Of a stretch of DNA of 64,000 nt, positions 1 through 64,000 are shown piece by piece. The notes below the pieces were generated by a model. It had not been told where the DNA came from and made no database searches. It worked only from the letters and a program-made list of their open reading frames with translations. The DNA lies in assembly GCF_000015665.1 (NCBI RefSeq), contig NC_008817.1, forward strand, positions 1,116,001 to 1,180,000. The letters are read 5' to 3'. Within the stretch, counting starts at the first letter, position 1; each line of letters starts with the position of its first letter. The position numbers and the translations under genes are program-made. Origin of the DNA: Prochlorococcus marinus str. MIT 9515. Its GTDB lineage: Bacteria; Cyanobacteriota; Cyanobacteriia; PCC-6307; Cyanobiaceae.

Positions 1-1
1 C

Positions 2-190
2 GAATACATAGAAATCTTAGAAGAAAATAATTTGTTATTTGAAATTTTCAATTTCATTAAAATAGTTTCTTGGACTTTATTAGCATTAATAATTCCTACA
101 GATTATAAGCAAAAACATAAAATTAAAGATCTTATAAATCCACTAAATTTTCTTAGTTGGTTATTAAATTCATTTAAAGATGTTTTATAA
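2..190 (+). CDS. C-terminal fragment of a gene cut by the window edge
   Basis: An open frame enters from the left edge and runs 62 codons to a TAA at 188-190. The visible end contains a hydrophobic stretch (IVSWTLLALIIP) followed by a basic, lysine-rich turn and a short hydrophobic tail (FLSWLLNSF). This could be the end of a membrane-associated glycosyltransferase or other surface-biosynthesis protein, but I recognise no family and the start is outside the window. The frame is supported only by its openness in AT-rich DNA. Confidence 0.5.
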   Translation, partial: EYIEILEENNLLFEIFNFIKIVSWTLLALIIPTDYKQKHKIKDLINPLNFLSWLLNSFKDVL

Positions 191-266
191 AATCTTCAAA
201 ATGCACTATAAAAATAACTTATATTTATCAACATTAAAGCGAATCTCATTTTGGCGAATTATCCAA

Positions 267-548
267 TTAACGATATAGCGCTACTGTCTCATCTAAATCT
301 GCACAAGGTTCAATAGTGATTTCCATTAAATTTTTCCAAGGACGCCATTGTTTCCAGATAATTTCTAATGAATTTGAATTTACTACAGAATAACCTTTTC
401 CTCGTTGAGGTAAGAACACCCAAGATTTAACATCGTAGCCTTTTGGTCTATTTTGCGGTCCTCCTTTGTCATACCATTCCGTTAGCATTTTAGCTCCATT
501 CTCCTGTTCGTTAGGATCAGTAAATTTATAAGAAATCAGAAAAAGCAT
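267..548 (-). CDS. DUF3303-like small protein
   Basis: A 93-residue soluble protein beginning MLFLISYKFTDPNEQENG. This is the pattern of the DUF3303 family common in Prochlorococcus and marine Synechococcus: a ferredoxin-like alpha/beta fold with a conserved 'W...GGP' region and a C-terminal W-x-x-W (WKQWRPW). I chose the ATG at 548. The frame also allows a TTG two codons upstream, but the family normally starts M-L-F. No operon partner is close: the next gene on this strand (786-920) lies over 230 bp upstream. The function of the family is unknown. Confidence 0.8.
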   Translation of the reverse strand: MLFLISYKFTDPNEQENGAKMLTEWYDKGGPQNRPKGYDVKSWVFLPQRGKGYSVVNSNSLEIIWKQWRPWKNLMEITIEPCADLDETVALYR

Positions 549-785
549 AAACAAAGATGAGCTAATTTACCCTTATTTTAAATCGACTGTCAATCATTTA
601 CACATTAGGAACTAATTTAGAAGCTGTTGTAATTTATTTATCTACAAATAGGATTCTTGTAATAGTAAAAGTTATTGTAACTTCAACATCTACTCCAAAA
701 TTATTGCCCCATAAAATCCCCTTTTCCATATATAGATTATAGGAAGTTTATAAAATTCCCAAGTCATAAGTTTTCTAATTATTTA

Positions 786-920
786 CTAATTTATTTGCAA
801 CAAGAAACCCCTCCAGAAATTCCAATCACCAGAGAGGTTGTTAAATCGATTCGTACTATATTGAACCAATCTATGTCTTGGAGTTGAACGTAGAGTTAAC
901 TCGTTGAGGTTTGGCCTCAT
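786..920 (-). CDS. 44-residue small protein, not recognised
   Basis: A short open frame from ATG at 920 to TAG at 786-788. The peptide is polar and basic, with the core STPRHRLVQYSTNRFNNLSG followed by an aromatic DWNFWRGF segment. Its codons and base composition are richer in G and C than the surrounding spacer, which supports coding. Short proteins with a TPRHR-x(2)-QY-x-TNR core exist in picocyanobacteria as far as I remember, but I cannot name a family. There is no Shine-Dalgarno sequence in the leader, which is common in this genus. A G/C-rich short hairpin (TGAGG/CCTCA) overlaps the start codon region. Confidence 0.6.
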   Translation of the reverse strand: MRPNLNELTLRSTPRHRLVQYSTNRFNNLSGDWNFWRGFLLQIN

Positions 921-1042
921 TTAATTTATAGCACAATAAATAAAAACAAACTTTTTAAACTTCTTAATACAATATTGCAATCTTCATCAATCACTTCATA
1001 ACCATCTTTCTATTAATGATCTACTCTTCTTCAATTTATCAG

Positions 1043-1138
1043 TTATTTATTAGTCATTCTAAAAGTTAAATAGACAAAGCAAACAAGTAATAATAAATTT
1101 ACAGTCCCATAAGTAATTGCTATCCCATACATATGCAT
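1043..1138 (-). CDS. 31-residue single-pass membrane peptide
   Basis: A short frame from ATG at 1138 to TAA at 1043-1045, preceded by a GAGG ribosome site 7 bases upstream. The peptide starts MHMYGIAITYGTVNLLLLVC and continues as one uninterrupted hydrophobic helix that ends in a basic-polar tail (FRMTNK). The size and layout resemble the tiny subunits of photosystems and cytochrome complexes, but the sequence does not match PsbM, PsbT, PsbX, PetN, PetL or Ycf12 as I know them. It is one of several tiny membrane proteins in the first 4 kb. Confidence 0.5.
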   Translation of the reverse strand: MHMYGIAITYGTVNLLLLVCFVYLTFRMTNK

Positions 1139-1527
1139 CACTTGCCTCGTTTTTTAAAATAAATTTGTGAAGTTAGAGATAACTAATAAACTAAACATAA
1201 TAGAAATGTATTTATAATCATAAAAAATTTTCTAATAAACTAAGTTTATATAAACCCTCAGCTATTTATATTAATCATTATAAATAGAGGGTGAAATAAA
1301 AGACTATCTAGGACCTATAAACCTATTTAATAATTTCCAAAATTATATATTGATAAGTCTCAATTATCCCCCGTTTTCAATTAGATATATTTATGGAGAG
1401 ATAATATATGGAAGATATTAATTTGAAAACTATTCCTAATAACGAACCAAGTAAGATAATGTAGTGATTTCTCTAGGACTTAAATATTCTGAGAATAATA
1501 AATAAGTTCTAACATTTTTTTAGATAA
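1139..1527. other. Intergenic stretch with a hairpin and a short broken frame
   Basis: This stretch has no convincing intact gene. It holds a long hairpin at 1254-1292. It also holds a plus-strand frame that starts at 1408 behind a good ribosome site (GGAGAG) and stops after 18 codons at 1462-1464. A one-base shift would extend that frame to a stop at 1503-1505 (about 32 codons in all), so it may be a decayed small gene. Confidence 0.5.
1254..1292 (-). terminator. Hairpin, possible terminator
   Basis: ACCCT (1254-1258) and CTATTTAT (1262-1269) pair with ATAAATAG (1280-1287) and AGGGT (1288-1292), with a three-base bulge and a ten-base loop. On the minus strand the stem is followed by TTTATATAAAC, so it could end transcripts from the 1528-1941 gene. 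The T-run is imperfect. Confidence 0.4.
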
Positions 1528-1941
1528 TTAACTAAAAGGTGAAGTGTTATTAGTAGGAGCTATTAATAATATCTCAAATACAATTCCTGTTAAGGCTATG
1601 GGTAATACCCAAATACCTATGAATCTATGGTCAAAGAATCTTAAATAATCATTACCTTTGAAAACATTTTTTAAAGCAGTATATAAAGTTTCAGGCTGCT
1701 TATAAGAAGGTCCTGTATTTGAAGGTGAGTAAGGTTTTATAAAAGCAGATGATGCATAGAGTTTTGAAATTTTCTTTATAAAAAATATAGGCAAAACCCA
1801 AATAGCTACAAATCTAGCTCCTAACCACTGTCTTGCGTTTGGAAGTGCGTACTCTTTTATAGATTTGTTCTCTGGAATGCCAGATTCTAAATCTGCATAA
1901 ATATTTTCTAAAGTTGTTTCTTTATTAGGTTTAGTAGTCAT
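1528..1941 (-). CDS. Membrane protein with two similar WVLP segments
   Basis: A 137-residue protein with a polar N-terminus and two hydrophobic segments, around residues 45-57 and 107-127. The two segments share a repeated core: GARFVAIWVLPIFF in the first half and DHRFIGIWVLPIAL in the second, each preceded by a polar region with arginine. This suggests an internal duplication. I do not recognise a family. A purine-rich leader (AGAAG) precedes the ATG at 1941. It sits with several other small membrane proteins and a PsbF-like protein, so a thylakoid role is conceivable but unsupported. Confidence 0.7.
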   Translation of the reverse strand: MTTKPNKETTLENIYADLESGIPENKSIKEYALPNARQWLGARFVAIWVLPIFFIKKISKLYASSAFIKPYSPSNTGPSYKQPETLYTALKNVFKGNDYLRFFDHRFIGIWVLPIALTGIVFEILLIAPTNNTSPFS

Positions 1942-2023
1942 GTAATTTCTTCTATTGAGACTATTCTATCATTTTCAATTTTTATAAATTATTACTTACA
2001 AATTAATATACAAAAACTTAATA

Positions 2024-2072
2024 AAAATATTCCTAACTACCAAAATAACTAAAAAGCAGTTAGGAATATTTT
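2024..2072. repeat. Perfect 15-bp inverted repeat (hairpin)
   Basis: AAAATATTCCTAACT at 2024-2038 is exactly complementary to AGTTAGGAATATTTT at 2058-2072, with a 19-base loop. The A-rich 5' side and T-rich 3' side would let it act as a terminator in either direction. It lies about 80 bp upstream of the minus-strand gene at 1528-1941. It may mark the end of an unannotated transcript. Confidence 0.6.
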
Positions 2073-2258
2073 CTTTGGCTAGGTTCATAAAGACGGATAT
2101 TAAACCGCTGCAGATTCGCCAAATATCTACATATTATTTATATATAAAAAACAAATTTTTTTAAAGTAAATAATATACAAATTTATGGATATTTTTTTAA
2201 TATATAAGTTATTTTTAATACAGAAATTCAACGCAGAAATTCAATAAAAATAATCTGG

Positions 2259-2305
2259 TAAAAATTTAAACCTCATTTTCTAAGATTGCTAAAAAGAAAA
2301 TGAGG
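2259..2305 (-). terminator. Rho-independent terminator (minus strand)
   Basis: CCTCATTTTCT (2271-2281) pairs with AGAAAATGAGG (2295-2305), an 11-bp stem with a 13-base loop. Read on the minus strand it is followed by TTTAAATTTTT. It would end the transcript of the 3082-2589 gene pair, or of a short transcript covering 2323-2400. Confidence 0.55.
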
Positions 2306-2322
2306 TCAAAGAGAGGTTCTCA

Positions 2323-2400
2323 TTACAAACCGAAGGTATCAAAGCTTACGGCTAGTAGATTTCCCTAGTTTCTACTTTTATATTTATACATTGAGTTCAT
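2323..2400 (-). pseudogene. Short peptide gene interrupted by one TAG
   Basis: From ATG at 2400 the frame reads MNSMYKYKSRN, then TAG, then GNLLAVSFDTFGL, then TAA at 2323-2325. The part after the TAG reads like natural protein and is directly followed by a terminator hairpin. It may be a decayed or very short peptide gene, or a non-coding RNA that happens to be open. Confidence 0.25.
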
Positions 2401-2588
2401 CAATTAAGGAAGATTTATTTTATACAATTAAGTGTCTTAAATTTTTTTAATTAATATTTTTATTGAAAGCCAATAAAAATATTAACAATACTCATTGAAA
2501 GATGGAAAAAAGCGTATAAGGAAATTGCAAAGAAGAAAAATTGCTCTTGAGGTATCATGATAATTCTTAAATTTATTAATAAAACGTT

Positions 2589-2774
2589 TTAATTCTTTGT
2601 AATAAAGATATTTTCTATTATCAAGTTTTCACCTGATGAATCATTTTTTGTAATCATTTTTTTTGGGTTATCATCAAAAGATGAATTAAAAGCTCCCCAT
2701 TTTTTAAGCCAAAATAATGTATAGAAGAATGCAAGAATAAAGGGAGCTCCCACAATTAAGAATCTGATATCCAT
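2589..2774 (-). CDS. Small membrane protein, paralogue of the PsbF-like neighbour's N-terminus
   Basis: A 61-residue protein with one membrane helix at residues 3-24 and a polar tail. Its start, MDIRFLIVGAPFILAF..TLFWLKKWGAF, lines up with the start of the upstream gene, [27 protein letters not shown]. The two are clearly related and probably arose by tandem duplication; this copy lacks the PsbF-like C-terminus. The gap from the upstream stop codon is 14 bp, so they form an operon, and a GGGAG ribosome site precedes the ATG. The MD-R-x-L-x-V-x-x-P start is reminiscent of PsbY, but that is only a resemblance. Confidence 0.7.
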   Translation of the reverse strand: MDIRFLIVGAPFILAFFYTLFWLKKWGAFNSSFDDNPKKMITKNDSSGENLIIENIFITKN

Positions 2775-2788
2775 TCAAATCTCCCTTT

Positions 2789-3082
2789 TTAATAAGATTT
2801 AAACTGCATCGCCAAAATAGCTCCTAGGAAGAAAACAGTTGGAATTCCCAATGCATTTACAGCGGCAGTTCGTACAGTAAATACTGGGTAACCTTCCTCA
2901 GGCCTGTTTGTATTAATAATCGATGAATCTTCCCATACTTGATAATTTTTAAAAGGAGCCACACCCTGTTTTGGCAATCCAAAAGGTGTCAATCTAAATA
3001 CATCCCATTTGCCTAACCAAAAAACTGTAAAGATCCAAGAAAAAATTATAGGAGTAATAACTAGTACAACTCTAAAGTCCAT
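2789..3082 (-). CDS. Two-helix protein with PsbF (cytochrome b559 beta)-like C-terminus
   Basis: A 97-residue protein in two parts. Residues 1-30 form an N-terminal helix ([20 protein letters not shown] then FWLGKWDVF). After a proline/glycine-rich linker, residues 65-95 read [20 protein letters not shown] and then [10 protein letters not shown], which closely matches the PsbF pattern [28 protein letters not shown]. The histidine that holds the heme in cytochrome b559 is replaced by Asn76, so it should not bind heme the same way. I infer a thylakoid protein related to photosystem II. It is followed by a truncated paralogue in the same operon. Confidence 0.75.
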
Positions 3083-3289
3083 TTTTTAAAAGTTAATTTG
3101 TTATATATTTTGACCTTTTAAGAAAAATAACGTTCATATCTTTAACTTATATTTAAGCAAAAACACTTATTAACATAAGTTCTTATCAAAAGTTACTTTC
3201 TGAAATGATTTATTGGTTAGATTGAAGTATATTTTTTTTTATTTACAAAATAAATCTATTGTAGATTTGGTTCAATCTCAATAATAATT

Positions 3290-3658
3290 ATGGAAACATT
3301 TAGATTCCTACTTTTTGGTATTGCAGGTTTAAGTGTGATATTTTGGACCGCGATCATAACTTTATGGCATACTTACATGTTCCCAACCTTCTTTAATGAA
3401 GATAAAACTTTTAATTCTGCCATAACCCAGAATAACCCTATTGCTTCAGAGCCTATTCTTGGTAATTTGGTTAACAGTAACAACTTTATAAGCAGAGAGA
3501 AATATTCAATGAAAAATCTTGTAATAGCTGATTTTTCATCTACAGAAAATAGTTTTAAATTGAACAAACTTTATACTACTGTGATGATTGGGGTATCGTT
3601 TGCAACTTTTATATTTCTTACATACGGATTAAGTAGTTCTATTACCACGGTTAGTTAA
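3290..3658 (+). CDS. Two-pass membrane protein, not recognised
   Basis: A 122-residue protein with hydrophobic helices at residues 4-30 (FLLFGIAGLSVIFWTAIITL) and about 95-117 (TVMIGVSFATFIFLTYGL). They are separated by a polar loop of about 60 residues rich in Asn and Ser. No family recognised. It is divergent from the PsbF-like operon (207 bp between starts) and is followed at once by a 27-codon frame at 3659, a possible translationally coupled partner. Confidence 0.65.
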   Translation: METFRFLLFGIAGLSVIFWTAIITLWHTYMFPTFFNEDKTFNSAITQNNPIASEPILGNLVNSNNFISREKYSMKNLVIADFSSTENSFKLNKLYTTVMIGVSFATFIFLTYGLSSSITTVS

Positions 3659-3742
3659 ATGGAATCAATATATACTTTAGTTTTTATAACTTCTTTCCTT
3701 TATTTAATTTTTGATTCTTTTAAAGATTTCAATATTAAGTAA
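3659..3742 (+). CDS. Candidate 27-residue membrane peptide
   Basis: The ATG at 3659 directly follows the stop of the 122-residue gene (TAA at 3656-3658). The frame encodes MESIYTLVFITSFLYLIFDS plus FKDFNIK: a single hydrophobic helix with a charged end. Close coupling and helix composition support it, but at this length chance remains possible. Confidence 0.35.
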   Translation: MESIYTLVFITSFLYLIFDSFKDFNIK

Positions 3743-3752
3743 GTTTTCTAGT

Positions 3753-3875
3753 TCATTTTTTATTATCTAATAAGAATTTTCTTCTTATAAAAAAGAATAC
3801 TAATGTAGTTATTATCATCACTGGTGGATGGAATGATATCGAATTCAAATATTCGTAATAACTAAAGTTTTCCAA
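3753..3875 (-). CDS. 40-residue single-pass membrane protein
   Basis: The frame runs from a TTG at 3875 to TGA at 3753-3755. A short polar, tyrosine-rich N-terminus (MENFSYYEYLNSISFHPP) leads into one helix (VMIITTLVFFFI) followed by a positively charged RRKF and a polar end, a classic N-out/C-in single-pass layout. A purine-rich leader (AAGAAG) sits just upstream of the TTG. It is convergent with the 3659 frame and is not assigned to any known family. Confidence 0.5.
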   Translation of the reverse strand: MENFSYYEYLNSISFHPPVMIITTLVFFFIRRKFLLDNKK

Positions 3876-4113
3876 TTACTTCTTAAAAATATTGCATAAT
3901 GACTATATATCATATACTTACATTTAATTGATCTAAATAATTCAATTCAATGTATAAAATGAGAATGAATTTTGTTTTAAAATAAGAATTGGATTGAAAA
4001 ACTCTCTTTCACGAGGATTGTTAAGTTCTTTTGGAATTAGCAAATACTTTATAAACTGGAGTGATAATTGAGATAAATTTTATGATATTTTAGTTTTGAA
4101 AGAAGTTTCTAAC

Positions 4114-5268
4114 ATGAAAATAAAAGTTTTAATAATAAATTTTTCTATTTTAGTATTTTTTCTGCTTGCTCCTGCAGTTGCTTTAACTTTTTATAAGAGT
4201 GTAAAAAAAACATTTGAAAATCCAGCAAATAAAATTTTTTATTTATCAGATCACTTAGAAAAAGATGAAGTGAAAAATATATTAGCAATGCTAAATAACC
4301 CAGTTACTTATCAGTACAAATCTTTCACTTCTTGGGAACCTAAACAGATAAATAATGATCTAATGAAAATACAGGGTAAATATAATACAAGGAAATCATT
4401 AAATGAAAATTTAAATAACTCAAACTGGTTCTTCGGTGGATCTACGATATTTGGAATTGGCGCAGTTGATAACGAAACAATTCCCAGTAATTACGCATCC
4501 ATTACAAGTGAAGAAGTTATGAATTTTGGAAGAGAAGATTGGGCTTCAAGACAATCTTTAAATCAACTCGTTAATTTGATTGGTGACGGATTACAGCCTA
4601 AAAGAATAATTTTTTATGATGGTGTTAATGACATAAGTCATCAATGTAGTAATCTCACAAAAAATGAAAAAATACCATTCCATAATAGAGAAACAATTTT
4701 TAGAGATTATATAAATAAAGGCGAATCTGATTTCTTAAGTTCTTTAAAAGTATCCTCTCAAAATTTCTTTAAAAGATTTCGTACTTACATTATTTCACCA
4801 TATAAACATTTGATTATTAAATTATATAGGTCCGGAATAGTTAAAAAAAATCCATACAAATTAACAGAAGAATTACAGTGTGCCAATAATCCTATAAGAG
4901 CAAATTTAGTAGCTAAGCATTTAGTCAATAATTGGTTTGTAGCGTATCAAATAGCTAAGTCTAAGAATGTAAGTTTTTTAGCCATACTTCAGCCAAATAT
5001 GTTCACCTCTAATTCAAGTATTTTCATAGACCCATATTTCGAAAGATTCTCTTACTTAAAACCTAGTTTTGATGCTGTATATCCTGAGATAAGAAAAGAA
5101 ATGAGAAATTCATGTAACTATGATCTCGATTTTTGCAAATCATTAATTGATGGATCTCAATGGTTAAAGGGAAAAGAAGAAGAGCTTCTAGACTTCTGTC
5201 ATCTTACTGGAAGAGGTAATATTATTATTTCTGAAAAATTGAATCAGGTAATTTTAAAAAATAAATAA
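4114..5268 (+). CDS. Membrane-anchored SGNH-family hydrolase
   Basis: A 384-residue protein with an N-terminal membrane helix at residues 4-26 and an SGNH/GDSL-type esterase domain. The visible blocks are GGST at 108-111 (nucleophile Ser110 expected), GVND at 170-173 (block III G-x-N-D) and DFCH at 360-363 (block V D-x-x-H). Such enzymes add or remove acyl groups on polysaccharides. I prefer the ATG at 4114 over an in-frame TTG at 4096 because a GAAAGAAG stretch is then well placed as ribosome site. It heads a run of surface-sugar genes (to 8599), which suggests periplasmic modification of an exopolysaccharide or lipopolysaccharide. Confidence 0.75.
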   Translation: MKIKVLIINFSILVFFLLAPAVALTFYKSVKKTFENPANKIFYLSDHLEKDEVKNILAMLNNPVTYQYKSFTSWEPKQINNDLMKIQGKYNTRKSLNENLNNSNWFFGGSTIFGIGAVDNETIPSNYASITSEEVMNFGREDWASRQSLNQLVNLIGDGLQPKRIIFYDGVNDISHQCSNLTKNEKIPFHNRETIFRDYINKGESDFLSSLKVSSQNFFKRFRTYIISPYKHLIIKLYRSGIVKKNPYKLTEELQCANNPIRANLVAKHLVNNWFVAYQIAKSKNVSFLAILQPNMFTSNSSIFIDPYFERFSYLKPSFDAVYPEIRKEMRNSCNYDLDFCKSLIDGSQWLKGKEEELLDFCHLTGRGNIIISEKLNQVILKNK

Positions 5269-5467
5269 ATAAAAATATTGCTAGTAATTTTTATTATTCT
5301 TTAATACCATCTTGTTGGAACTTCTTTTTTATTTTATTAAATAATGAGAAACTTATGAGGAGTTTGAATAATAGAATATTTCTAGACTTTCATTATAATT
5401 ATCAAACACGTCTTGACTTGGTATTATGTTACTTAATATCAAAATGAACTAAAATTAGACTTTTATA

Positions 5468-6448
5468 ATGGTTTTAAACTTTTGCAAGAAAATAATCTTA
5501 AAGTTCATACCATTAAAAGTTGTTGATAAATTCTTTTACTACCAATTATTGATTATTGCCCCATTTATAAAACTATATACTAAATATACCGGAGCAAGTT
5601 TACCAAAATCTAGAGAACTTTTAAAAAAAGTAGGCGTATACCCTCTTTTAGATCATTATTATCAGCCATTATTTAATGATGCCAGATTAAAAAAATCTTT
5701 AAGAGAACCAAGACATCTTCCAGGAATTAATTTAAATCATAATGAACAAATTGTTTTAATAAAAGAACTAATTTATAGCAAAGAGCTTTTAGATCTAAAT
5801 CTTACTAAATTTCCTGAATCAATTTACGATTTTGATATTAGAGGAGCTTTTAAATTTGGAGATGCAGAATTTCTTTACCAGATTATAAGACTTTTAAAAC
5901 CAAAGAAATTTGTTGAAATCGGATCAGGCAGCTCAACAAAAATTGCTTACCAAGCCTTGATGAAAAATAAAGATGAAAGCAATATTAAATGTGAACATCT
6001 ATGTATAGAGCCCTATGAAATGCCATGGTTAGAAGATCTTGGAGTAAAAGTAATTAGAAAACTTGCAGAGGATTGTGATACAAGTATTTTTTCCAGTCTT
6101 GAAGAAAATGATATTCTTTTTATTGACTCTTCACATATAATCAGGCCACAAGGGGATGTGCTTAAGGAATATCTTGAAATAATTCCAACTTTAAAAAAAG
6201 GAGTATATGTGCACGTTCATGATATTTTCACACCAAGAGATTACTTAGACGAATGGATAAGAGAGGAAGTACATTTTTGGAATGAGCAATACCTTCTAGA
6301 GGCCTTGTTGTCAGATTCAAATAAATATGAAGTAGTTGCAGCACTAAATCACCTTTACCACAATAACTTTAATGAACTAAAAATAGTTTGTCCATACATT
6401 ACAGAAGGATTGGAACCCGGTTCATTTTATTTTAAAATTAAAGCTTAA
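5468..6448 (+). CDS. Class I SAM-dependent methyltransferase
   Basis: A 326-residue protein. The SAM-binding motif I is KKFVEIGSGSSTKIAYQAL, followed by an acidic motif (LCIEPYE) and the DILFIDSSH strand typical of the Methyltransf_24 type. The extra N-terminal ~130 residues are unassigned. It ends with TAA immediately followed by the ATG of the next gene (6449), so the two are probably translated together. The context (SGNH hydrolase upstream, glycosyltransferase downstream) points to O-methylation of a surface sugar; this is inference. Confidence 0.75.
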   Translation: MVLNFCKKIILKFIPLKVVDKFFYYQLLIIAPFIKLYTKYTGASLPKSRELLKKVGVYPLLDHYYQPLFNDARLKKSLREPRHLPGINLNHNEQIVLIKELIYSKELLDLNLTKFPESIYDFDIRGAFKFGDAEFLYQIIRLLKPKKFVEIGSGSSTKIAYQALMKNKDESNIKCEHLCIEPYEMPWLEDLGVKVIRKLAEDCDTSIFSSLEENDILFIDSSHIIRPQGDVLKEYLEIIPTLKKGVYVHVHDIFTPRDYLDEWIREEVHFWNEQYLLEALLSDSNKYEVVAALNHLYHNNFNELKIVCPYITEGLEPGSFYFKIKA

Positions 6449-7621
6449 ATGTTTAAGATTGCATTCATCAAAGAGGCCTGTTATCAGGATCTATGGATTG
6501 GTGACAATAAAGATACCTCTTCTGATCTTATAAGGTCAACTTTGTTTAGAACTGGGCCTATAGGATTGTTAGAAACATTTGGAAGTGATTTTTTCATAGT
6601 AAATAGTAACAATTCAAAAGCTGGTGAAAAGATTAGATTTTGTCAAATACCTAAAAATTATATTTCAAAAGAAGATTATAAATTAATTGAAAGAACCAAG
6701 ATTAGAATAAACTCATCTAGATTTCCCTCGAGATGTCCAAATGATTTTTCCCAGGATCCTGAGAAAATAAATTGGTCAAAATACGATATTGTAATTAGCC
6801 TTAACTTTGCTGTCCCAATTTCAATAAGAAGAAAATATCCTAATATTTTATGGACTTGCATGACAGGAGAGGGGAGATTTCCTATTCAAAGTTCATTTTG
6901 GGATTACTTTATTTCTCATGATTATCCAAATACTCCAATAGCTAACCTTAAAACAATTAATATGCCCTATACATTCATACCACCTAGATATGTTTTTGAT
7001 ACATTCAGAAATTCTCAAAATAAAAAAGGCATCTATTTAGAAGTTAACAGCAAAAGTAATCCATCAAATAGCATCGCTTTATTTAAAAAATTTGATTCAT
7101 TAAAATTAAATATTGAATTTCACTCTGAAGAAATTGAGGAAAATTTAAAAAAACTTGCATCATCCAAATACTTCATTAAGTTAAATGGGCGTCCTGTGAG
7201 AGGAAATAGTTTTTTGGAGGCAATGTCAGCAAGTTCTCTTTGTTTACTTAATTACAATGATTGTTATGGTCAGATTCCTTTTCATCAATATTGTTACTTT
7301 AAAGATGAAAAATCTTTAATTGATAAACTTCAATTTCTTGAAAAAAATAATGATTTTCTTCTTGAACTTTTAAATTATCAAGATTTAGTACTTAAAAATA
7401 TGATTGAAAATGTAAAGATTCAATTTGAAAATGCCCTCTTAAAAAAAAGAAAGTCTTTGAATTCAAAAAAAAATAAGTTATCTTCAAAAAAGATTGGGCT
7501 TAAGTCAATATTCAAGAAATCATTGCAACCAATTATTGTTGGTACTTGTCATGAGAGCCTCATTAGAATTAATGATCCAATTATAGATCCAACAAAATAT
7601 CTCCCTTCAATATTAGAGTAA
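6449..7621 (+). CDS. Probable glycosyltransferase
   Basis: A 390-residue soluble protein. The C-terminal half has the look of a GT-B fold or exostosin-like transferase: YFIKLNGRPVRGNSFLEAMS followed by SSLCLLNYNDCYGQ and a FxDEKSLIDKLQFL helix, which resembles the 'E-A-M-A-x-G' nucleotide-sugar region. No clear N-terminal family signature. The start codon abuts the stop of the methyltransferase. The basic, lysine-rich tail (about 345-385) is unusual. The function is inferred from motif resemblance and from the operon. Confidence 0.55.
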   Translation: MFKIAFIKEACYQDLWIGDNKDTSSDLIRSTLFRTGPIGLLETFGSDFFIVNSNNSKAGEKIRFCQIPKNYISKEDYKLIERTKIRINSSRFPSRCPNDFSQDPEKINWSKYDIVISLNFAVPISIRRKYPNILWTCMTGEGRFPIQSSFWDYFISHDYPNTPIANLKTINMPYTFIPPRYVFDTFRNSQNKKGIYLEVNSKSNPSNSIALFKKFDSLKLNIEFHSEEIEENLKKLASSKYFIKLNGRPVRGNSFLEAMSASSLCLLNYNDCYGQIPFHQYCYFKDEKSLIDKLQFLEKNNDFLLELLNYQDLVLKNMIENVKIQFENALLKKRKSLNSKKNKLSSKKIGLKSIFKKSLQPIIVGTCHESLIRINDPIIDPTKYLPSILE

Positions 7622-7771
7622 ATTTCGAGATTACTTTAATTTCTTATCAAAAATCATTTTCATTTTGCGAAGGAGTTTAAGGTTATTCTCCTAAATTCTT
7701 GCATAGTATAGGATATCTAAAATCTTATATCCTTAATCGCATGGTATATTTTTGAGTGATTAAAAATTTTT

Positions 7772-8599
7772 ATGAAAAAGATAGTTTGTCCAATATGTTC
7801 TGATGAGGGGGAATTTTCATTTATATCAAAAAACCATTATGAAATTTATTGCTGTAAAAATATAAACTGTAAGCACTACTTCTTGCCAGATCCTCAAAAA
7901 GGACAAGGTATTCACTTAAGGAATGATGATCTAACAATTGAATCTGATAAAAATCTTAAAGAATTCGGAGATAGAAATAAAAGACTTTTAAAACTATTTC
8001 TCAAAAAAATACCTCGAAGCAAAAAATATAAATTCCTAGACTTTGGATCAGGTTGCGCTCATATATCACGAACATTTAAAACTTCTTTGAAAAAGAAAGC
8101 AAAAATTTACTGTTTAGAAGCAAATCAAAAATGTAGAAAATTTTATCCTCAATGGGATCTTATACCAGTTAATAATTTAGATGCTATTGAAGAAAAAATT
8201 GATTTAGTTTATATGATTGAAGTGATTGAACATTTAAAAAACCCAAGAGAAACATTATTAAATTTGAAGAAAGTTATGGATAAAAATAGTCTTTTATTTT
8301 TATCTACACCGCCTGGATACAATGATGAAAAATTAACAAATGCATATGATAATCCAACCCATATTCACTTTTTCACGCCTCAAAGCCTTAATAACCTATT
8401 GACCTCAATTGGTTTTAAAAAGCTTTCTTTCGGTTCTTTTTCAGAAATGTATCCTCTAAAAAGAAAACAATCGATTGTGAAGGAAATTATATATAAATTT
8501 AAAGTTTTTGTAAAAAAGACTCTTATAAAAAATAAAGGGAAAAGCATTAAAAAAAAATATCCTTTTCATTTAGTTGGATTTACTAAATTGGATATTTGA
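7772..8599 (+). CDS. Zinc-ribbon plus class I SAM methyltransferase
   Basis: A 275-residue protein. The first 35 residues carry two cysteine pairs (CPIC and CCKNINC), a small metal-binding module often seen in front of sugar methyltransferases of the Methyltransf_23 type. The SAM motif follows as YKFLDFGSGCAHISRTF, with VYMIEVIEHLKNPRETLLNL as the post-motif region and FLSTPPGYND as the third. A lysine-rich C-terminal tail resembles that of the gene upstream. It is separated by 150 bp from the glycosyltransferase gene and probably belongs to the same surface-sugar locus. Confidence 0.75.
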   Translation: MKKIVCPICSDEGEFSFISKNHYEIYCCKNINCKHYFLPDPQKGQGIHLRNDDLTIESDKNLKEFGDRNKRLLKLFLKKIPRSKKYKFLDFGSGCAHISRTFKTSLKKKAKIYCLEANQKCRKFYPQWDLIPVNNLDAIEEKIDLVYMIEVIEHLKNPRETLLNLKKVMDKNSLLFLSTPPGYNDEKLTNAYDNPTHIHFFTPQSLNNLLTSIGFKKLSFGSFSEMYPLKRKQSIVKEIIYKFKVFVKKTLIKNKGKSIKKKYPFHLVGFTKLDI

Positions 8600-8958
8600 T
8601 TACTTAAATTCTTTAAATTTATATAATTTTAAATCTAAGCTAAGAATTAGGTAATACTTTAAATTACGATATTCAGTAATGAATTATAGAGTTTTTCCAA
8701 TAACCTTTTTTGATAAATATTCTTTATATATCGTGGGAATTCTAATCACAAAATCCCTCTCAAATTATTTATTAACTTCTATTTTGTAGAACAATAAAAG
8801 AACTTATGAATATTAAAAAATATCTACGAGTACTTTAATGTACTAGGTCTTAGAACGAATCTAGGAACAAAGATTTTCTTTTTAGCGATTAACTCATTTA
8901 AATTTGGTAGAAATCAGAAATAAAAAATAAAAATATCACCTCTTTAATTTGAATTATT
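8600..8958. other. Intergenic stretch, nothing supported
   Basis: AT-rich spacer between convergent genes. A 36-codon plus-strand frame (8679-8789) is open but has no ribosome site or recognisable sequence. I see no clear terminator or repeat. Confidence 0.5.
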
Positions 8959-9471
8959 TTAATTCAAATCAAAACTTTCTAAAATCTTCCAAAGATGTAT
9001 ATCCTCATCTACTTGAACTAAAGCTATTTTTGACATTTTGATTGGTTTATTAAATTTAGGTAATTTTGAAATTAATATTTTCTTTTCTTTTATTTCATGA
9101 TTTCCATAAGACAAACTAATATGAGGAGAATAGTTATTTCCCACATCAAATTTGTTTAGTTCGTAGATATTTTTTCTAATTTCATTTAGAGGTCTAGATT
9201 TTTTTATTGAAATATAAAATGATTCATACTTTTTTTGTTTAAAATCGTAACCTTCTACATTCAACATAATTACGGAATTACTTTCGCCAAAAGTTTTTAA
9301 TTTATTTAAAAAAGGTTTATCAATACTCAAATAAGGTCCTGCAAGAGTTATATGAGTTTCAAAAAATGGGCTTTTTAATTTACTTTGAACTTTAACTTTT
9401 ATTTCATTTAAAATATTAGTCTCTTTAGAAGGGAATAGTCCCCATAGCCAATAACCTTTATTTATTCTCAT
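8959..9471 (-). CDS. 2H phosphoesterase (2'-5' RNA ligase / cyclic phosphodiesterase-like)
   Basis: A 170-residue protein with the two H-x-[T/S] signatures that define the 2H superfamily: HITL at about residue 40 and HISL about 75 residues later (NNYSPHISLSYG). Members hydrolyse or ligate 2',3'-cyclic phosphates or 2'-5' bonds in RNA and nucleotides; the exact substrate cannot be told. The start (MRINKGYWLWGLFPSKETN) resembles plant-type cyclic phosphodiesterases. It stands alone on its strand. Confidence 0.7.
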   Translation of the reverse strand: MRINKGYWLWGLFPSKETNILNEIKVKVQSKLKSPFFETHITLAGPYLSIDKPFLNKLKTFGESNSVIMLNVEGYDFKQKKYESFYISIKKSRPLNEIRKNIYELNKFDVGNNYSPHISLSYGNHEIKEKKILISKLPKFNKPIKMSKIALVQVDEDIHLWKILESFDLN

Positions 9472-9907
9472 TTTATTAATTTAGATAATTAAGGGTAGAA
9501 AAGTGAAAAGGTATATTTTTTGAAATAAGAACTTAAAATTTAGTATAAAACCACCTAAGAAAAACATAGAAAAAATCTATTAATCATTAAAAATTCTTAT
9601 AAGAATATATTAGAAAAAAGACTTTTAACTAGAGAAATATTTTCAGATTTTGATTAAAGATTCCTCCTATCTATTTAATTGAATCACTTAGTAATAAGTT
9701 AAAATCCTTTTTCCATGATTTATTTGGAAGCGATTTGAAATTATTCGTTTGGTGATTATTTATAAAGGTTTTAATTAATAAAATCTATTAAAAATATTTT
9801 TTTTTAATTCTTTAAGCTTTTTTGAATTAGAATATTTAAAGATAATAAATTTAGATACGTATTTACTAAGTAAGTTACTGCCTTTAATTTTTTCTCCATT
9901 AGGTATT
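9472..9907. other. Intergenic stretch containing the unstarted 5' end of the YdcF-like gene
   Basis: The frame of the YdcF-like gene stays open upstream of its GTG, back to a stop at 9779-9781. Codons 9863-9907 encode LLSKLLPLIFSPLGI, which looks like genuine YdcF N-terminus. The remainder (9472-9781) is spacer with no visible feature. Confidence 0.5.
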
Positions 9908-10618
9908 GTGTTAATACTTTTGGTTATTTTTATTATTAGAAAAAAATTAAGATTTATTTATTCCGCGCTTATTATTTTATTAGTCTTTAGCAATGGGGTT
10001 TTTTCTGAATGCTTATGGCGATTGCTAGAGTATCCATGGAAAAGATTAGAATTTTCCTCCATTAATTCTGCAGATGGTATTGTTGTCTTAAGTGGGGGCA
10101 GGCATTTACCACTAGGTAATACCAAAATAATTGAATGGCATGATCCAGACAGGTTTCTAGCTGGTATAGAACTTTATAAAGCTAATAAATCAAATAAATT
10201 GATATTTACTGGAGGAGTAAGTCTACTAACTTCAAATTTACCTCCTGAGGGAACTATCTATATCAAGGAAGCAATATCAATGGGTATTCCTAAAAAAGAC
10301 GTTTTAACTACATATCCTGTTTACAATACCCTAGAAGAAGCTGAAGCAGTTAAGGCATTACTATACAGAGAAAAACCCTTAAGTAAAAAAAAGATAATCT
10401 TAGTTACTAGTGCATTCCATATGAAAAGAGCAAAAAAAGTTTTTGAGAGAGAAGGAATGAATGTTTTACCTTATCCTGTAGATTTTAAAAGTAGTAGAAA
10501 TTTCATCTCGTCATTAACTAATATATTTAAGTGGATTCCAAGCTCTTCTAATCTATATAAAAGCTCAATGGCAGTTAGAGAAATTATTGGGAGAATGATA
10601 TATAATTCTTGGAGATAG
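9908..10618 (+). CDS. YdcF-like (DUF218) membrane-anchored protein
   Basis: At least 236 residues: an N-terminal membrane region, then the DUF218/YdcF domain with ADGIVVLSGGR, LIFTGGVSLL, YNTLEEAEAVKALL and LVTSAFHMKRAKKVFERE, the conserved S/T-x-x-x-H-x-x-R region. The family includes ElyC/SanA-like envelope proteins linked to peptidoglycan or surface-polymer metabolism. The first available standard start is GTG at 9908, but this cuts the first membrane helix: in-frame codons just upstream look homologous yet contain no ATG, GTG or TTG. The true start may be non-standard, or the 5' end may be damaged. Confidence 0.75.
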   Translation: MLILLVIFIIRKKLRFIYSALIILLVFSNGVFSECLWRLLEYPWKRLEFSSINSADGIVVLSGGRHLPLGNTKIIEWHDPDRFLAGIELYKANKSNKLIFTGGVSLLTSNLPPEGTIYIKEAISMGIPKKDVLTTYPVYNTLEEAEAVKALLYREKPLSKKKIILVTSAFHMKRAKKVFEREGMNVLPYPVDFKSSRNFISSLTNIFKWIPSSSNLYKSSMAVREIIGRMIYNSWR

Positions 10619-11367
10619 AAGTTAGATTAAGACTTTATTTAAATAGCAGAGATATTTCTTTTAATGCATTTTATATTATTTCCTAATAACATTTAACTTT
10701 ATAAAAACCTAAATAAATATATTAAAGGTAAAAATCAATAAGATATAGAATCACTTTTTTATTTCAAGTATGATTATTATTTAAATATCTATATAAAAAG
10801 GCAATTATATAGATGAAGTTTCAAGCGTGTAGTTAAATATGAATTAATCAAAGTTATAGAAATTATTACCAGTCTCGATTTTTTTATGAATTAAATTTTA
10901 TCTCTTTTTATATGAATATACGCTAAATAAATTTATTAAAAGTCATTCAGATTTGAATCATAAAAACTTTTTAATAATGATTAATAAATTTTAAAAATGG
11001 TGGAGAAATAATATTAAATTTATAGCTTATAGAGGTTTTTTAATCTTGTTTTTTTTTGTTTATTTGTTTATCCAATAATTAAAGAACCAAAATATAAAAA
11101 CATATTAATTTTCCTCACTAGAAAAGTTGATTAAAGTAATTTTAAGGAGGATGAAATAGAGAAAACACTTTTATGAGAACCTCTTAAAATATTATGGTAT
11201 TGTTATAAAAACAGGGTTATAAAAATTTCTTAGGATTTAATGCAAGTATTCCTCAATCAATATAATTAATCACTTTCAAAAATAAATTATCTATATGAAG
11301 TGGATGATCTAAAATACAAGCCCTAAATAACTGTTTATAATAAAGGGAATAAAATTTTAAAATTTAA
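10619..11367. other. Long spacer, no gene supported
   Basis: About 750 bp of AT-rich sequence. A good ribosome-site-like AAGGAGG at about 11142 is followed only by ATG-AAA-TAG. A hydrophobic frame near 11000-11080 lacks a start. I see no terminator, RNA gene or repeat that I can support. Confidence 0.5.
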
Positions 11368-11571
11368 ATGTTTAATTCTATAAATAAAGAAGATTTACCT
11401 TTAAAAGATTTAGTCACCTCTGGTTTATTAATATTTATAGTATCTACAATAATTGCAAATTTATACAATCCCTTGTGGGGGTTTATTTATGCTTTGGGTA
11501 ATATTCTAACTCTTGCTTTCTTGAGCTGGCTTTATCAAGATTCATGGAATACCCATCGGAAAAAAAAATAG
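11368..11571 (+). CDS. Small two-helix membrane protein
   Basis: A 67-residue protein: polar start (MFNSINKEDLPLKDL), two hydrophobic segments (SGLLIFIVSTIIANL and GFIYALGNILTLAFLSWL) joined by a short YNPLW turn, and a basic tail (HRKKK). No family recognised. It is the first of three closely spaced small plus-strand genes (11368-12057). Confidence 0.6.
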   Translation: MFNSINKEDLPLKDLVTSGLLIFIVSTIIANLYNPLWGFIYALGNILTLAFLSWLYQDSWNTHRKKK

Positions 11572-11675
11572 AACACAAAAAAATTCATAATGCGAATACA
11601 ACTCAAGAGATCAATTAAAATCAACGTTAGTAACAAAAATTTTTTAAAATAGTAAAACAATAGTTAACTTAAAAA

Positions 11676-11873
11676 TTGAGTAATTCTAATTTTGATAAAA
11701 ATGGAATAGATAGTAATGGAACTCATTGGCTACAATATGCTGCTTTTACTTTTTCTGCTATTGCCATTTTCACTACTTGGGCTTTCTTTTTTGATTATAA
11801 ATTCCACAACTTGATAGTAAATATTCTTAGAGTTATAGATTGTAGCGGCTTTAATTGTAACGGGGTTTACTAA
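11676..11873 (+). CDS. Small single-helix protein
   Basis: A 65-residue protein starting at a TTG. A polar, Asn/Asp-rich first 18 residues lead into one membrane helix (LQYAAFTFSAIAIFTTWAFF), followed by a tail with two cysteines (DCSGFNC). No family recognised. The next gene starts 7 bp after its stop, so they are probably cotranscribed. Confidence 0.55.
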   Translation: MSNSNFDKNGIDSNGTHWLQYAAFTFSAIAIFTTWAFFFDYKFHNLIVNILRVIDCSGFNCNGVY

Positions 11874-11880
11874 AGTTCAC

Positions 11881-12057
11881 ATGGCTAATCCAGATCAAAA
11901 AACAATCTTAATTGAGCAAGCATTCAAAGATATTAAAGAAATTTGTAAAAAGTACCAAGATGATTCGGGTTCATCAAATTTAGAGGTTAAAGCTCTATTA
12001 ATTGAAATAGCAAATTTATGGGAAGCAGATGTAAAAAATAAATTTGGTTTTAGATAA
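11881..12057 (+). CDS. 58-residue soluble hypothetical protein
   Basis: The frame runs from ATG at 11881 to TAA at 12055-12057, seven bases after the preceding gene. The peptide (MANPDQKTILIEQAFKDIKE then ICKKYQDDSG) is a charged, mostly helical small protein ending NKFGFR, with regular codon use. No family recognised. Close spacing supports an operon with the two membrane proteins upstream. Confidence 0.6.
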   Translation: MANPDQKTILIEQAFKDIKEICKKYQDDSGSSNLEVKALLIEIANLWEADVKNKFGFR

Positions 12058-12174
12058 AAAACAATTAATCAAAAATCTTCAACTTAAAATTCACACAAAA
12101 TATACGAAATAATCTCTAAATACTTTATTTATTACAATTTATTTGTTCCAATATTTCTATAGATATAGTTTAAA

Positions 12175-12367
12175 TTATGTAAGAAATAAATCTTTATCAC
12201 CTTTTAATACTTTTATACCTTTTATAGATCTGGTCCAATAATTAGTGCTTTTTTTTTTATTGAATCATATCTGCTATTTCTGTTTGCTTAATATCTAAAA
12301 ATCTTTGCGAATTAGTACCTTTAGCGAGAACCAAAACTCTTTTTTCATGACAAGTTAAACAAACATT
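12175..12367 (-). pseudogene. Remnant of a small gene with a CxxCH motif
   Basis: On the minus strand, from 12367, the codons read NVCLTCHEKRVLVLAKGTNS and continue to TAA at 12257-12259. There is no start codon: a TAG lies directly upstream. Just past the stop, after a ten-base A-run, another frame continues STNYWTRSIKGIKVLKGDKD to TAA at 12175-12177. A slip in the A-run would join the two. CxxCH could be a c-type heme site or a zinc knuckle. I read this as a decayed gene; the family is not identified. Confidence 0.35.
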
Positions 12368-12467
12368 CTAAAATAAAATTTCATTATCTCTTTTAGTTGA
12401 AGAGATAGGGTATCTATCTCTAAATAAATATTATTTAAAAATTAAAATCTCTTTAAAAAGTAAATTA

Positions 12468-12581
12468 CTACTTCTGTACTTTTAAGTTAGAACCATACTT
12501 TATTTTCACAAGATAAGAAGCTAATAGCGACAGCACTAAAAAAAATAATAAACTTTCCAAAGTAGATTGAGGCATAACCAT
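12468..12581 (-). CDS. 37-residue single-pass membrane protein
   Basis: From ATG at 12581 (or the in-frame ATG at 12575) to TAG at 12468-12470. The peptide MVMPQSTLESLLFFLVLSLL continues ASYLVKIKYGSNLKVQK: one hydrophobic helix followed by a basic cytoplasmic tail, the usual topology of a tiny bitopic protein. No family recognised; codon use looks normal. Confidence 0.5.
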   Translation of the reverse strand: MVMPQSTLESLLFFLVLSLLASYLVKIKYGSNLKVQK

Positions 12582-12650
12582 AATTGAGTGAGAGAAAATT
12601 ACTATATTTCTATGAAAACGAACTTTATGAAAAAATCAAATCGTAATGTT

Positions 12651-13007
12651 TTAATTCGCTAAATATTTCTCTGATCGCCTTATTGCTCTTATAGCTCCTT
12701 TGTAATCTCCTTTGTTATATTTTTCATCACTTTTTTGTTCTAGTAACTTGACAATTTTATTTTTTTTAACTTCATCAATTTTCAACTTATGATCATTTAT
12801 TAAATCGAATTTTGACTTGTATAGTTTGGATAATTCTTCTTTGAAGTTTTCAATGATCTTTTCATCACAATATTTAGAATTTAAGATGGACCTTACTTCC
12901 CTTTTTTCTTCTATTGCTCCTTTAAAATTTCCCTCTCTAAATTTTTTTTCGCTAGACCTAGTCTGATTAACTATATTTTCAAAAGAGAATTTATCAGAAT
13001 TCAGCAT
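12651..13007 (-). CDS. Small protein with two TPR-like repeats
   Basis: A 118-residue charged, helical protein with two similar units: EKKFREGNFKGAIEEKREVR near residue 20 and DEKYNKGDYKGAIRAIRRSE near residue 95. Both have the (Y/F)-x-x-G-(N/D)-(Y/F)-K-G-A-I core of a tetratricopeptide hairpin. The units flank a lysine-rich helical middle. Probably a protein-protein interaction module; partner unknown. Confidence 0.65.
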   Translation of the reverse strand: MLNSDKFSFENIVNQTRSSEKKFREGNFKGAIEEKREVRSILNSKYCDEKIIENFKEELSKLYKSKFDLINDHKLKIDEVKKNKIVKLLEQKSDEKYNKGDYKGAIRAIRRSEKYLAN

Positions 13008-13432
13008 TTTTTGAATTTTATCTCAGTTAATAATAAATCTAACAAATTATATTACATAGATTTTTAGTTATTTATATCTTTTTAACCTATTAAAAGTTAT
13101 TTCTCTAGAAACAAATAATACACTATTTCATTTGTTGTTTTTTCCATCCTTTGAGGTCTATAGTTATCTGAAATTTCAACAAGTCAAATTATCCAAAAAG
13201 TTCCTGTTATTAAATTTAAGGCTTTTGTAAATATACAAAGGTGCTATATTGTGATTAAGAAATTCTGAAAATATCTTCATATTCATAATCTGAGTTTTAA
13301 GTTTTAGACTTTAAAAATTTCTATTTCTTAATTGGATAGAGTTATTCCAAAAGAATAAATTTTTATTGAAAATTGATAATTGATTCAAAGTAAAAAGGTT
13401 TTAAAAGAAGATTTATTAAACATTTAAATTGA
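13008..13432. other. Intergenic stretch, nothing supported
   Basis: AT-rich spacer without an open frame of believable composition and without a clear hairpin. It probably includes the decayed surroundings of the pseudogene at 13433-13714. Confidence 0.5.
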
Positions 13433-13714
13433 TTAACTGATCCAACGAGTGATTTTTTTTCCTTCATAAATATGTCCAGAGGCTTCAACAATTGGTTTTG
13501 TATCGGGATTTATAAAAATATCACATAAAACATTCTTATTACCTTAAAAAATTACTATTGCTTTTTTTGGGATTATCTGAAGATTTACCAATATAAAAAG
13601 TCCCAACACTCATCTCACTGCACATTGCTTGTTGTTCCGGTTTCCTCATATAGGCTTCATATTCTTAAAGGTATTGCTAAATCTAAATTCAAGAACTGTA
13701 GTTTCAATCGCCAT
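13433..13714 (-). pseudogene. DUF3764-like gene broken by two frameshifts
   Basis: From ATG at 13714 the frame begins MAIETTVLEFRFSNTFKN. It must then shift to continue EYEAYMRKPEQQAMCSEMSV then GTFYIGKSSDNPKK, and shift again near 13540-13550 to continue NVLCDIFINPDTKPIVEASG, then HIYEGKKITRWIS to TAA at 13433-13435. The joined product is about 93 residues and has the pattern I associate with DUF3764 proteins of picocyanobacteria. Each segment looks like real protein, so this is a recently inactivated gene (or contains sequencing errors). No transcription signal is visible. Confidence 0.75.
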
Positions 13715-13900
13715 AAATTAATGAATTAGATATCTATAGCTTAAGTTCTTTTTCAACAATTACTCAAAATATAAAGCACTTTAAAAAATCTTAAATATCA
13801 TGGAAGTATTTAATTATTAAAAAATAAGTTTTTATTCAAAATAATTATTAATTATTTTTATAAATAAGTTATAAATCAACTATAAATATCGTTTAATATT

Positions 13901-15244
13901 TTGGACTCAAAAATTTCTCAAAGAGAGCAATGGACAAGTAAGCTCGGATTTATTCTTGCTGCTGCTGGGAGTGCTGTGGGACTCGGCAACTTATGGGGAT
14001 TTGCTTACCGGGCATCTCAAGGAGGAGGAGCTGCTTTTGTAGTTTTATACATACTAATTGTATTAATTGTTTGTCTTCCAGTTTTTGTAGCCGAAATGGC
14101 TTTAGGAAGAAGTGCAATGGCAAGTTCATTACTGGCTCCGGTGAAATTAGGAGGGAAGAATTGGTATCCACTAGGAATTCTTTTCTTTATAGCTCCTTTA
14201 GGTATTGCTTCATATTACTCAGTGATAATGGGATGGACGGCAGACACTTTATTTCACTCATTATTTTTTGGATTACCAAAAAATCTAGGCGAAGCTGAAA
14301 ATTTCTTTGGTTCTATAAGTACTGGAAGTAGTGTTTTGTTGGGGCATTTATTAAGTCTTCTACTTACAGCTTTTATAGTTTCGTCAGGAATAAAAAAAGG
14401 GATCGAGAAAGTCACAAGATATTTTATGCCTATCCTCTTTATAATTATTGTAATTCTAGCAATTTGGGCAACTTCCCTTTCAGGAGCATGGGAAGGATAT
14501 AAAGCTTTCTTATTTAAGTTTGACTTTTCAGAATTAAGAAACCCTCAAACGATAAGGAATGCTTTTACTCAGGCATTCTTTTCTTTGAGTTTAGGTATTG
14601 GAATAATGGTTACCTACTCTTCATACTTAAATAAAAAAAGTAATTTACCAAAATTAAGTATTGGTGTTGCTTCATTAGATACCTTAGTAGGACTAATGGC
14701 GGGCTTAATTACTTTCCCAATAGTTTTAACCTTTGGCTTAAGTGATGCAATCTCTGAGTCAACAGTTGGGGCATTATTTATTTCTATCCCGACAGGATTA
14801 GGTTCCTATGGTTTTGCAGGTAGGTTAGTAGCTGTTGCTTTTTTTGCATTAGCTTATATAGCTGCTATTACTTCTTCTGTTTCTCTTTTGGAAGTGCCTG
14901 TTTCCTCATTAATGGATAAATTTGGATTTAAAAGGGGTAAATCTGTATGGATAATCACTTTATTTCTATTCTTAGCGGGAATTCCATCAGCATTAAATTT
15001 AAATATCCTTGGAACGGTTGATTCAATATTTGGGGGCGTATTACTTATCTTCGGAGGATTCCTAGTATCGTTCTTCATGGGATGGGTGGTTCCAGGAAAG
15101 TTCAATGAAGAACTTAATACTTCTAAAGTAGGCAAAAAAACTTATCTATATTTAAAGTTTATGTTGAGATGGGTATCGCCTCCAATTATTGCTTTTGGAT
15201 TAGTGATAAGTATTTTTGACTTACTTAAAAGCTGGGTATCTTGA
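13901..15244 (+). CDS. Sodium-dependent transporter, NSS/SNF family
   Basis: A 447-residue polytopic inner-membrane protein. The N-terminus REQWTSKLGFILAAAGSAVG, continuing LGNLWGFAYRASQGGGAAFV, is the hallmark first-helix region of neurotransmitter:sodium symporters (bacterial LeuT/TnaT type), which hold sodium and substrate in the unwound helix 1. Roughly 11 hydrophobic helices are visible, as in other bacterial members. The start is TTG at 13901 (MDSKISQREQW); no ATG is available. The likely substrate is an amino acid, not predictable further. It stands alone, 320 bp ahead of selO. Confidence 0.85.
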   Translation: MDSKISQREQWTSKLGFILAAAGSAVGLGNLWGFAYRASQGGGAAFVVLYILIVLIVCLPVFVAEMALGRSAMASSLLAPVKLGGKNWYPLGILFFIAPLGIASYYSVIMGWTADTLFHSLFFGLPKNLGEAENFFGSISTGSSVLLGHLLSLLLTAFIVSSGIKKGIEKVTRYFMPILFIIIVILAIWATSLSGAWEGYKAFLFKFDFSELRNPQTIRNAFTQAFFSLSLGIGIMVTYSSYLNKKSNLPKLSIGVASLDTLVGLMAGLITFPIVLTFGLSDAISESTVGALFISIPTGLGSYGFAGRLVAVAFFALAYIAAITSSVSLLEVPVSSLMDKFGFKRGKSVWIITLFLFLAGIPSALNLNILGTVDSIFGGVLLIFGGFLVSFFMGWVVPGKFNEELNTSKVGKKTYLYLKFMLRWVSPPIIAFGLVISIFDLLKSWVS

Positions 15245-15564
15245 GAGAAAAAACGGAATATATTCTTAATTTTTTAATATCGGTTAATAAAGTTTATTTT
15301 ATGAAAGTAACTAATATAAAAAATTTATTAGCTTGCAAGATTTTTATATAAAAAAAATTTACAATAGGTTTTAACAACAATACATTTTTATTGGTTATTC
15401 TGCGATAAAACAAATAAGAATTTTTAGACTAACTAACTTTTTTAACTGAATATTTTGTAGAAAACAAATTAGTTTAAATTTATCTCTATGAAATAAAATA
15501 TAAGATAATGATAATTATTTACTTTGAGAAATAAAAACCTAATTGATAATAAAGGCGTAAATTA
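15245..15564. other. Intergenic region upstream of selO
   Basis: No gene. It carries the Fur-box-like site at 15504-15522 and presumably the selO promoter. Confidence 0.5.
15504..15522. promoter_or_regulatory. Fur-box-like sequence upstream of selO
   Basis: GATAATGATAATTATTTAC matches the classical Fur consensus GATAATGATAATCATTATC at 16 of 19 positions, including the whole first 12 bases. It ends 42 bp before the selO start. In such AT-rich DNA chance matches occur, but an exact 12-base half is uncommon. Confidence 0.4.
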
Positions 15565-17268
15565 ATGTCACAAAAACCTGAATCACTTAAAGATAAAGAA
15601 ACTAAAAATTTTTCTGAGTTTTCACAATTAGCAGATTTTTCTTTAATGAATTCTCTCAAAGCTGATCCTCATTCAACAAAAAACGGTAATGATCACAGGC
15701 CTAGGCCAGTTTATTCAGGTCATTATGTTCCTGTCACCCCAACACCAATTCCAGAACCAAAATATATCGCTCATAGCAAAACATTGTTTGATGAATTGGG
15801 ATTAAGTTCTGATCTTACAAAAGATAAAAAGTTTTGTAGTTTTTTTTCAGGAGATATCGAAGTTTCAGAGTACCCAATGCGACCCTTTGGCTGGGCAACG
15901 GGGTATGCATTGTCTATTTATGGCACTGAATATACTCAGCAATGTCCTTTTGGGACCGGTGATGGATATGGGGATGGTCGAGCAATTTCTGTATTCGAAG
16001 GTTTATTTAATGAAAAAAGAATGGAGATGCAACTAAAGGGAGGTGGTCCTACACCTTATTGTCGTGGTGCAGATGGCAGAGCAGTCCTACGATCAAGTGT
16101 TCGCGAATTTCTTGCACAGGAATTCATGCATGCCTTGGGAATTCCCACTTCAAGATCTTTAATACTTTATGTATCAGGAACAGAAATAGTTAGAAGACCA
16201 TGGTACTCAAAGGGTTCAAAGTACTATGAGCCTGATATCATGCTTGATAATCATGCGGCGATTACTACTCGTGTTGCTCCATCATTTTTACGTGTAGGCC
16301 AGATTGAGCTATTTGCTCGCAGAGTTCGAAGTAATTCTCATAATGAAGCTTTTAATGAGCTAAAACTTATAGTGCAACACCTTATAGATAGGAATTATAA
16401 AGAAGAAATTGATCCCAGCAAATCATTTGCTGAGAAGATTATTAAGTTGGCTTATTTATATCGAGAAAGACTCATATCACTTGTCAGTAATTGGATGAGG
16501 GTTGGTTATTGCCAAGGGAATTTTAATAGCGATAATTGTGCGGCTGGAGGATATACTTTGGACTATGGTCCTTTTGGTTTTTGTGAATTATTTGACCCAA
16601 GATTTCAGCCTTGGACTGGAGGTGGAGAACATTTTTCATTTTTCAATCAGCCTTTTGCTGCAGAAATTAACTTTAAGATGTTTTGTTTATCTCTCAAACC
16701 TTTACTTTTAGAAAATAAAAAAGACATAGAAAAATTAGAGCAAATCAAAAATGATTTTTCTAAAGTAATGAACAAAAAAATTCAATTAATGTGGGCACGA
16801 AAGCTTGGTTTAGAAAAATACGAAGAAACTCTTACCCACGAACTTTTCAATCTTATGTTTACCTCTAAGGCTGACTTCACTATTTTCTTCAGAAAGCTTT
16901 CCAATATTCCCGAAAATATATCTTCTCTAAAAAAGAGTTTTTACGTACCTCTTACTGATGAACTTGAACAAAAATGGAACATTTGGCTCAAAAAATGGCA
17001 AGACTTTATCAAAAAAGAGATTGATATTAAAGAAATATCAAAATCAATGAGACAAGTAAACCCAAAATTTACTTGGCGTGAATGGATGATAGTTTCTGCA
17101 TATGAAGATGCTGAGGAGGGTAACTATAGCAAAATAAAAGAATTACAAACTATTTTAAGCAATCCATATGAAGAGCAATCTTTGGAAACAGAGCAAAAAT
17201 ACGATCGCCTAAAGCCAAATCAATTTTTCAATTATGGAGGTATTTCACATTACAGTTGTTCATCTTAA
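15565..17268 (+). CDS. selO: Protein adenylyltransferase SelO (YdiU/UPF0061)
   Basis: A 567-residue pseudokinase-fold enzyme. The family transfers AMP to Ser/Thr/Tyr of target proteins and has been linked to redox stress. The signatures are clear: [20 protein letters not shown] followed by [15 protein letters not shown] (nucleotide-binding loop with the Lys of QLKGGG), [10 protein letters not shown], then the metal/catalytic region [20 protein letters not shown] and GFCELFDP. The usual TPYSR is TPYCR here. The C-terminal region is shorter and more lysine-rich than in enterobacterial SelO, and I see no selenocysteine codon near the end. A Fur-like site lies upstream. Confidence 0.9.
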
Positions 17269-17606
17269 TAAAGATATTTTTTAATTATTGAAATTAGTAA
17301 ATGATTAAAATATATTCTTTATTTGTTGATTGACATTGGTATCCTATCTGCTCATATTGAGCCAATTTTTTTATTGCAAGAATATTTTCAATACTTTTAT
17401 CGTAATGTTATCAGCCATTAATACTTTAAAAAAATATCTAAGACTTTACATGGATTTTTTACATAAAACTTTTGCATGATTGAACTAGGCTAAATTGACA
17501 CATAGCAAAAGAGGAAAACAACTATAATGACGCTAAAGTGAGTAATTTTTTATAAAAGTTAAACATTTACAAAATAAGTGAAGTTATTAAAGGCACACAA
17601 AATCTT
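17269..17606. other. Intergenic stretch, nothing clear
   Basis: AT-rich spacer between convergent genes. A minus-strand frame from ATG at 17418 (MADNITIKVLKIFLQ) continues past two stops with plausible-looking residues and might be a decayed small gene, but I cannot support it. Confidence 0.4.
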
Positions 17607-17837
17607 CTACTTTTTATAAAGTTTTTCTAATTTTTTTATTTCCTCCCTTAATACTTTGCCTTTCTCATTCAATTTATTATTTTTATTAATTAATGGAATA
17701 ACCCACCAAGCTTGGAGACCAAAAAAAACAAATATTAAAATTATCAAATCAGGAGTTCCAGGCGACATAAATATCTTAAATGATTTGTTTAATGAGTTAA
17801 TCCACAATAAAAGTCGATTATTACTTTTAACAAACAA
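17607..17837 (-). CDS. Small membrane protein with coiled-coil tail
   Basis: A 76-residue protein with TTG start: a basic N-terminus, one hydrophobic helix (DLIILIFVFFGLQAWWVIPL) and a charged helical tail (KVLREEIKKLEKLYKK) that could form a coiled coil. No family recognised. It starts 11 bp after the stop of the 60-residue gene upstream, so the two form an operon. An open frame on the opposite strand (17656-17907) is its shadow. Confidence 0.55.
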   Translation of the reverse strand: MFVKSNNRLLLWINSLNKSFKIFMSPGTPDLIILIFVFFGLQAWWVIPLINKNNKLNEKGKVLREEIKKLEKLYKK

Positions 17838-17848
17838 ACTTTATAAGT

Positions 17849-18031
17849 CTAAGCAGCTTCCAAGTCAATACGAAGTTCCTTACTCTTATATATTACTGCC
17901 TCTTTAATATTAATTAATTTTTTTATTCGCTCTTGCCTTTCCTTATCCGTTATTAAGGAATTCTCTATAACCTCTTGTATTGCTAAGCTGATTTTCTGAA
18001 GCTGAAACTCTAAATCCTCTCTATGATTCAT
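17849..18031 (-). CDS. Small helical protein
   Basis: A 60-residue, highly charged helical protein (MNHREDLEFQLQKISLAIQE then VIENSLITDKERQERIKKLI). No cysteine or membrane segment; likely an all-helical or coiled-coil protein. It lies directly upstream of the membrane protein at 17607-17837 in the same operon. Function unknown. Confidence 0.6.
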   Translation of the reverse strand: MNHREDLEFQLQKISLAIQEVIENSLITDKERQERIKKLINIKEAVIYKSKELRIDLEAA

Positions 18032-18139
18032 TTTTTTTTGAGATAATTGTTTCCCAATTAAAATAGAAGTTTTTAAATAGTAAATAAGTACTTAACCCAA
18101 AAAAAGTTGACAGAAAGACGCATTGAACATATAACTAAT

Positions 18140-18153
18140 AGTACATATGTATT
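18140..18153. promoter_or_regulatory. LexA-box-like sequence
   Basis: AGTACATATGTATT matches the cyanobacterial SOS-box pattern RGTAC-N3-DGTWCB except for one base (T instead of C in the second half). It lies 10 bp before the start of the DUF1651 gene, where a repressor could block initiation. Weak evidence on its own. Confidence 0.25.
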
Positions 18154-18162
18154 ATATTAACA

Positions 18163-18453
18163 ATGGCACTTGGCGGAGCTAATGTATGGTCCAATTTCTC
18201 TTACGGCATTCGTATTGATACGCCCAAAGGCTGCCTTCTTAATGCCGAAGGCAGCAGACTTATCTTCTTTGAAAGAAGCAGAAAATCACCAAAGAACAAT
18301 GTCAAAATCTTTATCCATTTATTTTACACAAATCACCTTGGAGAGCCCGCAGGACTAAAATCCACTAACCAGCTCAATTTAGACGAAGCTTGGGTACAAT
18401 GGCATGAACTTCAAGAACATGGATGGACAGAAGTTGCTCACAATTTTGGCTAG
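18163..18453 (+). CDS. DUF1651-like protein
   Basis: A 96-residue soluble protein. The C-terminal region LDEAWVQWHELQEHGWTEV matches the W-x(4)-L-x(3)-G-W pattern of DUF1651 proteins, which are abundant, multicopy and of unknown function in Prochlorococcus and marine Synechococcus. The N-terminal GCLLNAEGSRLIFFERSRKS is consistent with the family. Base composition is noticeably less AT-rich than its neighbours. It contains an internal inverted repeat (CTGCCTTC/GAAGGCAG, about 18230-18253). Confidence 0.7.
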   Translation: MALGGANVWSNFSYGIRIDTPKGCLLNAEGSRLIFFERSRKSPKNNVKIFIHLFYTNHLGEPAGLKSTNQLNLDEAWVQWHELQEHGWTEVAHNFG

Positions 18454-18738
18454 GAGAACATCTAAAAGCTGAATTCATCATGCTCTCATAAGAACACTTA
18501 ATCGAATCAGGCGAAATCAAACCGAAGGACCTAGTAAAGTAATTTTCAAACATTCAAGAATGAGAATCAACCTTGAAATAAACACGGTCTAAAAGACAAA
18601 AAGCAAAAAGTTACCACACATTTTTAACACAATTGTACCTTAATTGATACAAACATTGTAAAATCAGGCTTTTGAAGCCTATTTGCTTTACATTTGTTAA
18701 TCCTCATGTTACATTAATTAACAATCTAGCAATTAGTA

Positions 18739-18945
18739 ATGGCTGACTCACAAGTAACAACAGAATCAGGTGGAAGACAGAATATGTTTCCAGCTGAAAC
18801 ACGTCCATACATTGATGAATCCGTCTCTTATGATGGTTATCCTCAAAATGCTGAGAAGATTAATGGTCGTTGGGCAATGATCGGTTTTGTTGCTTTGTTG
18901 GGTGCTTACACGACAACAGGTCAAATTATTCCTGGAATCTTCTAA
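18739..18945 (+). CDS. hli: High-light-inducible protein (Hli/Scp)
   Basis: A 68-residue thylakoid protein with the one-helix chlorophyll-binding signature EKINGRWAMIGFVALLGAYT then TTGQIIPGIF: E-x-x-N-x-R, the Lhc-type pigment and salt-bridge residues, and the typical IIPG end. The N-terminal 36 residues are polar and variable. Hli proteins bind chlorophyll and carotenoid and dissipate energy under excess light and other stresses. Just upstream (18666-18680) is a short hairpin AGGCTT/AAGCCT with weak T-run, perhaps the end of the preceding transcript. A decayed Hli relative lies 290 bp downstream. Confidence 0.92.
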   Translation: MADSQVTTESGGRQNMFPAETRPYIDESVSYDGYPQNAEKINGRWAMIGFVALLGAYTTTGQIIPGIF

Positions 18946-18947
18946 AA

Positions 18948-19010
18948 ATGGAACCAATTACGCCTGAACTATACAAAAAGTTGGTTAAAGCATATGAGTC
19001 TAATAGATAA
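18948..19010 (+). CDS. Candidate 20-residue peptide behind hli
   Basis: Two bases after the hli stop, an ATG opens a 20-codon frame: MEPITPELYKKLVKAYESNR. The composition is protein-like and the position suggests translational coupling with hli. It is too short for confidence. Confidence 0.3.
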   Translation: MEPITPELYKKLVKAYESNR

Positions 19011-19230
19011 TTTTTATTATTAAAAATTTCACTCACAAAATTCCAATTTAATACCAATTAATAATTTAAAGACTAAAAAAATTTATTCCATAAAAATCTA
19101 ATGGCATGTTTACAATGATCTGAATAATCATCGAAATTGGAACAGGATTAATTTTGTGGCTAATTTTACCTGATATATTTTAGATCTTCATATCAAATAA
19201 CCACAAAGAAATTAAATAAAATAATTAAAA

Positions 19231-19338
19231 CCTAAATATTGGCAAAATGCTGAAAAAACTAATGTAAGAATGTCAATGATGAGATTTTTAGCCCTCATAG
19301 TCAATTAAGGATAATTTGGACGGATATACCAAGAATTT
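19231..19338 (+). pseudogene. Decayed high-light-inducible gene
   Basis: Codons from 19231 read PKYWQNAEKTNVRMSMMRFL then ALIVN, stop (19306), G, stop (19312), FGRIYQEF. Compared with the intact neighbour (NAEKINGRWAMIGFVALLGA...GQIIPGIF), the NAEK-x-N-x-R...M..F.AL core and the FGRI end line up, with two stop codons where Tyr and Leu are expected in the common NYGLFG variant. No start codon remains. I interpret this as an inactivated hli copy beside the intact gene. Confidence 0.6.
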
Positions 19339-19814
19339 CCAATAAGAGCTTTGATATCTTCCTCATTTCTTTACTTTGTATTTTTGTAAGCGCCAGTAAT
19401 AATGATTGAGAAAGATAAAAAAGAAGTTAACCAGAAAAAAAGGTTTGAGTTTACTTTTTCTTACTATCAATAATATAAAATTTATATTTTTAGTTTAATT
19501 AAACTGAATAACTAATTATCAACCAAGATTTTGAAAAATAAAGTCACATTAATCTTAAAAGTTTGACTTTTAATAGACTCTAGAGTTTTTAAAGAGATAC
19601 TATATTACCTTTTAAATATTTTGCTCTCTAAATTAATTGTCATGAGTTTTCAAACAATAAGGAAAATAGTAAGCCCTTTTTAATTTCATTAAATTGTTAC
19701 TGTTAAAGGAGAACGTTTAAGCCAAAAAAGCCTATTATTTTCAACTCTTTAGAATAGTTTCAAATAAAATTACAAAATTTCTATAATTTGATAAAGTTTA
19801 AATCCAAAATATTA
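19339..19814. other. Spacer, no gene supported
   Basis: Contains only very short frames: 23 codons from ATG at 19402 and 13 codons from ATG at about 19642. They have no supporting signal. No repeat or RNA gene seen. Confidence 0.45.
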
Positions 19815-20039
19815 TTATTTCTTCCTATTGTTTAATCCACCTCTCTTAATCCACAAAAACCAAGTCAACCAAATGGGAGGAATAAACTTTATTAGAGATC
19901 CAATCTTATATACATAAAAAGGGGCATTATCCCCAATAAATAAATTCAAGATCATTGAAGATAATAATACCCAAATTAGAATAATAAAAATATTTGCTCC
20001 CAATAAAGCAAACTTATTTTGCCTAAATATTTTTGGCAT
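19815..20039 (-). CDS. Small two-helix membrane protein
   Basis: A 74-residue protein with two hydrophobic segments (LLGANIFIILIWVLLSSMIL and IKFIPPIWLTWFLWI) and a basic tail (KRGGLNNRKK). No family recognised. It is the last of four small minus-strand genes (20871 to 19815) that may be one transcript, although spacers of about 50 bp leave room for separate promoters. Confidence 0.55.
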   Translation of the reverse strand: MPKIFRQNKFALLGANIFIILIWVLLSSMILNLFIGDNAPFYVYKIGSLIKFIPPIWLTWFLWIKRGGLNNRKK

Positions 20040-20096
20040 AAAATAAAAAGTTATTACACCAATATTAAATCAAAGTAGGATATAAAAGAATATTTT

Positions 20097-20348
20097 TCAA
20101 AAATACTTCAAATTTAAAATCCATAACCAAATAAAAAATATATTAAATTTTATCCCCTCACCTAATAAAATCCCTAAAAAATAAGGTGGGAAAAAGAATA
20201 TCGAGCAAATTGAAATCAAACTAAAAAGAGCAAAAGAGCTCCTAAGGAAAATATTCTTTCTTTTTTTTCTTCGGAGTTGTTTTAAGAAATTCCACTCCCA
20301 TTCGATTAAACCGTAAAATTTCTCAGAAAATAAAAATAAATATTTCAT
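20097..20348 (-). CDS. Small membrane protein
   Basis: An 83-residue protein: an aromatic N-terminus (FYGLIEWEWNFLKQL), a strongly basic patch (RRKKRKN) and two hydrophobic segments (SFALFSLISICSIFFFPPYF and FNIFFIWLWILNL). No family recognised. It is placed between two other small genes on the same strand. Confidence 0.5.
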   Translation of the reverse strand: MKYLFLFSEKFYGLIEWEWNFLKQLRRKKRKNIFLRSSFALFSLISICSIFFFPPYFLGILLGEGIKFNIFFIWLWILNLKYF

Positions 20349-20405
20349 AAATGTTAATTTTCATTTGTTTTTGAGTCATGTAACTCAATTTTTCCAGCAA
20401 GTCTC

Positions 20406-20534
20406 TTAAACCATACCAAGATGAAGATCTTTTCTCAGCTCTTTAGTAATTTCCTGCTTTCCTTTTGATGTTAATTTATATCTCCTTAATAATTTTCCTA
20501 AGGTTTTTGAATTTATAGAAATCCAAGCATTCAT
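20406..20534 (-). CDS. 42-residue basic peptide
   Basis: From ATG at 20534 to TAA at 20406-20408, with a GAGG ribosome site 8 bases upstream. The peptide (MNAWISINSKTLGKLLRRYK then LTSKGKQEITKELRKDLHLG) is basic and soluble, with a winged-helix-like flavour (K-L-T-S-K-G-K) but too short for assignment. Codon use is normal. Confidence 0.55.
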   Translation of the reverse strand: MNAWISINSKTLGKLLRRYKLTSKGKQEITKELRKDLHLGMV

Positions 20535-20577
20535 TATTTATTCCTCGTTTTAATTTTAATAGACTAAATTTCTAATC

Positions 20578-20871
20578 TTAGCAATAAACTTTAATTCCTT
20601 CCTCAGAAATATAGTAAATTTTATCGTCTGAACTAACGAAAAAAGTTAGACCTTTATATTGAGATCTACCAAATTTGATTAATCTATTCTTATGTAAATA
20701 CCAATTATTAGTATTAATATCAGGATTATTTGCGAGTTCCTTTGGGGAAGTTATTAAAGATGAAAAATTTTTTGTTTTAATTATTCGACTATTTTTTTTC
20801 TTATAAATCAATAGAAGAAATATCGCGATAAAAAATAGGAAAATTGAAAAAAGAACTAATAATTTTGTCAT
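20578..20871 (-). CDS. Single-pass membrane protein, not recognised
   Basis: A 97-residue protein with an N-terminal signal-anchor (LLVLFSIFLFFIAIFLLLIY), a basic stretch (KKKNSRIIKTK) and a small soluble domain ending in YYISEEGIKVYC. No family recognised. It is the first gene of the small minus-strand group. Confidence 0.55.
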   Translation of the reverse strand: MTKLLVLFSIFLFFIAIFLLLIYKKKNSRIIKTKNFSSLITSPKELANNPDINTNNWYLHKNRLIKFGRSQYKGLTFFVSSDDKIYYISEEGIKVYC

Positions 20872-21562
20872 TATCCAGCACTCAAGAATTTTGTTTAATA
20901 ATTACTTTATTAATAAAATAATTAAGTTAAACATATAGATAGAAAAACTTGTTTTGATTATTGCATTTTTGAATACTTAATATCTGTAAAAATAAAATAT
21001 TTGTGTAGCCACAAATTTAAGCTAGTTCAAACCTTAATGAAAACTTATTTAGCTATGAGATTTGATAAGAGATTAAAAGTAGATCAAATTTATTAAATAA
21101 ATAACTGATTGAGTAGACCTAAATAAAAATTTTAGAGGATATTACAAATATGGGAGTGATATCATGCAAAACACTCCAAATTTACCCCAGCCGAATTATT
21201 AATATTTGGGCTTAATTACTATATTGGCTTAAATCTACTTAGTAGCTAGTTTTCAATAACATGTCTTAATTTTATCAATATTTTTTTTCGAATTTTTATT
21301 TGATATATAAAAGAGCGAAACTCAGTTTTGAAAGTCCTTTGTTAAGTGCAAGAGAAAATAAAATTAATCATTTAAACAAGATCCCCAATTAAAACTTTTC
21401 GATTGAAGCAATTCTTACAAAAAAAAGAAAGCCTAATTTTTTTCCTTTATAAATCTTTTGTTTTGAAATATTATATTTAGCAGTATTACTTTATTTTTAT
21501 TCTCACATAAAAAATGACTAACTACTAAAAATAAATTTTTACCACAATCATCTATAGTCACA
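20872..21562. other. Long spacer before the surface-sugar cassette
   Basis: About 690 bp without a supported gene. A 19-codon frame (MKTYLAMRFDKRLKVDQIY, near 21040) reads like protein but is short and has no ribosome site. It presumably includes the promoter for the operon that starts at 21563. Confidence 0.45.
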
Positions 21563-22501
21563 ATGTTATTAACTCATTATTGGGGAACTGAGGTCTCAAT
21601 TAGAACTATTGGTTTAGCAAATGTTATTTTGAAGAATATTGGTTATTCGATTTTGGGGGAGGACCTATGTCTCAAGGTTAAAAGCTATAAATTGGGAGAA
21701 GAATTGGATCCTTTTGGTATGGAATTGTGGAAAGATGGTAGAGAATTTGAAGTTAATTCAAAAATTAGAAAATATGACGATTGCGATCTATCTACTTTAT
21801 TAAGTAAAGGGAAAAAACAAAACGAGAGTTTAATTTATGAAGGACTTTTTCAAGAGGGCTGGTTTCTTAAGGAAAATGAAGAACGTATTAGGAACATGTT
21901 CAATCTACCAAACGTTAGTATAAGAGATCCAAATGACATGATTGTTTTTGTAAGACTTGGAGATGTTGCTCATATAGCACCTCCTTATTCCTATTATCAG
22001 GATGCTATTGAAACAATTCAACGAGACCTTTCACCTAAATCCAAATCTTATTCAAATGTCTCATCAATGAATAATAGTTATATCGCAACAGATTCGCCCA
22101 ATCACCCAATAGTAAAAAGACTAATAAAGAAATATTGTCTTAAATTAGTAAAGTATAACGATGTAGACACTATTCTTTTTGCGAGAGAATTTGACAATAT
22201 AATTCTTACCGCTGGTACATATAATTGGCTTGCAGCATTCTTGTCTAAGGCGAAAAATATTATCTACCCTGAACACGCGCATTTCTGGCATGGAGATATT
22301 TATGGAATATTTAATTGGACAAAAATCAAGTGGAGAAGTAAGGCTCCATTAAGATATCTAATTATCAACAGATATTTTCAACAATATGACGATTTTATTC
22401 ATTTTTATCGTTACTTAAAGAGGATCATTCGAGGTGTAATAATCTCTCCTGCTATTAAGATAAAAGGCTTTTTAAGAAAGATAGGCAATTTTAAATTTTA
22501 A
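21563..22501 (+). CDS. Fucosyltransferase-like (GT11-type) glycosyltransferase
   Basis: A 312-residue protein. The arrangement MIVFVRLGDVAHIAPPYSYY (compare the H-x-R-R-G-D-Y and YY motifs), a SYIATDSPNHP segment (compare F-S-D-D) and the end block NIILTAGTYNWLAAFLSKAK (compare S-T-F-S-W-W-A-A-x-L) is the motif order of GT11 alpha-1,2-fucosyltransferases and related enzymes. The double arginine of the first motif is only V-R-L-G-D here, so the donor may differ. It opens the second surface-sugar cassette. It starts at ATG 21563, with a long leader. Confidence 0.55.
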   Translation: MLLTHYWGTEVSIRTIGLANVILKNIGYSILGEDLCLKVKSYKLGEELDPFGMELWKDGREFEVNSKIRKYDDCDLSTLLSKGKKQNESLIYEGLFQEGWFLKENEERIRNMFNLPNVSIRDPNDMIVFVRLGDVAHIAPPYSYYQDAIETIQRDLSPKSKSYSNVSSMNNSYIATDSPNHPIVKRLIKKYCLKLVKYNDVDTILFAREFDNIILTAGTYNWLAAFLSKAKNIIYPEHAHFWHGDIYGIFNWTKIKWRSKAPLRYLIINRYFQQYDDFIHFYRYLKRIIRGVIISPAIKIKGFLRKIGNFKF

Positions 22502-22597
22502 CGTTACTCGAATATAAATTATTAATTAGATAATCCAAAATTAATATTCAGCATTTATCTTATTTGCTAGGTTTTAATTAAATAAATAGTCCTAATT

Positions 22598-23152
22598 ATG
22601 TTAAAGCTTCATTTAGGCTGCGGGAAGAGGTATTTGAAAGGATATAAGCATATCGATTACTCTTCTTACGACCACATTGACCATAAACAACCTATCTACC
22701 CCTTGCCATTTATTAAAGATTCAAGTGTAGATGAGATTTATTGCTCTCATGCATTGGAATATTTTGACTACAACGAGGGAATCAAAGTATTGAATGAATG
22801 GAAGCGCTGCTTATCCGAGGGTGGAATTTTAAGATTGTCAGTCCCCGATTTTGATCAGTTGATCAAAGTCTACGAACAGAATAATAACGACATAAACTCA
22901 ATTATTGGTCCTGTATTTGGTCGTTGGGAAGTAGAAGAAAATAAATTTATATTCCATAGAACAGTTTACACAAGACAGAAATTATTACAGGCTTTAGAAA
23001 AGGTTGGTTTCAAAGAAATATGTGACTGGGATCCATTAGAATTTCATGGATGTGAGTCAAACAGTTTCGACGATTATTCAAAGGCTTATTTTCCCCATAT
23101 GGATTTTGCAAAAGGCTTTCCAATTAGTCTTAATATTCTTGGAAAAGTCTAA
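22598..23152 (+). CDS. SAM-dependent methyltransferase (short type)
   Basis: A 184-residue protein starting MLKLHLGCGKRYLKGYKHID, the classical short motif-I form (LHLGCG-x(3)-L-x-G-(W/Y)-x-N/H-x-D) of sugar or lipopolysaccharide methyltransferases. Next come DEIYCSHALEYFDYNEGIKV and GGILRLSVPDFDQLI, the post-I and motif-III strands. It is about 100 bp after the transferase gene. Inferred role: methylating a sugar residue of the cassette's product. Confidence 0.75.
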   Translation: MLKLHLGCGKRYLKGYKHIDYSSYDHIDHKQPIYPLPFIKDSSVDEIYCSHALEYFDYNEGIKVLNEWKRCLSEGGILRLSVPDFDQLIKVYEQNNNDINSIIGPVFGRWEVEENKFIFHRTVYTRQKLLQALEKVGFKEICDWDPLEFHGCESNSFDDYSKAYFPHMDFAKGFPISLNILGKV

Positions 23153-23298
23153 ATTACTTATGCAAGTAATTTTTAGTTTATTATTCCTTAATTAACTTTG
23201 ATTGAAAAGGAAGTTAGCAAAATACTATATTTATTTATTTTATTATTTTATATGTAAATCTCATTCTTTAGATAAGGCTTATAAAGTAGATTAACTAT

Positions 23299-23754
23299 AT
23301 GAGTAACAAAAATGTCATGTCATTGACAGCAGATGATAATTCAGTAATTAAAACTATTTATTCAATTATAGAGCCAGACATAATGCTTCATCAAGTCGTT
23401 AAACCTAAAAATACATCCCCAGGGAGGATAAATGTTTCTCCAGATCATGAATCACTTCAGGTTGCTCATATTGGATTAAAATTCAACCAAACGTTTAAAC
23501 CTCATAGGCATGTTTTTCATGATAGAAATATGCCTATGGCTCAGGAATCTTGGGTAGTAATTTCGGGGAAAGTAAAAGTATTTCATTATGACTTGGACGA
23601 CAATATAATTAATGAATCTATTCTTCTTCCAGGTGATTGCACGATCACTTATAGGGGCGGACATAACTATTTAGCTTTGGAAGATAAAACTGTTGTGTAT
23701 GAGATTAAAACTGGGCCTTATCACGGAGTTAAAAATGATAAAACATTTATATAA
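23299..23754 (+). CDS. Cupin-fold protein (WbuC-like)
   Basis: A 151-residue protein with a single cupin barrel: FKPHRHVFHDRNMPMAQESW (metal-binding H-x-H and downstream Glu), VVISGKVKVFHYD, LLPGDCTITYRGGHNYLALE (second-motif His) and a final YEIKTGPYHG. This layout is typical of WbuC-type cupins found in O-antigen and capsule clusters, often acting on sugar nucleotides, but the reaction is unknown. It sits directly before gmd. Confidence 0.65.
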   Translation: MSNKNVMSLTADDNSVIKTIYSIIEPDIMLHQVVKPKNTSPGRINVSPDHESLQVAHIGLKFNQTFKPHRHVFHDRNMPMAQESWVVISGKVKVFHYDLDDNIINESILLPGDCTITYRGGHNYLALEDKTVVYEIKTGPYHGVKNDKTFI

Positions 23755-23798
23755 AATTCACCTCATTAACCTGTAAAATAAGATTTTCTTGTTGAATT

Positions 23799-24767
23799 AT
23801 GACCAAGGCATTTATCACAGGTATAAATGGTCAGGACGGATCATATCTAGCAGAACACCTTTTATCACTTGGTTACGAAGTAGGCGGACTTGTAAGAAGA
23901 AGCTCAGTTGCTGAAAATCAGACTTATAGAATTAATCCTATAGAAAGTAAGTTAAAAACATATTATGGCGATTTAATTGACCAGAATTCACTAGCAGATG
24001 CCTTTCGACATTTTAAACCTGATTTGATTTTTAATTTAGCAGCTCAAAGTCATGTCAGACTTTCTTTTGATATGCCAGGTTTTACTGCACAAGTAAATGC
24101 AGTTGGTGCTTTAAATGTTTTTACTGCGGCCAAGGAGAATTGTGAGGGTGCAAGAATCTATCAAGCCAGCTCCTCTGAAATGTTTGGAACTTCAGTTGAC
24201 CCAGATAATTATCAACGAGAAACTACACCAATGCATCCCGTAAGTCCTTATGGATGTTCAAAATTATATGCATATAGTATTGCTAGAAATTTCCGAAGAG
24301 CCTATGGTCTTCATATTTCAAATGGCATCCTTTTTAATCACGAATCCCCAAGGAGAGGGACAAATTTCGTGACAGCTAAGGTTGTAAAAGGTGCTCTTGA
24401 CATTAAATACAAAAAAGAAAAATTCCTAGAATTAGGGAACCTAGATTCATACAGAGATTGGGGACATTCTTACGACTATACGAAAGCAATGATTAAATTA
24501 TTAGAATATAGTGAACCTTTGGATATCGTTATATCTACTGGGAAAGCCCACTCAGTCAAGGATCTATGTAAAGTGGTTTTTTCGAAACTTGGCATGGATT
24601 ATGAAGAACATATAAAAATCAATCCTAAATTCCTCCGCCCTCAAGAACTTCCATACTTACAAGGAGATTCGACAAAAGCAAAACAAATCCTTGGATGGGA
24701 ACCGGAATTTACTTTTGAAACTTTAGTTGAAGATATGATTATGCATTTTGAGGCCTCTTACAAATAA
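23799..24767 (+). CDS. gmd: GDP-mannose 4,6-dehydratase
   Basis: A 322-residue short-chain dehydrogenase. It converts GDP-mannose to GDP-4-keto-6-deoxymannose using bound NADP. The N-terminal nucleotide motif is TGINGQDGSYLAEHLLSLGY. The substrate region LVRRSS is present, QASSSEMFG carries the catalytic Ser/Glu, and YGCSKLYAY is the Y-x3-K pair. GILFNHESPRRGTNFVTAKV is the very conserved GMD block. The length is a little below the usual ~345. The stop overlaps the next start by one base (TAATG), so it is translationally coupled to the aminotransferase that probably uses its product. Confidence 0.92.
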   Translation: MTKAFITGINGQDGSYLAEHLLSLGYEVGGLVRRSSVAENQTYRINPIESKLKTYYGDLIDQNSLADAFRHFKPDLIFNLAAQSHVRLSFDMPGFTAQVNAVGALNVFTAAKENCEGARIYQASSSEMFGTSVDPDNYQRETTPMHPVSPYGCSKLYAYSIARNFRRAYGLHISNGILFNHESPRRGTNFVTAKVVKGALDIKYKKEKFLELGNLDSYRDWGHSYDYTKAMIKLLEYSEPLDIVISTGKAHSVKDLCKVVFSKLGMDYEEHIKINPKFLRPQELPYLQGDSTKAKQILGWEPEFTFETLVEDMIMHFEASYK

Positions 24768-25879
24768 TGAGAGAGCCTTTAAATCAATATGAACCTGATA
24801 TTACAGAGGATGATATTGCAGCAGTTAATAAATACTTAAGGTCTGGAGGTTACGTCACTGAGTTTAAAAAAACCAGAGACCTAGAGAAATCAATATCAGA
24901 ATATTGTCAAACAAATAATGCAGTCATTTTCCCAAATGGAACGCTAAGCTTATTAGCAATCTTAAAGAGTTTGAATATAGGGAGAGGGGACACCGTAATA
25001 GTGCCAAACTATACAATGGCTGCAACGGCTTTTGCCGTTATTGAGACAGGTGCTGAAGTAATATTTTGTGATGTTGAATTACCTTCTTGTTGTATATGTT
25101 TTGATTCCTTTAAGAAAGCTATTGAGTGTCAAAGGAAAAGACCAAAAGCGGTTATGTTAATGTCCGCCAATGGCAGATATCCTAGTTATGAAATTAATGA
25201 ATTTATTTCTTTTTGTACAAATAAAGGTATTGAGGTTGTAGAAGATAGTGCTCAATCTTTAGGCTCAAAGTATAAAGATGGTCAACATATAGGAACAAAG
25301 GGTGTGGCCGGGAGTTTCTCCTTTTCAATGCCTAAAATCATCACGGCAGGTCAAGGAGGGGCGGTCATCTCTAATGACGAAAACCTTATCTTTAAATTAA
25401 GAAGTTACAGGGACTTTGGAAGACTATCAGGGGGGAATGACCTACATCCAGAAATTGGACTAAACCTCAAATATACTGACTTGCAAGCGACATTAGCATT
25501 ATCTCAAATCAATAGAATAGACCGTTTAGTAGAAATAAAAAAAAGAAACTTTAAGCTTTTAATAGATTCAGTACAGAGTGAATATCTTTATATAAATCAA
25601 AATGATCTAAAATATACGACACCTTGGTTTTATGAGTTGATGACTCCACATCGAGAAAGCCTAATTAATTGGTTATCTGAACAAAATATCTTTACTAGAA
25701 ATATGTATCCTGAGTTAAATCGTCAAGGAGCCTTTTCATTTCATCATCAGCATAAACATGAGTTTAAAAATAGCAGTTTTATCAGTCGTAATGGTCTTTG
25801 GTTGCCATCCCACACTAAACTTAACCACAATGATATGAACAGAATTATTGAGGCTTTAAATACTTTTAGACCTGTGTAA
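24767..25879 (+). CDS. DegT/DnrJ/EryC1 sugar aminotransferase (perosamine-synthase-like)
   Basis: A 370-residue PLP enzyme. D160-x-A-Q (VVEDSAQSLG) and the Schiff-base lysine K190 (SFSFSMPKIITAGQGGAV) are present. The lysine argues for a true aminotransferase rather than a ColD-type 3-dehydratase, which has histidine there. N-terminal PNGTLSLLAILKSLNIGRGD and PNYTMAATAFAVIETGAEV fit perosamine synthase and related enzymes. Being coupled to gmd, the natural substrate is GDP-4-keto-6-deoxymannose, giving GDP-perosamine (inference). It is convergent with ychF, where the accessory block ends. Confidence 0.82.
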   Translation: MREPLNQYEPDITEDDIAAVNKYLRSGGYVTEFKKTRDLEKSISEYCQTNNAVIFPNGTLSLLAILKSLNIGRGDTVIVPNYTMAATAFAVIETGAEVIFCDVELPSCCICFDSFKKAIECQRKRPKAVMLMSANGRYPSYEINEFISFCTNKGIEVVEDSAQSLGSKYKDGQHIGTKGVAGSFSFSMPKIITAGQGGAVISNDENLIFKLRSYRDFGRLSGGNDLHPEIGLNLKYTDLQATLALSQINRIDRLVEIKKRNFKLLIDSVQSEYLYINQNDLKYTTPWFYELMTPHRESLINWLSEQNIFTRNMYPELNRQGAFSFHHQHKHEFKNSSFISRNGLWLPSHTKLNHNDMNRIIEALNTFRPV

Positions 25880-25912
25880 TTTGGGTAAAACTTTATTAAT
25901 AGCAATTGATAA

Positions 25913-27004
25913 TCACACGTTAAATAAGAACTCCATAACATCTCCCTCATTCACTACATATTCTTTCCCTTCACTTCTTAGTAATCCCTTATTTTTAGCG
26001 TTAGCCATAGAACCTGACTCTAACAAGCTTTTATATGAAATTGTCTGAGCTCTAATAAATCCTTTTTCAAAATCAGTATGTATTACTCCTGCCGCTTGAG
26101 GTGCTGTCATTCCATCTTTTATTGTCCAAGCTTTTGTCTCTTTTTCTCCAGTTGTAAAATAAGTTTTTAATCCTAATAATTTATAAGTAGATTTTATTAA
26201 GGATTTTAATCCTCCTTCCTCTACACCTAAACCTATGAGGTAATCCTTTTTATCTTCAGGCCCTAACTCAATTAATTCAGATTCAACTTGTGCTGATATT
26301 TTTATACATTCTGTATTTTCAGTTTTTGCTAACATTTGGACTTTTGAAGAGAGATTATTACCTTCAGCTAAATCATTTTCATTTAAGTTAGTTGCATAAA
26401 TAATTGGTTTTGCAGTAAGGAATCCCAATTGTTTAATCATTAAATTCTCTTCAACGCTCAAAGATATTGATCTAACTGAAAGACCTTTTTGTAACTTATC
26501 CTCAATTTTTTCTAATAAAGCATCTTCCTGTTGTGCTTCTTTGGATGTTTTAACTTGCTTCTTAATTCTTTCTCTCCTTTTTTGAAGCTGAGTTAAATCA
26601 GCTAGATTTAGCTCTAAATTAATAATCTCAATATCTTCTAATGGATCAATTTTTCCTGAAACATGAATAACTTCACTATCTTCAAAACATCTTACGACAT
26701 GAATAATTGCATCAACTTCTCTAATATTGGATAAGAACTTATTGCCTAAACCCTCTCCTTTACTGGCACCTTTAACGAGACCTGCAATATCGACAAATTC
26801 AATCTTGGTAGGAATAACATTTTGACTAGAACTTAATGTAGCTAACTGATGCAGCCTATGATCAGGTACTGAAACGATACCTTTATTTGGTTCAATAGTA
26901 CAAAAAGGAAAGTTTGCAGCTTGGGCTTTTGCATTTTCAACAAGTGCATTAAATAAAGTTGATTTCCCAACATTTGGTAATCCTATAATACCGGCTTTTA
27001 ACAT
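25913..27004 (-). CDS. ychF: Ribosome-binding ATPase YchF (Obg family)
   Basis: A 363-residue soluble P-loop protein, the standard length. Visible: G1 [15 protein letters not shown]3 [20 protein letters not shown], the Obg-family [14 protein letters not shown] strand, an NxxE G4 variant (ATNLNE) that favours ATP over GTP, and a C-terminal TGS domain ending EGDVMEF. It binds ribosomes and is involved in translation and oxidative-stress responses. It marks the left edge of the compact core genome in this window. Confidence 0.95.
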
Positions 27005-27151
27005 TTGAAAAAATTTATAGATAAATTAGTCAAGGAATCATCTTCTTGTAATATAGAGTTTACTTAACCAATCATGGATAAGTTAATCATAATCGTTTCG
27101 ATTATTCACTATAGTTTCTACATATCCTTATTGCCTGCCTAAACAAAAGAT

Positions 27152-28213
27152 ATGCTTAATTTAATAAAAAGATTTTTAAATATAAAAAATGGAATCATAT
27201 TAATTGTACTAACAACTTTTTTTGTCTTTTTAAGTAATTCCTTTAAGAAAAACAAATCAAAAGACATATCCAATTTTGTAGTTCCCGTTGAAAAAGGAAT
27301 TCTTTCTGAATCAATTAACACTAGTGGAGAAGTAAAGGCAACAAGAACAAGCAATATCGGTCCAAGAAAACAAGGAATAATAAAAGAATTAAAAGTAAAA
27401 GAAGGTGATCTTGTAAAAAAAGGCCAGATTTTGGCTACTCTTGATGATGAAGATTTCATCTATAAACTTGAAGAACTTGAATTAAATTTAAAAAAACAAA
27501 AGTCTCAATACTTGAGAAGAGAATTTTTATATAAAGAGGGGGCAGTGAGTAGAGAGGATTATGAAAGCTATAAAAATAATTACAATACAAGTGAAGCTAA
27601 ATTTAGTGATGCAAAAGCTGAAGAAAATTTTTATTTAATAAAAGCTCCATATCCAGGGAAGATAACAGCTAAATATGCAGAGATTGGGGCATATGTTACA
27701 CCCAGTACAAATTTAAGTTCAGACTCTAAAAATAAAAACTTTATTTTTGAATTATCCGAGGGTCTTGAAATAATTGCTAAAGTTCCGGAGAGTGATATTG
27801 GAAGGATAAAAAAAGGTCAAGAGGCCTCTGTAAGGATAGAAGCTTATCCCTCAAATAAATATAGTGCAATAGTAAAAAAAATAGCTGAGAGGGCAGTTAA
27901 GGATAATAATGTCACTTCATTTGAAGTAACGTTGAAATTCAAAGAAATTTCTGAAGAAATAAAAATTGGTATGACAGCAGATCTTGAATTTAAAGTCAAA
28001 AGTAATGAAGAAAAGATCTTAGTTCCAACAGTTTCTATTGTCACTGAAAAAGGTGAAAAAGGTATTTTAAAAGTAGATAAAAATAATTATCCTAAATTTG
28101 AAAAAATAGAAATAGGTATTAGCAGCGGTAATAAGACTTCAATAATTGATGGTTTAAAACCAGGAGAACAAATCTTTATTGATATTCCACCTTGGGCGAA
28201 TAAAAGAAAATGA
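27152..28213 (+). CDS. HlyD-type membrane fusion (adaptor) protein
   Basis: A 353-residue protein with an N-terminal signal anchor (GIILIVLTTFFVFLSNSF) and the two halves of a lipoyl/barrel-sandwich domain: VKEGDLVKKGQILATLDDED and APYPGKITAKYAEIGAYVTP. These flank a short helical hairpin, and a beta-barrel domain ends the protein (IKIGMTADLEFKV, GLKPGEQIFIDIP). It is an adaptor linking an inner-membrane transporter to an outer-membrane channel; the partner ABC or RND genes are not next to it. Its TGA overlaps the polA start (ATGA). Confidence 0.85.
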   Translation: MLNLIKRFLNIKNGIILIVLTTFFVFLSNSFKKNKSKDISNFVVPVEKGILSESINTSGEVKATRTSNIGPRKQGIIKELKVKEGDLVKKGQILATLDDEDFIYKLEELELNLKKQKSQYLRREFLYKEGAVSREDYESYKNNYNTSEAKFSDAKAEENFYLIKAPYPGKITAKYAEIGAYVTPSTNLSSDSKNKNFIFELSEGLEIIAKVPESDIGRIKKGQEASVRIEAYPSNKYSAIVKKIAERAVKDNNVTSFEVTLKFKEISEEIKIGMTADLEFKVKSNEEKILVPTVSIVTEKGEKGILKVDKNNYPKFEKIEIGISSGNKTSIIDGLKPGEQIFIDIPPWANKRK

Positions 28214-31140
28214 GTTTGAAATCACAAGACTCAAAAAAACCAGTTTTACTTTTAGTTGATGGACATTCTCTCGCTTTTAGAAGTTTCTATGCGTTTAGCA
28301 AAGGAGTTGATGGAGGATTAACCACTAAAGAAGGATTCCCAACAAGTGTCACTTATGGATTTTTAAAAAGCCTTCTAGATAATTGCAAAAAAGTCAGTGC
28401 TGAAGGAGTTTGTATTACTTTTGATACAGAAAAACCAACTTTCAGACATGAATTAGATCCAAATTACAAAGCCAATAGGGATGTAGCTCCAGATGTTTTT
28501 TTTCAAGATATTGAACAACTAGAAATCATCTTAAAAGAAAGCCTTAATTTACCTATTTTCAAATCCCCAGGATTCGAAGCTGATGATCTATTAGGAACAA
28601 TCGCTAATGATGCATCCTCAAAAGGTTGGTGTGTAAATATTCTTTCTGGGGATCGAGATTTATTTCAATTAGTTGATGATCAAAAAGATATTTATGTTCT
28701 CTATATGGGCGGAGGTCCTTATGCTAAAAGTGGGAATCCGACTTTAATGAATGAAAACGGAGTCAAAGAAAAACTAGGAGTTTATCCAGATAGAGTTGTC
28801 GATCTTAAGGCCTTGACCGGCGACAGTTCTGATAATATTCCAGGAATAAAAGGTGTAGGACCAAAAACTGCAATTAATTTATTAAAAGAGAATGATACCT
28901 TAGACGGTATTTATAAAACCTTGGATATTATTCAAAAAAATGAGGATAAAAAATATCAGGGATTTATAAAAGGAGCCGTTATGGAAAAGCTAAAAAATGA
29001 TAAATTCAATGCTTATCTTTCAAGAAATTTAGCAAAGATAGATGTTGAAGTTCCCTTGGTATTGAACAATGGATATGAACTAAATGAAATAAATCAAGAC
29101 TCTCTATCGGAATCCCTTAAAAAACTTGAATTATCAACTTTACTGAGGCAAGTTGATATTTTCAATTCAGCCTTTAGTAAAGGTGGTTTTAATAAAAATA
29201 ATGAGGAAAAACATAAGGACAAAGAATCAAAAGATTCACCGTCAACAGATTTAGAAGAAATAGAAAATAAACTCCCAAAAATCAAAGTAAATATAGTTAA
29301 TGATTCAGAATCACTAGATCAACTCGTTAAAAGATTAGAGATTACTAAGGAGATTGTTGCCTTAGACACTGAGACAAATAGTTTAAATCCTCTAGATGCA
29401 GAACTTGTTGGTATAGGTTTTTGTCTTGGCGAAGAGAGTAATGATCTGTTTTATATACCCCTTGGTCATCAATCGCAAAAAGATGAGATGAATCAATTAG
29501 CAATTGAAGATGTATTCCTTAATTTAAGAACTTGGATTGAAAGTCCAGAGAAAGAAAAAACTCTTCAAAATTGTAAATTTGATAGACAAATATTTTATAA
29601 TCATGGGTTAAATCTAAGCGGAGTTACTTTTGATACCCTACTAGCAGACTACATTCTCAATAATCAGGAAAAGCATGGATTAAGTGAAATTTGTTTTAGA
29701 GAATTTGGATTTAAGCCACCATCTTTTAAAGAAACAGTTGGAAAAAATAAAGACTTTTCATTTGTCGACATTAATCATGCAAGTATTTACTGCGGTTATG
29801 ATGTATTTCTAACTTACAAAATTGCGAAAATTTTTAAAGAAAGATTTAGAAAAGAAAAAAAAGAATTAACAAAATTATTTAAAGAAATCGAATTACCTTT
29901 AGAGCAAGTTTTATCAGGAATGGAGATGAGTGGCATCAGCATAGATATCACTTATTTAAATGAACTTTCTAGAGAATTAAAAAGTACCTTAGCAAATATT
30001 GAGGAAAATGTTTTTGAAATAGCAAAACAAGAATTTAATTTATCTTCTCCAAAACAACTTGGCGAAATATTGTTTGATAAGTTAAATCTTGATAAAAAAA
30101 AATCAAGGAAAACAAAAACAGGTTGGAGTACTGATGCAGTTGTTCTCGAAAGATTAGTTGAAGAACATGAGATAATTCCCTATCTAATAAAACATAGAAC
30201 TCTTAGTAAACTTTTAAGTACATATATTGATGCTCTTCCCAACCTAATAAATAAAAAAACTGGAAGAGTTCATACTAATTTTAATCAAGCAGCCACCGCC
30301 ACTGGGCGATTAAGCAGTAGCAATCCAAATCTTCAGAATATCCCTGTCAGAACCGAATTCAGTAGAAGAATAAGAAAAGCCTTCTTGCCTGAAAAAGGTT
30401 GGAAATTATTATCAGCAGATTATTCTCAAATTGAATTAAGAATATTAGCTCACTTAGCCAATGAAGAAATTCTTATAACTGCGTTCCACCAAAATGATGA
30501 TATTCACTCTTTAACAGCGCGATTAATTTTTGAAAAGAAAGATATAAATTCTGACGAAAGAAGAGTTGGTAAAACTATTAATTTTGGAGTTATTTATGGA
30601 ATGGGAATAAAAAAATTCGCACGTTCTACAGGTGTAAGTACGACAGAGGCAAAAGAATTTTTAATTAAATACAAAAAAAGATATGCCAAAATTTTTAAAT
30701 TTCTAGAACTTCAAGAAAGGCTTGCTCTCTCAAAAGGTTATGTAGAAACTATTTTCGGAAGGAAAAGGGAATTTAAATTTGATAAAAATGGTCTTGGTAG
30801 ATTAATCGGAAAAGAACCGTATGAAATAGATTTACAAACTGCTAGGAAAGCTGGAATGGAAGCTCAATCATTAAGAGCCGCTGCAAATGCTCCTATTCAG
30901 GGTTCTAGTGCTGACATTATAAAAATAGCTATGGTTCAATTAAACAAAAAATTATTAGAGATGAATATTCCAGTTAAAATGCTTTTACAAGTTCACGATG
31001 AATTATTATTCGAGGTGAAACCAGATTTCTTAGAAATAACAAAGCAATTAGTTAAAGAAACTATGGAAGATTGTGTAAAATTAAAAGTACCACTTCTAGT
31101 GGATATTGGAGTTGGAAATAACTGGATGGAAACCAAATAA
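28210..31140 (+). CDS. polA: DNA polymerase I
   Basis: A 976-residue three-domain enzyme. The 5' nuclease comes first (LLVDGHSLAFRSFYAFSKGV, then GVCITFDTEKPTFRHELDPN, GDSSDNIPGIKGVGPKTA). The 3'-5' exonuclease domain keeps its acidic motifs (VALDTETNSL, NCKFDRQIF, YCGYDVFLTYK), so proofreading should be active. The polymerase domain has the motifs A LLSADYSQIELRILAHLANE, B RRVGKTINFGVIYGMG and C LLQVHDELLFEV. It fills gaps in repair and Okazaki-fragment processing. The start overlaps the upstream adaptor gene by 4 bp; cysS follows 23 bp downstream. Confidence 0.96.
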   Translation: MSLKSQDSKKPVLLLVDGHSLAFRSFYAFSKGVDGGLTTKEGFPTSVTYGFLKSLLDNCKKVSAEGVCITFDTEKPTFRHELDPNYKANRDVAPDVFFQDIEQLEIILKESLNLPIFKSPGFEADDLLGTIANDASSKGWCVNILSGDRDLFQLVDDQKDIYVLYMGGGPYAKSGNPTLMNENGVKEKLGVYPDRVVDLKALTGDSSDNIPGIKGVGPKTAINLLKENDTLDGIYKTLDIIQKNEDKKYQGFIKGAVMEKLKNDKFNAYLSRNLAKIDVEVPLVLNNGYELNEINQDSLSESLKKLELSTLLRQVDIFNSAFSKGGFNKNNEEKHKDKESKDSPSTDLEEIENKLPKIKVNIVNDSESLDQLVKRLEITKEIVALDTETNSLNPLDAELVGIGFCLGEESNDLFYIPLGHQSQKDEMNQLAIEDVFLNLRTWIESPEKEKTLQNCKFDRQIFYNHGLNLSGVTFDTLLADYILNNQEKHGLSEICFREFGFKPPSFKETVGKNKDFSFVDINHASIYCGYDVFLTYKIAKIFKERFRKEKKELTKLFKEIELPLEQVLSGMEMSGISIDITYLNELSRELKSTLANIEENVFEIAKQEFNLSSPKQLGEILFDKLNLDKKKSRKTKTGWSTDAVVLERLVEEHEIIPYLIKHRTLSKLLSTYIDALPNLINKKTGRVHTNFNQAATATGRLSSSNPNLQNIPVRTEFSRRIRKAFLPEKGWKLLSADYSQIELRILAHLANEEILITAFHQNDDIHSLTARLIFEKKDINSDERRVGKTINFGVIYGMGIKKFARSTGVSTTEAKEFLIKYKKRYAKIFKFLELQERLALSKGYVETIFGRKREFKFDKNGLGRLIGKEPYEIDLQTARKAGMEAQSLRAAANAPIQGSSADIIKIAMVQLNKKLLEMNIPVKMLLQVHDELLFEVKPDFLEITKQLVKETMEDCVKLKVPLLVDIGVGNNWMETK

Positions 31141-31163
31141 TCTTCAAATAAATACTTTTTAAT

Positions 31164-32642
31164 ATGATCAAATTATTTAATACTTTAAGTAAAAACGTTG
31201 AAGTTTTTAAACCAATAGATGAAGAAGTAAAAATATATTGTTGTGGCGTAACTGTTTATGATTTATGTCATCTTGGGCATGCAAGAAGTTATATAGCTTG
31301 GGATGTCTTGAGAAGATTCTTAATTTATAGTGATTACAAAGTTAAGTTCGTCCAGAATTTTACTGATATCGACGATAAGATTTTAAAAAGAGCAAAAGAA
31401 GAAAATAGCTCTATGAAGCAGGTTTCAGAAAAAAATATTGCTGAATTCCATAAGGATATGGATGCCCTAGGGATTATGAGGCCAGATAGTATGCCTAAAG
31501 CTACAAATCATATTTGCAATATTTGTTCATTTATAAAAGTACTTGAGAAAAAAGGTTTTGCATATGCCAGAGGTGGAGATGTTTATTATTCTGTTTTTAA
31601 AAATAAAGATTATGGAAAACTAAGTAATCAAAATATCCTAGAGCAAAATATAAATCAGCAAGGCAGGATGACTTCAGATGAAAGCAACAAAAAAAATAAT
31701 CCCCAAGATTTTGCTCTATGGAAAAAAGCAAAAGAGAATGAACCATCTTTCGATTCACCTTGGGGGAAAGGCAGACCTGGATGGCATATTGAATGTTCTG
31801 CGATGGTAAAAGATGAATTAGGAGAAACAATTGATATCCATTTAGGAGGGGCTGATCTTATTTTTCCTCACCATGAAAATGAGATTGCACAATCTGAATC
31901 AGCTAATAATAAAAAGCTTGCAAACTATTGGCTTCATAATGGGATGGTCAATGTAAATGGGCAAAAGATGAGCAAATCTTTGAAAAACTTTACGACCATT
32001 AGAGATTTATTAGATTCAGGGACAAGTCCAATGACCTTAAGATATTTTGTTTTAACCGTGAACTATAGAAAGCCACTCGATTTCACTGATGAGGCTTTGA
32101 AAAGTGCCTCCGAAGCATGGAAAACAATTAATGTCGCACTTTCTTTTTTCGATATTACTAAAAAAGAAAATCTATCGATTGAGGTAAACGAAACGAATGA
32201 ATTTGTTGAAGAAAAATATAAAGAAAAAATCAATTATGAAATATCTCAAAAAAAGATAAAATTTACTAATGCTTTAAATAACGACCTCAATACAGCAGGA
32301 GCAATTGCAATTATTTATGAATTAGCTAAGCCACTAAAAAACTTTATAAACCAATTCCAAAGAATTAAAAATCTTGACATTAATACTAATGAAAAATTTC
32401 ATCTTAGAGAAACATTAAAAACATTAGAAGAACTTACCCAAGTGCTTGGATTAAAAAAAGAAGAAATAATAATCGAAAACAAAATCACCGAAGAACAAAT
32501 AATATCGCTTATTAATAAAAGATTGATCGCAAAAAAGGGAAGAGATTATGCAGAAGCCGATAAAATAAGAAATTCATTAAAGGAAAAAGGCATAGAACTT
32601 ATAGATCAATCCACTGAGCTAACAACATGGGTTAGGCTCTAA
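31164..32642 (+). CDS. cysS: Cysteinyl-tRNA synthetase
   Basis: A 492-residue class I synthetase. Both ATP motifs are present: the HIGH variant HLGH in CCGVTVYDLCHLGHARSYIA and KMSKS in GQKMSKSLKNF. The zinc and cysteine-recognition residues are seen in YCCGVTVYD, WHIECSAM and HHENEIAQSE. The length is usual. It forms a tight run with polA upstream and dxr downstream (82 bp). Confidence 0.97.
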   Translation: MIKLFNTLSKNVEVFKPIDEEVKIYCCGVTVYDLCHLGHARSYIAWDVLRRFLIYSDYKVKFVQNFTDIDDKILKRAKEENSSMKQVSEKNIAEFHKDMDALGIMRPDSMPKATNHICNICSFIKVLEKKGFAYARGGDVYYSVFKNKDYGKLSNQNILEQNINQQGRMTSDESNKKNNPQDFALWKKAKENEPSFDSPWGKGRPGWHIECSAMVKDELGETIDIHLGGADLIFPHHENEIAQSESANNKKLANYWLHNGMVNVNGQKMSKSLKNFTTIRDLLDSGTSPMTLRYFVLTVNYRKPLDFTDEALKSASEAWKTINVALSFFDITKKENLSIEVNETNEFVEEKYKEKINYEISQKKIKFTNALNNDLNTAGAIAIIYELAKPLKNFINQFQRIKNLDINTNEKFHLRETLKTLEELTQVLGLKKEEIIIENKITEEQIISLINKRLIAKKGRDYAEADKIRNSLKEKGIELIDQSTELTTWVRL

Positions 32643-32724
32643 ATTTTAAGAAAAAACCCAATTTAAAATTTTTATTTTTTAAATTCACCTTTAAGTGGGA
32701 AAATATTATAAATATTAGAGAAAA

Positions 32725-33954
32725 TTGAAATACATCACTGTACTTGGTTCAACAGGTTCAATAGGAACACAAACTCTGGAAATAGTAAGAGAACTTCCCA
32801 ACAAATTCAAAGTGGTGGCTCTTTCAGCAGGGAGAAATATAGACTTATTGACGGAGCAAGTTAGTCAGCATAAACCAGAAGTAATTGCTATCGACGATGA
32901 AAATCTTTTAACAGATTTAAAAAATAATATTAACAATTTAGGAATAAGTAATCCTCCAATAGTTTTAGGTGGCCGAGAGGCAATTAATTCAGTCGCAGCA
33001 TGGGATTCTGCTGATACCGTAATTACTGGGATAGTAGGATGTGCTGGACTTATTCCGACGATGTCAGCAATTAAGGCCAGTAAAAATATTGCTCTTGCCA
33101 ATAAAGAAACATTAATTGCAGCGGGCTCAGTTGTTATTCCTGCTTTAAAGGAAAACAAAAGTAGACTTTTGCCTGCAGACTCTGAGCATTCAGCTATATT
33201 TCAATGCATACAAGGATTACCTAATTATGAAAATGCCGATTTTGTAACAGGTCAAATCCCAAATGGTTTAAAAGCTATTCATTTAACAGCCTCAGGAGGT
33301 GCTTTTAGAGATTGGGCAGTAGAAGATTTAAAAAATGTCACAGTAGAAGATGCAACTTCTCATCCAAATTGGAGTATGGGGAGAAAAATAACTGTAGATT
33401 CTGCCACTCTTATGAACAAAGGATTAGAAGTTATTGAAGCACATTATCTATTTGGTACACCCTACCAAAATATTGAAATTGTCATACATCCTCAGAGTAT
33501 CATTCATTCAATGATTGAGATGGAAGATTCTTCTGTCTTAGCTCAATTAGGATGGCCTGATATGAAACTCCCAATTCTATATGCAATGAGTTGGCCAGAA
33601 AGATTCAGAACCAATTGGAAAAGATTTAATTTAACTGAGATTGGCCAACTTACATTTAAAAAACCAGATGAAGTAAAATATCCATGTATGGGACTTGCCT
33701 ACTCAGCTGGAAAATGTTCAGGAACTATGCCTGCAGTTCTAAATGCTGCAAATGAAATGGCTGTAGATCAATTTCTTAAAGAAAAAATTTCTTTTCAAGA
33801 AATCCCTACTTTTATAAATAAGACTTGTGAAGCACATATTAATAAACTCAACTTAAATCCAAATTTAGAAGATATTCTAGAGGTCGATAATTGGGCAAGG
33901 ATTTTTGTTCAAGAAGAAATCAAAAAAGGTAAAAAATATATAAATGTAGAATAA
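32725..33954 (+). CDS. dxr: 1-deoxy-D-xylulose 5-phosphate reductoisomerase
   Basis: A 409-residue enzyme of the MEP isoprenoid pathway; it makes MEP from DXP with NADPH, supplying precursors for chlorophyll and carotenoid chains. N-terminal [16 protein letters not shown] is the NADPH loop, [10 protein letters not shown] is the conserved block, [15 protein letters not shown] holds the metal-binding Asp/Glu, and [10 protein letters not shown] with [20 protein letters not shown] forms the active-site flap. The start is TTG; no ATG fits the family's N-terminus better. Confidence 0.96.
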
Positions 33955-33965
33955 ATCAAAATCTA

Positions 33966-34517
33966 ATGATGGATACAAAAACAGCTATTTTTGGTAGAAG
34001 AACTATTCATGCCTTTAATTCCAACAAAGTACCCGAGAAATTAATTTTTGATGCTATAAATGCTGCAAATCAAGCTCCCTGTCATAAATTAACTTTTCCT
34101 TGGAGATTTTATTCCATTAGTAAAAGTAAAAGAAAAGAAATTTTAAAACTCGCAATTGATATTAAATCTTCACAAAAATCATTAAATGAAAATTCCAAAA
34201 AAATTATTAGAGATAAATTCCTAAATCCCTCACATTTGATAATTTCAACTCAAATTTTGAATAACGATAAATTAATTGAGAAGGAGGATTATGCTGCTTG
34301 TTCATGCGCTATCCAAAATTTAGCAATATCCCTTTCTTCAAATGGGGTGAGTATAAAGTGGTCCACAGGAGAAATTATAAGAAGTAAAGAAATATATAGC
34401 ATAGTTAATATTGATTCTGAATCAGAAGAAATAATAGGATTCATTTGGGTAGGATATGGCAAAATAGGTCCGAAAATTACAAGACCATTGATAAATGAGA
34501 TTTATAAACAAATTTAA
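33966..34517 (+). CDS. Nitroreductase-family flavoprotein
   Basis: A 183-residue protein with the FMN-dependent nitroreductase start: AIFGRRTIHAFNSNKVPEKL (R-R-S/T-x-R-x-F-like), the AANQAPCHKLTFPWRFYSI substrate/FMN segment, and a C-terminal IIGFIWVGYGK (compare glycine-rich G-Y). Natural substrates are usually unknown quinones or nitro compounds. It is 11 bp after dxr and probably cotranscribed. It could start at either of two adjacent ATGs. Confidence 0.8.
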   Translation: MMDTKTAIFGRRTIHAFNSNKVPEKLIFDAINAANQAPCHKLTFPWRFYSISKSKRKEILKLAIDIKSSQKSLNENSKKIIRDKFLNPSHLIISTQILNNDKLIEKEDYAACSCAIQNLAISLSSNGVSIKWSTGEIIRSKEIYSIVNIDSESEEIIGFIWVGYGKIGPKITRPLINEIYKQI

Positions 34518-34648
34518 AAATTAAATTTCAATAAAACTTTTAATAATTGAGAACCTTGAGAAGTAAAAAAAAATATATTTGAGAGCAATAAAAGTCAAGA
34601 TCAATATCTCAAACCTTGCTAATTATATCTATAGATAAACAAGTAAAT

Positions 34649-34771
34649 ATGAACTCTAGGAACTATAAACAATCAAAAAAGGAACTTAAATCTTGGGCTG
34701 AATTTATATTGGAAGAGATAAAAGATAGACCAGAAGATTATGAAGATATTGATAGGGAAGAAGATTTTTGA
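34649..34771 (+). CDS. 40-residue acidic peptide
   Basis: From ATG at 34649 to TGA at 34769-34771. The peptide has a basic first half (MNSRNYKQSKKELKSWAEFI) and a very acidic second half (LEEIKDRPEDYEDIDREEDF). It is short and soluble with normal codon use; no family recognised. It sits alone between convergent transcription units. A hairpin TCTCATT/AATGAGA with long T-runs follows (about 34827-34900) and may end transcripts. Confidence 0.5.
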   Translation: MNSRNYKQSKKELKSWAEFILEEIKDRPEDYEDIDREEDF

Positions 34772-34930
34772 TATTAAATTTAATCTTCTTAAAGAATATA
34801 TTTATCAATAATCAAATTTTTCAACTCTCATTTCATTAATGAGAATCCAATCGAAAAGTATTTTTCTTCTTTTCTTTTTTTTTTCGGTTTTTTTTTTTTT
34901 GAAAAATAACTTTAAAGATATTTGTATTAT

Positions 34931-35998
34931 TCAAATACTTAAAAGCCAATTCTTAACTGCTTCATCAGACCAACAACCATAATCTGAATGAAAACCGTTA
35001 TGTCCTCCTTTATTAGTAATTAGAATATTGAATTTATCTAATGATTCATCCAAAGAATTTTTCAAATTTAAAGTAGATTTATAAGGAACCCAAGGATCGT
35101 TTCTAGCATGTATTAAAAGAGTAGGAGGAAGATTCCCCATTAATTTTTTAATTCTAAATATTGGGGAAGCTTTATAATAATAATCTTCTAAAGATTTAAA
35201 GCCCCAACTTGGTGCAGTAAATTTAGCATCAAATTCTCCTATCGTTTTTAAACCTTTAATTGTTTTGCTCAATTTACTTTTAGACCGAAGATTTCCTTCA
35301 TTTTGATATCCATCCCATAATTGTTTTTTTAAACGTTGCATTAACCATTTTTGATATAAAAGATTTCTAGGCCTTTCTATACAATTGCTACATGAAATCA
35401 AATCTAAAGGGCTGCTCACACAGGCTAATCCATCTATTAATTTTTTACTATTAGTTGAGCGATAGTCTAGACAGGCATTAAGAAGAATTGTTCCGCCAAG
35501 AGATAACCCAACTCCAAATATTGGAATATCCTCTTTATTATCAAAAAAATCTTTTAACTCGTTATTAAGAATTCTTTTAAAAAAGTTAAGTGCCGAAATA
35601 ATATCATTCGAACATCTTGCGGAATAATTTCCTTTTGCTAAATATCTTGCTGAACCAGCTCCTCTTAGATTTAATTTAAGAACTCCAAATCCATTTTTTA
35701 CTAATTTTCTAGCAATTCTTTTTAAACCAAAACGCTTAGTAGACCCCCCTAATCCATGAGTAATAATTACAATCCCTCTTAAATAATCAAAGTCTTCTGG
35801 CAACTCCAATAACCCCAAAAGATAATCACCCTCAAATTTTTCTGAGAGAATATTATTTATTGGTAAAAGGATTTTTTTATTTGTTTTTGCCTGAACAACA
35901 TCAAAAACGAATGTATCTCTTAAAGTTTGTAGATCTCCTCCTAACCAAGGGAAAGCCTCATTAAAAGGGTATTTCTTTAAATAATCAGAGAAATTCAA
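34931..35998 (-). CDS. Alpha/beta hydrolase, YheT family
   Basis: A 355-residue protein. ITHGLGGSTKRFGLKRIARK is the oxyanion region, VLKLNLRGAGSARYLAKGNY the YheT/EMB8-type N-R-G block, IFGVGLSLGGTILLN carries the nucleophile Ser, NDPWVP the acidic residue and NKGGHNGF the catalytic His. The substrate is unknown; the family includes esterases linked to lipid metabolism. It follows pntB by 11 bp on the same strand and may share the transcript. Confidence 0.85.
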   Translation of the reverse strand: MNFSDYLKKYPFNEAFPWLGGDLQTLRDTFVFDVVQAKTNKKILLPINNILSEKFEGDYLLGLLELPEDFDYLRGIVIITHGLGGSTKRFGLKRIARKLVKNGFGVLKLNLRGAGSARYLAKGNYSARCSNDIISALNFFKRILNNELKDFFDNKEDIPIFGVGLSLGGTILLNACLDYRSTNSKKLIDGLACVSSPLDLISCSNCIERPRNLLYQKWLMQRLKKQLWDGYQNEGNLRSKSKLSKTIKGLKTIGEFDAKFTAPSWGFKSLEDYYYKASPIFRIKKLMGNLPPTLLIHARNDPWVPYKSTLNLKNSLDESLDKFNILITNKGGHNGFHSDYGCWSDEAVKNWLLSI

Positions 35999-36009
35999 AC
36001 TAGATATTA

Positions 36010-37446
36010 CTATTTATCACCAACGCCAAGATCCTTTAATTCTGAAATCAACTCACTTAATACTTTTTTTGCATCCCCAAATACCATTGAGGTATTAGGT
36101 AAATCAAATAAATCATTTTTAATGCCCGAATAACCTGCACTCATTCCTCTTTTGATAACAAATACAGTTCTTGCTTCTTGTACATCAAGAACAGGCATTC
36201 CATACAGAGGAGAACTTTTATCATTTTTTGCCTGAGGATTAACTACATCATTTGCACCTAAAACTAAAACAACATCTGTTGCTGGGAATTCCGGATTAAC
36301 AATATCCATTTCTTTAAGCTGTTCATAAGGAACATCAGCTTCTGCTAGTAAAACATTCATATGTCCTGGCATTCTGCCTGCTACTGGATGAATTGCGTAT
36401 ACAACTTCTATTCCATTCTGTTCTAGCTTTTTTGTTACTTCTCTCAAGGTATGTTGAGCTTGAGCGACAGCAAGACCATAACCTGGAACGACTATTACCC
36501 TATTTGCAGCCTCTAATGTTAAGGCGCATTCTTCAACACTACAAGAAGTTATATTTGTGTATTCACTTGATCCAGAAGAAGAAATACTTTGCTGGGATAA
36601 AGTACCTCCAAAAAGGACAGAAATCAGAGACCTATTCATCCCTTTGCACATTACCTGAGTTAAAATTAAACCGGCCGCTCCTACCATTGCACCAGCGACA
36701 ATCAAAAGCTGACTATCTACAACGAAACCTGCAGCTGCAGCTGCAATACCTGAATAGCTATTTAATAAAGATATGACAACAGGCATATCTGCTCCACCAA
36801 TCGGCAACGTAACCCCAATCCCTAAAAGAGTAGAGGCTATAACTAAAAGCCAAATCGAACTAATGTTACCGCTTATTAAATATATGAAAGCTACAAATGA
36901 AGTCACCCCAAAAACAATATTTACAAAATGCCTAGCTTTAACCTGAGTCCATCTTGGTGTGGACAGCCAACCTTGTAATTTTGCCATAGCCACAATTGAG
37001 CCTGAAAATGTAATGGCTCCAACAAATATTGAAACTGAAATTGAAACATTATTAATAAAAGGCTCTAAAGATCCTGCTTTTGCTAATTCATTAAAAGGGA
37101 ATAAAAAGGCACCAATAGCTACTAATAGAGAAGACATTCCACCAAAACCATTGAACAGAGCTACAGTCTCTGGCATTGATGTCATTGGAACCTTCTTAGC
37201 AAGCAAAGTTCCAAATAAACTACCTACTAGAGATCCAACAATGATCCATATCCATGATTGAGCGGGGATTCCAGAAGTACCTAAGTAGTAAGAGAGCAAA
37301 CCTACAACTGAAAGAAACATAGCAAATGCTGCTAATATGTTGGCTTCTCTTGCAGACCTGACTTTTGATAACCCCTTTATTCCAAGTGCTAGTAAAAGAA
37401 CAGCTAGAAGATCTATGACGAATTTAATAATATCAGGAAGATTCAT
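36010..37446 (-). CDS. pntB: NAD(P) transhydrogenase subunit beta
   Basis: A 478-residue inner-membrane protein. Nine or so helices come first (proton channel, domain II), followed by the NADP-binding domain III: VIVVPGYGLAVAQAQHTLRE, YAIHPVAGRMPGHMNVLLAE and VVLVLGANDVVNPQA, then PNTSMVFGDAK. Together with the two alpha parts it drives NADP reduction by NADH using the proton gradient. The order pntA1-pntA2-pntB with short gaps (9-15 bp) makes it a single operon. Confidence 0.95.
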   Translation of the reverse strand: MNLPDIIKFVIDLLAVLLLALGIKGLSKVRSAREANILAAFAMFLSVVGLLSYYLGTSGIPAQSWIWIIVGSLVGSLFGTLLAKKVPMTSMPETVALFNGFGGMSSLLVAIGAFLFPFNELAKAGSLEPFINNVSISVSIFVGAITFSGSIVAMAKLQGWLSTPRWTQVKARHFVNIVFGVTSFVAFIYLISGNISSIWLLVIASTLLGIGVTLPIGGADMPVVISLLNSYSGIAAAAAGFVVDSQLLIVAGAMVGAAGLILTQVMCKGMNRSLISVLFGGTLSQQSISSSGSSEYTNITSCSVEECALTLEAANRVIVVPGYGLAVAQAQHTLREVTKKLEQNGIEVVYAIHPVAGRMPGHMNVLLAEADVPYEQLKEMDIVNPEFPATDVVLVLGANDVVNPQAKNDKSSPLYGMPVLDVQEARTVFVIKRGMSAGYSGIKNDLFDLPNTSMVFGDAKKVLSELISELKDLGVGDK

Positions 37447-37455
37447 ATCAATTAA

Positions 37456-37749
37456 TTATTTATTTTTTGTAGGTTTGCGACTAAACATGGCAAGCATTCT
37501 GTCAGTAACAAAAAAACCACCTACAACATTGAAAAGAGCAAATCCAAGAGATATTGATCCGATTATTAATAATGGACTATTTGGCTCTGCTTTTATAATT
37601 GCAGTTAATGCTGCCAACATTGTTATTCCTGAAATGGCATTTGCTCCGCTCATTAAAGGGGTATGAAGAGTTGGAGGTACCTTTCCTATCAACTCCAAAC
37701 CTAATAAACTTCCAAGCAATAAAACCCAGAGCAAGCTATCAAAATTCAT
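37456..37749 (-). CDS. pntA2: NAD(P) transhydrogenase alpha subunit, part 2 (membrane part)
   Basis: A 97-residue protein with three or four helices (LWVLLLGSLLGLELIGKVPP, ISGITMLAALTAIIKAEPNS, LLIIGSISLGFALFNVVGGF) ending FFVTDRMLAMFSRK, typical of the separated membrane segment of PntA in the three-subunit (Rhodospirillum-type) enzyme. It lies between pntA1 and pntB. Confidence 0.93.
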   Translation of the reverse strand: MNFDSLLWVLLLGSLLGLELIGKVPPTLHTPLMSGANAISGITMLAALTAIIKAEPNSPLLIIGSISLGFALFNVVGGFFVTDRMLAMFSRKPTKNK

Positions 37750-37764
37750 AATTCAATTAAAACC

Positions 37765-38895
37765 TCAATTTTCAAAAACTTTGTTTTGAAGGATCACTCC
37801 TTCATCACTTAATAAACAGCCAGAGATTAATTCATCATCTTTGTCTAAATTAATTACACCATCTTTTATGAAAGGTGTAATCAAGGATGTTAGGTTCTTA
37901 GCATAAAGTGTACTTGCATCATATGGAACAGATGAGGGCAATTCACCAGCCCCTATAAGCTTTACACCATTCCTAATAATAGTTTCATTTGATTTTGTTC
38001 CTTCACAATTACCTCCTTGGGATACGGCTAGATCAATTACTACTGCACCAGATCGCATATTTGCAATCATATGAGAATCAATTAAAACTGGAGCTTTTTT
38101 ACCTAAGACTTGTGCCGTACAAACAGCAACATCAGCTTCAGATAAATATTTAGTTAAGGTAGCCTTTTGTTTAGAAAGGAATTCAGGCGTAACAGCTTTT
38201 GCATAACCACCTGATTCCCCTGGTTTTTCGTCGATTTCAGGAAGTTCTATAAATCTTGCTCCTAGAGACTCAACTTGTTCTTTTACAGCTGGTCTAATAT
38301 CCGACACGAACACAATAGCTCCAAGTCTTTTTGCAGTAGCAACTGCCTGCAATCCTGCAACCCCTCCACCAAGAACAACAACTTTCGCAGGCTGTATGGT
38401 TCCGGCTGCAGTCATCAGCATTGGAAAATATCTATCAAGTTCACTTGCTGCCAAAAGAACTGCTTTATATCCTGCGATATTGGCTTGAGAAGAAAGTACA
38501 TCAGAGGATTGAGCTCTACTAATCCTTGGGAGTAATTCCATTGATAAAGCCGAGATCTTTTTACTAGTTATAGTTTTTTGAAGTTGTTTATTGGAATATG
38601 GATTTAAAAGGCCTAGCAGAATAGCACCTCTTTTTAACTTGCCTAAATTAGATTCAGAAGGCGTTTGAACACAAAAAACAACATCGGTATTCTCCCAAAT
38701 ATTTGCATTAGATTCAGTAACAATTTGACCTCCAGATTCTTTGTATAAAGTGTCATTAAACCCTGATAGTTCTCCTGCTGAACTTTCTACAAAAACTTCG
38801 CATCCAAGACTTTTTAATTTTTTCACAGCTCCTGGAGTGGCTGAAACTCTTCTCTCTCCAGAGACTGTTTCGATAGGAATGAGTATCTTTGTCAA
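37765..38895 (-). CDS. pntA1: NAD(P) transhydrogenase alpha subunit, part 1 (NAD-binding)
   Basis: A 376-residue soluble domain I. The start KILIPIETVSGERRVSATPG matches alanine dehydrogenase/PNT N-termini, VVLGGGVAGLQAVATAKRLG is the NAD-binding loop, and SQANIAGYKAVLLAA and DLAVSQGGNCEGT are conserved blocks. It ends before the membrane segments that fused PntA proteins carry, which are encoded next door. First gene of the operon. Confidence 0.95.
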   Translation of the reverse strand: MTKILIPIETVSGERRVSATPGAVKKLKSLGCEVFVESSAGELSGFNDTLYKESGGQIVTESNANIWENTDVVFCVQTPSESNLGKLKRGAILLGLLNPYSNKQLQKTITSKKISALSMELLPRISRAQSSDVLSSQANIAGYKAVLLAASELDRYFPMLMTAAGTIQPAKVVVLGGGVAGLQAVATAKRLGAIVFVSDIRPAVKEQVESLGARFIELPEIDEKPGESGGYAKAVTPEFLSKQKATLTKYLSEADVAVCTAQVLGKKAPVLIDSHMIANMRSGAVVIDLAVSQGGNCEGTKSNETIIRNGVKLIGAGELPSSVPYDASTLYAKNLTSLITPFIKDGVINLDKDDELISGCLLSDEGVILQNKVFEN

Positions 38896-39029
38896 TTTCT
38901 ATTATTTTTTTAAACATACTTAAGATAATTTGAATAAAGTCAAAAGTCTTGGAGTTTGAGTTTTGTTAAAAAAATATTTTCTTTTTTTTAAATCATGGCT
39001 ATGAAAAATATATAAGTATTAACAATCAA

Positions 39030-39608
39030 ATGAGCATAAAAGCTATCGAATGCCCAGACGGAGTTTGTCATAGTCATCATGGAGGCCATGCTGTTCCAAG
39101 ACAAACTATGCAAAGAAATTTGGAAAAGCATGGGAAAGACTGGTGTGAAAAACTAGCCGAAAGAATTTATGAAATGTCAGTTGACACTTATTCTCAAACA
39201 GTGATGCCTAGCCTTCATTCATCAGGGTGGCAAAGAAGACATTTAGATTGGGAATTTAAATTAGCCGAAAATGATTCCGAACCTGATGAAGCTCTTGTTG
39301 AAGGAATCATCAATGCTACTGAAAGTTTTCTTAGAAGTAGTGAGGTCCATAGATTATTTATACAAGAACTTGTACAGGGTACATTTGAAGAGGCAAATGA
39401 TAAAAAAATAATTTCTAAAGCTATAAAGTCTATTATCGAAGAGGAAATAGTTATTTCATTAAGAGAAAAAAAAGAAATTCTTTTAAAAAAAATATCTTCA
39501 AAATTAGTTTCAGAAGAAAAAGTTAGCGAGGAACTGGCAATCAATTCTGCTAAAGAAGGATTTGACGAAGTTGAAAGGTTACTTGTGAATCATACAGAGG
39601 CAGTTTAG
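39030..39608 (+). CDS. Conserved-looking protein with His-rich N-terminus
   Basis: A 192-residue soluble protein. The N-terminal ECPDGVCHSHHGGHAVP has two cysteines and four histidines and could bind a metal. The rest is acidic and helical (RIYEMSVDTYSQTVMPSLHS, LFIQELVQGTFEEAND). I do not recognise a named family; it looks like a cyanobacterial conserved hypothetical. It is divergent from pntA1. Confidence 0.7.
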   Translation: MSIKAIECPDGVCHSHHGGHAVPRQTMQRNLEKHGKDWCEKLAERIYEMSVDTYSQTVMPSLHSSGWQRRHLDWEFKLAENDSEPDEALVEGIINATESFLRSSEVHRLFIQELVQGTFEEANDKKIISKAIKSIIEEEIVISLREKKEILLKKISSKLVSEEKVSEELAINSAKEGFDEVERLLVNHTEAV

Positions 39609-39762
39609 AACCAATTCTTTATATTTTTTTTATATTTAAAGCAATTTCAAAGTCAAATATTAACTAATTATTAAATTATTGTTTGGAAGTACAAAGTTGT
39701 AACTTATAAGACAATGTTTAAAGCAATCTTTATGCTTACCTATAGTCAATTCCAAATGGGAA

Positions 39763-39999
39763 ATGTCTAAATTTTTAAGAAAAAGAATTGATGTAGCAAC
39801 TTGTTGGGCAACCAACAGAATATCAGTAATGGATACTCTTGAAAAATACGAGGACAGTTATGCCATCGCAGAAGAATTTAGAGAATGGATATTGCATATT
39901 GGCGAAGAAAATGAAAACCTTAAAAATTCTGTATTGAATTTCCCTAATGAATTAAAAGAATTATTAGATCAAAAAATAAATGAGAAATTAATCGAGTGA
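39763..39999 (+). CDS. Small soluble hypothetical protein
   Basis: A 78-residue protein with a basic N-terminus (MSKFLRKRIDVATCWATNRI) and an acidic helical remainder (EKYEDSYAIAEEFREWILHI). No family recognised. It is placed before the NTRC gene (58 bp), possibly in one transcript. Confidence 0.65.
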   Translation: MSKFLRKRIDVATCWATNRISVMDTLEKYEDSYAIAEEFREWILHIGEENENLKNSVLNFPNELKELLDQKINEKLIE

Positions 40000-40057
40000 A
40001 ATCCGACCTTCATAAATAGAGACTATTGATTAACATTGTAAATATTTGATATTTAAA

Positions 40058-41434
40058 ATGGAAATGATAAAAAAAGAAGAAAACATTGAAAATTTAGTAA
40101 TAATAGGTTCTGGTCCTGCGGGTTATACAGCAGCAATATACGCTGCTCGTGCAAATCTACAACCTCTCTTGGTTACTGGGTTTAATTCTGGAGGGATTCC
40201 CGGGGGGCAATTAATGACAACTACTTTTGTTGAAAACTTTCCCGGTTTTCCCGATGGGGTATTAGGACCTGAATTAATGGACTTAATGAAAGCTCAAGCT
40301 GAAAGATGGGGGACTAATTTATATGAGAGTGATGTAATTTCAATTGATACAAGTAAACGTCCTTTTGAGCTGAAAACCCTAGAAGGGATTATTAAAACAA
40401 ATTCAATTATTATTGCAACTGGAGCAAGTGCCAATAGGTTGGGGGTGATAAATGAAGATAAATTTTGGAGCAAAGGCATAAGTGCGTGCGCAATTTGTGA
40501 CGGGGCAACGCCACAATTTAGAAATGAAGAACTAGCAGTTATTGGAGGGGGAGATTCTGCATGTGAAGAAGCGGCATATCTTACAAAATATGGCAGCAAA
40601 GTTCATTTACTAGTTAGATCTGAAAAATTAAGAGCTAGTGCCGCAATGATAGATAGAGTAAAAGGCAACTCAAAGATCGAAATTCATTGGAACACAAAAG
40701 TAGAAAAAGCAATTGGGACTGATTGGCTTGACAAGATTGAAGCTATTAACACAGAAAAAGGCTACGTCGAGATTAAAGTTAAAGGACTTTTTTATGCTAT
40801 TGGACACACTCCTAATACAAAGTTTTTGGACAATAAAATTGAATTAGACAAAAAAGGATATATTGCTTGTAAATCAGGTAGACCAGAAACTTCTATAGAT
40901 GGAATATATGCAGCTGGAGATGTAGTAGATTCTGAATGGCGACAAGGAGTTACAGCTGCTGGGACAGGTTGTATGGCAGCATTGGCTGCTGAGCGATGGT
41001 TAGCAGAGAAAAATTTATCAAAAATAATTATTAGAGAAAAAGCCGAACCAGAAAAAACATTGCCTTCTTCGAGTTTTAATGAAGAGGAGACAGATGAAAA
41101 CACTTTCGATTTAAACTCTAAATGGCAAAAAGGTAGTTATGCACTTAGGAAACTTTATCATGAGAGCAATAAACCAATTCTAGTTATTTTCAGCTCTCCA
41201 AGCTGTGGACCTTGTCATGTTTTAAAACCGCAACTTAAAAGAGTGATCAATGAATTTGATGGGGCTGTTCAGGGTATAGAAATTGATATTGATAAAGATC
41301 AAGAAATTGCTAAACAAGCCGGAATAAATGGAACTCCGACAATACAGCTATTTAAAGAAAAATTACTTAAAAAACAGTGGCAAGGAGTTAAGCAACGTAG
41401 TGAATTCAAAGAAGCAATACAAAACATCATCTAA
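40058..41434 (+). CDS. ntrC-type trxB: NADPH-thioredoxin reductase/thioredoxin fusion (NTRC)
   Basis: An approximately 458-residue two-domain enzyme. The reductase part (about 1-320) has FAD loop VIIGSGPAGYTAAIYAARAN, the redox pair CAIC in ISACAICDGATPQ, NADPH loop IGGGDSACEEAAYLTKYGS and the FAD end YAAGDVVDSEWRQGVTAAGT. An acidic linker leads to a thioredoxin domain (about 355-458) with the active site SSPSCGPCHVLKP and cis-Pro (NGTPTIQLF). In cyanobacteria and chloroplasts NTRC reduces 2-Cys peroxiredoxins and tunes metabolism with NADPH. I chose the ATG at 40058 over an upstream TTG; the ATG at 40064 is also possible. It is not the nitrogen regulator NtrC. Confidence 0.92.
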   Translation: MEMIKKEENIENLVIIGSGPAGYTAAIYAARANLQPLLVTGFNSGGIPGGQLMTTTFVENFPGFPDGVLGPELMDLMKAQAERWGTNLYESDVISIDTSKRPFELKTLEGIIKTNSIIIATGASANRLGVINEDKFWSKGISACAICDGATPQFRNEELAVIGGGDSACEEAAYLTKYGSKVHLLVRSEKLRASAAMIDRVKGNSKIEIHWNTKVEKAIGTDWLDKIEAINTEKGYVEIKVKGLFYAIGHTPNTKFLDNKIELDKKGYIACKSGRPETSIDGIYAAGDVVDSEWRQGVTAAGTGCMAALAAERWLAEKNLSKIIIREKAEPEKTLPSSSFNEEETDENTFDLNSKWQKGSYALRKLYHESNKPILVIFSSPSCGPCHVLKPQLKRVINEFDGAVQGIEIDIDKDQEIAKQAGINGTPTIQLFKEKLLKKQWQGVKQRSEFKEAIQNII

Positions 41435-41448
41435 GAAATTTTAATTAT

Positions 41449-41715
41449 TTATTTCCTTCTTACATTATTTTTAGAATTTCCGGATCTCGGGCCTCCTCCA
41501 CCTGCATTTCTCTCTCGATAAGTAATCCTACCTCTTGTTAAATCATAAAGGCTTATTTCTACAAGTACTTTATCTCCTGCTAATAACTTAATTCTAAATT
41601 TAGTTAACTTACCTGCCGCTCGGCATAAACATTGGTGACCCTCAGGTTGCTCTAAAGTAACCAAATAAAATCCATTACCTTGTTCTTTTTCTATTACGCC
41701 AGATGTTTCGATCAT
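41449..41715 (-). CDS. infA: Translation initiation factor IF-1
   Basis: An 88-residue OB-fold protein (GVIEKEQGNGFYLVTLEQPE, then RIKLLAGDKVLVEISLYDLT, RGRITYR). This is longer than the usual 71-73 residues because of a Gly/Arg/Asn-rich tail (NAGGGGPRSGNSKNNVRRK). The middle differs from canonical IF-1 (GHQCLCRAAGKLTKF in place of G-H-x-V-x-A-H-x-S-G-K-M-R), so this is a divergent or second IF-1-like copy, a variant I associate with picocyanobacteria. It is not in a ribosomal-protein operon. Confidence 0.82.
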   Translation of the reverse strand: MIETSGVIEKEQGNGFYLVTLEQPEGHQCLCRAAGKLTKFRIKLLAGDKVLVEISLYDLTRGRITYRERNAGGGGPRSGNSKNNVRRK

Positions 41716-41819
41716 TAAATAAATTTTTTTCTAAATTAATATTATCAGAAAAGAATAAACAAAATTTATCTCGTGATAATTACATCAGTTGAATTGAGTT
41801 AATTGCAAAGATTTTAAAT

Positions 41820-42032
41820 TTATATGAAAAATTTGATCTCATTAATTATTTGAAGCTGACCGTAATAAAAATTTGCTTTCGCAATTTTTTCAGGATCTTC
41901 TAGTTCATCAAAAAACATGAATCCTAAACTCTCCCATAAAGATGAGCCGCAAACATTATTAAGTTCGCTTGTTGCTTCTTTAGCAATATTATTTAGTTTA
42001 CGTTCCAGATTTTTAGATTTAGAAATTGACAT
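41820..42032 (-). CDS. Small soluble hypothetical protein
   Basis: About 70 residues when started at the ATG at 42032 (MSISKSKNLERKLNNIAKEA then TSELNNVCGSSLWESLGFMF). An in-frame ATG at 42074 would add a tyrosine-rich leader that looks non-coding. The body is helical and acidic. No family recognised. It follows the Ycf39-like gene on the same strand. Confidence 0.6.
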   Translation of the reverse strand: MSISKSKNLERKLNNIAKEATSELNNVCGSSLWESLGFMFFDELEDPEKIAKANFYYGQLQIINEIKFFI

Positions 42033-42085
42033 CAATAAATTAATTATGTAGTACAAATATACTACATAATTCACTTAATGCAACT

Positions 42086-43048
42086 TTAGAATGGAAGTCT
42101 CTTTTTTTCCTCGATATTTAGATCCGCTTCCATTTCTTTAAGCCTTTTTAAAATCTGTTGATAATAATCTTTAATGTAGCTTTCAAGAGAAGTAACTTCT
42201 TCTTTCTTTAGATCTAATATCTCATAAGTATTGCTCATGTCAGAATCTAATGCGACTCCACTACTAGTGACTTCAGCGAAGGCCAATCTCTCAGAGACAT
42301 TTAATGCATCTTGAAAAAAGGAAACTATGTTCTGAGTTGCTTTTATTAAAAAGGGTGAAACTCTAAAAATTTTTGCCGTTTTATTACTATATTTTTCACA
42401 TAAAGAAATGACTTCTTCAGAATCCCAAGCCTTAGGTCCAACTAGAGGTAGTGAAAGCTTGTAAGATTTTGGGTTATTTACTGAAGCAACAATGATTTTA
42501 GCCATATCTTGCGTGTTCATGTATGCGATTTTAGTTGGTGTGCCGCTCATCCAGACGGCTTGACTATCAAGCACAGGAATAGCAAATTGGCTAATAACAC
42601 CTTGCATAAAAGCAGCGCATTGAAAAATTGTATAGTCGAAATTAGATTTCTCTAGAAGTTTTTCAGTACAATACTTGACATCCATTAAAGGTACATTTCT
42701 AAACTTTTCTGTTAATAAAATCGAGAGAAAAATTACCCTTTTTATTTTTTTCGACTCACAAGCATTAAAGAGGTTAAGCTTCCCATCCCAATCAGTCTCA
42801 TATATACTTTTAGAATCTTCGGGTCTTCCAGTTGCGCTATCGATAACTACTTCAATATCTTGTAAAGCATAATCTATATCACCAGAATTAAGTAAGTTCC
42901 CCTTTGTAAGTTCACATCCCCATTCTTGAAGGAAAGAAGCTTTCCTTGGATTTCTAACAAAGCACCTTACTTCATGTCCGTCTTCAACAGCTTGCTTTGC
43001 TATCTGTCTTCCAAGAGTTCCAGTTGCACCTACTAAGAGAATCTTCAT
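42086..43048 (-). CDS. ycf39: Ycf39-like NAD(P)-binding PSII assembly factor
   Basis: A 320-residue atypical short-chain dehydrogenase (NmrA-like). The start ILLVGATGTLGRQIAKQAVE holds the G-x-x-G-x-x-G loop; GHEVRCFVRNPRKASFLQEW, GCELTKGNLLN and VVIDSATGRPED are characteristic of Ycf39. Ycf39 helps assemble the D1-D2 reaction centre of photosystem II and, with Hli proteins, delivers chlorophyll. The location near petM, psbDC and ycf4 fits. The C-terminal extension is charged (LKRLKEMEADLNIEEKKR). Confidence 0.88.
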   Translation of the reverse strand: MKILLVGATGTLGRQIAKQAVEDGHEVRCFVRNPRKASFLQEWGCELTKGNLLNSGDIDYALQDIEVVIDSATGRPEDSKSIYETDWDGKLNLFNACESKKIKRVIFLSILLTEKFRNVPLMDVKYCTEKLLEKSNFDYTIFQCAAFMQGVISQFAIPVLDSQAVWMSGTPTKIAYMNTQDMAKIIVASVNNPKSYKLSLPLVGPKAWDSEEVISLCEKYSNKTAKIFRVSPFLIKATQNIVSFFQDALNVSERLAFAEVTSSGVALDSDMSNTYEILDLKKEEVTSLESYIKDYYQQILKRLKEMEADLNIEEKKRLPF

Positions 43049-43106
43049 ACTTAACGATGTACTTAACTTTTCGAGATTAACTCACTTTATGTGGTATTCG
43101 TGAGAA

Positions 43107-43205
43107 TCAATCCCCTTGAAATTTTAATAATAATGCACCACCAACCAATCCAATTGGTATCAAAATCCAAAAAACAGCGGCGATACTAAAAATTTCTTTA
43201 GCCAT
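43107..43205 (-). CDS. petM: Cytochrome b6f complex subunit PetM
   Basis: A 32-residue thylakoid protein from ATG at 43205 to TGA at 43107-43109: [20 protein letters not shown] followed by [12 protein letters not shown]. This matches the well-known PetM (subunit VII) pattern A-x-E-I-F-x-I-A-A-V-F-W-x-L-I-P-x-G-L-x-G-G-A-L-L-L-K-x-Q-G-D. One membrane helix packs at the periphery of the cytochrome b6f complex. It lies 58 bp upstream of ycf39 on the same strand. Confidence 0.96.
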
Positions 43206-43317
43206 AGGAAACTTAATCAATTATTATAATTTAACGTTTAATTGCATTTTTTTGTAAAAAAAATTACCAATGCAAATATCTTTAAATTATTTAAGAGGGG
43301 AATAAAGGTTTATTTGT

Positions 43318-44262
43318 ATGAACTCTACCTATTTATCAGAAGCAGGAGAAGAATCTAATTACTGGAATTGGAATGGATTCAAAATTTTTTGGAGTGTTAA
43401 AGGGAAAGAAAATACACATCCTATGATTTTGCTTCACGGATTTGGCGCAAGCAGTAAACATTGGAGAAACAATTCTTGCTACTTTGCAAAAAAAGGATAT
43501 TCTGTTTACTCAATAGATTTAATTGGATTTGGAAATTCAGCTCAACCGGGGATAAGTGAGATCGAAAAATTAGATAATGGAGTTTGGTGTAATCAGGTCA
43601 GTGATTTTATTAAACAAGTAATAAGACCACAGACTTCTAAAAAGATTGTTTTAATAGGAAATTCTTTAGGATCTCTAGTAGCTTTGACATGTGCAGTCTA
43701 TTTGAAAAATGAAATACTTTCTGTTGTGGCATCCCCTCTTCCGGATCCTTTATTAATCAGGAAAAAAGAGCCGAAAATTAATTTAATTTTTGAAAAATTC
43801 AAAACCAACCTTATAAAAATATTTTTTAAATTATTTCCTTTAGAAATATTTTTATTTTTAATAAATAAATTAGGAATAATAAAATTAGGGCTCAATGCTG
43901 CCTATTTTAAAAAGGATAACGTAGACAAAGAATTGATTGATATTGTAAGAAAGCCGGTTTTAAGAAAGACTGCTGCCAGATCACTTAGAGCTATGTGTAT
44001 AGGAATGTTAACAAGGGGAAATAAGTTAAAGGCAACTTACCTTTTAGAACAACTAAGTTATACAAAAAAAGTTCCTTTTTTATTGTTGTGGGGAGAAAAA
44101 GATAATTTCATACCTTTGTTTCTTGGTAAAAAGATTGCAAATTTCCATAGATGGGTAGAATTAAAAATAATACCTAATTCAGGCCATTGTGTTCATGATG
44201 AAGATCCTTCATTATTTAATAAAATTTCTCATGAATGGATTAGAGACTTAAAAACCTTTTAA
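43318..44262 (+). CDS. Alpha/beta hydrolase
   Basis: A 314-residue protein. LLHGFGASSKHWRNNSCYFA is the oxyanion loop, VYSIDLIGFGNSAQP follows, VLIGNSLGSLVALTCAVY holds the nucleophile Ser, LLLWGEKDNFIPLFLGKKI the acid and IPNSGHCVHDEDP the catalytic His. All three triad residues are seen. Cyanobacterial homologues near pigment and photosystem genes exist, but the substrate is unknown. ilvN follows after 3 bp. Confidence 0.87.
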   Translation: MNSTYLSEAGEESNYWNWNGFKIFWSVKGKENTHPMILLHGFGASSKHWRNNSCYFAKKGYSVYSIDLIGFGNSAQPGISEIEKLDNGVWCNQVSDFIKQVIRPQTSKKIVLIGNSLGSLVALTCAVYLKNEILSVVASPLPDPLLIRKKEPKINLIFEKFKTNLIKIFFKLFPLEIFLFLINKLGIIKLGLNAAYFKKDNVDKELIDIVRKPVLRKTAARSLRAMCIGMLTRGNKLKATYLLEQLSYTKKVPFLLLWGEKDNFIPLFLGKKIANFHRWVELKIIPNSGHCVHDEDPSLFNKISHEWIRDLKTF

Positions 44263-44265
44263 AAT

Positions 44266-44790
44266 ATGAAACATACATTATCAGTGCTTGTTGAAGACGA
44301 ATCAGGAGCCTTGAGTAGAATCTCGGGACTTTTTGCTAGAAGGGGTTTTAATATCGATAGTCTTGCTGTTGGTCCTGCCGAAACTAAAGGGAGTTCTAGA
44401 CTAACAATGGTTGTAGAAGGTGATAATGAAACCCTTCAACAAATGACAAAACAACTTAACAAATTATTTAATGTTCTTGGAGTCGTAGATTTCACAAACC
44501 TTGCTGCTGTTGAAAGAGAATTAATGCTTCTAAAAGTTTCATCTAAAGAAGATACAAGAAGTCATATTTTGGATATCGTTCAAATATTTAGAGCAAAAGT
44601 GGTAGATGTGTCAGATATTGCTCTAACACTTGAAGTGGTAGGAGATCCAGGAAAATTAGTTGCTTTAGAAAAACTGCTTGAACCATATGGAATTCTGGAA
44701 ATTGCAAGGACAGGTAAAGTCGCTCTTAAACGGTCATCAGGAGTAAACACTGAAATGTTAAAAACAAATAAATACTCTCTAGACATTTAA
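44266..44790 (+). CDS. ilvN: Acetolactate synthase small (regulatory) subunit
   Basis: A 174-residue protein starting [20 protein letters not shown] then [20 protein letters not shown]: the N-terminal ACT domain that binds valine for feedback control. It is followed by the ALS_ss_C domain ([20 protein letters not shown]...[10 protein letters not shown]). It controls the first step of branched-chain amino acid synthesis together with IlvB, not in this window. Its end overlaps the convergent cyclophilin gene by 4 bp. Confidence 0.94.
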
Positions 44791-45413
44791 TTAAAAATAA
44801 CGATTTCATAAATCAAATCTTTTTTATCTAATTTCTGTAATATTTCGATTCCTTTTACAACTTTTCCAAAAATGGAGTACCTTCCATCTAATTCAGGAAA
44901 TTTATTAGTCACAAAGAAAAACTCAGTTGAGGATGAATAACTTTTTCCATTTTTTACCATAGCTAGTGATCCATTTTCAAAAAAATTCTTAAGTTCAAAA
45001 ATTTCAGCAGGATTAAGAATTTGGTATTTGTATTTTGGTTCAATTTCTTTTTTTAATTTTATTTCCAATGGAATATTTAGTCTAAGTTTATTTAAATTAT
45101 GATTTTCCTTTTTGTAGTTACTTTCTGAATAAATACCTGAATGTATCATTTGAACTTGAGGATAATTGATTATTTTGTAGAACTTTTTATTTTGATAAAT
45201 ATTATTTTTTATATTTTCAACAAAATTATTTACCGTAACTGGATGTGTTTCTCCAAATAGTTTCACATCAAAATCACCTTTTGAAGTTTTGAAAGAAACT
45301 CTTTGGTTCTTTTTTATACAGTTTAAATTAAGCTTTTTACAATAATAATTTGAATCAAAAGAACTTCTATAACTGCAACTTGTAATTAAAAACAAAAACA
45401 CTTTAAAAATCAA
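44787..45413 (-). CDS. Cyclophilin-like protein, predicted lipoprotein
   Basis: A 208-residue protein. A short hydrophobic leader ends in ITSC ([11 protein letters not shown]), a lipobox, so it should be lipid-anchored at the periplasmic face. The cyclophilin fold begins [20 protein letters not shown] and ends [20 protein letters not shown]. The catalytic FHR motif is KFYKII here, so the key Arg is missing and isomerase activity is doubtful. The start is a TTG at 45413. Additional in-frame hydrophobic codons upstream mean the true start could be slightly earlier. Confidence 0.78.
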
Positions 45414-45439
45414 AAGTGTTTTTAATAAATAAAATCTTC

Positions 45440-45997
45440 CTATTTCAAACCCTCCAAATTTACATTTAAAAATTTAGCTAATCTTGCACCTTCCTCCTCA
45501 ACTTGAAGTAGTGGTTTTAATTCACCTGCTCCGCTTAGAGGAAGTGCTTTTTTTCTCCCTTTAAGAACTAGTGCGATTCTTCTTCTTGGATTAAATCCCT
45601 CACTAATATCAAGTTTTACAGATTTAATTTCATCGAAATTTAGTTTGACTTCAATATCCTTAAATAATCCTTTTCTTTTAATCTCAACAGATTGGGAAAC
45701 TTTATCAAAAGAGTTGTAACCTGAACCGAAGTTTATAAAGACCAAATACCATAAATATATATTTAACAAATTAGCTATTACTCCATAAGCCCCCATTATT
45801 ATTCCTTGAGGTATAAAAAGTAAGGATGAAGGATTACCTAAAGGCAATAAGTCTCTTCCTGTGTAACTAGATATCGAAGCCAAGATAAAACCTATACCAC
45901 CAATGGTTAACATTCCACCGATAAGGTAATTTGATATTTTTCTTGACCCATTAATTTGTTGTTCAATTTTATTGAAAGAAGAAAGATTTGATTCCAT
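45440..45997 (-). CDS. ycf4: Photosystem I assembly protein Ycf4
   Basis: A 185-residue thylakoid protein. Two N-terminal helices (NYLIGGMLTIGGIGFILASI and LLFIPQGIIMGAYGVIANLL) flank the conserved SSYTGRDLLPLGNPS loop. The LFKDIEVKLNFDEIKSVKLD and EVEEGARLAKFLNVNLEG-type C-terminus is typical. Ycf4 scaffolds early steps of photosystem I assembly. It is divergent from psbD with 183 bp between starts. Confidence 0.95.
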   Translation of the reverse strand: MESNLSSFNKIEQQINGSRKISNYLIGGMLTIGGIGFILASISSYTGRDLLPLGNPSSLLFIPQGIIMGAYGVIANLLNIYLWYLVFINFGSGYNSFDKVSQSVEIKRKGLFKDIEVKLNFDEIKSVKLDISEGFNPRRRIALVLKGRKKALPLSGAGELKPLLQVEEEGARLAKFLNVNLEGLK

Positions 45998-46180
45998 AAT
46001 ATTTTTATCCTAAAGGCACATTTTATTAATTTAACAAATCACCTGAAGTATTATTACTTATTTTCAAAGCAAAAAGTCAGGAAAGCTTTACAAGGCGTTT
46101 CATATATACAAATATTTCCCCACTTTACTATCAATCTTTGTTAAAGTCGCAACGTATCCCGAAGCTAAAAACGATTTCTC

Positions 46181-47257
46181 ATGACGATCGCCGTTGGAAG
46201 CGCACCACAAAGAGGATGGTTTGATGTCCTTGATGATTGGTTAAAGCGCGACCGGTTTGTATTTATTGGTTGGTCCGGACTTCTTCTTTTACCTTGTGCA
46301 TATCTTGCAATAGGTGGATGGTTTGTCGGAACAACATTTGTCACCTCTTGGTACACACATGGAGTTGCAAGCTCCTACCTTGAAGGTTGTAACTTTTTAA
46401 CAGCAGCTGTAAGTACCCCTGGAGATGCCATGGGACACAGTCTTCTGTTTTTATGGGGCCCTGAAGCCCAAGGAAGTTTCGTAAGATGGCTACAACTTGG
46501 TGGTCTTTGGAACTTTGTTGCATTACATGGAGTATTTGGCCTTATAGGCTTTATGCTTCGTCAATTTGAAATTGCCGGTCTTGTAGGAATTAGACCTTAT
46601 AACGCCTTAGCTTTTTCAGCTGTAATTGCAGTATTTACAAGTATTTTCCTTATCTATCCTTTAGGACAGCATAGTTGGTTCTTCGCTCCTTCATTTGGAG
46701 TCGCAGCAATCTTCAGATATATTCTGTTCATTCAAGGTTTTCATAATATTACTTTAAACCCATTTCACATGATGGGTGTTGCTGGAATCCTAGGAGGAGC
46801 ACTTCTTTGTGCTATTCATGGAGCTACAGTACAAAATACATTGTATGAAGATACAAGTATTTACACAGATGGTAAGGTTCAAAGTTCAACTTTTAGAGCT
46901 TTCGATCCTACTCAGGAAGAAGAAACCTATTCAATGATTACAGCGAATAGATTTTGGAGCCAAATTTTTGGTATTGCTTTTTCTAACAAGCGTTTCCTTC
47001 ACTTCTTGATGTTATTCGTACCTGTAATGGGTATGTGGACATCTTCAATAGGTATTGTTGGTTTAGCACTTAACTTGAGAGCTTATGATTTCGTAAGTCA
47101 AGAGATACGTGCTGCAGAAGATCCTGAATTTGAAACTTTCTACACAAAGAATATACTTTTGAACGAAGGTATGCGAGCATGGATGTCTTCTGTGGATCAA
47201 CCACACGAAAATTTTGTATTCCCTGAGGAGGTTCTTCCACGTGGAAACGCCCTTTAA
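46181..47257 (+). CDS. psbD: Photosystem II D2 protein
   Basis: A 358-residue reaction-centre protein. Standard features are visible: [40 protein letters not shown], the region [39 protein letters not shown] (ligands to P680 chlorophyll and non-heme iron) and the C-terminal [20 protein letters not shown]. It is the first gene of the psbDC operon. psbC starts inside its last 17 bp, so their translation is coupled. Confidence 0.99.
47224..47231 (+). promoter_or_regulatory. Ribosome binding site of psbC inside psbD
   Basis: TGAGGAGG lies within the end of psbD, 10 bases before a GTG (47241). It decides that psbC starts at this GTG (protein start [14 protein letters not shown]) and not at an in-frame codon further upstream, as in other cyanobacteria and chloroplasts. 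Confidence 0.85.
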
Positions 47258-48623
47258 TAATTTATTAAGAGCTCCAAACCAAAGTATCGAGGAAACTGGA
47301 TACGCTTGGTACGTAGGCAACGCCAGATTAATTAATTTGTCTGGACGTTTATTAGGAGCTCACATTGCTCACTCTGGACTTATAGTCTTTTGGGCGGGAG
47401 CAATGATGCTTTTCGAGGTTAATCATTTTACATTTGATAAACCTATGTGGGAGCAAGGTTTAATCTGTATGCCACACGTTGCGATGTTTGGTTACGGAAT
47501 AGGACCTGGTGGTGAAGTAACAGACATCATGCCTTTCTTTCAGGCAGGTGTGGTTCATCTTATTGCTTCAGCTGTTCTTGGTTTTGGAGGTATCTACCAT
47601 TCATTAGCTGGACCCGAAAAGCTTGAAGAAGATTTTCCTTTCTTTTCTACGGATTGGAGAGATAAAAATCAAATGACCAATATTCTTGGATATCATTTGA
47701 TTGTTTTAGGAGTAGGTGCATTAGCTTGGTCAGTAAACTGGTGTTTTATTGGCGGTGCTTATGATACATGGGCTCCTGGAGGAGGAGAAGTAAGACTTGT
47801 CAACCCAACACTTGATCCTAGAGTTATCCTTGGTTATCTTTTCAGGTCACCTTGGGGCGGCGCTGGTTCAATAATTGGTGTCAACTCAATAGAAGATATT
47901 GTTGGGGGTCATGTCTACGTTGGTATAACCGCAATAATTGGAGGTATCTTCCACATCTTCACTAAGCCATTTGGCTGGGCGAGAAGAGCATTCATATGGA
48001 ATGGTGAAGGACTTTTAAGTTATGCACTTGGTGGAATATGTGTTGCAAGTTTTATTGCATCCACTTTCATTTGGTTTAACAACACTGCTTATCCCTCAGA
48101 ATTCTATGGTCCAACAAATGCTGAAGCTTCACAGGCACAAAGCTTTACTTTCTTAGTGAGAGACCAAAGAATTGGAGCCAACGTAGGTTCAACAATGGGA
48201 CCAACAGGATTAGGTAAATACCTCATGAGATCTCCTACTGGTGAGATTATATTTGGTGGTGAAACAATGAGATTTTGGGACTTCAGAGGACCATGGTTAG
48301 AACCTCTTAGAGGACCTAACGGATTGAGTCTTGAGAAGATTCAGAACGATATTCAGCCTTGGCAAGTAAGAAGAGCTGCTGAATATATGACTCATGCTCC
48401 TAACGCATCTATCAACTCAGTTGGTGGTATCATTACTGAGCCTAACGCTGTAAATTTTGTTAACCTAAGACAATGGTTAGCTGCAGCACAATTCTTCCTA
48501 GGATGGTTTACTTTCATTGGTCACCTTTGGCATGCTGGTCGTGCTAGAGCTGCCGCAGCCGGTTTCGAAAAAGGAATCGACAGAAAGAGTGAACCTGCTC
48601 TAGAAATGCCTGACATTGATTAA
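47241..48623 (+). CDS. psbC: Photosystem II CP43 chlorophyll protein
   Basis: A 460-residue core antenna protein with six helices. The GTG at 47241 gives [20 protein letters not shown]. Characteristic are [17 protein letters not shown], the large lumenal loop with [20 protein letters not shown] and [18 protein letters not shown], and the calcium/manganese-cluster ligand region with Glu/Arg of [14 protein letters not shown]. The C-terminal [20 protein letters not shown] is conserved. It overlaps psbD by 17 bp. Confidence 0.99.
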
Positions 48624-48638
48624 TTTAATCAAATTTCT

Positions 48639-48668
48639 AAAGACCCTTGCAAAGGGTCTTTTTTTTTG
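48639..48668 (+). terminator. Rho-independent terminator of psbDC
   Basis: AAGACCCTT-GCA-AAGGGTCTT forms a 10-bp stem with a three-base loop, followed by a run of nine T. It starts 15 bp after the psbC stop. Confidence 0.93.
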
Positions 48669-48678
48669 TGCAGAAAAT

Positions 48679-49293
48679 TCATTGTTTAATTAAATTATTT
48701 CTTAGCCACGGCAAACTTAAACCCATAACATTACTAAAACATCCTTCTATCTTCTCTATGTATTTACCTCCTCTTCCCTCTAAAGCAAACCCTCCCGCAC
48801 AATGAAGTGGTTCAAGAGAATCTACATAAATTTTTATCTCATCATCATTTAAATTAGAGAAATAAACTTTAGAGCTTACTGTTTTTTTTATTGTTTTAGT
48901 AACTCTAATTACTTTTGAAGTTAAATTAAAATTACCAAAAATTAGTGTATGGCCCGTATGTAAGAAACCAAACCCTCCAGACATTCTTCTCCATCTATTG
49001 AATGCCTCTTCTTTGTTTAATGGTTTTCCGAAAGCTGTTCCTTTAAATTCAAAGATTGAATCACAACCAAGAATTTCGACTGAACTATAATTAAATTCTT
49101 CTGACAATTCTATTTCTTTCATACCAAGAACTAGGCTGTTAGCTTTTTGAAAAGATAATTCCAATGCCATATTAGATATATCATTCTCTTTGATTAAAGA
49201 TTCATCAAAATTACTTGGAATTTGAATAAATTTGATATGAGAATTTTCTAGTAATTTCTTTCTAGATCGAGAAGCAGAGGCTAGAATTAACAC
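48679..49293 (-). CDS. maf: Maf-like nucleotide pyrophosphatase
   Basis: A 204-residue protein starting [19 protein letters not shown], the Maf N-terminal signature, with [20 protein letters not shown] (catalytic Asp and Lys) and a C-terminal [20 protein letters not shown]. Maf proteins hydrolyse non-canonical or modified nucleoside triphosphates. It is convergent with psbC across the terminator. Confidence 0.92.
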
Positions 49294-49359
49294 AAATTTT
49301 TTATTAAATTATACTTTAAATTAAAGATTATTAAATTAATAATTTAATATCAATAACGA

Positions 49360-50892
49360 ATGGAATTCACAGAAAACTATAATCCGAAAAATAAACCAAT
49401 TATGGTTTTAGGAACTTCTAGTGGAGCTGGTAAATCATTAACAGTCACTGCAATATGCAGGATATTGAAAAAACTTGGTGAAGAGCCAATACCTTTTAAA
49501 GGACAAAATATGAGTAACAATGCTTGGGTTGATTCTAATGGTGGAGAAATGGCATATTCACAAGCATTACAAGCATTTTCTTGCGGGATTAATCCTTCTT
49601 CCGAAATGAATCCTATTTTATTAAAACCACAGGGTGATTCTACAAGTGAAGTCATTCATTTAGGAAAAAGTGTAGGGATTTCAACAGCAAAAGATTACTA
49701 CAAAGATTGGTTTATGCCGGGATGGGAAGTTATTAAAAAAAGTATAAATATCATTTATGAGAAAAACAAAAATTGCCGATTAATCATTGAGGGGGCCGGA
49801 AGTCCTGTAGAAATGAACTTAATTCATAGGGATCTAACTAACTTAAGAGTTGCAAAGTATTTAGACGCGAGTTGTATTTTAGTAACGGATATTGAAAGAG
49901 GAGGCGTATTTGCACAAATAATAGGAACTCTTGAGTTAATGAAACCTGAAGAAAGAAAGCTCATAAAAGGGATATTAATAAATAGATTTAGAGGAGACCT
50001 TTCTTTATTTAAAGAAGGTAAAAAATGGATAGAAGATAAAACTAAAATTCCTGTTTTAGGAATAATTCCTTGGTTAAACGATAAATTCCCTCCAGAAGAT
50101 TCTTTAGATTTGTTAGAAAGAAAATCTTATTTGAGTAATCCTGAAATAAAAGTTGGGATTATAAAATTACCATCTATAAGTAATTTTTCAGATTTTGATC
50201 CATTAGAAAATGAAAATTCCATATTAATAGAATGGATCAGTGAAGCCCAAAACTTGAATCAATTTGATTTTATTATTATTCCTGGAAGTAAACAGACTAT
50301 AAAAGATCAACTATTTCTTAATGAGTCTGGATTGTCAAAAGAGATTAAAAACTATTCACACAATAATGGCAATATTTTCGGAATTTGTGGAGGTCTACAA
50401 ATGTTGGGAACAGTTCTAGAAGACCCATTTTTTAAAGAAGGCTCAAATTTTAATTCAGATCAATCAATTAAGGGGATTGGATTACTACCTTTAAAAACAA
50501 CTTTTCTTAAACATAAAATAACAAGACAAATTCACTCTGAATCAATTTGGCCGAACTCAACAAAAATCATTGGATTTGAGATACATAATGGAATTACTAA
50601 ATTAGATAGTAGTCATCTTGATACTTTAAAAACAAATCATATATTTAAAGATTTCGATCTTGGATGGTATAAAGAGAATAGAGAGGGAGGGACTATTGCG
50701 GGAACATACATTCATGGGATTTTTGAAAATGATGAATGGAGAGATCACTATATAAATTTAATTAGAAAGACTAAAAACAAACTGACATTAGACAAGAAAT
50801 CAAGATCATATAAAATGAAACGAGAATCTATTATTAACAATTTAGCGAACGAATTTAATAATCATTTCAATATTTCATTGCTATTAAATTGA
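49360..50892 (+). CDS. cobQ: Cobyric acid synthase
   Basis: A 510-residue cobalamin enzyme that amidates four side chains of adenosylcobyrinate a,c-diamide. The P-loop-like N-terminus is PIMVLGTSSGAGKSLTVTAI, with the conserved FKGQNMSNNAWV and MNPILLKPQGDSTSEVI. The C-terminal glutaminase has NIFGICGGLQMLG (catalytic Cys) and GTYIHGIFEND (His). Standard length. A 2Fe-2S protein gene overlaps its stop by 4 bp. Confidence 0.95.
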   Translation: MEFTENYNPKNKPIMVLGTSSGAGKSLTVTAICRILKKLGEEPIPFKGQNMSNNAWVDSNGGEMAYSQALQAFSCGINPSSEMNPILLKPQGDSTSEVIHLGKSVGISTAKDYYKDWFMPGWEVIKKSINIIYEKNKNCRLIIEGAGSPVEMNLIHRDLTNLRVAKYLDASCILVTDIERGGVFAQIIGTLELMKPEERKLIKGILINRFRGDLSLFKEGKKWIEDKTKIPVLGIIPWLNDKFPPEDSLDLLERKSYLSNPEIKVGIIKLPSISNFSDFDPLENENSILIEWISEAQNLNQFDFIIIPGSKQTIKDQLFLNESGLSKEIKNYSHNNGNIFGICGGLQMLGTVLEDPFFKEGSNFNSDQSIKGIGLLPLKTTFLKHKITRQIHSESIWPNSTKIIGFEIHNGITKLDSSHLDTLKTNHIFKDFDLGWYKENREGGTIAGTYIHGIFENDEWRDHYINLIRKTKNKLTLDKKSRSYKMKRESIINNLANEFNNHFNISLLLN

Positions 50893-51134
50893 CAAACTCT
50901 AAAATTAAAATCACTTGGCCAAATAATATTGATACATATGCCTATGATGGAGACGATTGGTTTCTAATTGCTGAAAAGGTAGGTTTGGAAATCCCGACTG
51001 GCTGTCTAACAGGGAGTTGTGGTGCCTGTGAAATAGATGTCAATGGGGGAACAGTGAGGCCTTGTATAAGTAGTATAAAAAAGAATAAAGAATCTACATT
51101 AAAAGTTTCATTTACTACTGACCCATTCTGGTGA
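50889..51134 (+). CDS. Small 2Fe-2S protein with SdhB-like cysteine spacing
   Basis: An 81-residue protein starting at a TTG that overlaps the cobQ stop (TTGA). The cysteines C39, C44, C47 and C59 (IPTGCLTGSCGACEIDVNGG then TVRPC) have the spacing C-x4-C-x2-C-x11-C. This is the spacing of the N-terminal 2Fe-2S domain of succinate dehydrogenase subunit B and CoxS-like proteins; plant-type ferredoxins have about 29 residues before the last Cys. It is a stand-alone electron carrier, partner unknown; coupling to cobQ suggests co-expression. Confidence 0.8.
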   Translation: MTNSKIKITWPNNIDTYAYDGDDWFLIAEKVGLEIPTGCLTGSCGACEIDVNGGTVRPCISSIKKNKESTLKVSFTTDPFW

Positions 51135-51145
51135 AACTAGATTAT

Positions 51146-52114
51146 CTAAAATATAAAATTCAACTTAATGCCAAATCGATATACTTTATCCTCAAGAAGC
51201 TGTCCAATATCCTGAACACCTGCTGCATTGGAATAATATAAATCAATTGATTTTCCTGGTCGGAAAGAATATCTTAATCCTAATGAGGAGCTGAAATCTT
51301 GTTCATTTTTCAATGAAGTATTTATTTCAGGAATAAGCTGCAAATTATCTAATAAATTAATATAACTTGAGATACCAACCGCCCCAAAAGTTTCTATCTC
51401 ACTAAAAAAGTATTTTGGACTAATATTAAAAACAACCTTATCATTAATTCTTATAGTATTTATTAATTCAGTGATTAGGTAACCTTGATTAGTCTTTTCA
51501 TTACTTCCAAAGGATGTTCTAAATGTCATCCAAAAAGGATCAAAATTTTGTGGACTAAGAATTAATAATTTACCTCCTACTCTATAATTAAAATTGTTCT
51601 TGCTCAAAAATGTCCTTTGCAGACTTGAATGTTTATTATCAACTAAACTCACACCATCAAAAGATCCAGCACTTAGTTCTAATTGAAATATATTTGATAA
51701 AGAATAACCATAAAATCCAAACAAATTACCTTTTGAGTCATAATTCAAATTTATTTGTGAAGTCCCCTCATTAGGTATCAAAGCATTGCTGACCGTGATT
51801 CCACCAAAATTAAGTAATCTATTTCTTTTATTGAGAGACTGCGTGAATATATCTTTATCCTTATCTTTACCTTTATTTCTATAATCATTAAGGTTTTCTA
51901 TATTAGGTTTTAAGTCAATTTCATTTTGAAAATAACTTTCATCATCCTTATATGATTTCCAAATAATCTTTTCTAGATTATTTGAATTTTTTTCTTGAAC
52001 TTTCTCCCATCTAATTGAATTTATTTCGCGAGACTCTTTTTTATCTTTTTCTGCAAAAACAACCAAAGAATTTAATAATTGAGTAAATATAAAGATAAAA
52101 AAAAATAACCTCAT
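51146..52114 (-). CDS. Predicted outer-membrane protein
   Basis: A 322-residue protein with a signal peptide (LFFFIFIFTQLLNSLVVFA then EKDKK). A charged helical region follows, then about 200 residues of alternating amphipathic strands with aromatic ends (FGFYGYSLSNIFQLELSAGS; GLRYSFRPGKSIDLYYSNAA), ending VYRFGIKLNFIF: a C-terminal Phe as in outer-membrane beta-barrels. No family recognised; transport or assembly role unknown. It is downstream of the large membrane protein on the same strand. Confidence 0.65.
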   Translation of the reverse strand: MRLFFFIFIFTQLLNSLVVFAEKDKKESREINSIRWEKVQEKNSNNLEKIIWKSYKDDESYFQNEIDLKPNIENLNDYRNKGKDKDKDIFTQSLNKRNRLLNFGGITVSNALIPNEGTSQINLNYDSKGNLFGFYGYSLSNIFQLELSAGSFDGVSLVDNKHSSLQRTFLSKNNFNYRVGGKLLILSPQNFDPFWMTFRTSFGSNEKTNQGYLITELINTIRINDKVVFNISPKYFFSEIETFGAVGISSYINLLDNLQLIPEINTSLKNEQDFSSSLGLRYSFRPGKSIDLYYSNAAGVQDIGQLLEDKVYRFGIKLNFIF

Positions 52115-52176
52115 TTAGAAAAATCTTCGACTTATCAATTTAACCCTTTAATAATACTCCTTATAAACTATATCTA

Positions 52177-54036
52177 TCAATTCAACTTAGAAATCAAATA
52201 GCCGTAGGCACTCGAACCGCTCCAGCCAACAAATTTGTCCATCTCGAAGTGTATATCCCTTTTAAATTCATATGAATCAACTATTTGCAAACTATCTGAT
52301 TTTTTTATACAACCATCAGAAAACACTTCTAAAGATTTTCGTTGTTCTTCATTATTTAGTTGCAGTGGTTCACTATGACCATAAATAAAAGCCAAATTTG
52401 TAGATGTGATCCTATTATTTATACTACATTCTTTTCCTACTACTGAGCTCCATTCTTTGTCCCCATGAGTCCAATAGAGTGACCATAAATCATGCTGGCC
52501 TATTGTAGAAGGATATATGTTACTTTTATCAGCCATTTGATATAATTTTTCTCTTTGATAGTTGGTATAATTCACCGAATTTGTAGAAACAAAAAGTCCT
52601 ATCGTAAAAAAGAGTGATAAAGAAATAGGCAGCAAAAATTTAAAATTCCAAAAATTATAAAAAGCCTGATCACAAAGGTATACAAAATAGGTAATTACTG
52701 GTATCCAAAAACATGGAAACAAATAAATATTATGTCTAGATGGAGCGAAGGCATAATTTCCTTTAAATGAAAAAGATATTGTAATTAATAAAACACTAAA
52801 AATAATTAGGGCAACAATTCTTGACAATTTTGTGACTCTAAATAAGAAAACAAATGATGGTATAACAAAAAGAAATAACACAAAAGATGAAAAGCCTTGT
52901 CCGTTTCTAAATGGATAGATCGATAGAGAAGCTAATCTGGATATTGCATGAACTAGATGTATAAAATTTGTGTTCAATGAATAACTCTGTAGATCCAACT
53001 TATATAAAAGTCCATCACCATAGGCCCATTGAGCTGTACCTTCATTTTGGCTAATTATAGAAATTAATTTAAAGTAGTGATATTTCGAAAAACCCAATAA
53101 AAGCGAAATGGAAAATGTTATTCCTAAAGTTGAATAGAATTTTGGTTTTTTGTTGATAAAAATAACAGAATTTTTTCGATATATTTTTTTAATAATTTTC
53201 AAGGGTTGTTTTTCAGTGAATAAAAAATAAAAACTTGCTAGCAATATGCCAAGATATAAAAATATAGTTTGAAATCCCAACAACGAAGAAAGCCATATGA
53301 TTAATAATGTGTAAAGCAGTGGAATATCAAATGTTTTATTGGAAAAGGTTTGATTACTACCATTGATCTTAATTTGGTAAGTATAAAAAGAGGTAAATAA
53401 AGATAAACAAATCAAAGTACTTATTGCAGGGAGCTGATATGGCATATAGGAACTTGCATGTAACATCAATTCCGGATTAAAACATACGATTAAGATCGAT
53501 AAAAAATCAATTAAGTATCTAATTCTTTGGAAATTTTTAATTCTAATTTTATCTTTAAAAGAATAAAAAATAGTTGTTATGTTATTACTCAAAAGGTATG
53601 CTGTTAAGACTGCACTTATAAATCCAACCACTAAAGTGGCAAATCTAGTCCAATCCAAACCAAACTTTAAGAATGGAATAGTTAGAGGAAGATAGATAAA
53701 CCCCCATAAAGGTGGATAAGTGCCCCAACCTTCTCTACATGTTTTTAGAGTTGCTTGTAATAGATTTATAGGTTTGATACTTTGAAAGTCTATTGGGTAG
53801 GCAATCTGTGAGGAAAGCGGGAAATTATTACTTGATTCAAATGAATTTATTTTTTTAATAACATCAAAAAAAGTACCATAATCATCTACATTTCTCCAGC
53901 TTGAAGGACCAATTATTAGCCAAAACAAAAAAGAAAAAACAGCTAGCAAATAAAAGATTAAAGATGGTTTCCAAAAACTAAATTTTATAGAGTTAAAGTA
54001 ATTGACTAAATTCTCTTTATTAGATTTACTTATCAT
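52177..54036 (-). CDS. Large polytopic membrane protein, possibly a GT39/GT83-like glycosyltransferase
   Basis: A 619-residue inner-membrane protein when started at ATG 54036 (MISKSNKENLVNYFN); in-frame ATGs at 54060 and 54075 are also possible. About 12 hydrophobic helices follow. The first loop has SSWRNVDDYGTFFDVIKKIN, an Asp-Asp pair after helix 1, typical of GT-C enzymes that use lipid-linked sugars. The C-terminal soluble part has the W-x-Y-W-T-H-G-D region. The assignment to GT-C rests on topology and this Asp pair only. Confidence 0.6.
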   Translation of the reverse strand: MISKSNKENLVNYFNSIKFSFWKPSLIFYLLAVFSFLFWLIIGPSSWRNVDDYGTFFDVIKKINSFESSNNFPLSSQIAYPIDFQSIKPINLLQATLKTCREGWGTYPPLWGFIYLPLTIPFLKFGLDWTRFATLVVGFISAVLTAYLLSNNITTIFYSFKDKIRIKNFQRIRYLIDFLSILIVCFNPELMLHASSYMPYQLPAISTLICLSLFTSFYTYQIKINGSNQTFSNKTFDIPLLYTLLIIWLSSLLGFQTIFLYLGILLASFYFLFTEKQPLKIIKKIYRKNSVIFINKKPKFYSTLGITFSISLLLGFSKYHYFKLISIISQNEGTAQWAYGDGLLYKLDLQSYSLNTNFIHLVHAISRLASLSIYPFRNGQGFSSFVLFLFVIPSFVFLFRVTKLSRIVALIIFSVLLITISFSFKGNYAFAPSRHNIYLFPCFWIPVITYFVYLCDQAFYNFWNFKFLLPISLSLFFTIGLFVSTNSVNYTNYQREKLYQMADKSNIYPSTIGQHDLWSLYWTHGDKEWSSVVGKECSINNRITSTNLAFIYGHSEPLQLNNEEQRKSLEVFSDGCIKKSDSLQIVDSYEFKRDIHFEMDKFVGWSGSSAYGYLISKLN

Positions 54037-54075
54037 CTTCTGGATAAAAATAACACTCATATTATAAGTATGCAC

Positions 54076-54556
54076 TTACGAAGGCAATTACTTGTTTTCT
54101 AAAAATTAGAAAACTATATATATCTGATAAATATCCTTACAATTTAAAAAATATTAACTCTGCTTTCAAATAATTTTCAGCAAATTAATTATCTAAATAA
54201 AGTTGTTTGATGTTTCTCTTTTTTTAAGAAGATCCTTTTCCAAACCTTTTAAAATAAAAAATAATGATTATATTTGATTATTTTATTTAGAAACTACCGA
54301 CATTAAAAAGAAGAGAGGGTGTAAGTTGAGAAAATTTCAATAGAAACCCTCATTAACTCAATGACATTTATATTTTTATAAAACATTCAAATTCTCCGAA
54401 GAGTTTTTGAGAAAAGAAGGTTTGACATTGTCTAAAATCTCTTGACAAAAGAAAAAATCTTTGTGAAGAAAATAGAAAAATAAAAGTTAATGCTTTTATT
54501 TAAAACTATTTTGACCCTATTAGAATGCCCCGAAAGAGTCAGACAATATAGAAAAA
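54076..54556. other. Spacer between membrane-protein gene and tRNA-Ser
   Basis: About 480 bp without a supported gene. It contains the hairpin at 54315-54351, 205 bp beyond the 3' end of the tRNA. Open frames across the tRNA (54432-54635) are not real genes. Confidence 0.5.
54315..54351 (-). terminator. Hairpin, possible terminator or small-RNA end
   Basis: GAGGGT (54315-54320) pairs with ACCCTC (54346-54351), with an inner TTGA/TCAA pair. On the minus strand it is followed by TCTTCTTTTT. It could end the tRNA-Ser transcript or a small RNA in the spacer. Confidence 0.45.
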
Positions 54557-54641
54557 CGGAGAGGGTGGGATTCGAACCCACGAACAGTCTCCTGTTAAAC
54601 GATTTCGAGTCGTTCGCTTTCGACCACTCAGCCACCTCTCC
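54557..54641 (-). tRNA. trnS-CGA: tRNA-Ser(CGA)
   Basis: On the minus strand an 85-base cloverleaf: acceptor stem GGAGAGG/CCTCTCC with discriminator G, D-arm GGCTGAGTGGTC, anticodon stem AACGA/TCGTT with loop CTCGAAA (anticodon CGA), a long variable arm typical of serine tRNAs, and the T-arm GTGGGTTCGAATCCCAC. CCA is not encoded. Confidence 0.96.
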
Positions 54642-54693
54642 GTAATTAAATGCTAAATGAAATAAGGTATAAAAATAATGGATATCATATTCT

Positions 54694-55716
54694 TTAATCC
54701 CAACCAGCTTCTCTCATCATTCTAATAGCTATTGAATTATTATTTCCAAGGTCCTCAACAGTTACCTTATCAGGAGTGAATTCGCCAAAGTTTTTAACAA
54801 TCTGATTTTGATTAACCTCTTTTAATGGATGTTCGAAAGTAGGAGCGGCTAATCCTTTACTTCCTTCAGGAGAAGCTAAAAACTCTAGAAGTTTAACGGC
54901 TTCAGCTTTATTTGTGGCATATTTAGCAACTCCTCCCGCACTAATATTTACATGTGCTGGATTAGGGGTAATAACAGTTGTTTTTCTGGCGTACAAAGTA
55001 TCTCTTCTACCATTTACACCGGCAAGCATTCTTGCGACATAGTAATGATTAACTATTCCAACTCCACATTTCTTTTTCGAAACGGCTCTAACTATTGAAA
55101 TATCGCCAGGGAAAAAAGGTTGGGAAACATTAGAAATCATTCCGTTTAACCATGTTTTTGTAGCCTCTTGCCCCTTATTAACAATTTGATTTGCAACGAG
55201 GGATTGATTATATGGACTCTTTCTATTCCTTAGACACACTTTACCTTTTAAAGCGGGGTCTGCTAGATCTGTATAATCCTTTATTTTGCTTACATCTACA
55301 ACTTTAGGGTTAACAACCATAACCCTGACTCTTCTTGTCAATGCATACCATTCTTTCCCAGGATCTTTTAATCCAACGGGGACATCATTTTCTAGGCTAG
55401 ATGATTCAATTTTTTGAAGCAAGCCTGCTTTAGCAGCATTAGTTATTCTGGCCGCATCAACAAGTAAAATCAAATCAGCCTGAGAGTTTTTCCCTTCTCT
55501 TCTTAATCTCTCTATGAGAGATATTCCTGCAGCTTCAATAAGCCGAACTTTAATTCCAGTCTCCTCTGCAAATTTTTTATAAACATTCCTGTCAGTATTG
55601 TAATGTCTGCCTGAGTAAATCTTGACTTCCCTTTCTGAGGAATTAACAGGAGCAATAACATTAAAAAGAAATGTACATGTTAATGCTGAGTAGAGCAATT
55701 TCTTGAGTTTTTGCAC
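54694..55716 (-). CDS. futA: Periplasmic ferric-iron-binding protein (FutA/IdiA type)
   Basis: A 340-residue exported protein with a signal peptide (LLYSALTCTFLFNVIAPVNS). The first strand EVKIYSGRHYNTDRNVYKKF has the His/Tyr iron-ligand region, and GVGIVNHYYVARML holds the tyrosine pair of the C-lobe. The arginine-rich region (LTRRVRVMVVNPKVVD) is typical of FutA/IdiA. It binds Fe(III) for an ABC importer and is induced by iron starvation. It is divergent from a PiuC-type dioxygenase with 102 bp between starts, which probably holds shared regulatory sites. Confidence 0.93.
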   Translation of the reverse strand: MQKLKKLLYSALTCTFLFNVIAPVNSSEREVKIYSGRHYNTDRNVYKKFAEETGIKVRLIEAAGISLIERLRREGKNSQADLILLVDAARITNAAKAGLLQKIESSSLENDVPVGLKDPGKEWYALTRRVRVMVVNPKVVDVSKIKDYTDLADPALKGKVCLRNRKSPYNQSLVANQIVNKGQEATKTWLNGMISNVSQPFFPGDISIVRAVSKKKCGVGIVNHYYVARMLAGVNGRRDTLYARKTTVITPNPAHVNISAGGVAKYATNKAEAVKLLEFLASPEGSKGLAAPTFEHPLKEVNQNQIVKNFGEFTPDKVTVEDLGNNNSIAIRMMREAGWD

Positions 55717-55818
55717 TTTTTCTAAATAGTATCTATCGTTACTTTATATATATTAAAAGCACAAGAATTCTAAAAGATATTTTCTTTACCTCATCTTGTA
55801 TCATTTCTTATAATCAAA

Positions 55819-56484
55819 ATGAATTTTTTAACTTATAAGCTACTAAATTTAGAAGAATTAAAGATATTAAAACTAAATTTAAATAAGCAAAATGAACTTT
55901 GGGAAAGTGGCAAAATGACCGCCGGTAGTCAGGCATCAAAAGTCAAAGAAAATTTGCAATTAAATAGGAATTCTGAAATTTCAAAAAAATATTCTCAATT
56001 AATCAGAAAAAAAATCATCACTAACCCATTAATTAAAAGTTTTGCTTTACCAAAGACAATCCATGGAATCATGTTTACAAAATCATTACAAAACATGCAT
56101 TATGGAAGACACATTGACAATCCTTTTATGTCCTCAGGCAGGTCGGATTTATCTTTTACAATTTCATTAACTAACAAAGCCGATTACCAGGGTGGTGAAT
56201 TAGTAATCGAAACACTAAATTCAGAAAAAAAATTAAAGCTAGATGCTGGAGAGATAATAATCTATCCAAGCACATACCTGCATTCCGTAAAAAAAGTTAA
56301 AAATGGTGAAAGATTAGTATGCGTAGGCTGGATTGAAAGTTATGTTAAGTCAATTGAGGAAAGAGAATATTTATTTGACCTTGATGCTGGAGCGAAGGGT
56401 TTATTAGCCAAATATGGGAGGTCCGACGAACTTGACAATATTTTTAAGTCTTATTCAAACTTATTGAGATTACTAGGTAACTAA
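55819..56484 (+). CDS. piuC: PKHD-type Fe(II)/2-oxoglutarate dioxygenase (PiuC-like)
   Basis: A 221-residue enzyme. The iron triad is HxD in MHYGRHIDNPFM and the distal His in YPSTYLHSVKKVKNGERLVC; the following Arg binds 2-oxoglutarate. The N-terminal MTAGSQASKVKENLQLN is the conserved PiuC block (W-x-G-x-x-T-A-G-x-Q-A-x-x-V-K-N-N). The family is tied to iron uptake in proteobacteria and picocyanobacteria. Substrate unknown. It is divergent from futA, consistent with an iron regulon. Confidence 0.9.
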   Translation: MNFLTYKLLNLEELKILKLNLNKQNELWESGKMTAGSQASKVKENLQLNRNSEISKKYSQLIRKKIITNPLIKSFALPKTIHGIMFTKSLQNMHYGRHIDNPFMSSGRSDLSFTISLTNKADYQGGELVIETLNSEKKLKLDAGEIIIYPSTYLHSVKKVKNGERLVCVGWIESYVKSIEEREYLFDLDAGAKGLLAKYGRSDELDNIFKSYSNLLRLLGN

Positions 56485-56527
56485 AGAAACATTTTATACA
56501 TCTCGTAGAAAAAAGCTCTCAATATCT

Positions 56528-56545
56528 GTACTATATAAATAGTAC
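56528..56545. promoter_or_regulatory. Perfect inverted repeat over a -10-like element
   Basis: GTACTAT-ATAA-ATAGTAC is a 7-bp perfect dyad that includes TATAAAT (56534-56540), a good -10 element, 17 bp before the ATG of the small secreted protein. It looks like an operator for a dimeric repressor; the regulator is unknown. The GTAC-to-GTAC spacing does not fit LexA, and the sequence does not fit Fur. Confidence 0.5.
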
Positions 56546-56561
56546 GGATATTTTACCTTAA

Positions 56562-56801
56562 ATGCCCAAAAGAAGTTCAATAGCATTATTTATAGCAGCA
56601 TCAAGTGTATTAGCTATCAATACTGCAGATTCTAATTCTATTAAAGCAGGAGAAAATGATTTAGGAGGATTAAAAGAATGGAACACTGATATGAGTGTTG
56701 ATGCTGATTTTATTCTAGATAAAGAAGCTCAAAAGTTAGCAGATGAAGCCAAAAAATCTAGTTTGTGTATTCCTATTGGGGAAGGAGAGAATTGTTGGTA
56801 A
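56562..56801 (+). CDS. Small secreted protein
   Basis: A 79-residue protein with a signal peptide (SSIALFIAASSVLAINTADS) and a short acidic mature part (GENDLGGLKEWNTDMSVDAD) ending KKSSLCIPIGEGENCW, with two cysteines that could form a disulfide. No family recognised. It lies between the iron genes futA/piuC and the porin, convergent with the porin. Its 3' end and terminator have been tandemly duplicated (see 56996-57050). Confidence 0.7.
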   Translation: MPKRSSIALFIAASSVLAINTADSNSIKAGENDLGGLKEWNTDMSVDADFILDKEAQKLADEAKKSSLCIPIGEGENCW

Positions 56802-56818
56802 ATATAATAAACTTTAAA

Positions 56819-56844
56819 AAAAACCGCTAATTAAAGCGGTTTTA
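56819..56844. terminator. Terminator hairpin, copy 1
   Basis: AAAACCGCT-aattaa-AGCGGTTTT, a symmetric stem with A-run before and T-run after, usable in both directions. It lies 18 bp after the stop of the small secreted protein. The same element recurs at 57077-57100. Confidence 0.85.
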
Positions 56845-56848
56845 GAAA

Positions 56849-56878
56849 TAAAAAAACACCTTTTAAGGTGTTTTTTTT
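56849..56878. terminator. Second symmetric terminator hairpin
   Basis: AAAACACCTT-TTAAGGTGTTTT, a nearly perfect palindrome followed by a long T-run. It probably served the minus-strand porin before the duplication. In the second copy (about 57107-57128) this element is degraded. Confidence 0.75.
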
Positions 56879-56892
56879 GTATTTAAAGATTT

Positions 56893-56982
56893 TTTAACAT
56901 AGCACTTAAATGATCTCAGCCCTGTTTAACGGCACTACCAGCTCTATCGGATCCACCGAATATTGCAGGAGTAACGTTAACA
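56893..56982 (-). pseudogene. Duplicated 3' end of the porin gene
   Basis: Read on the minus strand: VNVTPAIFGGSDRAGSAVKQG, TGA stop, DHLSAM. The intact porin at 57140-57250 reads VNVTPAIFGGSDRAGSAGRQ, then GRDHLGAVV. Nucleotide identity is nearly complete over about 40 bp (56941-56982 versus 57207-57248) and then declines. The piece has no start and an internal stop, so it is a non-functional copy produced by a tandem duplication. Confidence 0.85.
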
Positions 56983-56995
56983 TAACTCGGACAAA

Positions 56996-57050
56996 TAAAG
57001 CAAAAAAATCATATAATCGTCTCCCTATTGGGGAAAGAGATGATTATTGA
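56996..57050 (+). pseudogene. Duplicated 3' end of the small secreted protein gene
   Basis: The codons from 57000 read AKKSYNRLPIGERDDY and stop at 57048-57050. The intact gene ends AKKSSLCIPIGEGENCW. It is followed by a second copy of the terminator. There is no start codon or signal peptide: it is the right-hand copy of the duplicated junction. Confidence 0.8.
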
Positions 57051-57076
57051 TAAATATAAATAAACTTAAAAAAAAA

Positions 57077-57100
57077 AAAACCGCTTATTAAAGCGGTTTT
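57077..57100. terminator. Terminator hairpin, copy 2
   Basis: AAAACCGCTT-atta-AAGCGGTTTT, a 10-bp stem preceded by a long A-run. On the minus strand the A-run becomes T, so it now serves as the porin terminator. Duplicate of 56819-56844. Confidence 0.85.
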
Positions 57101-57139
57101 AGTAAATAAAACACCGTTTAAGGCATTCTAAATTTTGAG

Positions 57140-58420
57140 TTAGAACTTAAAGGTTGTTTCAACAACAGCACCTAAATGATCTCTACCCTGTCTACCGGCA
57201 CTACCAGCTCTATCGGATCCACCGAATATTGCAGGAGTAACGTTAACAGAATCATTAACTTGATAAGAATAATAAGCTTCCCAAGCTATAGGATCAACAG
57301 TTGTTTCGTCTTCTCTTGTTTGAGGCTGACCAAAAGCAACTCCAATTTTATCATCAGGAGTAAATGTATCTTCCCATGTTAAACCTACGAAATAAGCCGT
57401 AGTATTAGAGTTGGTAGTAGCATCTGTTTCTGAGGTGTCATAACCTAGAGAGATTGAAGGGGTCGCCTTACCAGCATCTTCAGGTCTCCACCAGCCTCTC
57501 AAACCGATGTTTGAACTATTACCACCGTTTGGTCTTAATTTACCAAATGGAGTTGTGTAATATGAGTCAGTCCAGCCGTTATACTTCATGTTAAGAATTA
57601 CAGAAGCAGAGTAGGTTGGCTGTGTATATCCAATTTGAGTAGCCCAACTAGTAGCAGATTCGTTAGTTCCCCAACCACTGGTAGAATCGCCTTCTTTACT
57701 TACAACGTTTGAACTGATTGCAAAACCGTTATCAGCTTTGTAAGCCCAACCAAATCCAGGGTTAGTACTTGCACCGTAAGCTGCTCCGTTACCACCTAGT
57801 GTAAATTGCTTAGTTATAGGCTGGTATATGGATGGAGTAGTCGCATGCATATAGTAGTTTTCAATTTTTGGACCAATCCAAACTGTGTGTTTTTCACCAA
57901 CAGGGAATGTGTACCAAATTTTGTCAACTTTTATAGCGTCGGCATTACCTTTAGATGAAGACAAATATGTTCCATATGTATAAGAAGTTTGCCAACCAGT
58001 TGCATTACCAGTTTTCAACCTAACATAAAGATTATCATCACCTGTAAAACTTGTATTGAGGTTACCCTGCCACATGTATGTAGCTAAAGTACCTTCAGTT
58101 TCTCCTGTTTCTTCAACATTTAATGCACCAACAGTGAAGATTACTTTACCGTCAAGTGTTGTTGTCTCAGAAAAGGAACCAGCCTCATAATCATTTTGAA
58201 TAGCTTCAATACCGTCAACACGTCCTTTTAGTGTTGCAAGTTCTTCGTTAACTTCATTAACGAAAGTTTCACTGTCGAATAAACTTGTAGCAGATGATTT
58301 GTTACTACTGTTGTAGTCATTCATCCCCTCAAGGTTCAACACGTCAGAAGCTTGAGCAGCCATAGGAGCAATTAAGCCTACAGAAGCTGTAGCAACTAAC
58401 ATTTTTTGGAAGAGTTTCAT
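57140..58420 (-). CDS. som: Outer-membrane porin (Som/iron-uptake-porin type)
   Basis: A 426-residue protein. A signal peptide is followed by cleavage near AQAS (LVATASVGLIAPMAAQAS). A short SLH-like/coiled-coil segment (NEVNEELATLKGRVDGIEAI) follows, then a beta-barrel rich in Gly, Thr and aromatic residues, ending ETTFKF with the C-terminal Phe. The picocyanobacterial Som-type porins have this arrangement and are the main outer-membrane proteins, passing small solutes; some are annotated as iron-uptake porins. A GAGGT ribosome site precedes the ATG. Base composition is higher in G+C, as for highly expressed genes. Confidence 0.88.
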   Translation of the reverse strand: MKLFQKMLVATASVGLIAPMAAQASDVLNLEGMNDYNSSNKSSATSLFDSETFVNEVNEELATLKGRVDGIEAIQNDYEAGSFSETTTLDGKVIFTVGALNVEETGETEGTLATYMWQGNLNTSFTGDDNLYVRLKTGNATGWQTSYTYGTYLSSSKGNADAIKVDKIWYTFPVGEKHTVWIGPKIENYYMHATTPSIYQPITKQFTLGGNGAAYGASTNPGFGWAYKADNGFAISSNVVSKEGDSTSGWGTNESATSWATQIGYTQPTYSASVILNMKYNGWTDSYYTTPFGKLRPNGGNSSNIGLRGWWRPEDAGKATPSISLGYDTSETDATTNSNTTAYFVGLTWEDTFTPDDKIGVAFGQPQTREDETTVDPIAWEAYYSYQVNDSVNVTPAIFGGSDRAGSAGRQGRDHLGAVVETTFKF

Positions 58421-58438
58421 TTTACCTCACACGAAAAA

Positions 58439-58456
58439 TGCCCATAATAATGGGTA
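58439..58456 (-). promoter_or_regulatory. Hairpin in the porin 5' leader
   Basis: CCCAT-AATA-ATGGG (58441-58454), about 20 bp upstream of the porin start. It is a perfect 5-bp stem with four-base loop next to the ribosome site, and could stabilise the mRNA or be a target for a small RNA. No match to a known motif. Confidence 0.35.
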
Positions 58457-58555
58457 TAGTAATTGTATCGAGGGTAACATTTTTAAGTAGGATTAATAGA
58501 TTCACTTCTATGTAGCAAATGATACGGAGCTTATTTCAGATGCTTTCTAATCAAA

Positions 58556-59425
58556 TTATTTTTTTAATAAAGGAAATTTCAAAGACTCTCTTTCAATTAT
58601 CCAAGAGGATGCCACTTCTCTAGCTAATTTTCGAATCTTTTCAATATATTGCGCACGATCAGTAACTGAAATCACTCCTCTAGCATCAAGCAAATTAAAG
58701 CAATGACTGCATTTTAATACAAAATCCAGAGCAGGAAAAGTAAGTTTTTTATCAAGAAGAGATACAGCTTCTTCTTGATATATTGAAAATAGTTTCCTCA
58801 TGTTTTCGGGATTTGATGCTCTAAAGTTAAATTCGCATTGATTTTTTTCAAATTGAAGCCAAATATCGCTGTAGTTGAAATCTTTATTCCAATCTAAATC
58901 CCAAATACTTTCTTTATCTTGCAAAAACGTCGCAATTCTCTCTAGTCCGTAAGTTATCTCAATGGGAATTGGATTACAGTCAACCCCCCCACATTGTTGA
59001 AAATAAGTAAATTGTGTTACCTCCATCCCATCCAACCAGACTTCCCAGCCCACTCCCCATGCGCCAAGGGTAGGGGACTCCCAATTATCTTCTACAAATC
59101 TTATGTCGTGTTCCTTAGGGTTAATACCTAAAAACTCTAAAGAAGATAAATATTTCTCTTGAATTCTATCAGGAGATGGTTTAATGATTACTTGATATTG
59201 AAAATAATGTTGAGCCCTGTTTGGGTTATCTCCAAATCTTCCATCAGTAGGTCTTCTACATGGCTCAGCATACGCAACACTCCAAGGCTCGGGCCCAATT
59301 GCTCTAAGGAAAGTATGCGGGTTCATAGTTCCTGCACCTTTTTCAGTGTCATAAGGTTGCATAATCAAACAACCTTCTTCAGACCAGAATTTATTTAAAT
59401 TTTGAATTATATCTTGAAAAAACAT
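58556..59425 (-). CDS. glyQ: Glycyl-tRNA synthetase alpha subunit
   Basis: A 289-residue class II synthetase subunit. The start [20 protein letters not shown] continues [20 protein letters not shown], with [20 protein letters not shown] and [20 protein letters not shown] as conserved blocks. It works as an alpha2beta2 enzyme with GlyS, which is not in this window. Confidence 0.97.
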
Positions 59426-59512
59426 TAAATTAAAAATTGTCTAGGTTACATCAATGCCAAAGAATATAATAACAAAACCACTTAAAAGAAAAAATAAATT
59501 TTTTGAAAATTC

Positions 59513-59668
59513 TTATTTCTGTTTCTGAAAATATTTTTTATTTTCAGCTGTCATAAGTAAGTAAAAAATAATGCCAAATAAACCTAGAAAAGTTATCATC
59601 AACTCAAATGTCTGAAGAAGTTCTCCCGATAAGAAAGTCTCGAATTGCAAAATCGTTGATAAAAACAT
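59513..59668 (-). CDS. 51-residue single-pass membrane protein
   Basis: From ATG at 59668 to TAA at 59513-59515. An amphipathic N-terminus (MFLSTILQFETFLSGELLQT) leads to a helix (FELMITFLGLFGIIFYLLMT) and a basic tail (AENKKYFQKQK). No family recognised. It lies 14 bp downstream of the DUF1824 gene in the same direction and is probably cotranscribed. Confidence 0.6.
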   Translation of the reverse strand: MFLSTILQFETFLSGELLQTFELMITFLGLFGIIFYLLMTAENKKYFQKQK

Positions 59669-59682
59669 AAATCAGAGATTAA

Positions 59683-60069
59683 TTAGGTAAAAAAATCTAA
59701 TGGCAATGGTCCAAAAGTACTAGACTCTTCAGAATCCTCGTCATACTGACATGTTAATAAAATTCCCTCTCCAAGACCATTTTCAGGTCTAATGTAAACA
59801 TTTCCAGTTTTTTGATTACCTTTTAAAAAAACACTTCCATCAGAATATAAGGAATCTACATCCCTAAATGTAATTGAGGAGTATTTTTTAGAAATTGACT
59901 TCAAGGCCTTAATAGCTAAAGAATCGCAAGGTGCCATTATTCCTATTGTTATCCAATCAGCATCAAGAATATTTTGTTCTAGCTCTTTTAATAATTTTTT
60001 TATTTGACTTTTTCTTAAATGAGGTGCTGATTTAAGATTATTTAAGTCATTTAAAGAATTTATAACCAT
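59683..60069 (-). CDS. DUF1824-like protein
   Basis: A 128-residue soluble protein with the pattern I associate with DUF1824, a cyanobacterial and plant family of unknown function: DWITIGIMAPCDSLAIKALK, SVFLKGNQKTGNVYIRPENG and GEGILLTCQYDEDSEESSTF then GPLPLDFF. Start ATG at 60069. It heads a small operon with the 51-residue membrane protein. Confidence 0.82.
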   Translation of the reverse strand: MVINSLNDLNNLKSAPHLRKSQIKKLLKELEQNILDADWITIGIMAPCDSLAIKALKSISKKYSSITFRDVDSLYSDGSVFLKGNQKTGNVYIRPENGLGEGILLTCQYDEDSEESSTFGPLPLDFFT

Positions 60070-60169
60070 TTGTTAGAAAAATTTAAAGCTATCAAAACTG
60101 TTCAAATTTCTTCTAATGAATTATTTTTATCCCTTAACTCCGATGAAGTAAAGATAGTATTGAAAAAAT

Positions 60170-60340
60170 TTAAGCAGCAAAATTCTTTTTTTGGTAATCA
60201 CTTGGTAAATGAATAGTTTTATTTTTAAAAACTCTTCTTGAAGACAAATATGCTAAATCATATGAACTTATTCCATTTGCATATGGATTGAAGAGTGTTC
60301 TCTTTGACCTAGCTTTTTTACCCCTTTTCAATTCATTCAT
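60170..60340 (-). CDS. 56-residue basic protein
   Basis: From ATG at 60340 to TAA at 60170-60172. The peptide begins MNELKRGKKARSKRTLFNPY and continues ANGISSYDLAYLSSRRVFKN: basic, soluble, with a Y-x-L-A-x-L-S/T-R-R core. Codon use is normal. I do not recognise a family; it is short and conserved-looking. It is divergent from the methyltransferase gene at 60480. Confidence 0.65.
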   Translation of the reverse strand: MNELKRGKKARSKRTLFNPYANGISSYDLAYLSSRRVFKNKTIHLPSDYQKKNFAA

Positions 60341-60479
60341 ATAATTTAAAGAGTTAATAAATAATCTAACTTTTTTTATTAGATTGTCTAGTTTTTTTTA
60401 CAAAAAATCTTGAAAAAGTAACTACTCAAGCCCAAAATTGAAATTCAAGGTTTAGATTAAACCAAATTCAATTTACATT

Positions 60480-61124
60480 TTGGAAGTTTTAAATAATTAT
60501 CAAAGGCAAAAAAATGATGAGAGTAATGATGAAGAATTTTACTATTCTCCAAAATTTGTTTATCATTTAGACTCAAATTTCAGGAACTATTTAACTTCTC
60601 TTTATAAAAATGAGATTAAGGATTCCTCAACTATTCTTGATTTAATGTCTAGTTGGGATAGTTATCTCCCTTCAGAAAAAATTTATAAAAAAGTAATTGG
60701 ACACGGATTAAACAAAGAAGAACTCGAGAGTAACAAGGCTCTAAACTCTTATTGGACTCAAAACTTTAATGTTAATCAAGATATACCATTGGAGAGCGGA
60801 AGTGTAGATTGTTGTTTAATGGTTGCGGCATGGCAATATTTACAATACCCAGAAAAACTCACAAAAGAAATTGCAAGAATTCTGAGTAATAGAGGCAAAA
60901 TTATAGTTTCTTTTTCAAATAGAGCCTTTTGGCATAAAGCCCCAAACATATGGACTTCTTCAACAGAAGAAGAGAGACTTAAGTACGTTAGAAAAGTATT
61001 AATTACAAATGGATTCACTGAACCAAGAATAATAAAAAAATTTAATGGTCAAACTTTTAATCTCTTTACTTTCCTTAAAAATGATCCCTTTTATTGTTTG
61101 ATTGCTACTAAAGAGAAACTATAA
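60480..61124 (+). CDS. SAM-dependent methyltransferase-like protein
   Basis: A 214-residue protein with TTG start. STILDLMSSWDSYLPSEKIY is motif I (L-D-L-x-x-S/G), VDCCLMVAAWQYLQYPEKLT is the post-motif region of the Methyltransf_11 type, and ILSNRGKIIVSFSNRAFWHK is motif III. The glycines of motif I are mostly absent (DLMSSW), as in a cyanobacterial subgroup with unknown substrate, so activity is uncertain. Confidence 0.75.
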   Translation: MEVLNNYQRQKNDESNDEEFYYSPKFVYHLDSNFRNYLTSLYKNEIKDSSTILDLMSSWDSYLPSEKIYKKVIGHGLNKEELESNKALNSYWTQNFNVNQDIPLESGSVDCCLMVAAWQYLQYPEKLTKEIARILSNRGKIIVSFSNRAFWHKAPNIWTSSTEEERLKYVRKVLITNGFTEPRIIKKFNGQTFNLFTFLKNDPFYCLIATKEKL

Positions 61125-61214
61125 GTTACTTCCTTGACGACCAACTCTGATAATATTTAAATTAATAGCCTAACTTTTAAATAATGTTTATTATTGGATA
61201 GTTAAAAAAAATCA

Positions 61215-61460
61215 ATGGGTTCTAAAAGAGAAAAATATCCTGAAAAATGTCCATGGGATCTTGGCCCTAAACAACATTTAGCAAAAGAAGAAAACTGGAC
61301 TTTAAGATTAGGAGAGGCAAATGTATGTTTTAGCAAAAATAAACTCGATAATAATTACTTTCACGTAATTAGCAATGAAAATGAAGAGCAAATTCTCGCT
61401 TTCAGAGCTAGGCTTCTTTATCAAAAATTACTCGATAAAGGATTTAGGTTGGTAGAGTGA
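61215..61460 (+). CDS. Small soluble hypothetical protein
   Basis: An 81-residue protein: MGSKREKYPEKCPWDLGPKQ, then HLAKEENWTLRLGEANVCFS and LAFRARLLYQKLLDKGFRLV. The ending AFRARLLYQKLLDKGFRL looks like a conserved helix. No family recognised. It follows the methyltransferase gene after 90 bp. Confidence 0.7.
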   Translation: MGSKREKYPEKCPWDLGPKQHLAKEENWTLRLGEANVCFSKNKLDNNYFHVISNENEEQILAFRARLLYQKLLDKGFRLVE

Positions 61461-61470
61461 TGCTTTTAAA

Positions 61471-62115
61471 TTAACTTAGCAAGCAGAGATCTTCAAAAAT
61501 AAATTTTTGTATTTCTTCTTCTTGGTTTTCATTTAAGTATTTAATGAATCTAGAATTAAGTAACCAAATATCCTTAGAACCAATATTTATAAATGTATCT
61601 TCATATTCTAACTTTTTGGTTTTAGCTTTAAAAGTAATTGGATCAATTTGTTGACTCGTATACTTTTTACTTAAGAATCCACTCCCGGTATTTAAGAATT
61701 CTTGCACAAAAATTTCTATGATGGTCCCGTGAATTTTTCTATAAACCATATTTATACAATTATTTTTGATTCTATATTTGTCCCCCTCTGATTTACCTGA
61801 GACTATCATTTCAATTCCACTATTTGAATCTTTAATCAAATTAAAGTTATTTTTTGAGTGAATTTCTTCAAAATTTCTTTTTACTCGATGTATAGCAACT
61901 TCAAATAATTGCGAGGAAATACTTTTGACTATATCTTGATCATCAATATTCTGAATATCAGGTTTAAAATCTTTCCCTAAAAAGAACTCACCCTCATAGG
62001 AATTACTATTTACAGAGAAAACGCATTTACCTGAATAGCCTCCAAAGTCAGGATTCCAAGTGTACCTTTTTTCATAAGCTTTTTGAAAAATTTCTTTGCA
62101 ATCTAATTCCGACAT
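61471..62115 (-). CDS. DUF3386-like protein
   Basis: A 214-residue soluble protein. The N-terminal IFQKAYEKRYTWNPDFGGYS matches the A-Y-E-x-R-Y-T-W-x-P-x-F-x-G-Y start of DUF3386, a cyanobacterial family of unknown function; GKCVFSVNSNSYEGEFFLG continues it. The C-terminal half carries repeated hydrophobic strands. It is convergent with the 81-residue gene, and lies downstream of the pcb terminator. Confidence 0.8.
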   Translation of the reverse strand: MSELDCKEIFQKAYEKRYTWNPDFGGYSGKCVFSVNSNSYEGEFFLGKDFKPDIQNIDDQDIVKSISSQLFEVAIHRVKRNFEEIHSKNNFNLIKDSNSGIEMIVSGKSEGDKYRIKNNCINMVYRKIHGTIIEIFVQEFLNTGSGFLSKKYTSQQIDPITFKAKTKKLEYEDTFINIGSKDIWLLNSRFIKYLNENQEEEIQKFIFEDLCLLS

Positions 62116-62149
62116 TATAAAAAAAAAGCAAGTTTAATTATGATATTAC

Positions 62150-62180
62150 AAAAAAAAACCCTCTATTAAAAATAGAGGGG
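62150..62180 (-). terminator. Rho-independent terminator of the Pcb gene
   Basis: CCCTCTATT (62159-62167) pairs with AATAGAGGG (62171-62179). On the minus strand it is followed by a run of nine T (62150-62158). It starts 21 bp after the pcb stop codon. Confidence 0.9.
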
Positions 62181-62200
62181 AATTAATTTAGTTAATAAAA

Positions 62201-63259
62201 CTAATTTTGTGTAATTTTTGTATTTTCCATATTGTCAAACGCTTGACCAATTTTCTTGAAATCAAATCCCATAGCTCTTAAAGCATGCCATAAATGTCCT
62301 TGTAAGAAAAAGAATCCTAAATAGAAGTGAGTATTGGCAAGCCATGCTCTTGAACTATATGCTCCGGATCCTAAATCAACAGTGTCAGTAAAATAAGGAG
62401 CAAATTCAAATGAAAGCTTTAAAGGTTCCCCATAAAGATCTACTGGATAAATAGTAGTGTTTGAAGCACACCAGAAAGCTGCTACAAATGCCATATAAGA
62501 AACTCCAACTACTGAGTAAGAAAGAATAGCCTCAGCACCTAATAATCCTTTACCCTTGAATTCTGTATATTCTCCAAATTGTTTTGTACAAATATGGAAA
62601 ACTCCTCCAATAATTTCTAGGAATGCTAAGAAAGCATGACCACCCATAATATCTTCTAGACTATCAATTTTAAGGAAATCAAACTGATGATTCCAAATAG
62701 CAGCGATATCTAAATTGTAGACAACTTGTCGTGTTGAACCAATAGCAGGATCGTAAATACCATGAATACGAGCCCATTCAACAAACATTATTGCTCCAAG
62801 GCCCAAGAAAATAAGATGATGACCAAGTATGAAAGTCAACTTATCAGGATCATCCCACTCAAAGTCAAATTTTTGAGGCTTACTATTCTCTGGATAATCA
62901 CCAAGATCACCTGCAAATTTATTGGAATGAAGTAATCCACCAGCACCTAATACTGCTGAGAAGATTAGATGCAATGTGCAAATTACAACAATACCGTATG
63001 GTTCTGTAATAACTCCATTTTCAATTCCTCCAATCCCAATACCCGCTAGATGTGGTAATACAATTGCTTTTTGAGCACCCATAGGAATGCTGGCGTCATA
63101 ACGAGCTAATTCAAATAATCCAAAAGCCCCTGCCCAGAACATCATTAGTCCTGCATGAGCAGCATGAGCAGCTATGAATTTACCTGAACGGCCAACAACA
63201 CCAGAATTTCCTGCGTACCAGTCATAGGTAACATCAGATTTTCCGTAGTTTTGTAACAC
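62201..63259 (-). CDS. pcb: Divinyl-chlorophyll antenna protein Pcb, IsiA-like
   Basis: A 352-residue thylakoid antenna with six helices and chlorophyll-binding histidines. The start NYGKSDVTYDWYAGNSGVVG, then RSGKFIAAHAAHAGLMMFWA, FDFEWDDPDKLTFILGHHLI and FLALGAIMFVEWARIHGIYD-type blocks are typical of Pcb. The central part (PHLAGIGIGGIENGVITEPY then SAVLGAGGLLHS) is nearer to IsiA and iron-stress Pcb than to the constitutive high-light PcbA as I remember it. It lies 143 bp downstream of flavodoxin on the same strand, the isiA/isiB arrangement. GTG start at 63259. Confidence 0.9.
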   Translation of the reverse strand: MLQNYGKSDVTYDWYAGNSGVVGRSGKFIAAHAAHAGLMMFWAGAFGLFELARYDASIPMGAQKAIVLPHLAGIGIGGIENGVITEPYGIVVICTLHLIFSAVLGAGGLLHSNKFAGDLGDYPENSKPQKFDFEWDDPDKLTFILGHHLIFLGLGAIMFVEWARIHGIYDPAIGSTRQVVYNLDIAAIWNHQFDFLKIDSLEDIMGGHAFLAFLEIIGGVFHICTKQFGEYTEFKGKGLLGAEAILSYSVVGVSYMAFVAAFWCASNTTIYPVDLYGEPLKLSFEFAPYFTDTVDLGSGAYSSRAWLANTHFYLGFFFLQGHLWHALRAMGFDFKKIGQAFDNMENTKITQN

Positions 63260-63402
63260 TTGATTTAAATAAACAGCAAATTGAGCTTATTGCCAATTCG
63301 GCTATTTTTTACAAGATCTTTACAGGTCTTAATTATTTATGTAAAAAAAACATGCTTCGAAAGAACAAATGTTACAAAAAAAAAGGAAATATCTTTAAAG
63401 TT

Positions 63403-63927
63403 TTACCCCAGAGAAGGGATTTCACCTTTTAATTGAGAAGCCCATGTTTCTAGGCGAGAATCTGTTAAATCAGATTCACTATCTTCGTCAAGTGGCAAGC
63501 CACAAAAGCTTTCACCTATTACACTCTTTGACTCATCAAATGTATAGGAAGACTTGTCAACGTAGCCAACCATATCAGCACCTGCTTTTGTGAAATAGCT
63601 ATGAAGTTCTTCCATTGCATCGCAATAGTTTTCAGTGTAGGTAGATGAATCTCCTAAGCCAAAAATAGCTACTTTCTTACCAGACAAACTTAGCTCTCCA
63701 ATATCCTCAAGTATTGAATCCCAAGCAGTTCCGGATCTTTCCTCATCGGCTCCGGTATTCCATGTAGGGATACCGCAAATGATCCCATCAAGCCCTTCAA
63801 ATTCTGAAAGGTCATCAACATCAGATACATCCTTAGGTGATTCTGCTGAAGAAATAAAGTTGTGAAGACGATCAGCTACGTCTTCTGTTTTTCCAGTTGT
63901 AGTTGCGTAATAAATTCCTACAGTCAT
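63403..63927 (-). CDS. isiB: Flavodoxin
   Basis: A 174-residue FMN protein that replaces ferredoxin in electron transfer when iron is short. The phosphate loop is YYATTTGKTEDVADRLHNFI (T-T-T-G-K-T in place of the common S-x-T-G-x-T), the 60s loop ICGIPTWNTGADEERSGTAW, and the 90s loop VAIFGLGDSSTYTENYCDAM. It is the long-chain type (inserted loop about 120-140). Upstream of pcb; nearby futA and piuC suggest an iron-response neighbourhood. Only 73 bp of its upstream region are in the window. Confidence 0.96.
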   Translation of the reverse strand: MTVGIYYATTTGKTEDVADRLHNFISSAESPKDVSDVDDLSEFEGLDGIICGIPTWNTGADEERSGTAWDSILEDIGELSLSGKKVAIFGLGDSSTYTENYCDAMEELHSYFTKAGADMVGYVDKSSYTFDESKSVIGESFCGLPLDEDSESDLTDSRLETWASQLKGEIPSLG

Positions 63928-64000
63928 AACTTCAAATTGTTTACCTTAAAATAATAAAATCAAAATACGTTAAATTAATTTTTTTACAAACTTTTTCATG

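Follow-up and report, generated by a model that had tools for sequence, protein, structure and literature searches.

Genes at the locus

The window, a 64-kb stretch of DNA covering positions 1116001-1180000 of a single-contig genome of 1,704,176 bp, contains two intact convergent genes, a small secreted-type gene on the plus strand, designated S, and a porin gene on the minus strand, designated porin B (Table 1). S has a signal-like stretch at its N-terminus, as judged by eye, and a conserved C-terminus, CIPIGEGENCW. It matched no Pfam or NCBIfam profile at an E-value of 0.001, and it was found in 175 of the 266 genomes of the genus that were searched; the named relatives that carry it are mostly Prochlorococcus. 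Porin B scored 105.9 bits against NF033921 (por_somb; cut-off, 100) and is by this profile a predicted iron uptake porin. On the 5' side of S lie a gene for an Fe2+-dependent dioxygenase of the PKHD type (NF003974) and, still further upstream, one for a solute-binding protein, and glyQ lies on the far side of porin B.

Table 1. Features of the S-porin B junction, with positions in the window
Feature	Position	Strand	Description
S	56562-56801	+	Intact small secreted-type gene, 79 aa; left outer gene
Copy 1 of the junction (S tail, terminator pair 1, porin-tail relic)	56772-56982		Gapped alignment
Terminator 1a	56820-56843		Two-way hairpin, -11.7 kcal/mol
Terminator 1b	56850-56877		Perfect 13-nt inverted arms, -11.9 kcal/mol
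Porin 3'-end relic	56885-56982	-	In-frame TGA; left half decayed (37/45), right half 53/53 against the live porin
Tract identical to locus A	56933-58171		1239/1239 to L004:7801-9039
Novel joint, porin tail/S relic	56983-56991		Sequence comparison
S 3'-end relic	56992-57050	+	Conserved C-terminus gone
Copy 2 of the junction	57024-57248		Gapped alignment
Terminator 2a	57077-57100		Intact, -12.3 kcal/mol; T tract on the porin strand; presumed porin terminator
Hairpin 2b (altered second hairpin of copy 2)	57108-57130		Lost on the plus strand; a weaker one predicted on the minus strand
Porin B	57140-58420	-	Intact, 426 aa; NCBIfam NF033921 match

Anatomy of the duplicated junction

An earlier note on this DNA had proposed that the unit consisting of the 3' end of S, the terminator and the 3' end of the porin is present twice in tandem, and both the repeats and a BLAST alignment agree with this. 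The self-alignment that it had called for gave ungapped direct repeats at offsets of 252 (S tail), 257 (first terminator) and 266 (porin tail), and a single gapped BLAST alignment united them, 57024-57248 against 56772-56982, with 82.5% identity over 228 columns (E 6e-48). Two direct copies and one novel joint, as in a tandem duplication, were therefore found. The proposed interval, 56745-57250, was correct, but the unit extends slightly more to the left, with the S tail beginning at about 56740. The genes on the outer sides are whole and the copies lying inside are broken, as had been described: the inner porin tail contains an in-frame TGA, and the inner S tail lacks the CIPIGEGENCW sequence, which is kept by all seven close relatives examined. 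Because the two genes converge, neither was broken, and the claim that a duplication can leave both unharmed agrees with the intact S and porin B.

With gap columns set aside, the two copies agreed at 47/59 positions in the S coding tail, 13/14 in the S 3' UTR, 27/28 in terminator a and 33/38 in the terminator b region. In the porin tail, of which the division into halves was chosen post hoc with the data already seen, they agreed at 37/45 positions on the left and 53/53 on the right. The possibility that the inner unit is the remnant of a second porin gene was rejected, since barrel sequence is absent between the copies.

Each live gene has a good-looking predicted terminator, 1a and 1b for S and 2a for porin B. 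The second terminator had been thought to be altered, and this applies to its second hairpin, which is lost on the plus strand (-2.1 kcal/mol, against -11.9 kcal/mol for the counterpart in copy 1); the first hairpin is intact, however, and 2b is still predicted on the minus strand. The further suggestion that the duplication relocated the porin terminator was unsupported. Terminator 2a lies about 40 bp beyond the porin stop, roughly as in the relatives, and S kept copy 1, so that a common hairpin set would have been split in two without moving the porin terminator. When strains lacking the duplication were compared, a single junction with two kinds of hairpin was found in 7/7 close relatives examined. 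In AG-388-D03, the first hairpin is doubled. Short internal repeats were also observed in the gap between S and the porin in L076, L078, L079, L091, L110 and L137; that of L076 is a doubled terminator hairpin, and the other five look similar in self-comparison.

Distribution of the duplicated junction

The 207-bp inner segment was searched against the DNA of the genus with three candidates scored per genome, a procedure that diverged cases, e.g. AG-347-K16, escape. Matches at E<=0.01 were obtained in 216 of the 266 genomes. Among the matches listed, full-length ones came from the segment's own genome only, and those from other genomes covered the S tail and terminator, only the porin tail, or short hairpin sequences rich in A/T. 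The joint was spanned in none of the other 265 genomes among the matches listed, and a 30-base pattern across it had no exact match in viral_contigs.

A census of the S-porin junction was made in part of the 175 genomes with S. The 141 loci were reduced to 135 distinct by sequence after removal of six duplicates, and 132 junctions had a long minus-strand ORF after S, three near contig ends being left out. This ORF ends in F or Y and is porin-like in 130 of the 132; the exceptions are L081, in which the frame is broken, and L127. S is a conserved small secreted-type protein whose next long minus-strand ORF is porin-like at its end nearly throughout the census. In L081 (AG-363-P06), the porin frame stops early and the remaining tail is recognisable downstream, with 88% identity to another porin.

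The same architecture was found in 2/131 other junctions, one clear and one weak, with different breakpoints. In AG-347-K16 (L082) the order is S, terminator, porin-tail relic, S relic with stops, terminator and porin. MIT 9201 (L129) has a shorter and weaker form, the weakest case, in which the translated porin relic gave an E-value of 0.02 and the S part is about 15-25 bases. Because the breakpoints differ, these two and the window were taken as separate events. Duplicated junctions thus number at least three of the 132, window included, and this is a lower bound: gap self-comparison covered 80 named loci, and the comparison with pooled S and porin tails covered gaps of at least 50 bases and missed the MIT 9201 case. 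A translated comparison covered 13 long gaps, and no convincing relic was seen by it in those of L199, L121, L103, L087, L229 and L124.

The relic tail of AG-347-K16 is 86% identical over 79 positions to porins of other genomes, against 79% over 80 to its own, and its S relic is 90% identical over 69 to another S, against 88% over 65 to its own. Since the relic tail fits other porins better, the porin of AG-347-K16 would have been replaced after the event or in it.

Relics and live genes of the window

For the window, a simple duplication within the lineage is the likely origin of the relics. The entire relic tail matches its own porin best, with 90% identity over 102 positions, the next being 83% over 82. 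Its right half agrees with the own porin at 50/50 positions (next best, 42/50). For its left half the own porin is barely ahead, with 44/57 matching positions against 42/57 for the AG-388-D03 porin. The S relic agrees with the own S at 45/62 positions and with S of the relatives at 40-43/62, a slight edge only. Both of these comparisons count against the history that we prefer below. Over 56992-57080, AG-670-N10 scores 46 against 45 for the own sequence, yet with fewer identities (70/88 versus 74/86). In an alignment of 248 columns and 38 differences, the longest run free of differences was 53 columns (permutation P 0.0016), and on this ground the live tail probably overwrote the right half of the relic porin tail at some time since the duplication. 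Probably, then, the right half is either much younger than the rest or overwritten, and the preferred history needs one more conversion.

An identical tract at a distant porin array

The 1239-bp tract in Table 1, which comprises relic sequence, terminator 2 and most of porin B, has its identical counterpart at locus A, a tandem porin array about 105 kb from the window locus (locus B) in the same genome. Locus A lies between an hli-like gene and apt. The right edge of the tract is the SETTT hinge motif and its left edge is the common CACTACCAG; the shared motif is only 9 bp long at the left edge at A, which counts against the preferred history. The downstream array gene (L004:8008-9267, minus strand) is an open frame, and agrees with porin B at 1034/1035 positions in the barrel DNA and at 139/195 in the N-terminal DNA. 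As in gene conversion, a near-identical tract with sharp edges was therefore found in diverged paralogs at separate loci. The N-terminus of this downstream gene, which is of the array type, is nearest those of the downstream array genes of other genomes (0.86-0.87), and for this reason the gene was taken as the recipient.

The likeness between inner and outer tails runs on past the tract edge at B; at A, the array's own tail takes over beyond that edge. This tail and the array's own terminator adjoin the tract on its left and share 119 identical bases with the upstream mate; on our reading they would be the remains of a previously homogenised array. The B barrel was found at the array in one of the 25 genomes compared, this one (750/750 over the last 750 nt), and the other 24 gave 0.70-0.77. 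B-like porins occupy locus B in close relatives (62-88% protein identity, eight best); judged from these other species, B would have held the donor state. The 1239-bp identity is best read as a recent gene conversion whose tract ran past the porin and into the duplicated junction.

Elsewhere on L004, direct repeats of about 100 bp (89% identity) at 12551-12649 and 14521-14618 flank an ORF of 531 aa. One of them overlaps an ORF of a type that arises spuriously from tRNA genes, and it is perhaps an integration site.

Array porins across Prochlorococcus

Tandem porins with near-identical barrels and different N-termini were observed among loci L268-L307, L178, L179 and L181. The array sample consisted of 40 loci from a listing and four others, 44 in total; L269, with one complete gene, was dropped, and 43 genomes with 45 pairs remained. 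The loci were chosen for closeness of the genes and not for identity of the pair, so that the sample is non-random and biased to relatives of the query. In this sample, 33 of the 43 genomes have an array porin pair whose last 750 nt agree at 99% or higher, and in 31 of these 33 the pair is less than 90% identical over the first 150 nt. The pairs of L272 and L276 also resemble each other at the N-terminus and are simply recent copies of the whole gene. The barrel identity is also present in the single-contig genomes G012, G019, G022 and G032, and is therefore not peculiar to single-cell assemblies. Ten of the 43 genomes, including the window genome, have no such pair. On our reading, the window genome would lack one because its downstream barrel came from B.

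For the nearest-neighbour comparison, 84 genes from 42 genomes were used, with L269 (one gene) and L179 (three genes) excluded. The nearest barrel was that of the own array mate for 74 of the 84 genes, and the nearest N-terminus in other genomes was at the same array position for 70 of them. Barrels were more alike within genomes (median identity 1.00) than between them (0.745, upstream genes), as is the case in concerted evolution. The N-termini of upstream genes were more alike between genomes (median 0.815); those of downstream genes gave a median of 0.751, against 0.748 for array mates, which counts against a strict rule of position and against the history preferred below. Overwriting of barrels among array porins thus looks widespread in these sequences. 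In AG-347-J22, the third array porin (L179:5951) has a B-like start (0.89 over 150 nt) and a barrel closer to its mates (0.80) than to B (0.70), which on these values is an exchange of the opposite kind.

Proposed history and other explanations

We regard as probable a history of three steps, in which a tandem duplication in the lineage was followed by homogenisation of the array and then by conversion of the barrel from B to A. The sequences themselves show the repeated units with their relics, the exact 1239-bp match, an N-terminus of array type in the downstream gene at A and identical barrels in other genomes; we infer the order and direction of the events, how the duplication arose and that it arose within the lineage. 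In the first step, the stretch spanning the 3' ends of S and of the porin would have been duplicated in tandem, through template switching or unequal exchange where the genes converge on hairpin-rich sequence, leaving whole outer copies and inner copies that decay as 3' fragments. In the second, array A would have held two tandem porins with barrels and 3' ends homogenised by gene conversion, as is seen in most of the sampled relatives. In the third and recent step, the barrel of the downstream array gene would have been overwritten from locus B, by an exchange that started at the conserved SETTT hinge and finished in the relic tail, beyond the live porin tail. Because the exchange ended in this outer relic tail, the decayed junction and terminator 2 would have been carried along with the barrel.

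The junction could also be the scar of a porin allele replacement, in which an S' tail, the terminator and a new porin were acquired from another strain without any tandem duplication, with the ectopic conversion as a later event. Homology on the porin side and illegitimate joining inside the old porin tail would have left that tail beside an S' fragment; homology-facilitated illegitimate recombination is described in PMC3240628. The S relic and the left half-tail of the window, which are not clearly closest to their own genes, fit such a scar, as does AG-347-K16, with a relic tail nearer to other porins and an S relic slightly nearer to another S. AG-347-K16 can also be accounted for by a porin replacement following a duplication, however, and in the window the right half-tail is identical to the own porin, though possibly by later overwriting, and the whole relic tail matches the own porin best. 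We consider a replacement scar rather unlikely. If the cassette was made at the array and copied to the window locus, the direction would be the reverse. Identity by itself has no direction, and the left edges of the tract (56933) and of the relic-tail portion that is identical (56930) are just 3 bp apart. This direction is very unlikely, since the relic context is continuous only at B, and B-like porins lie at B in the close relatives and at A in none of the 24 other genomes compared.

An artefact of assembly from repeated porin sequence has also to be considered, because an exact repeat of 1.24 kb is difficult for some assemblies and the case was judged from assembled sequence. As the source of the duplicated junction, assembly error is unlikely, because the copies differ at many sites (27 mismatches and gaps) and the inner joint is present at two loci that differ in their flanks. 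The ectopic tract is bounded on both sides by motifs common to the genes, and barrel identity of the same type was found in 33 of the 43 sampled genomes, so that we give an artefact hardly any credence. Retention of the inner segment for a function, as a small RNA or as the 46-aa plus-strand ORF at 56910-57050, seems to us equally far-fetched. This ORF spans the relic tail into the S relic, and the 53-column identical run is compatible with constraint, but the S relic and the left tail have decayed and the segment is whole in no other genome of the genus among the matches listed. A search of Rfam gave no match to the segment at the gathering score; the matches below that score lay on the terminator hairpins and were taken as chance.

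Relation to known systems and to Yfr1

Relics of tandem segmental duplications in bacteria consist of head-to-tail copies with a novel joint and truncated inner genes, and their redundant parts decay. The window, with two such copies, resembles them in each of these points; unlike them, its unit spans a convergent junction with neither gene broken, and similar structures with other breakpoints lie at the same junction in two other genomes. It is a clear case of copies laid over convergent genes and harmless to both. The literature search found no related paper on tandem duplication across convergent genes. In Helicobacter pylori, gene conversion takes place among the bab genes, which are outer-membrane paralogs. 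The likeness lies in conversion that is ectopic, between separate loci encoding outer-membrane proteins; here, however, the barrel and 3' end would be exchanged while the 5' end and N-terminus stay, and the organisms are free-living marine cyanobacteria. Barrel conversion was not found described in the titles and abstract beginnings of the literature on Prochlorococcus and cyanobacterial porins, subscription papers being mostly outside this scope, which is weak evidence of novelty.

While the local relic is ordinary, concerted evolution limited to the barrel, with an ectopic case, is the larger result, and the junction relic serves as a tract edge that reveals the extent and the likely direction of one exchange. 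The chances seem to us evenly balanced that Prochlorococcus porins form a modular exchange system, in which chromosomal position fixes the promoter, 5' end and N-terminal stem, the barrel and 3' flank are repeatedly overwritten by array mates and sometimes by a locus 100 kb away, and decayed duplicated junctions are its edges and scars. If so, trees built from whole porin genes would mislead.

The porin pair at L181 (genome G032), which we take to be probably PMM1119/PMM1121 of MED4, agrees at 906/912 positions in the barrels and 139/198 in the N-terminal DNA, and these look like genes kept alike by conversion. They are porins of the same kind as the window porin; their barrels are alike within the array, whereas the array barrel of the window genome would derive from another locus. 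In PMC6778093, PMM1119 and PMM1121 are stated to stem from gene duplication and to be targets of the sRNA Yfr1, which acts on the 5' UTR of PMM1121. The Yfr1-type motif is given as aCUCCUcACACAC in PMC2518516. Immediately 5' of the ATG, both the window porin mRNA and that of the recipient have GTGTGAGG, the complement of CCTCACAC (58426-58433 and L004:9262-9269), and a Yfr1-type site may hold the porin 5' ends fixed. Porins are exposed surface proteins, two of which in MED4 are under sRNA control at the 5' end (PMC6778093); should the barrel be replaced and the regulated 5' part left in place, a strain could alter either one separately.
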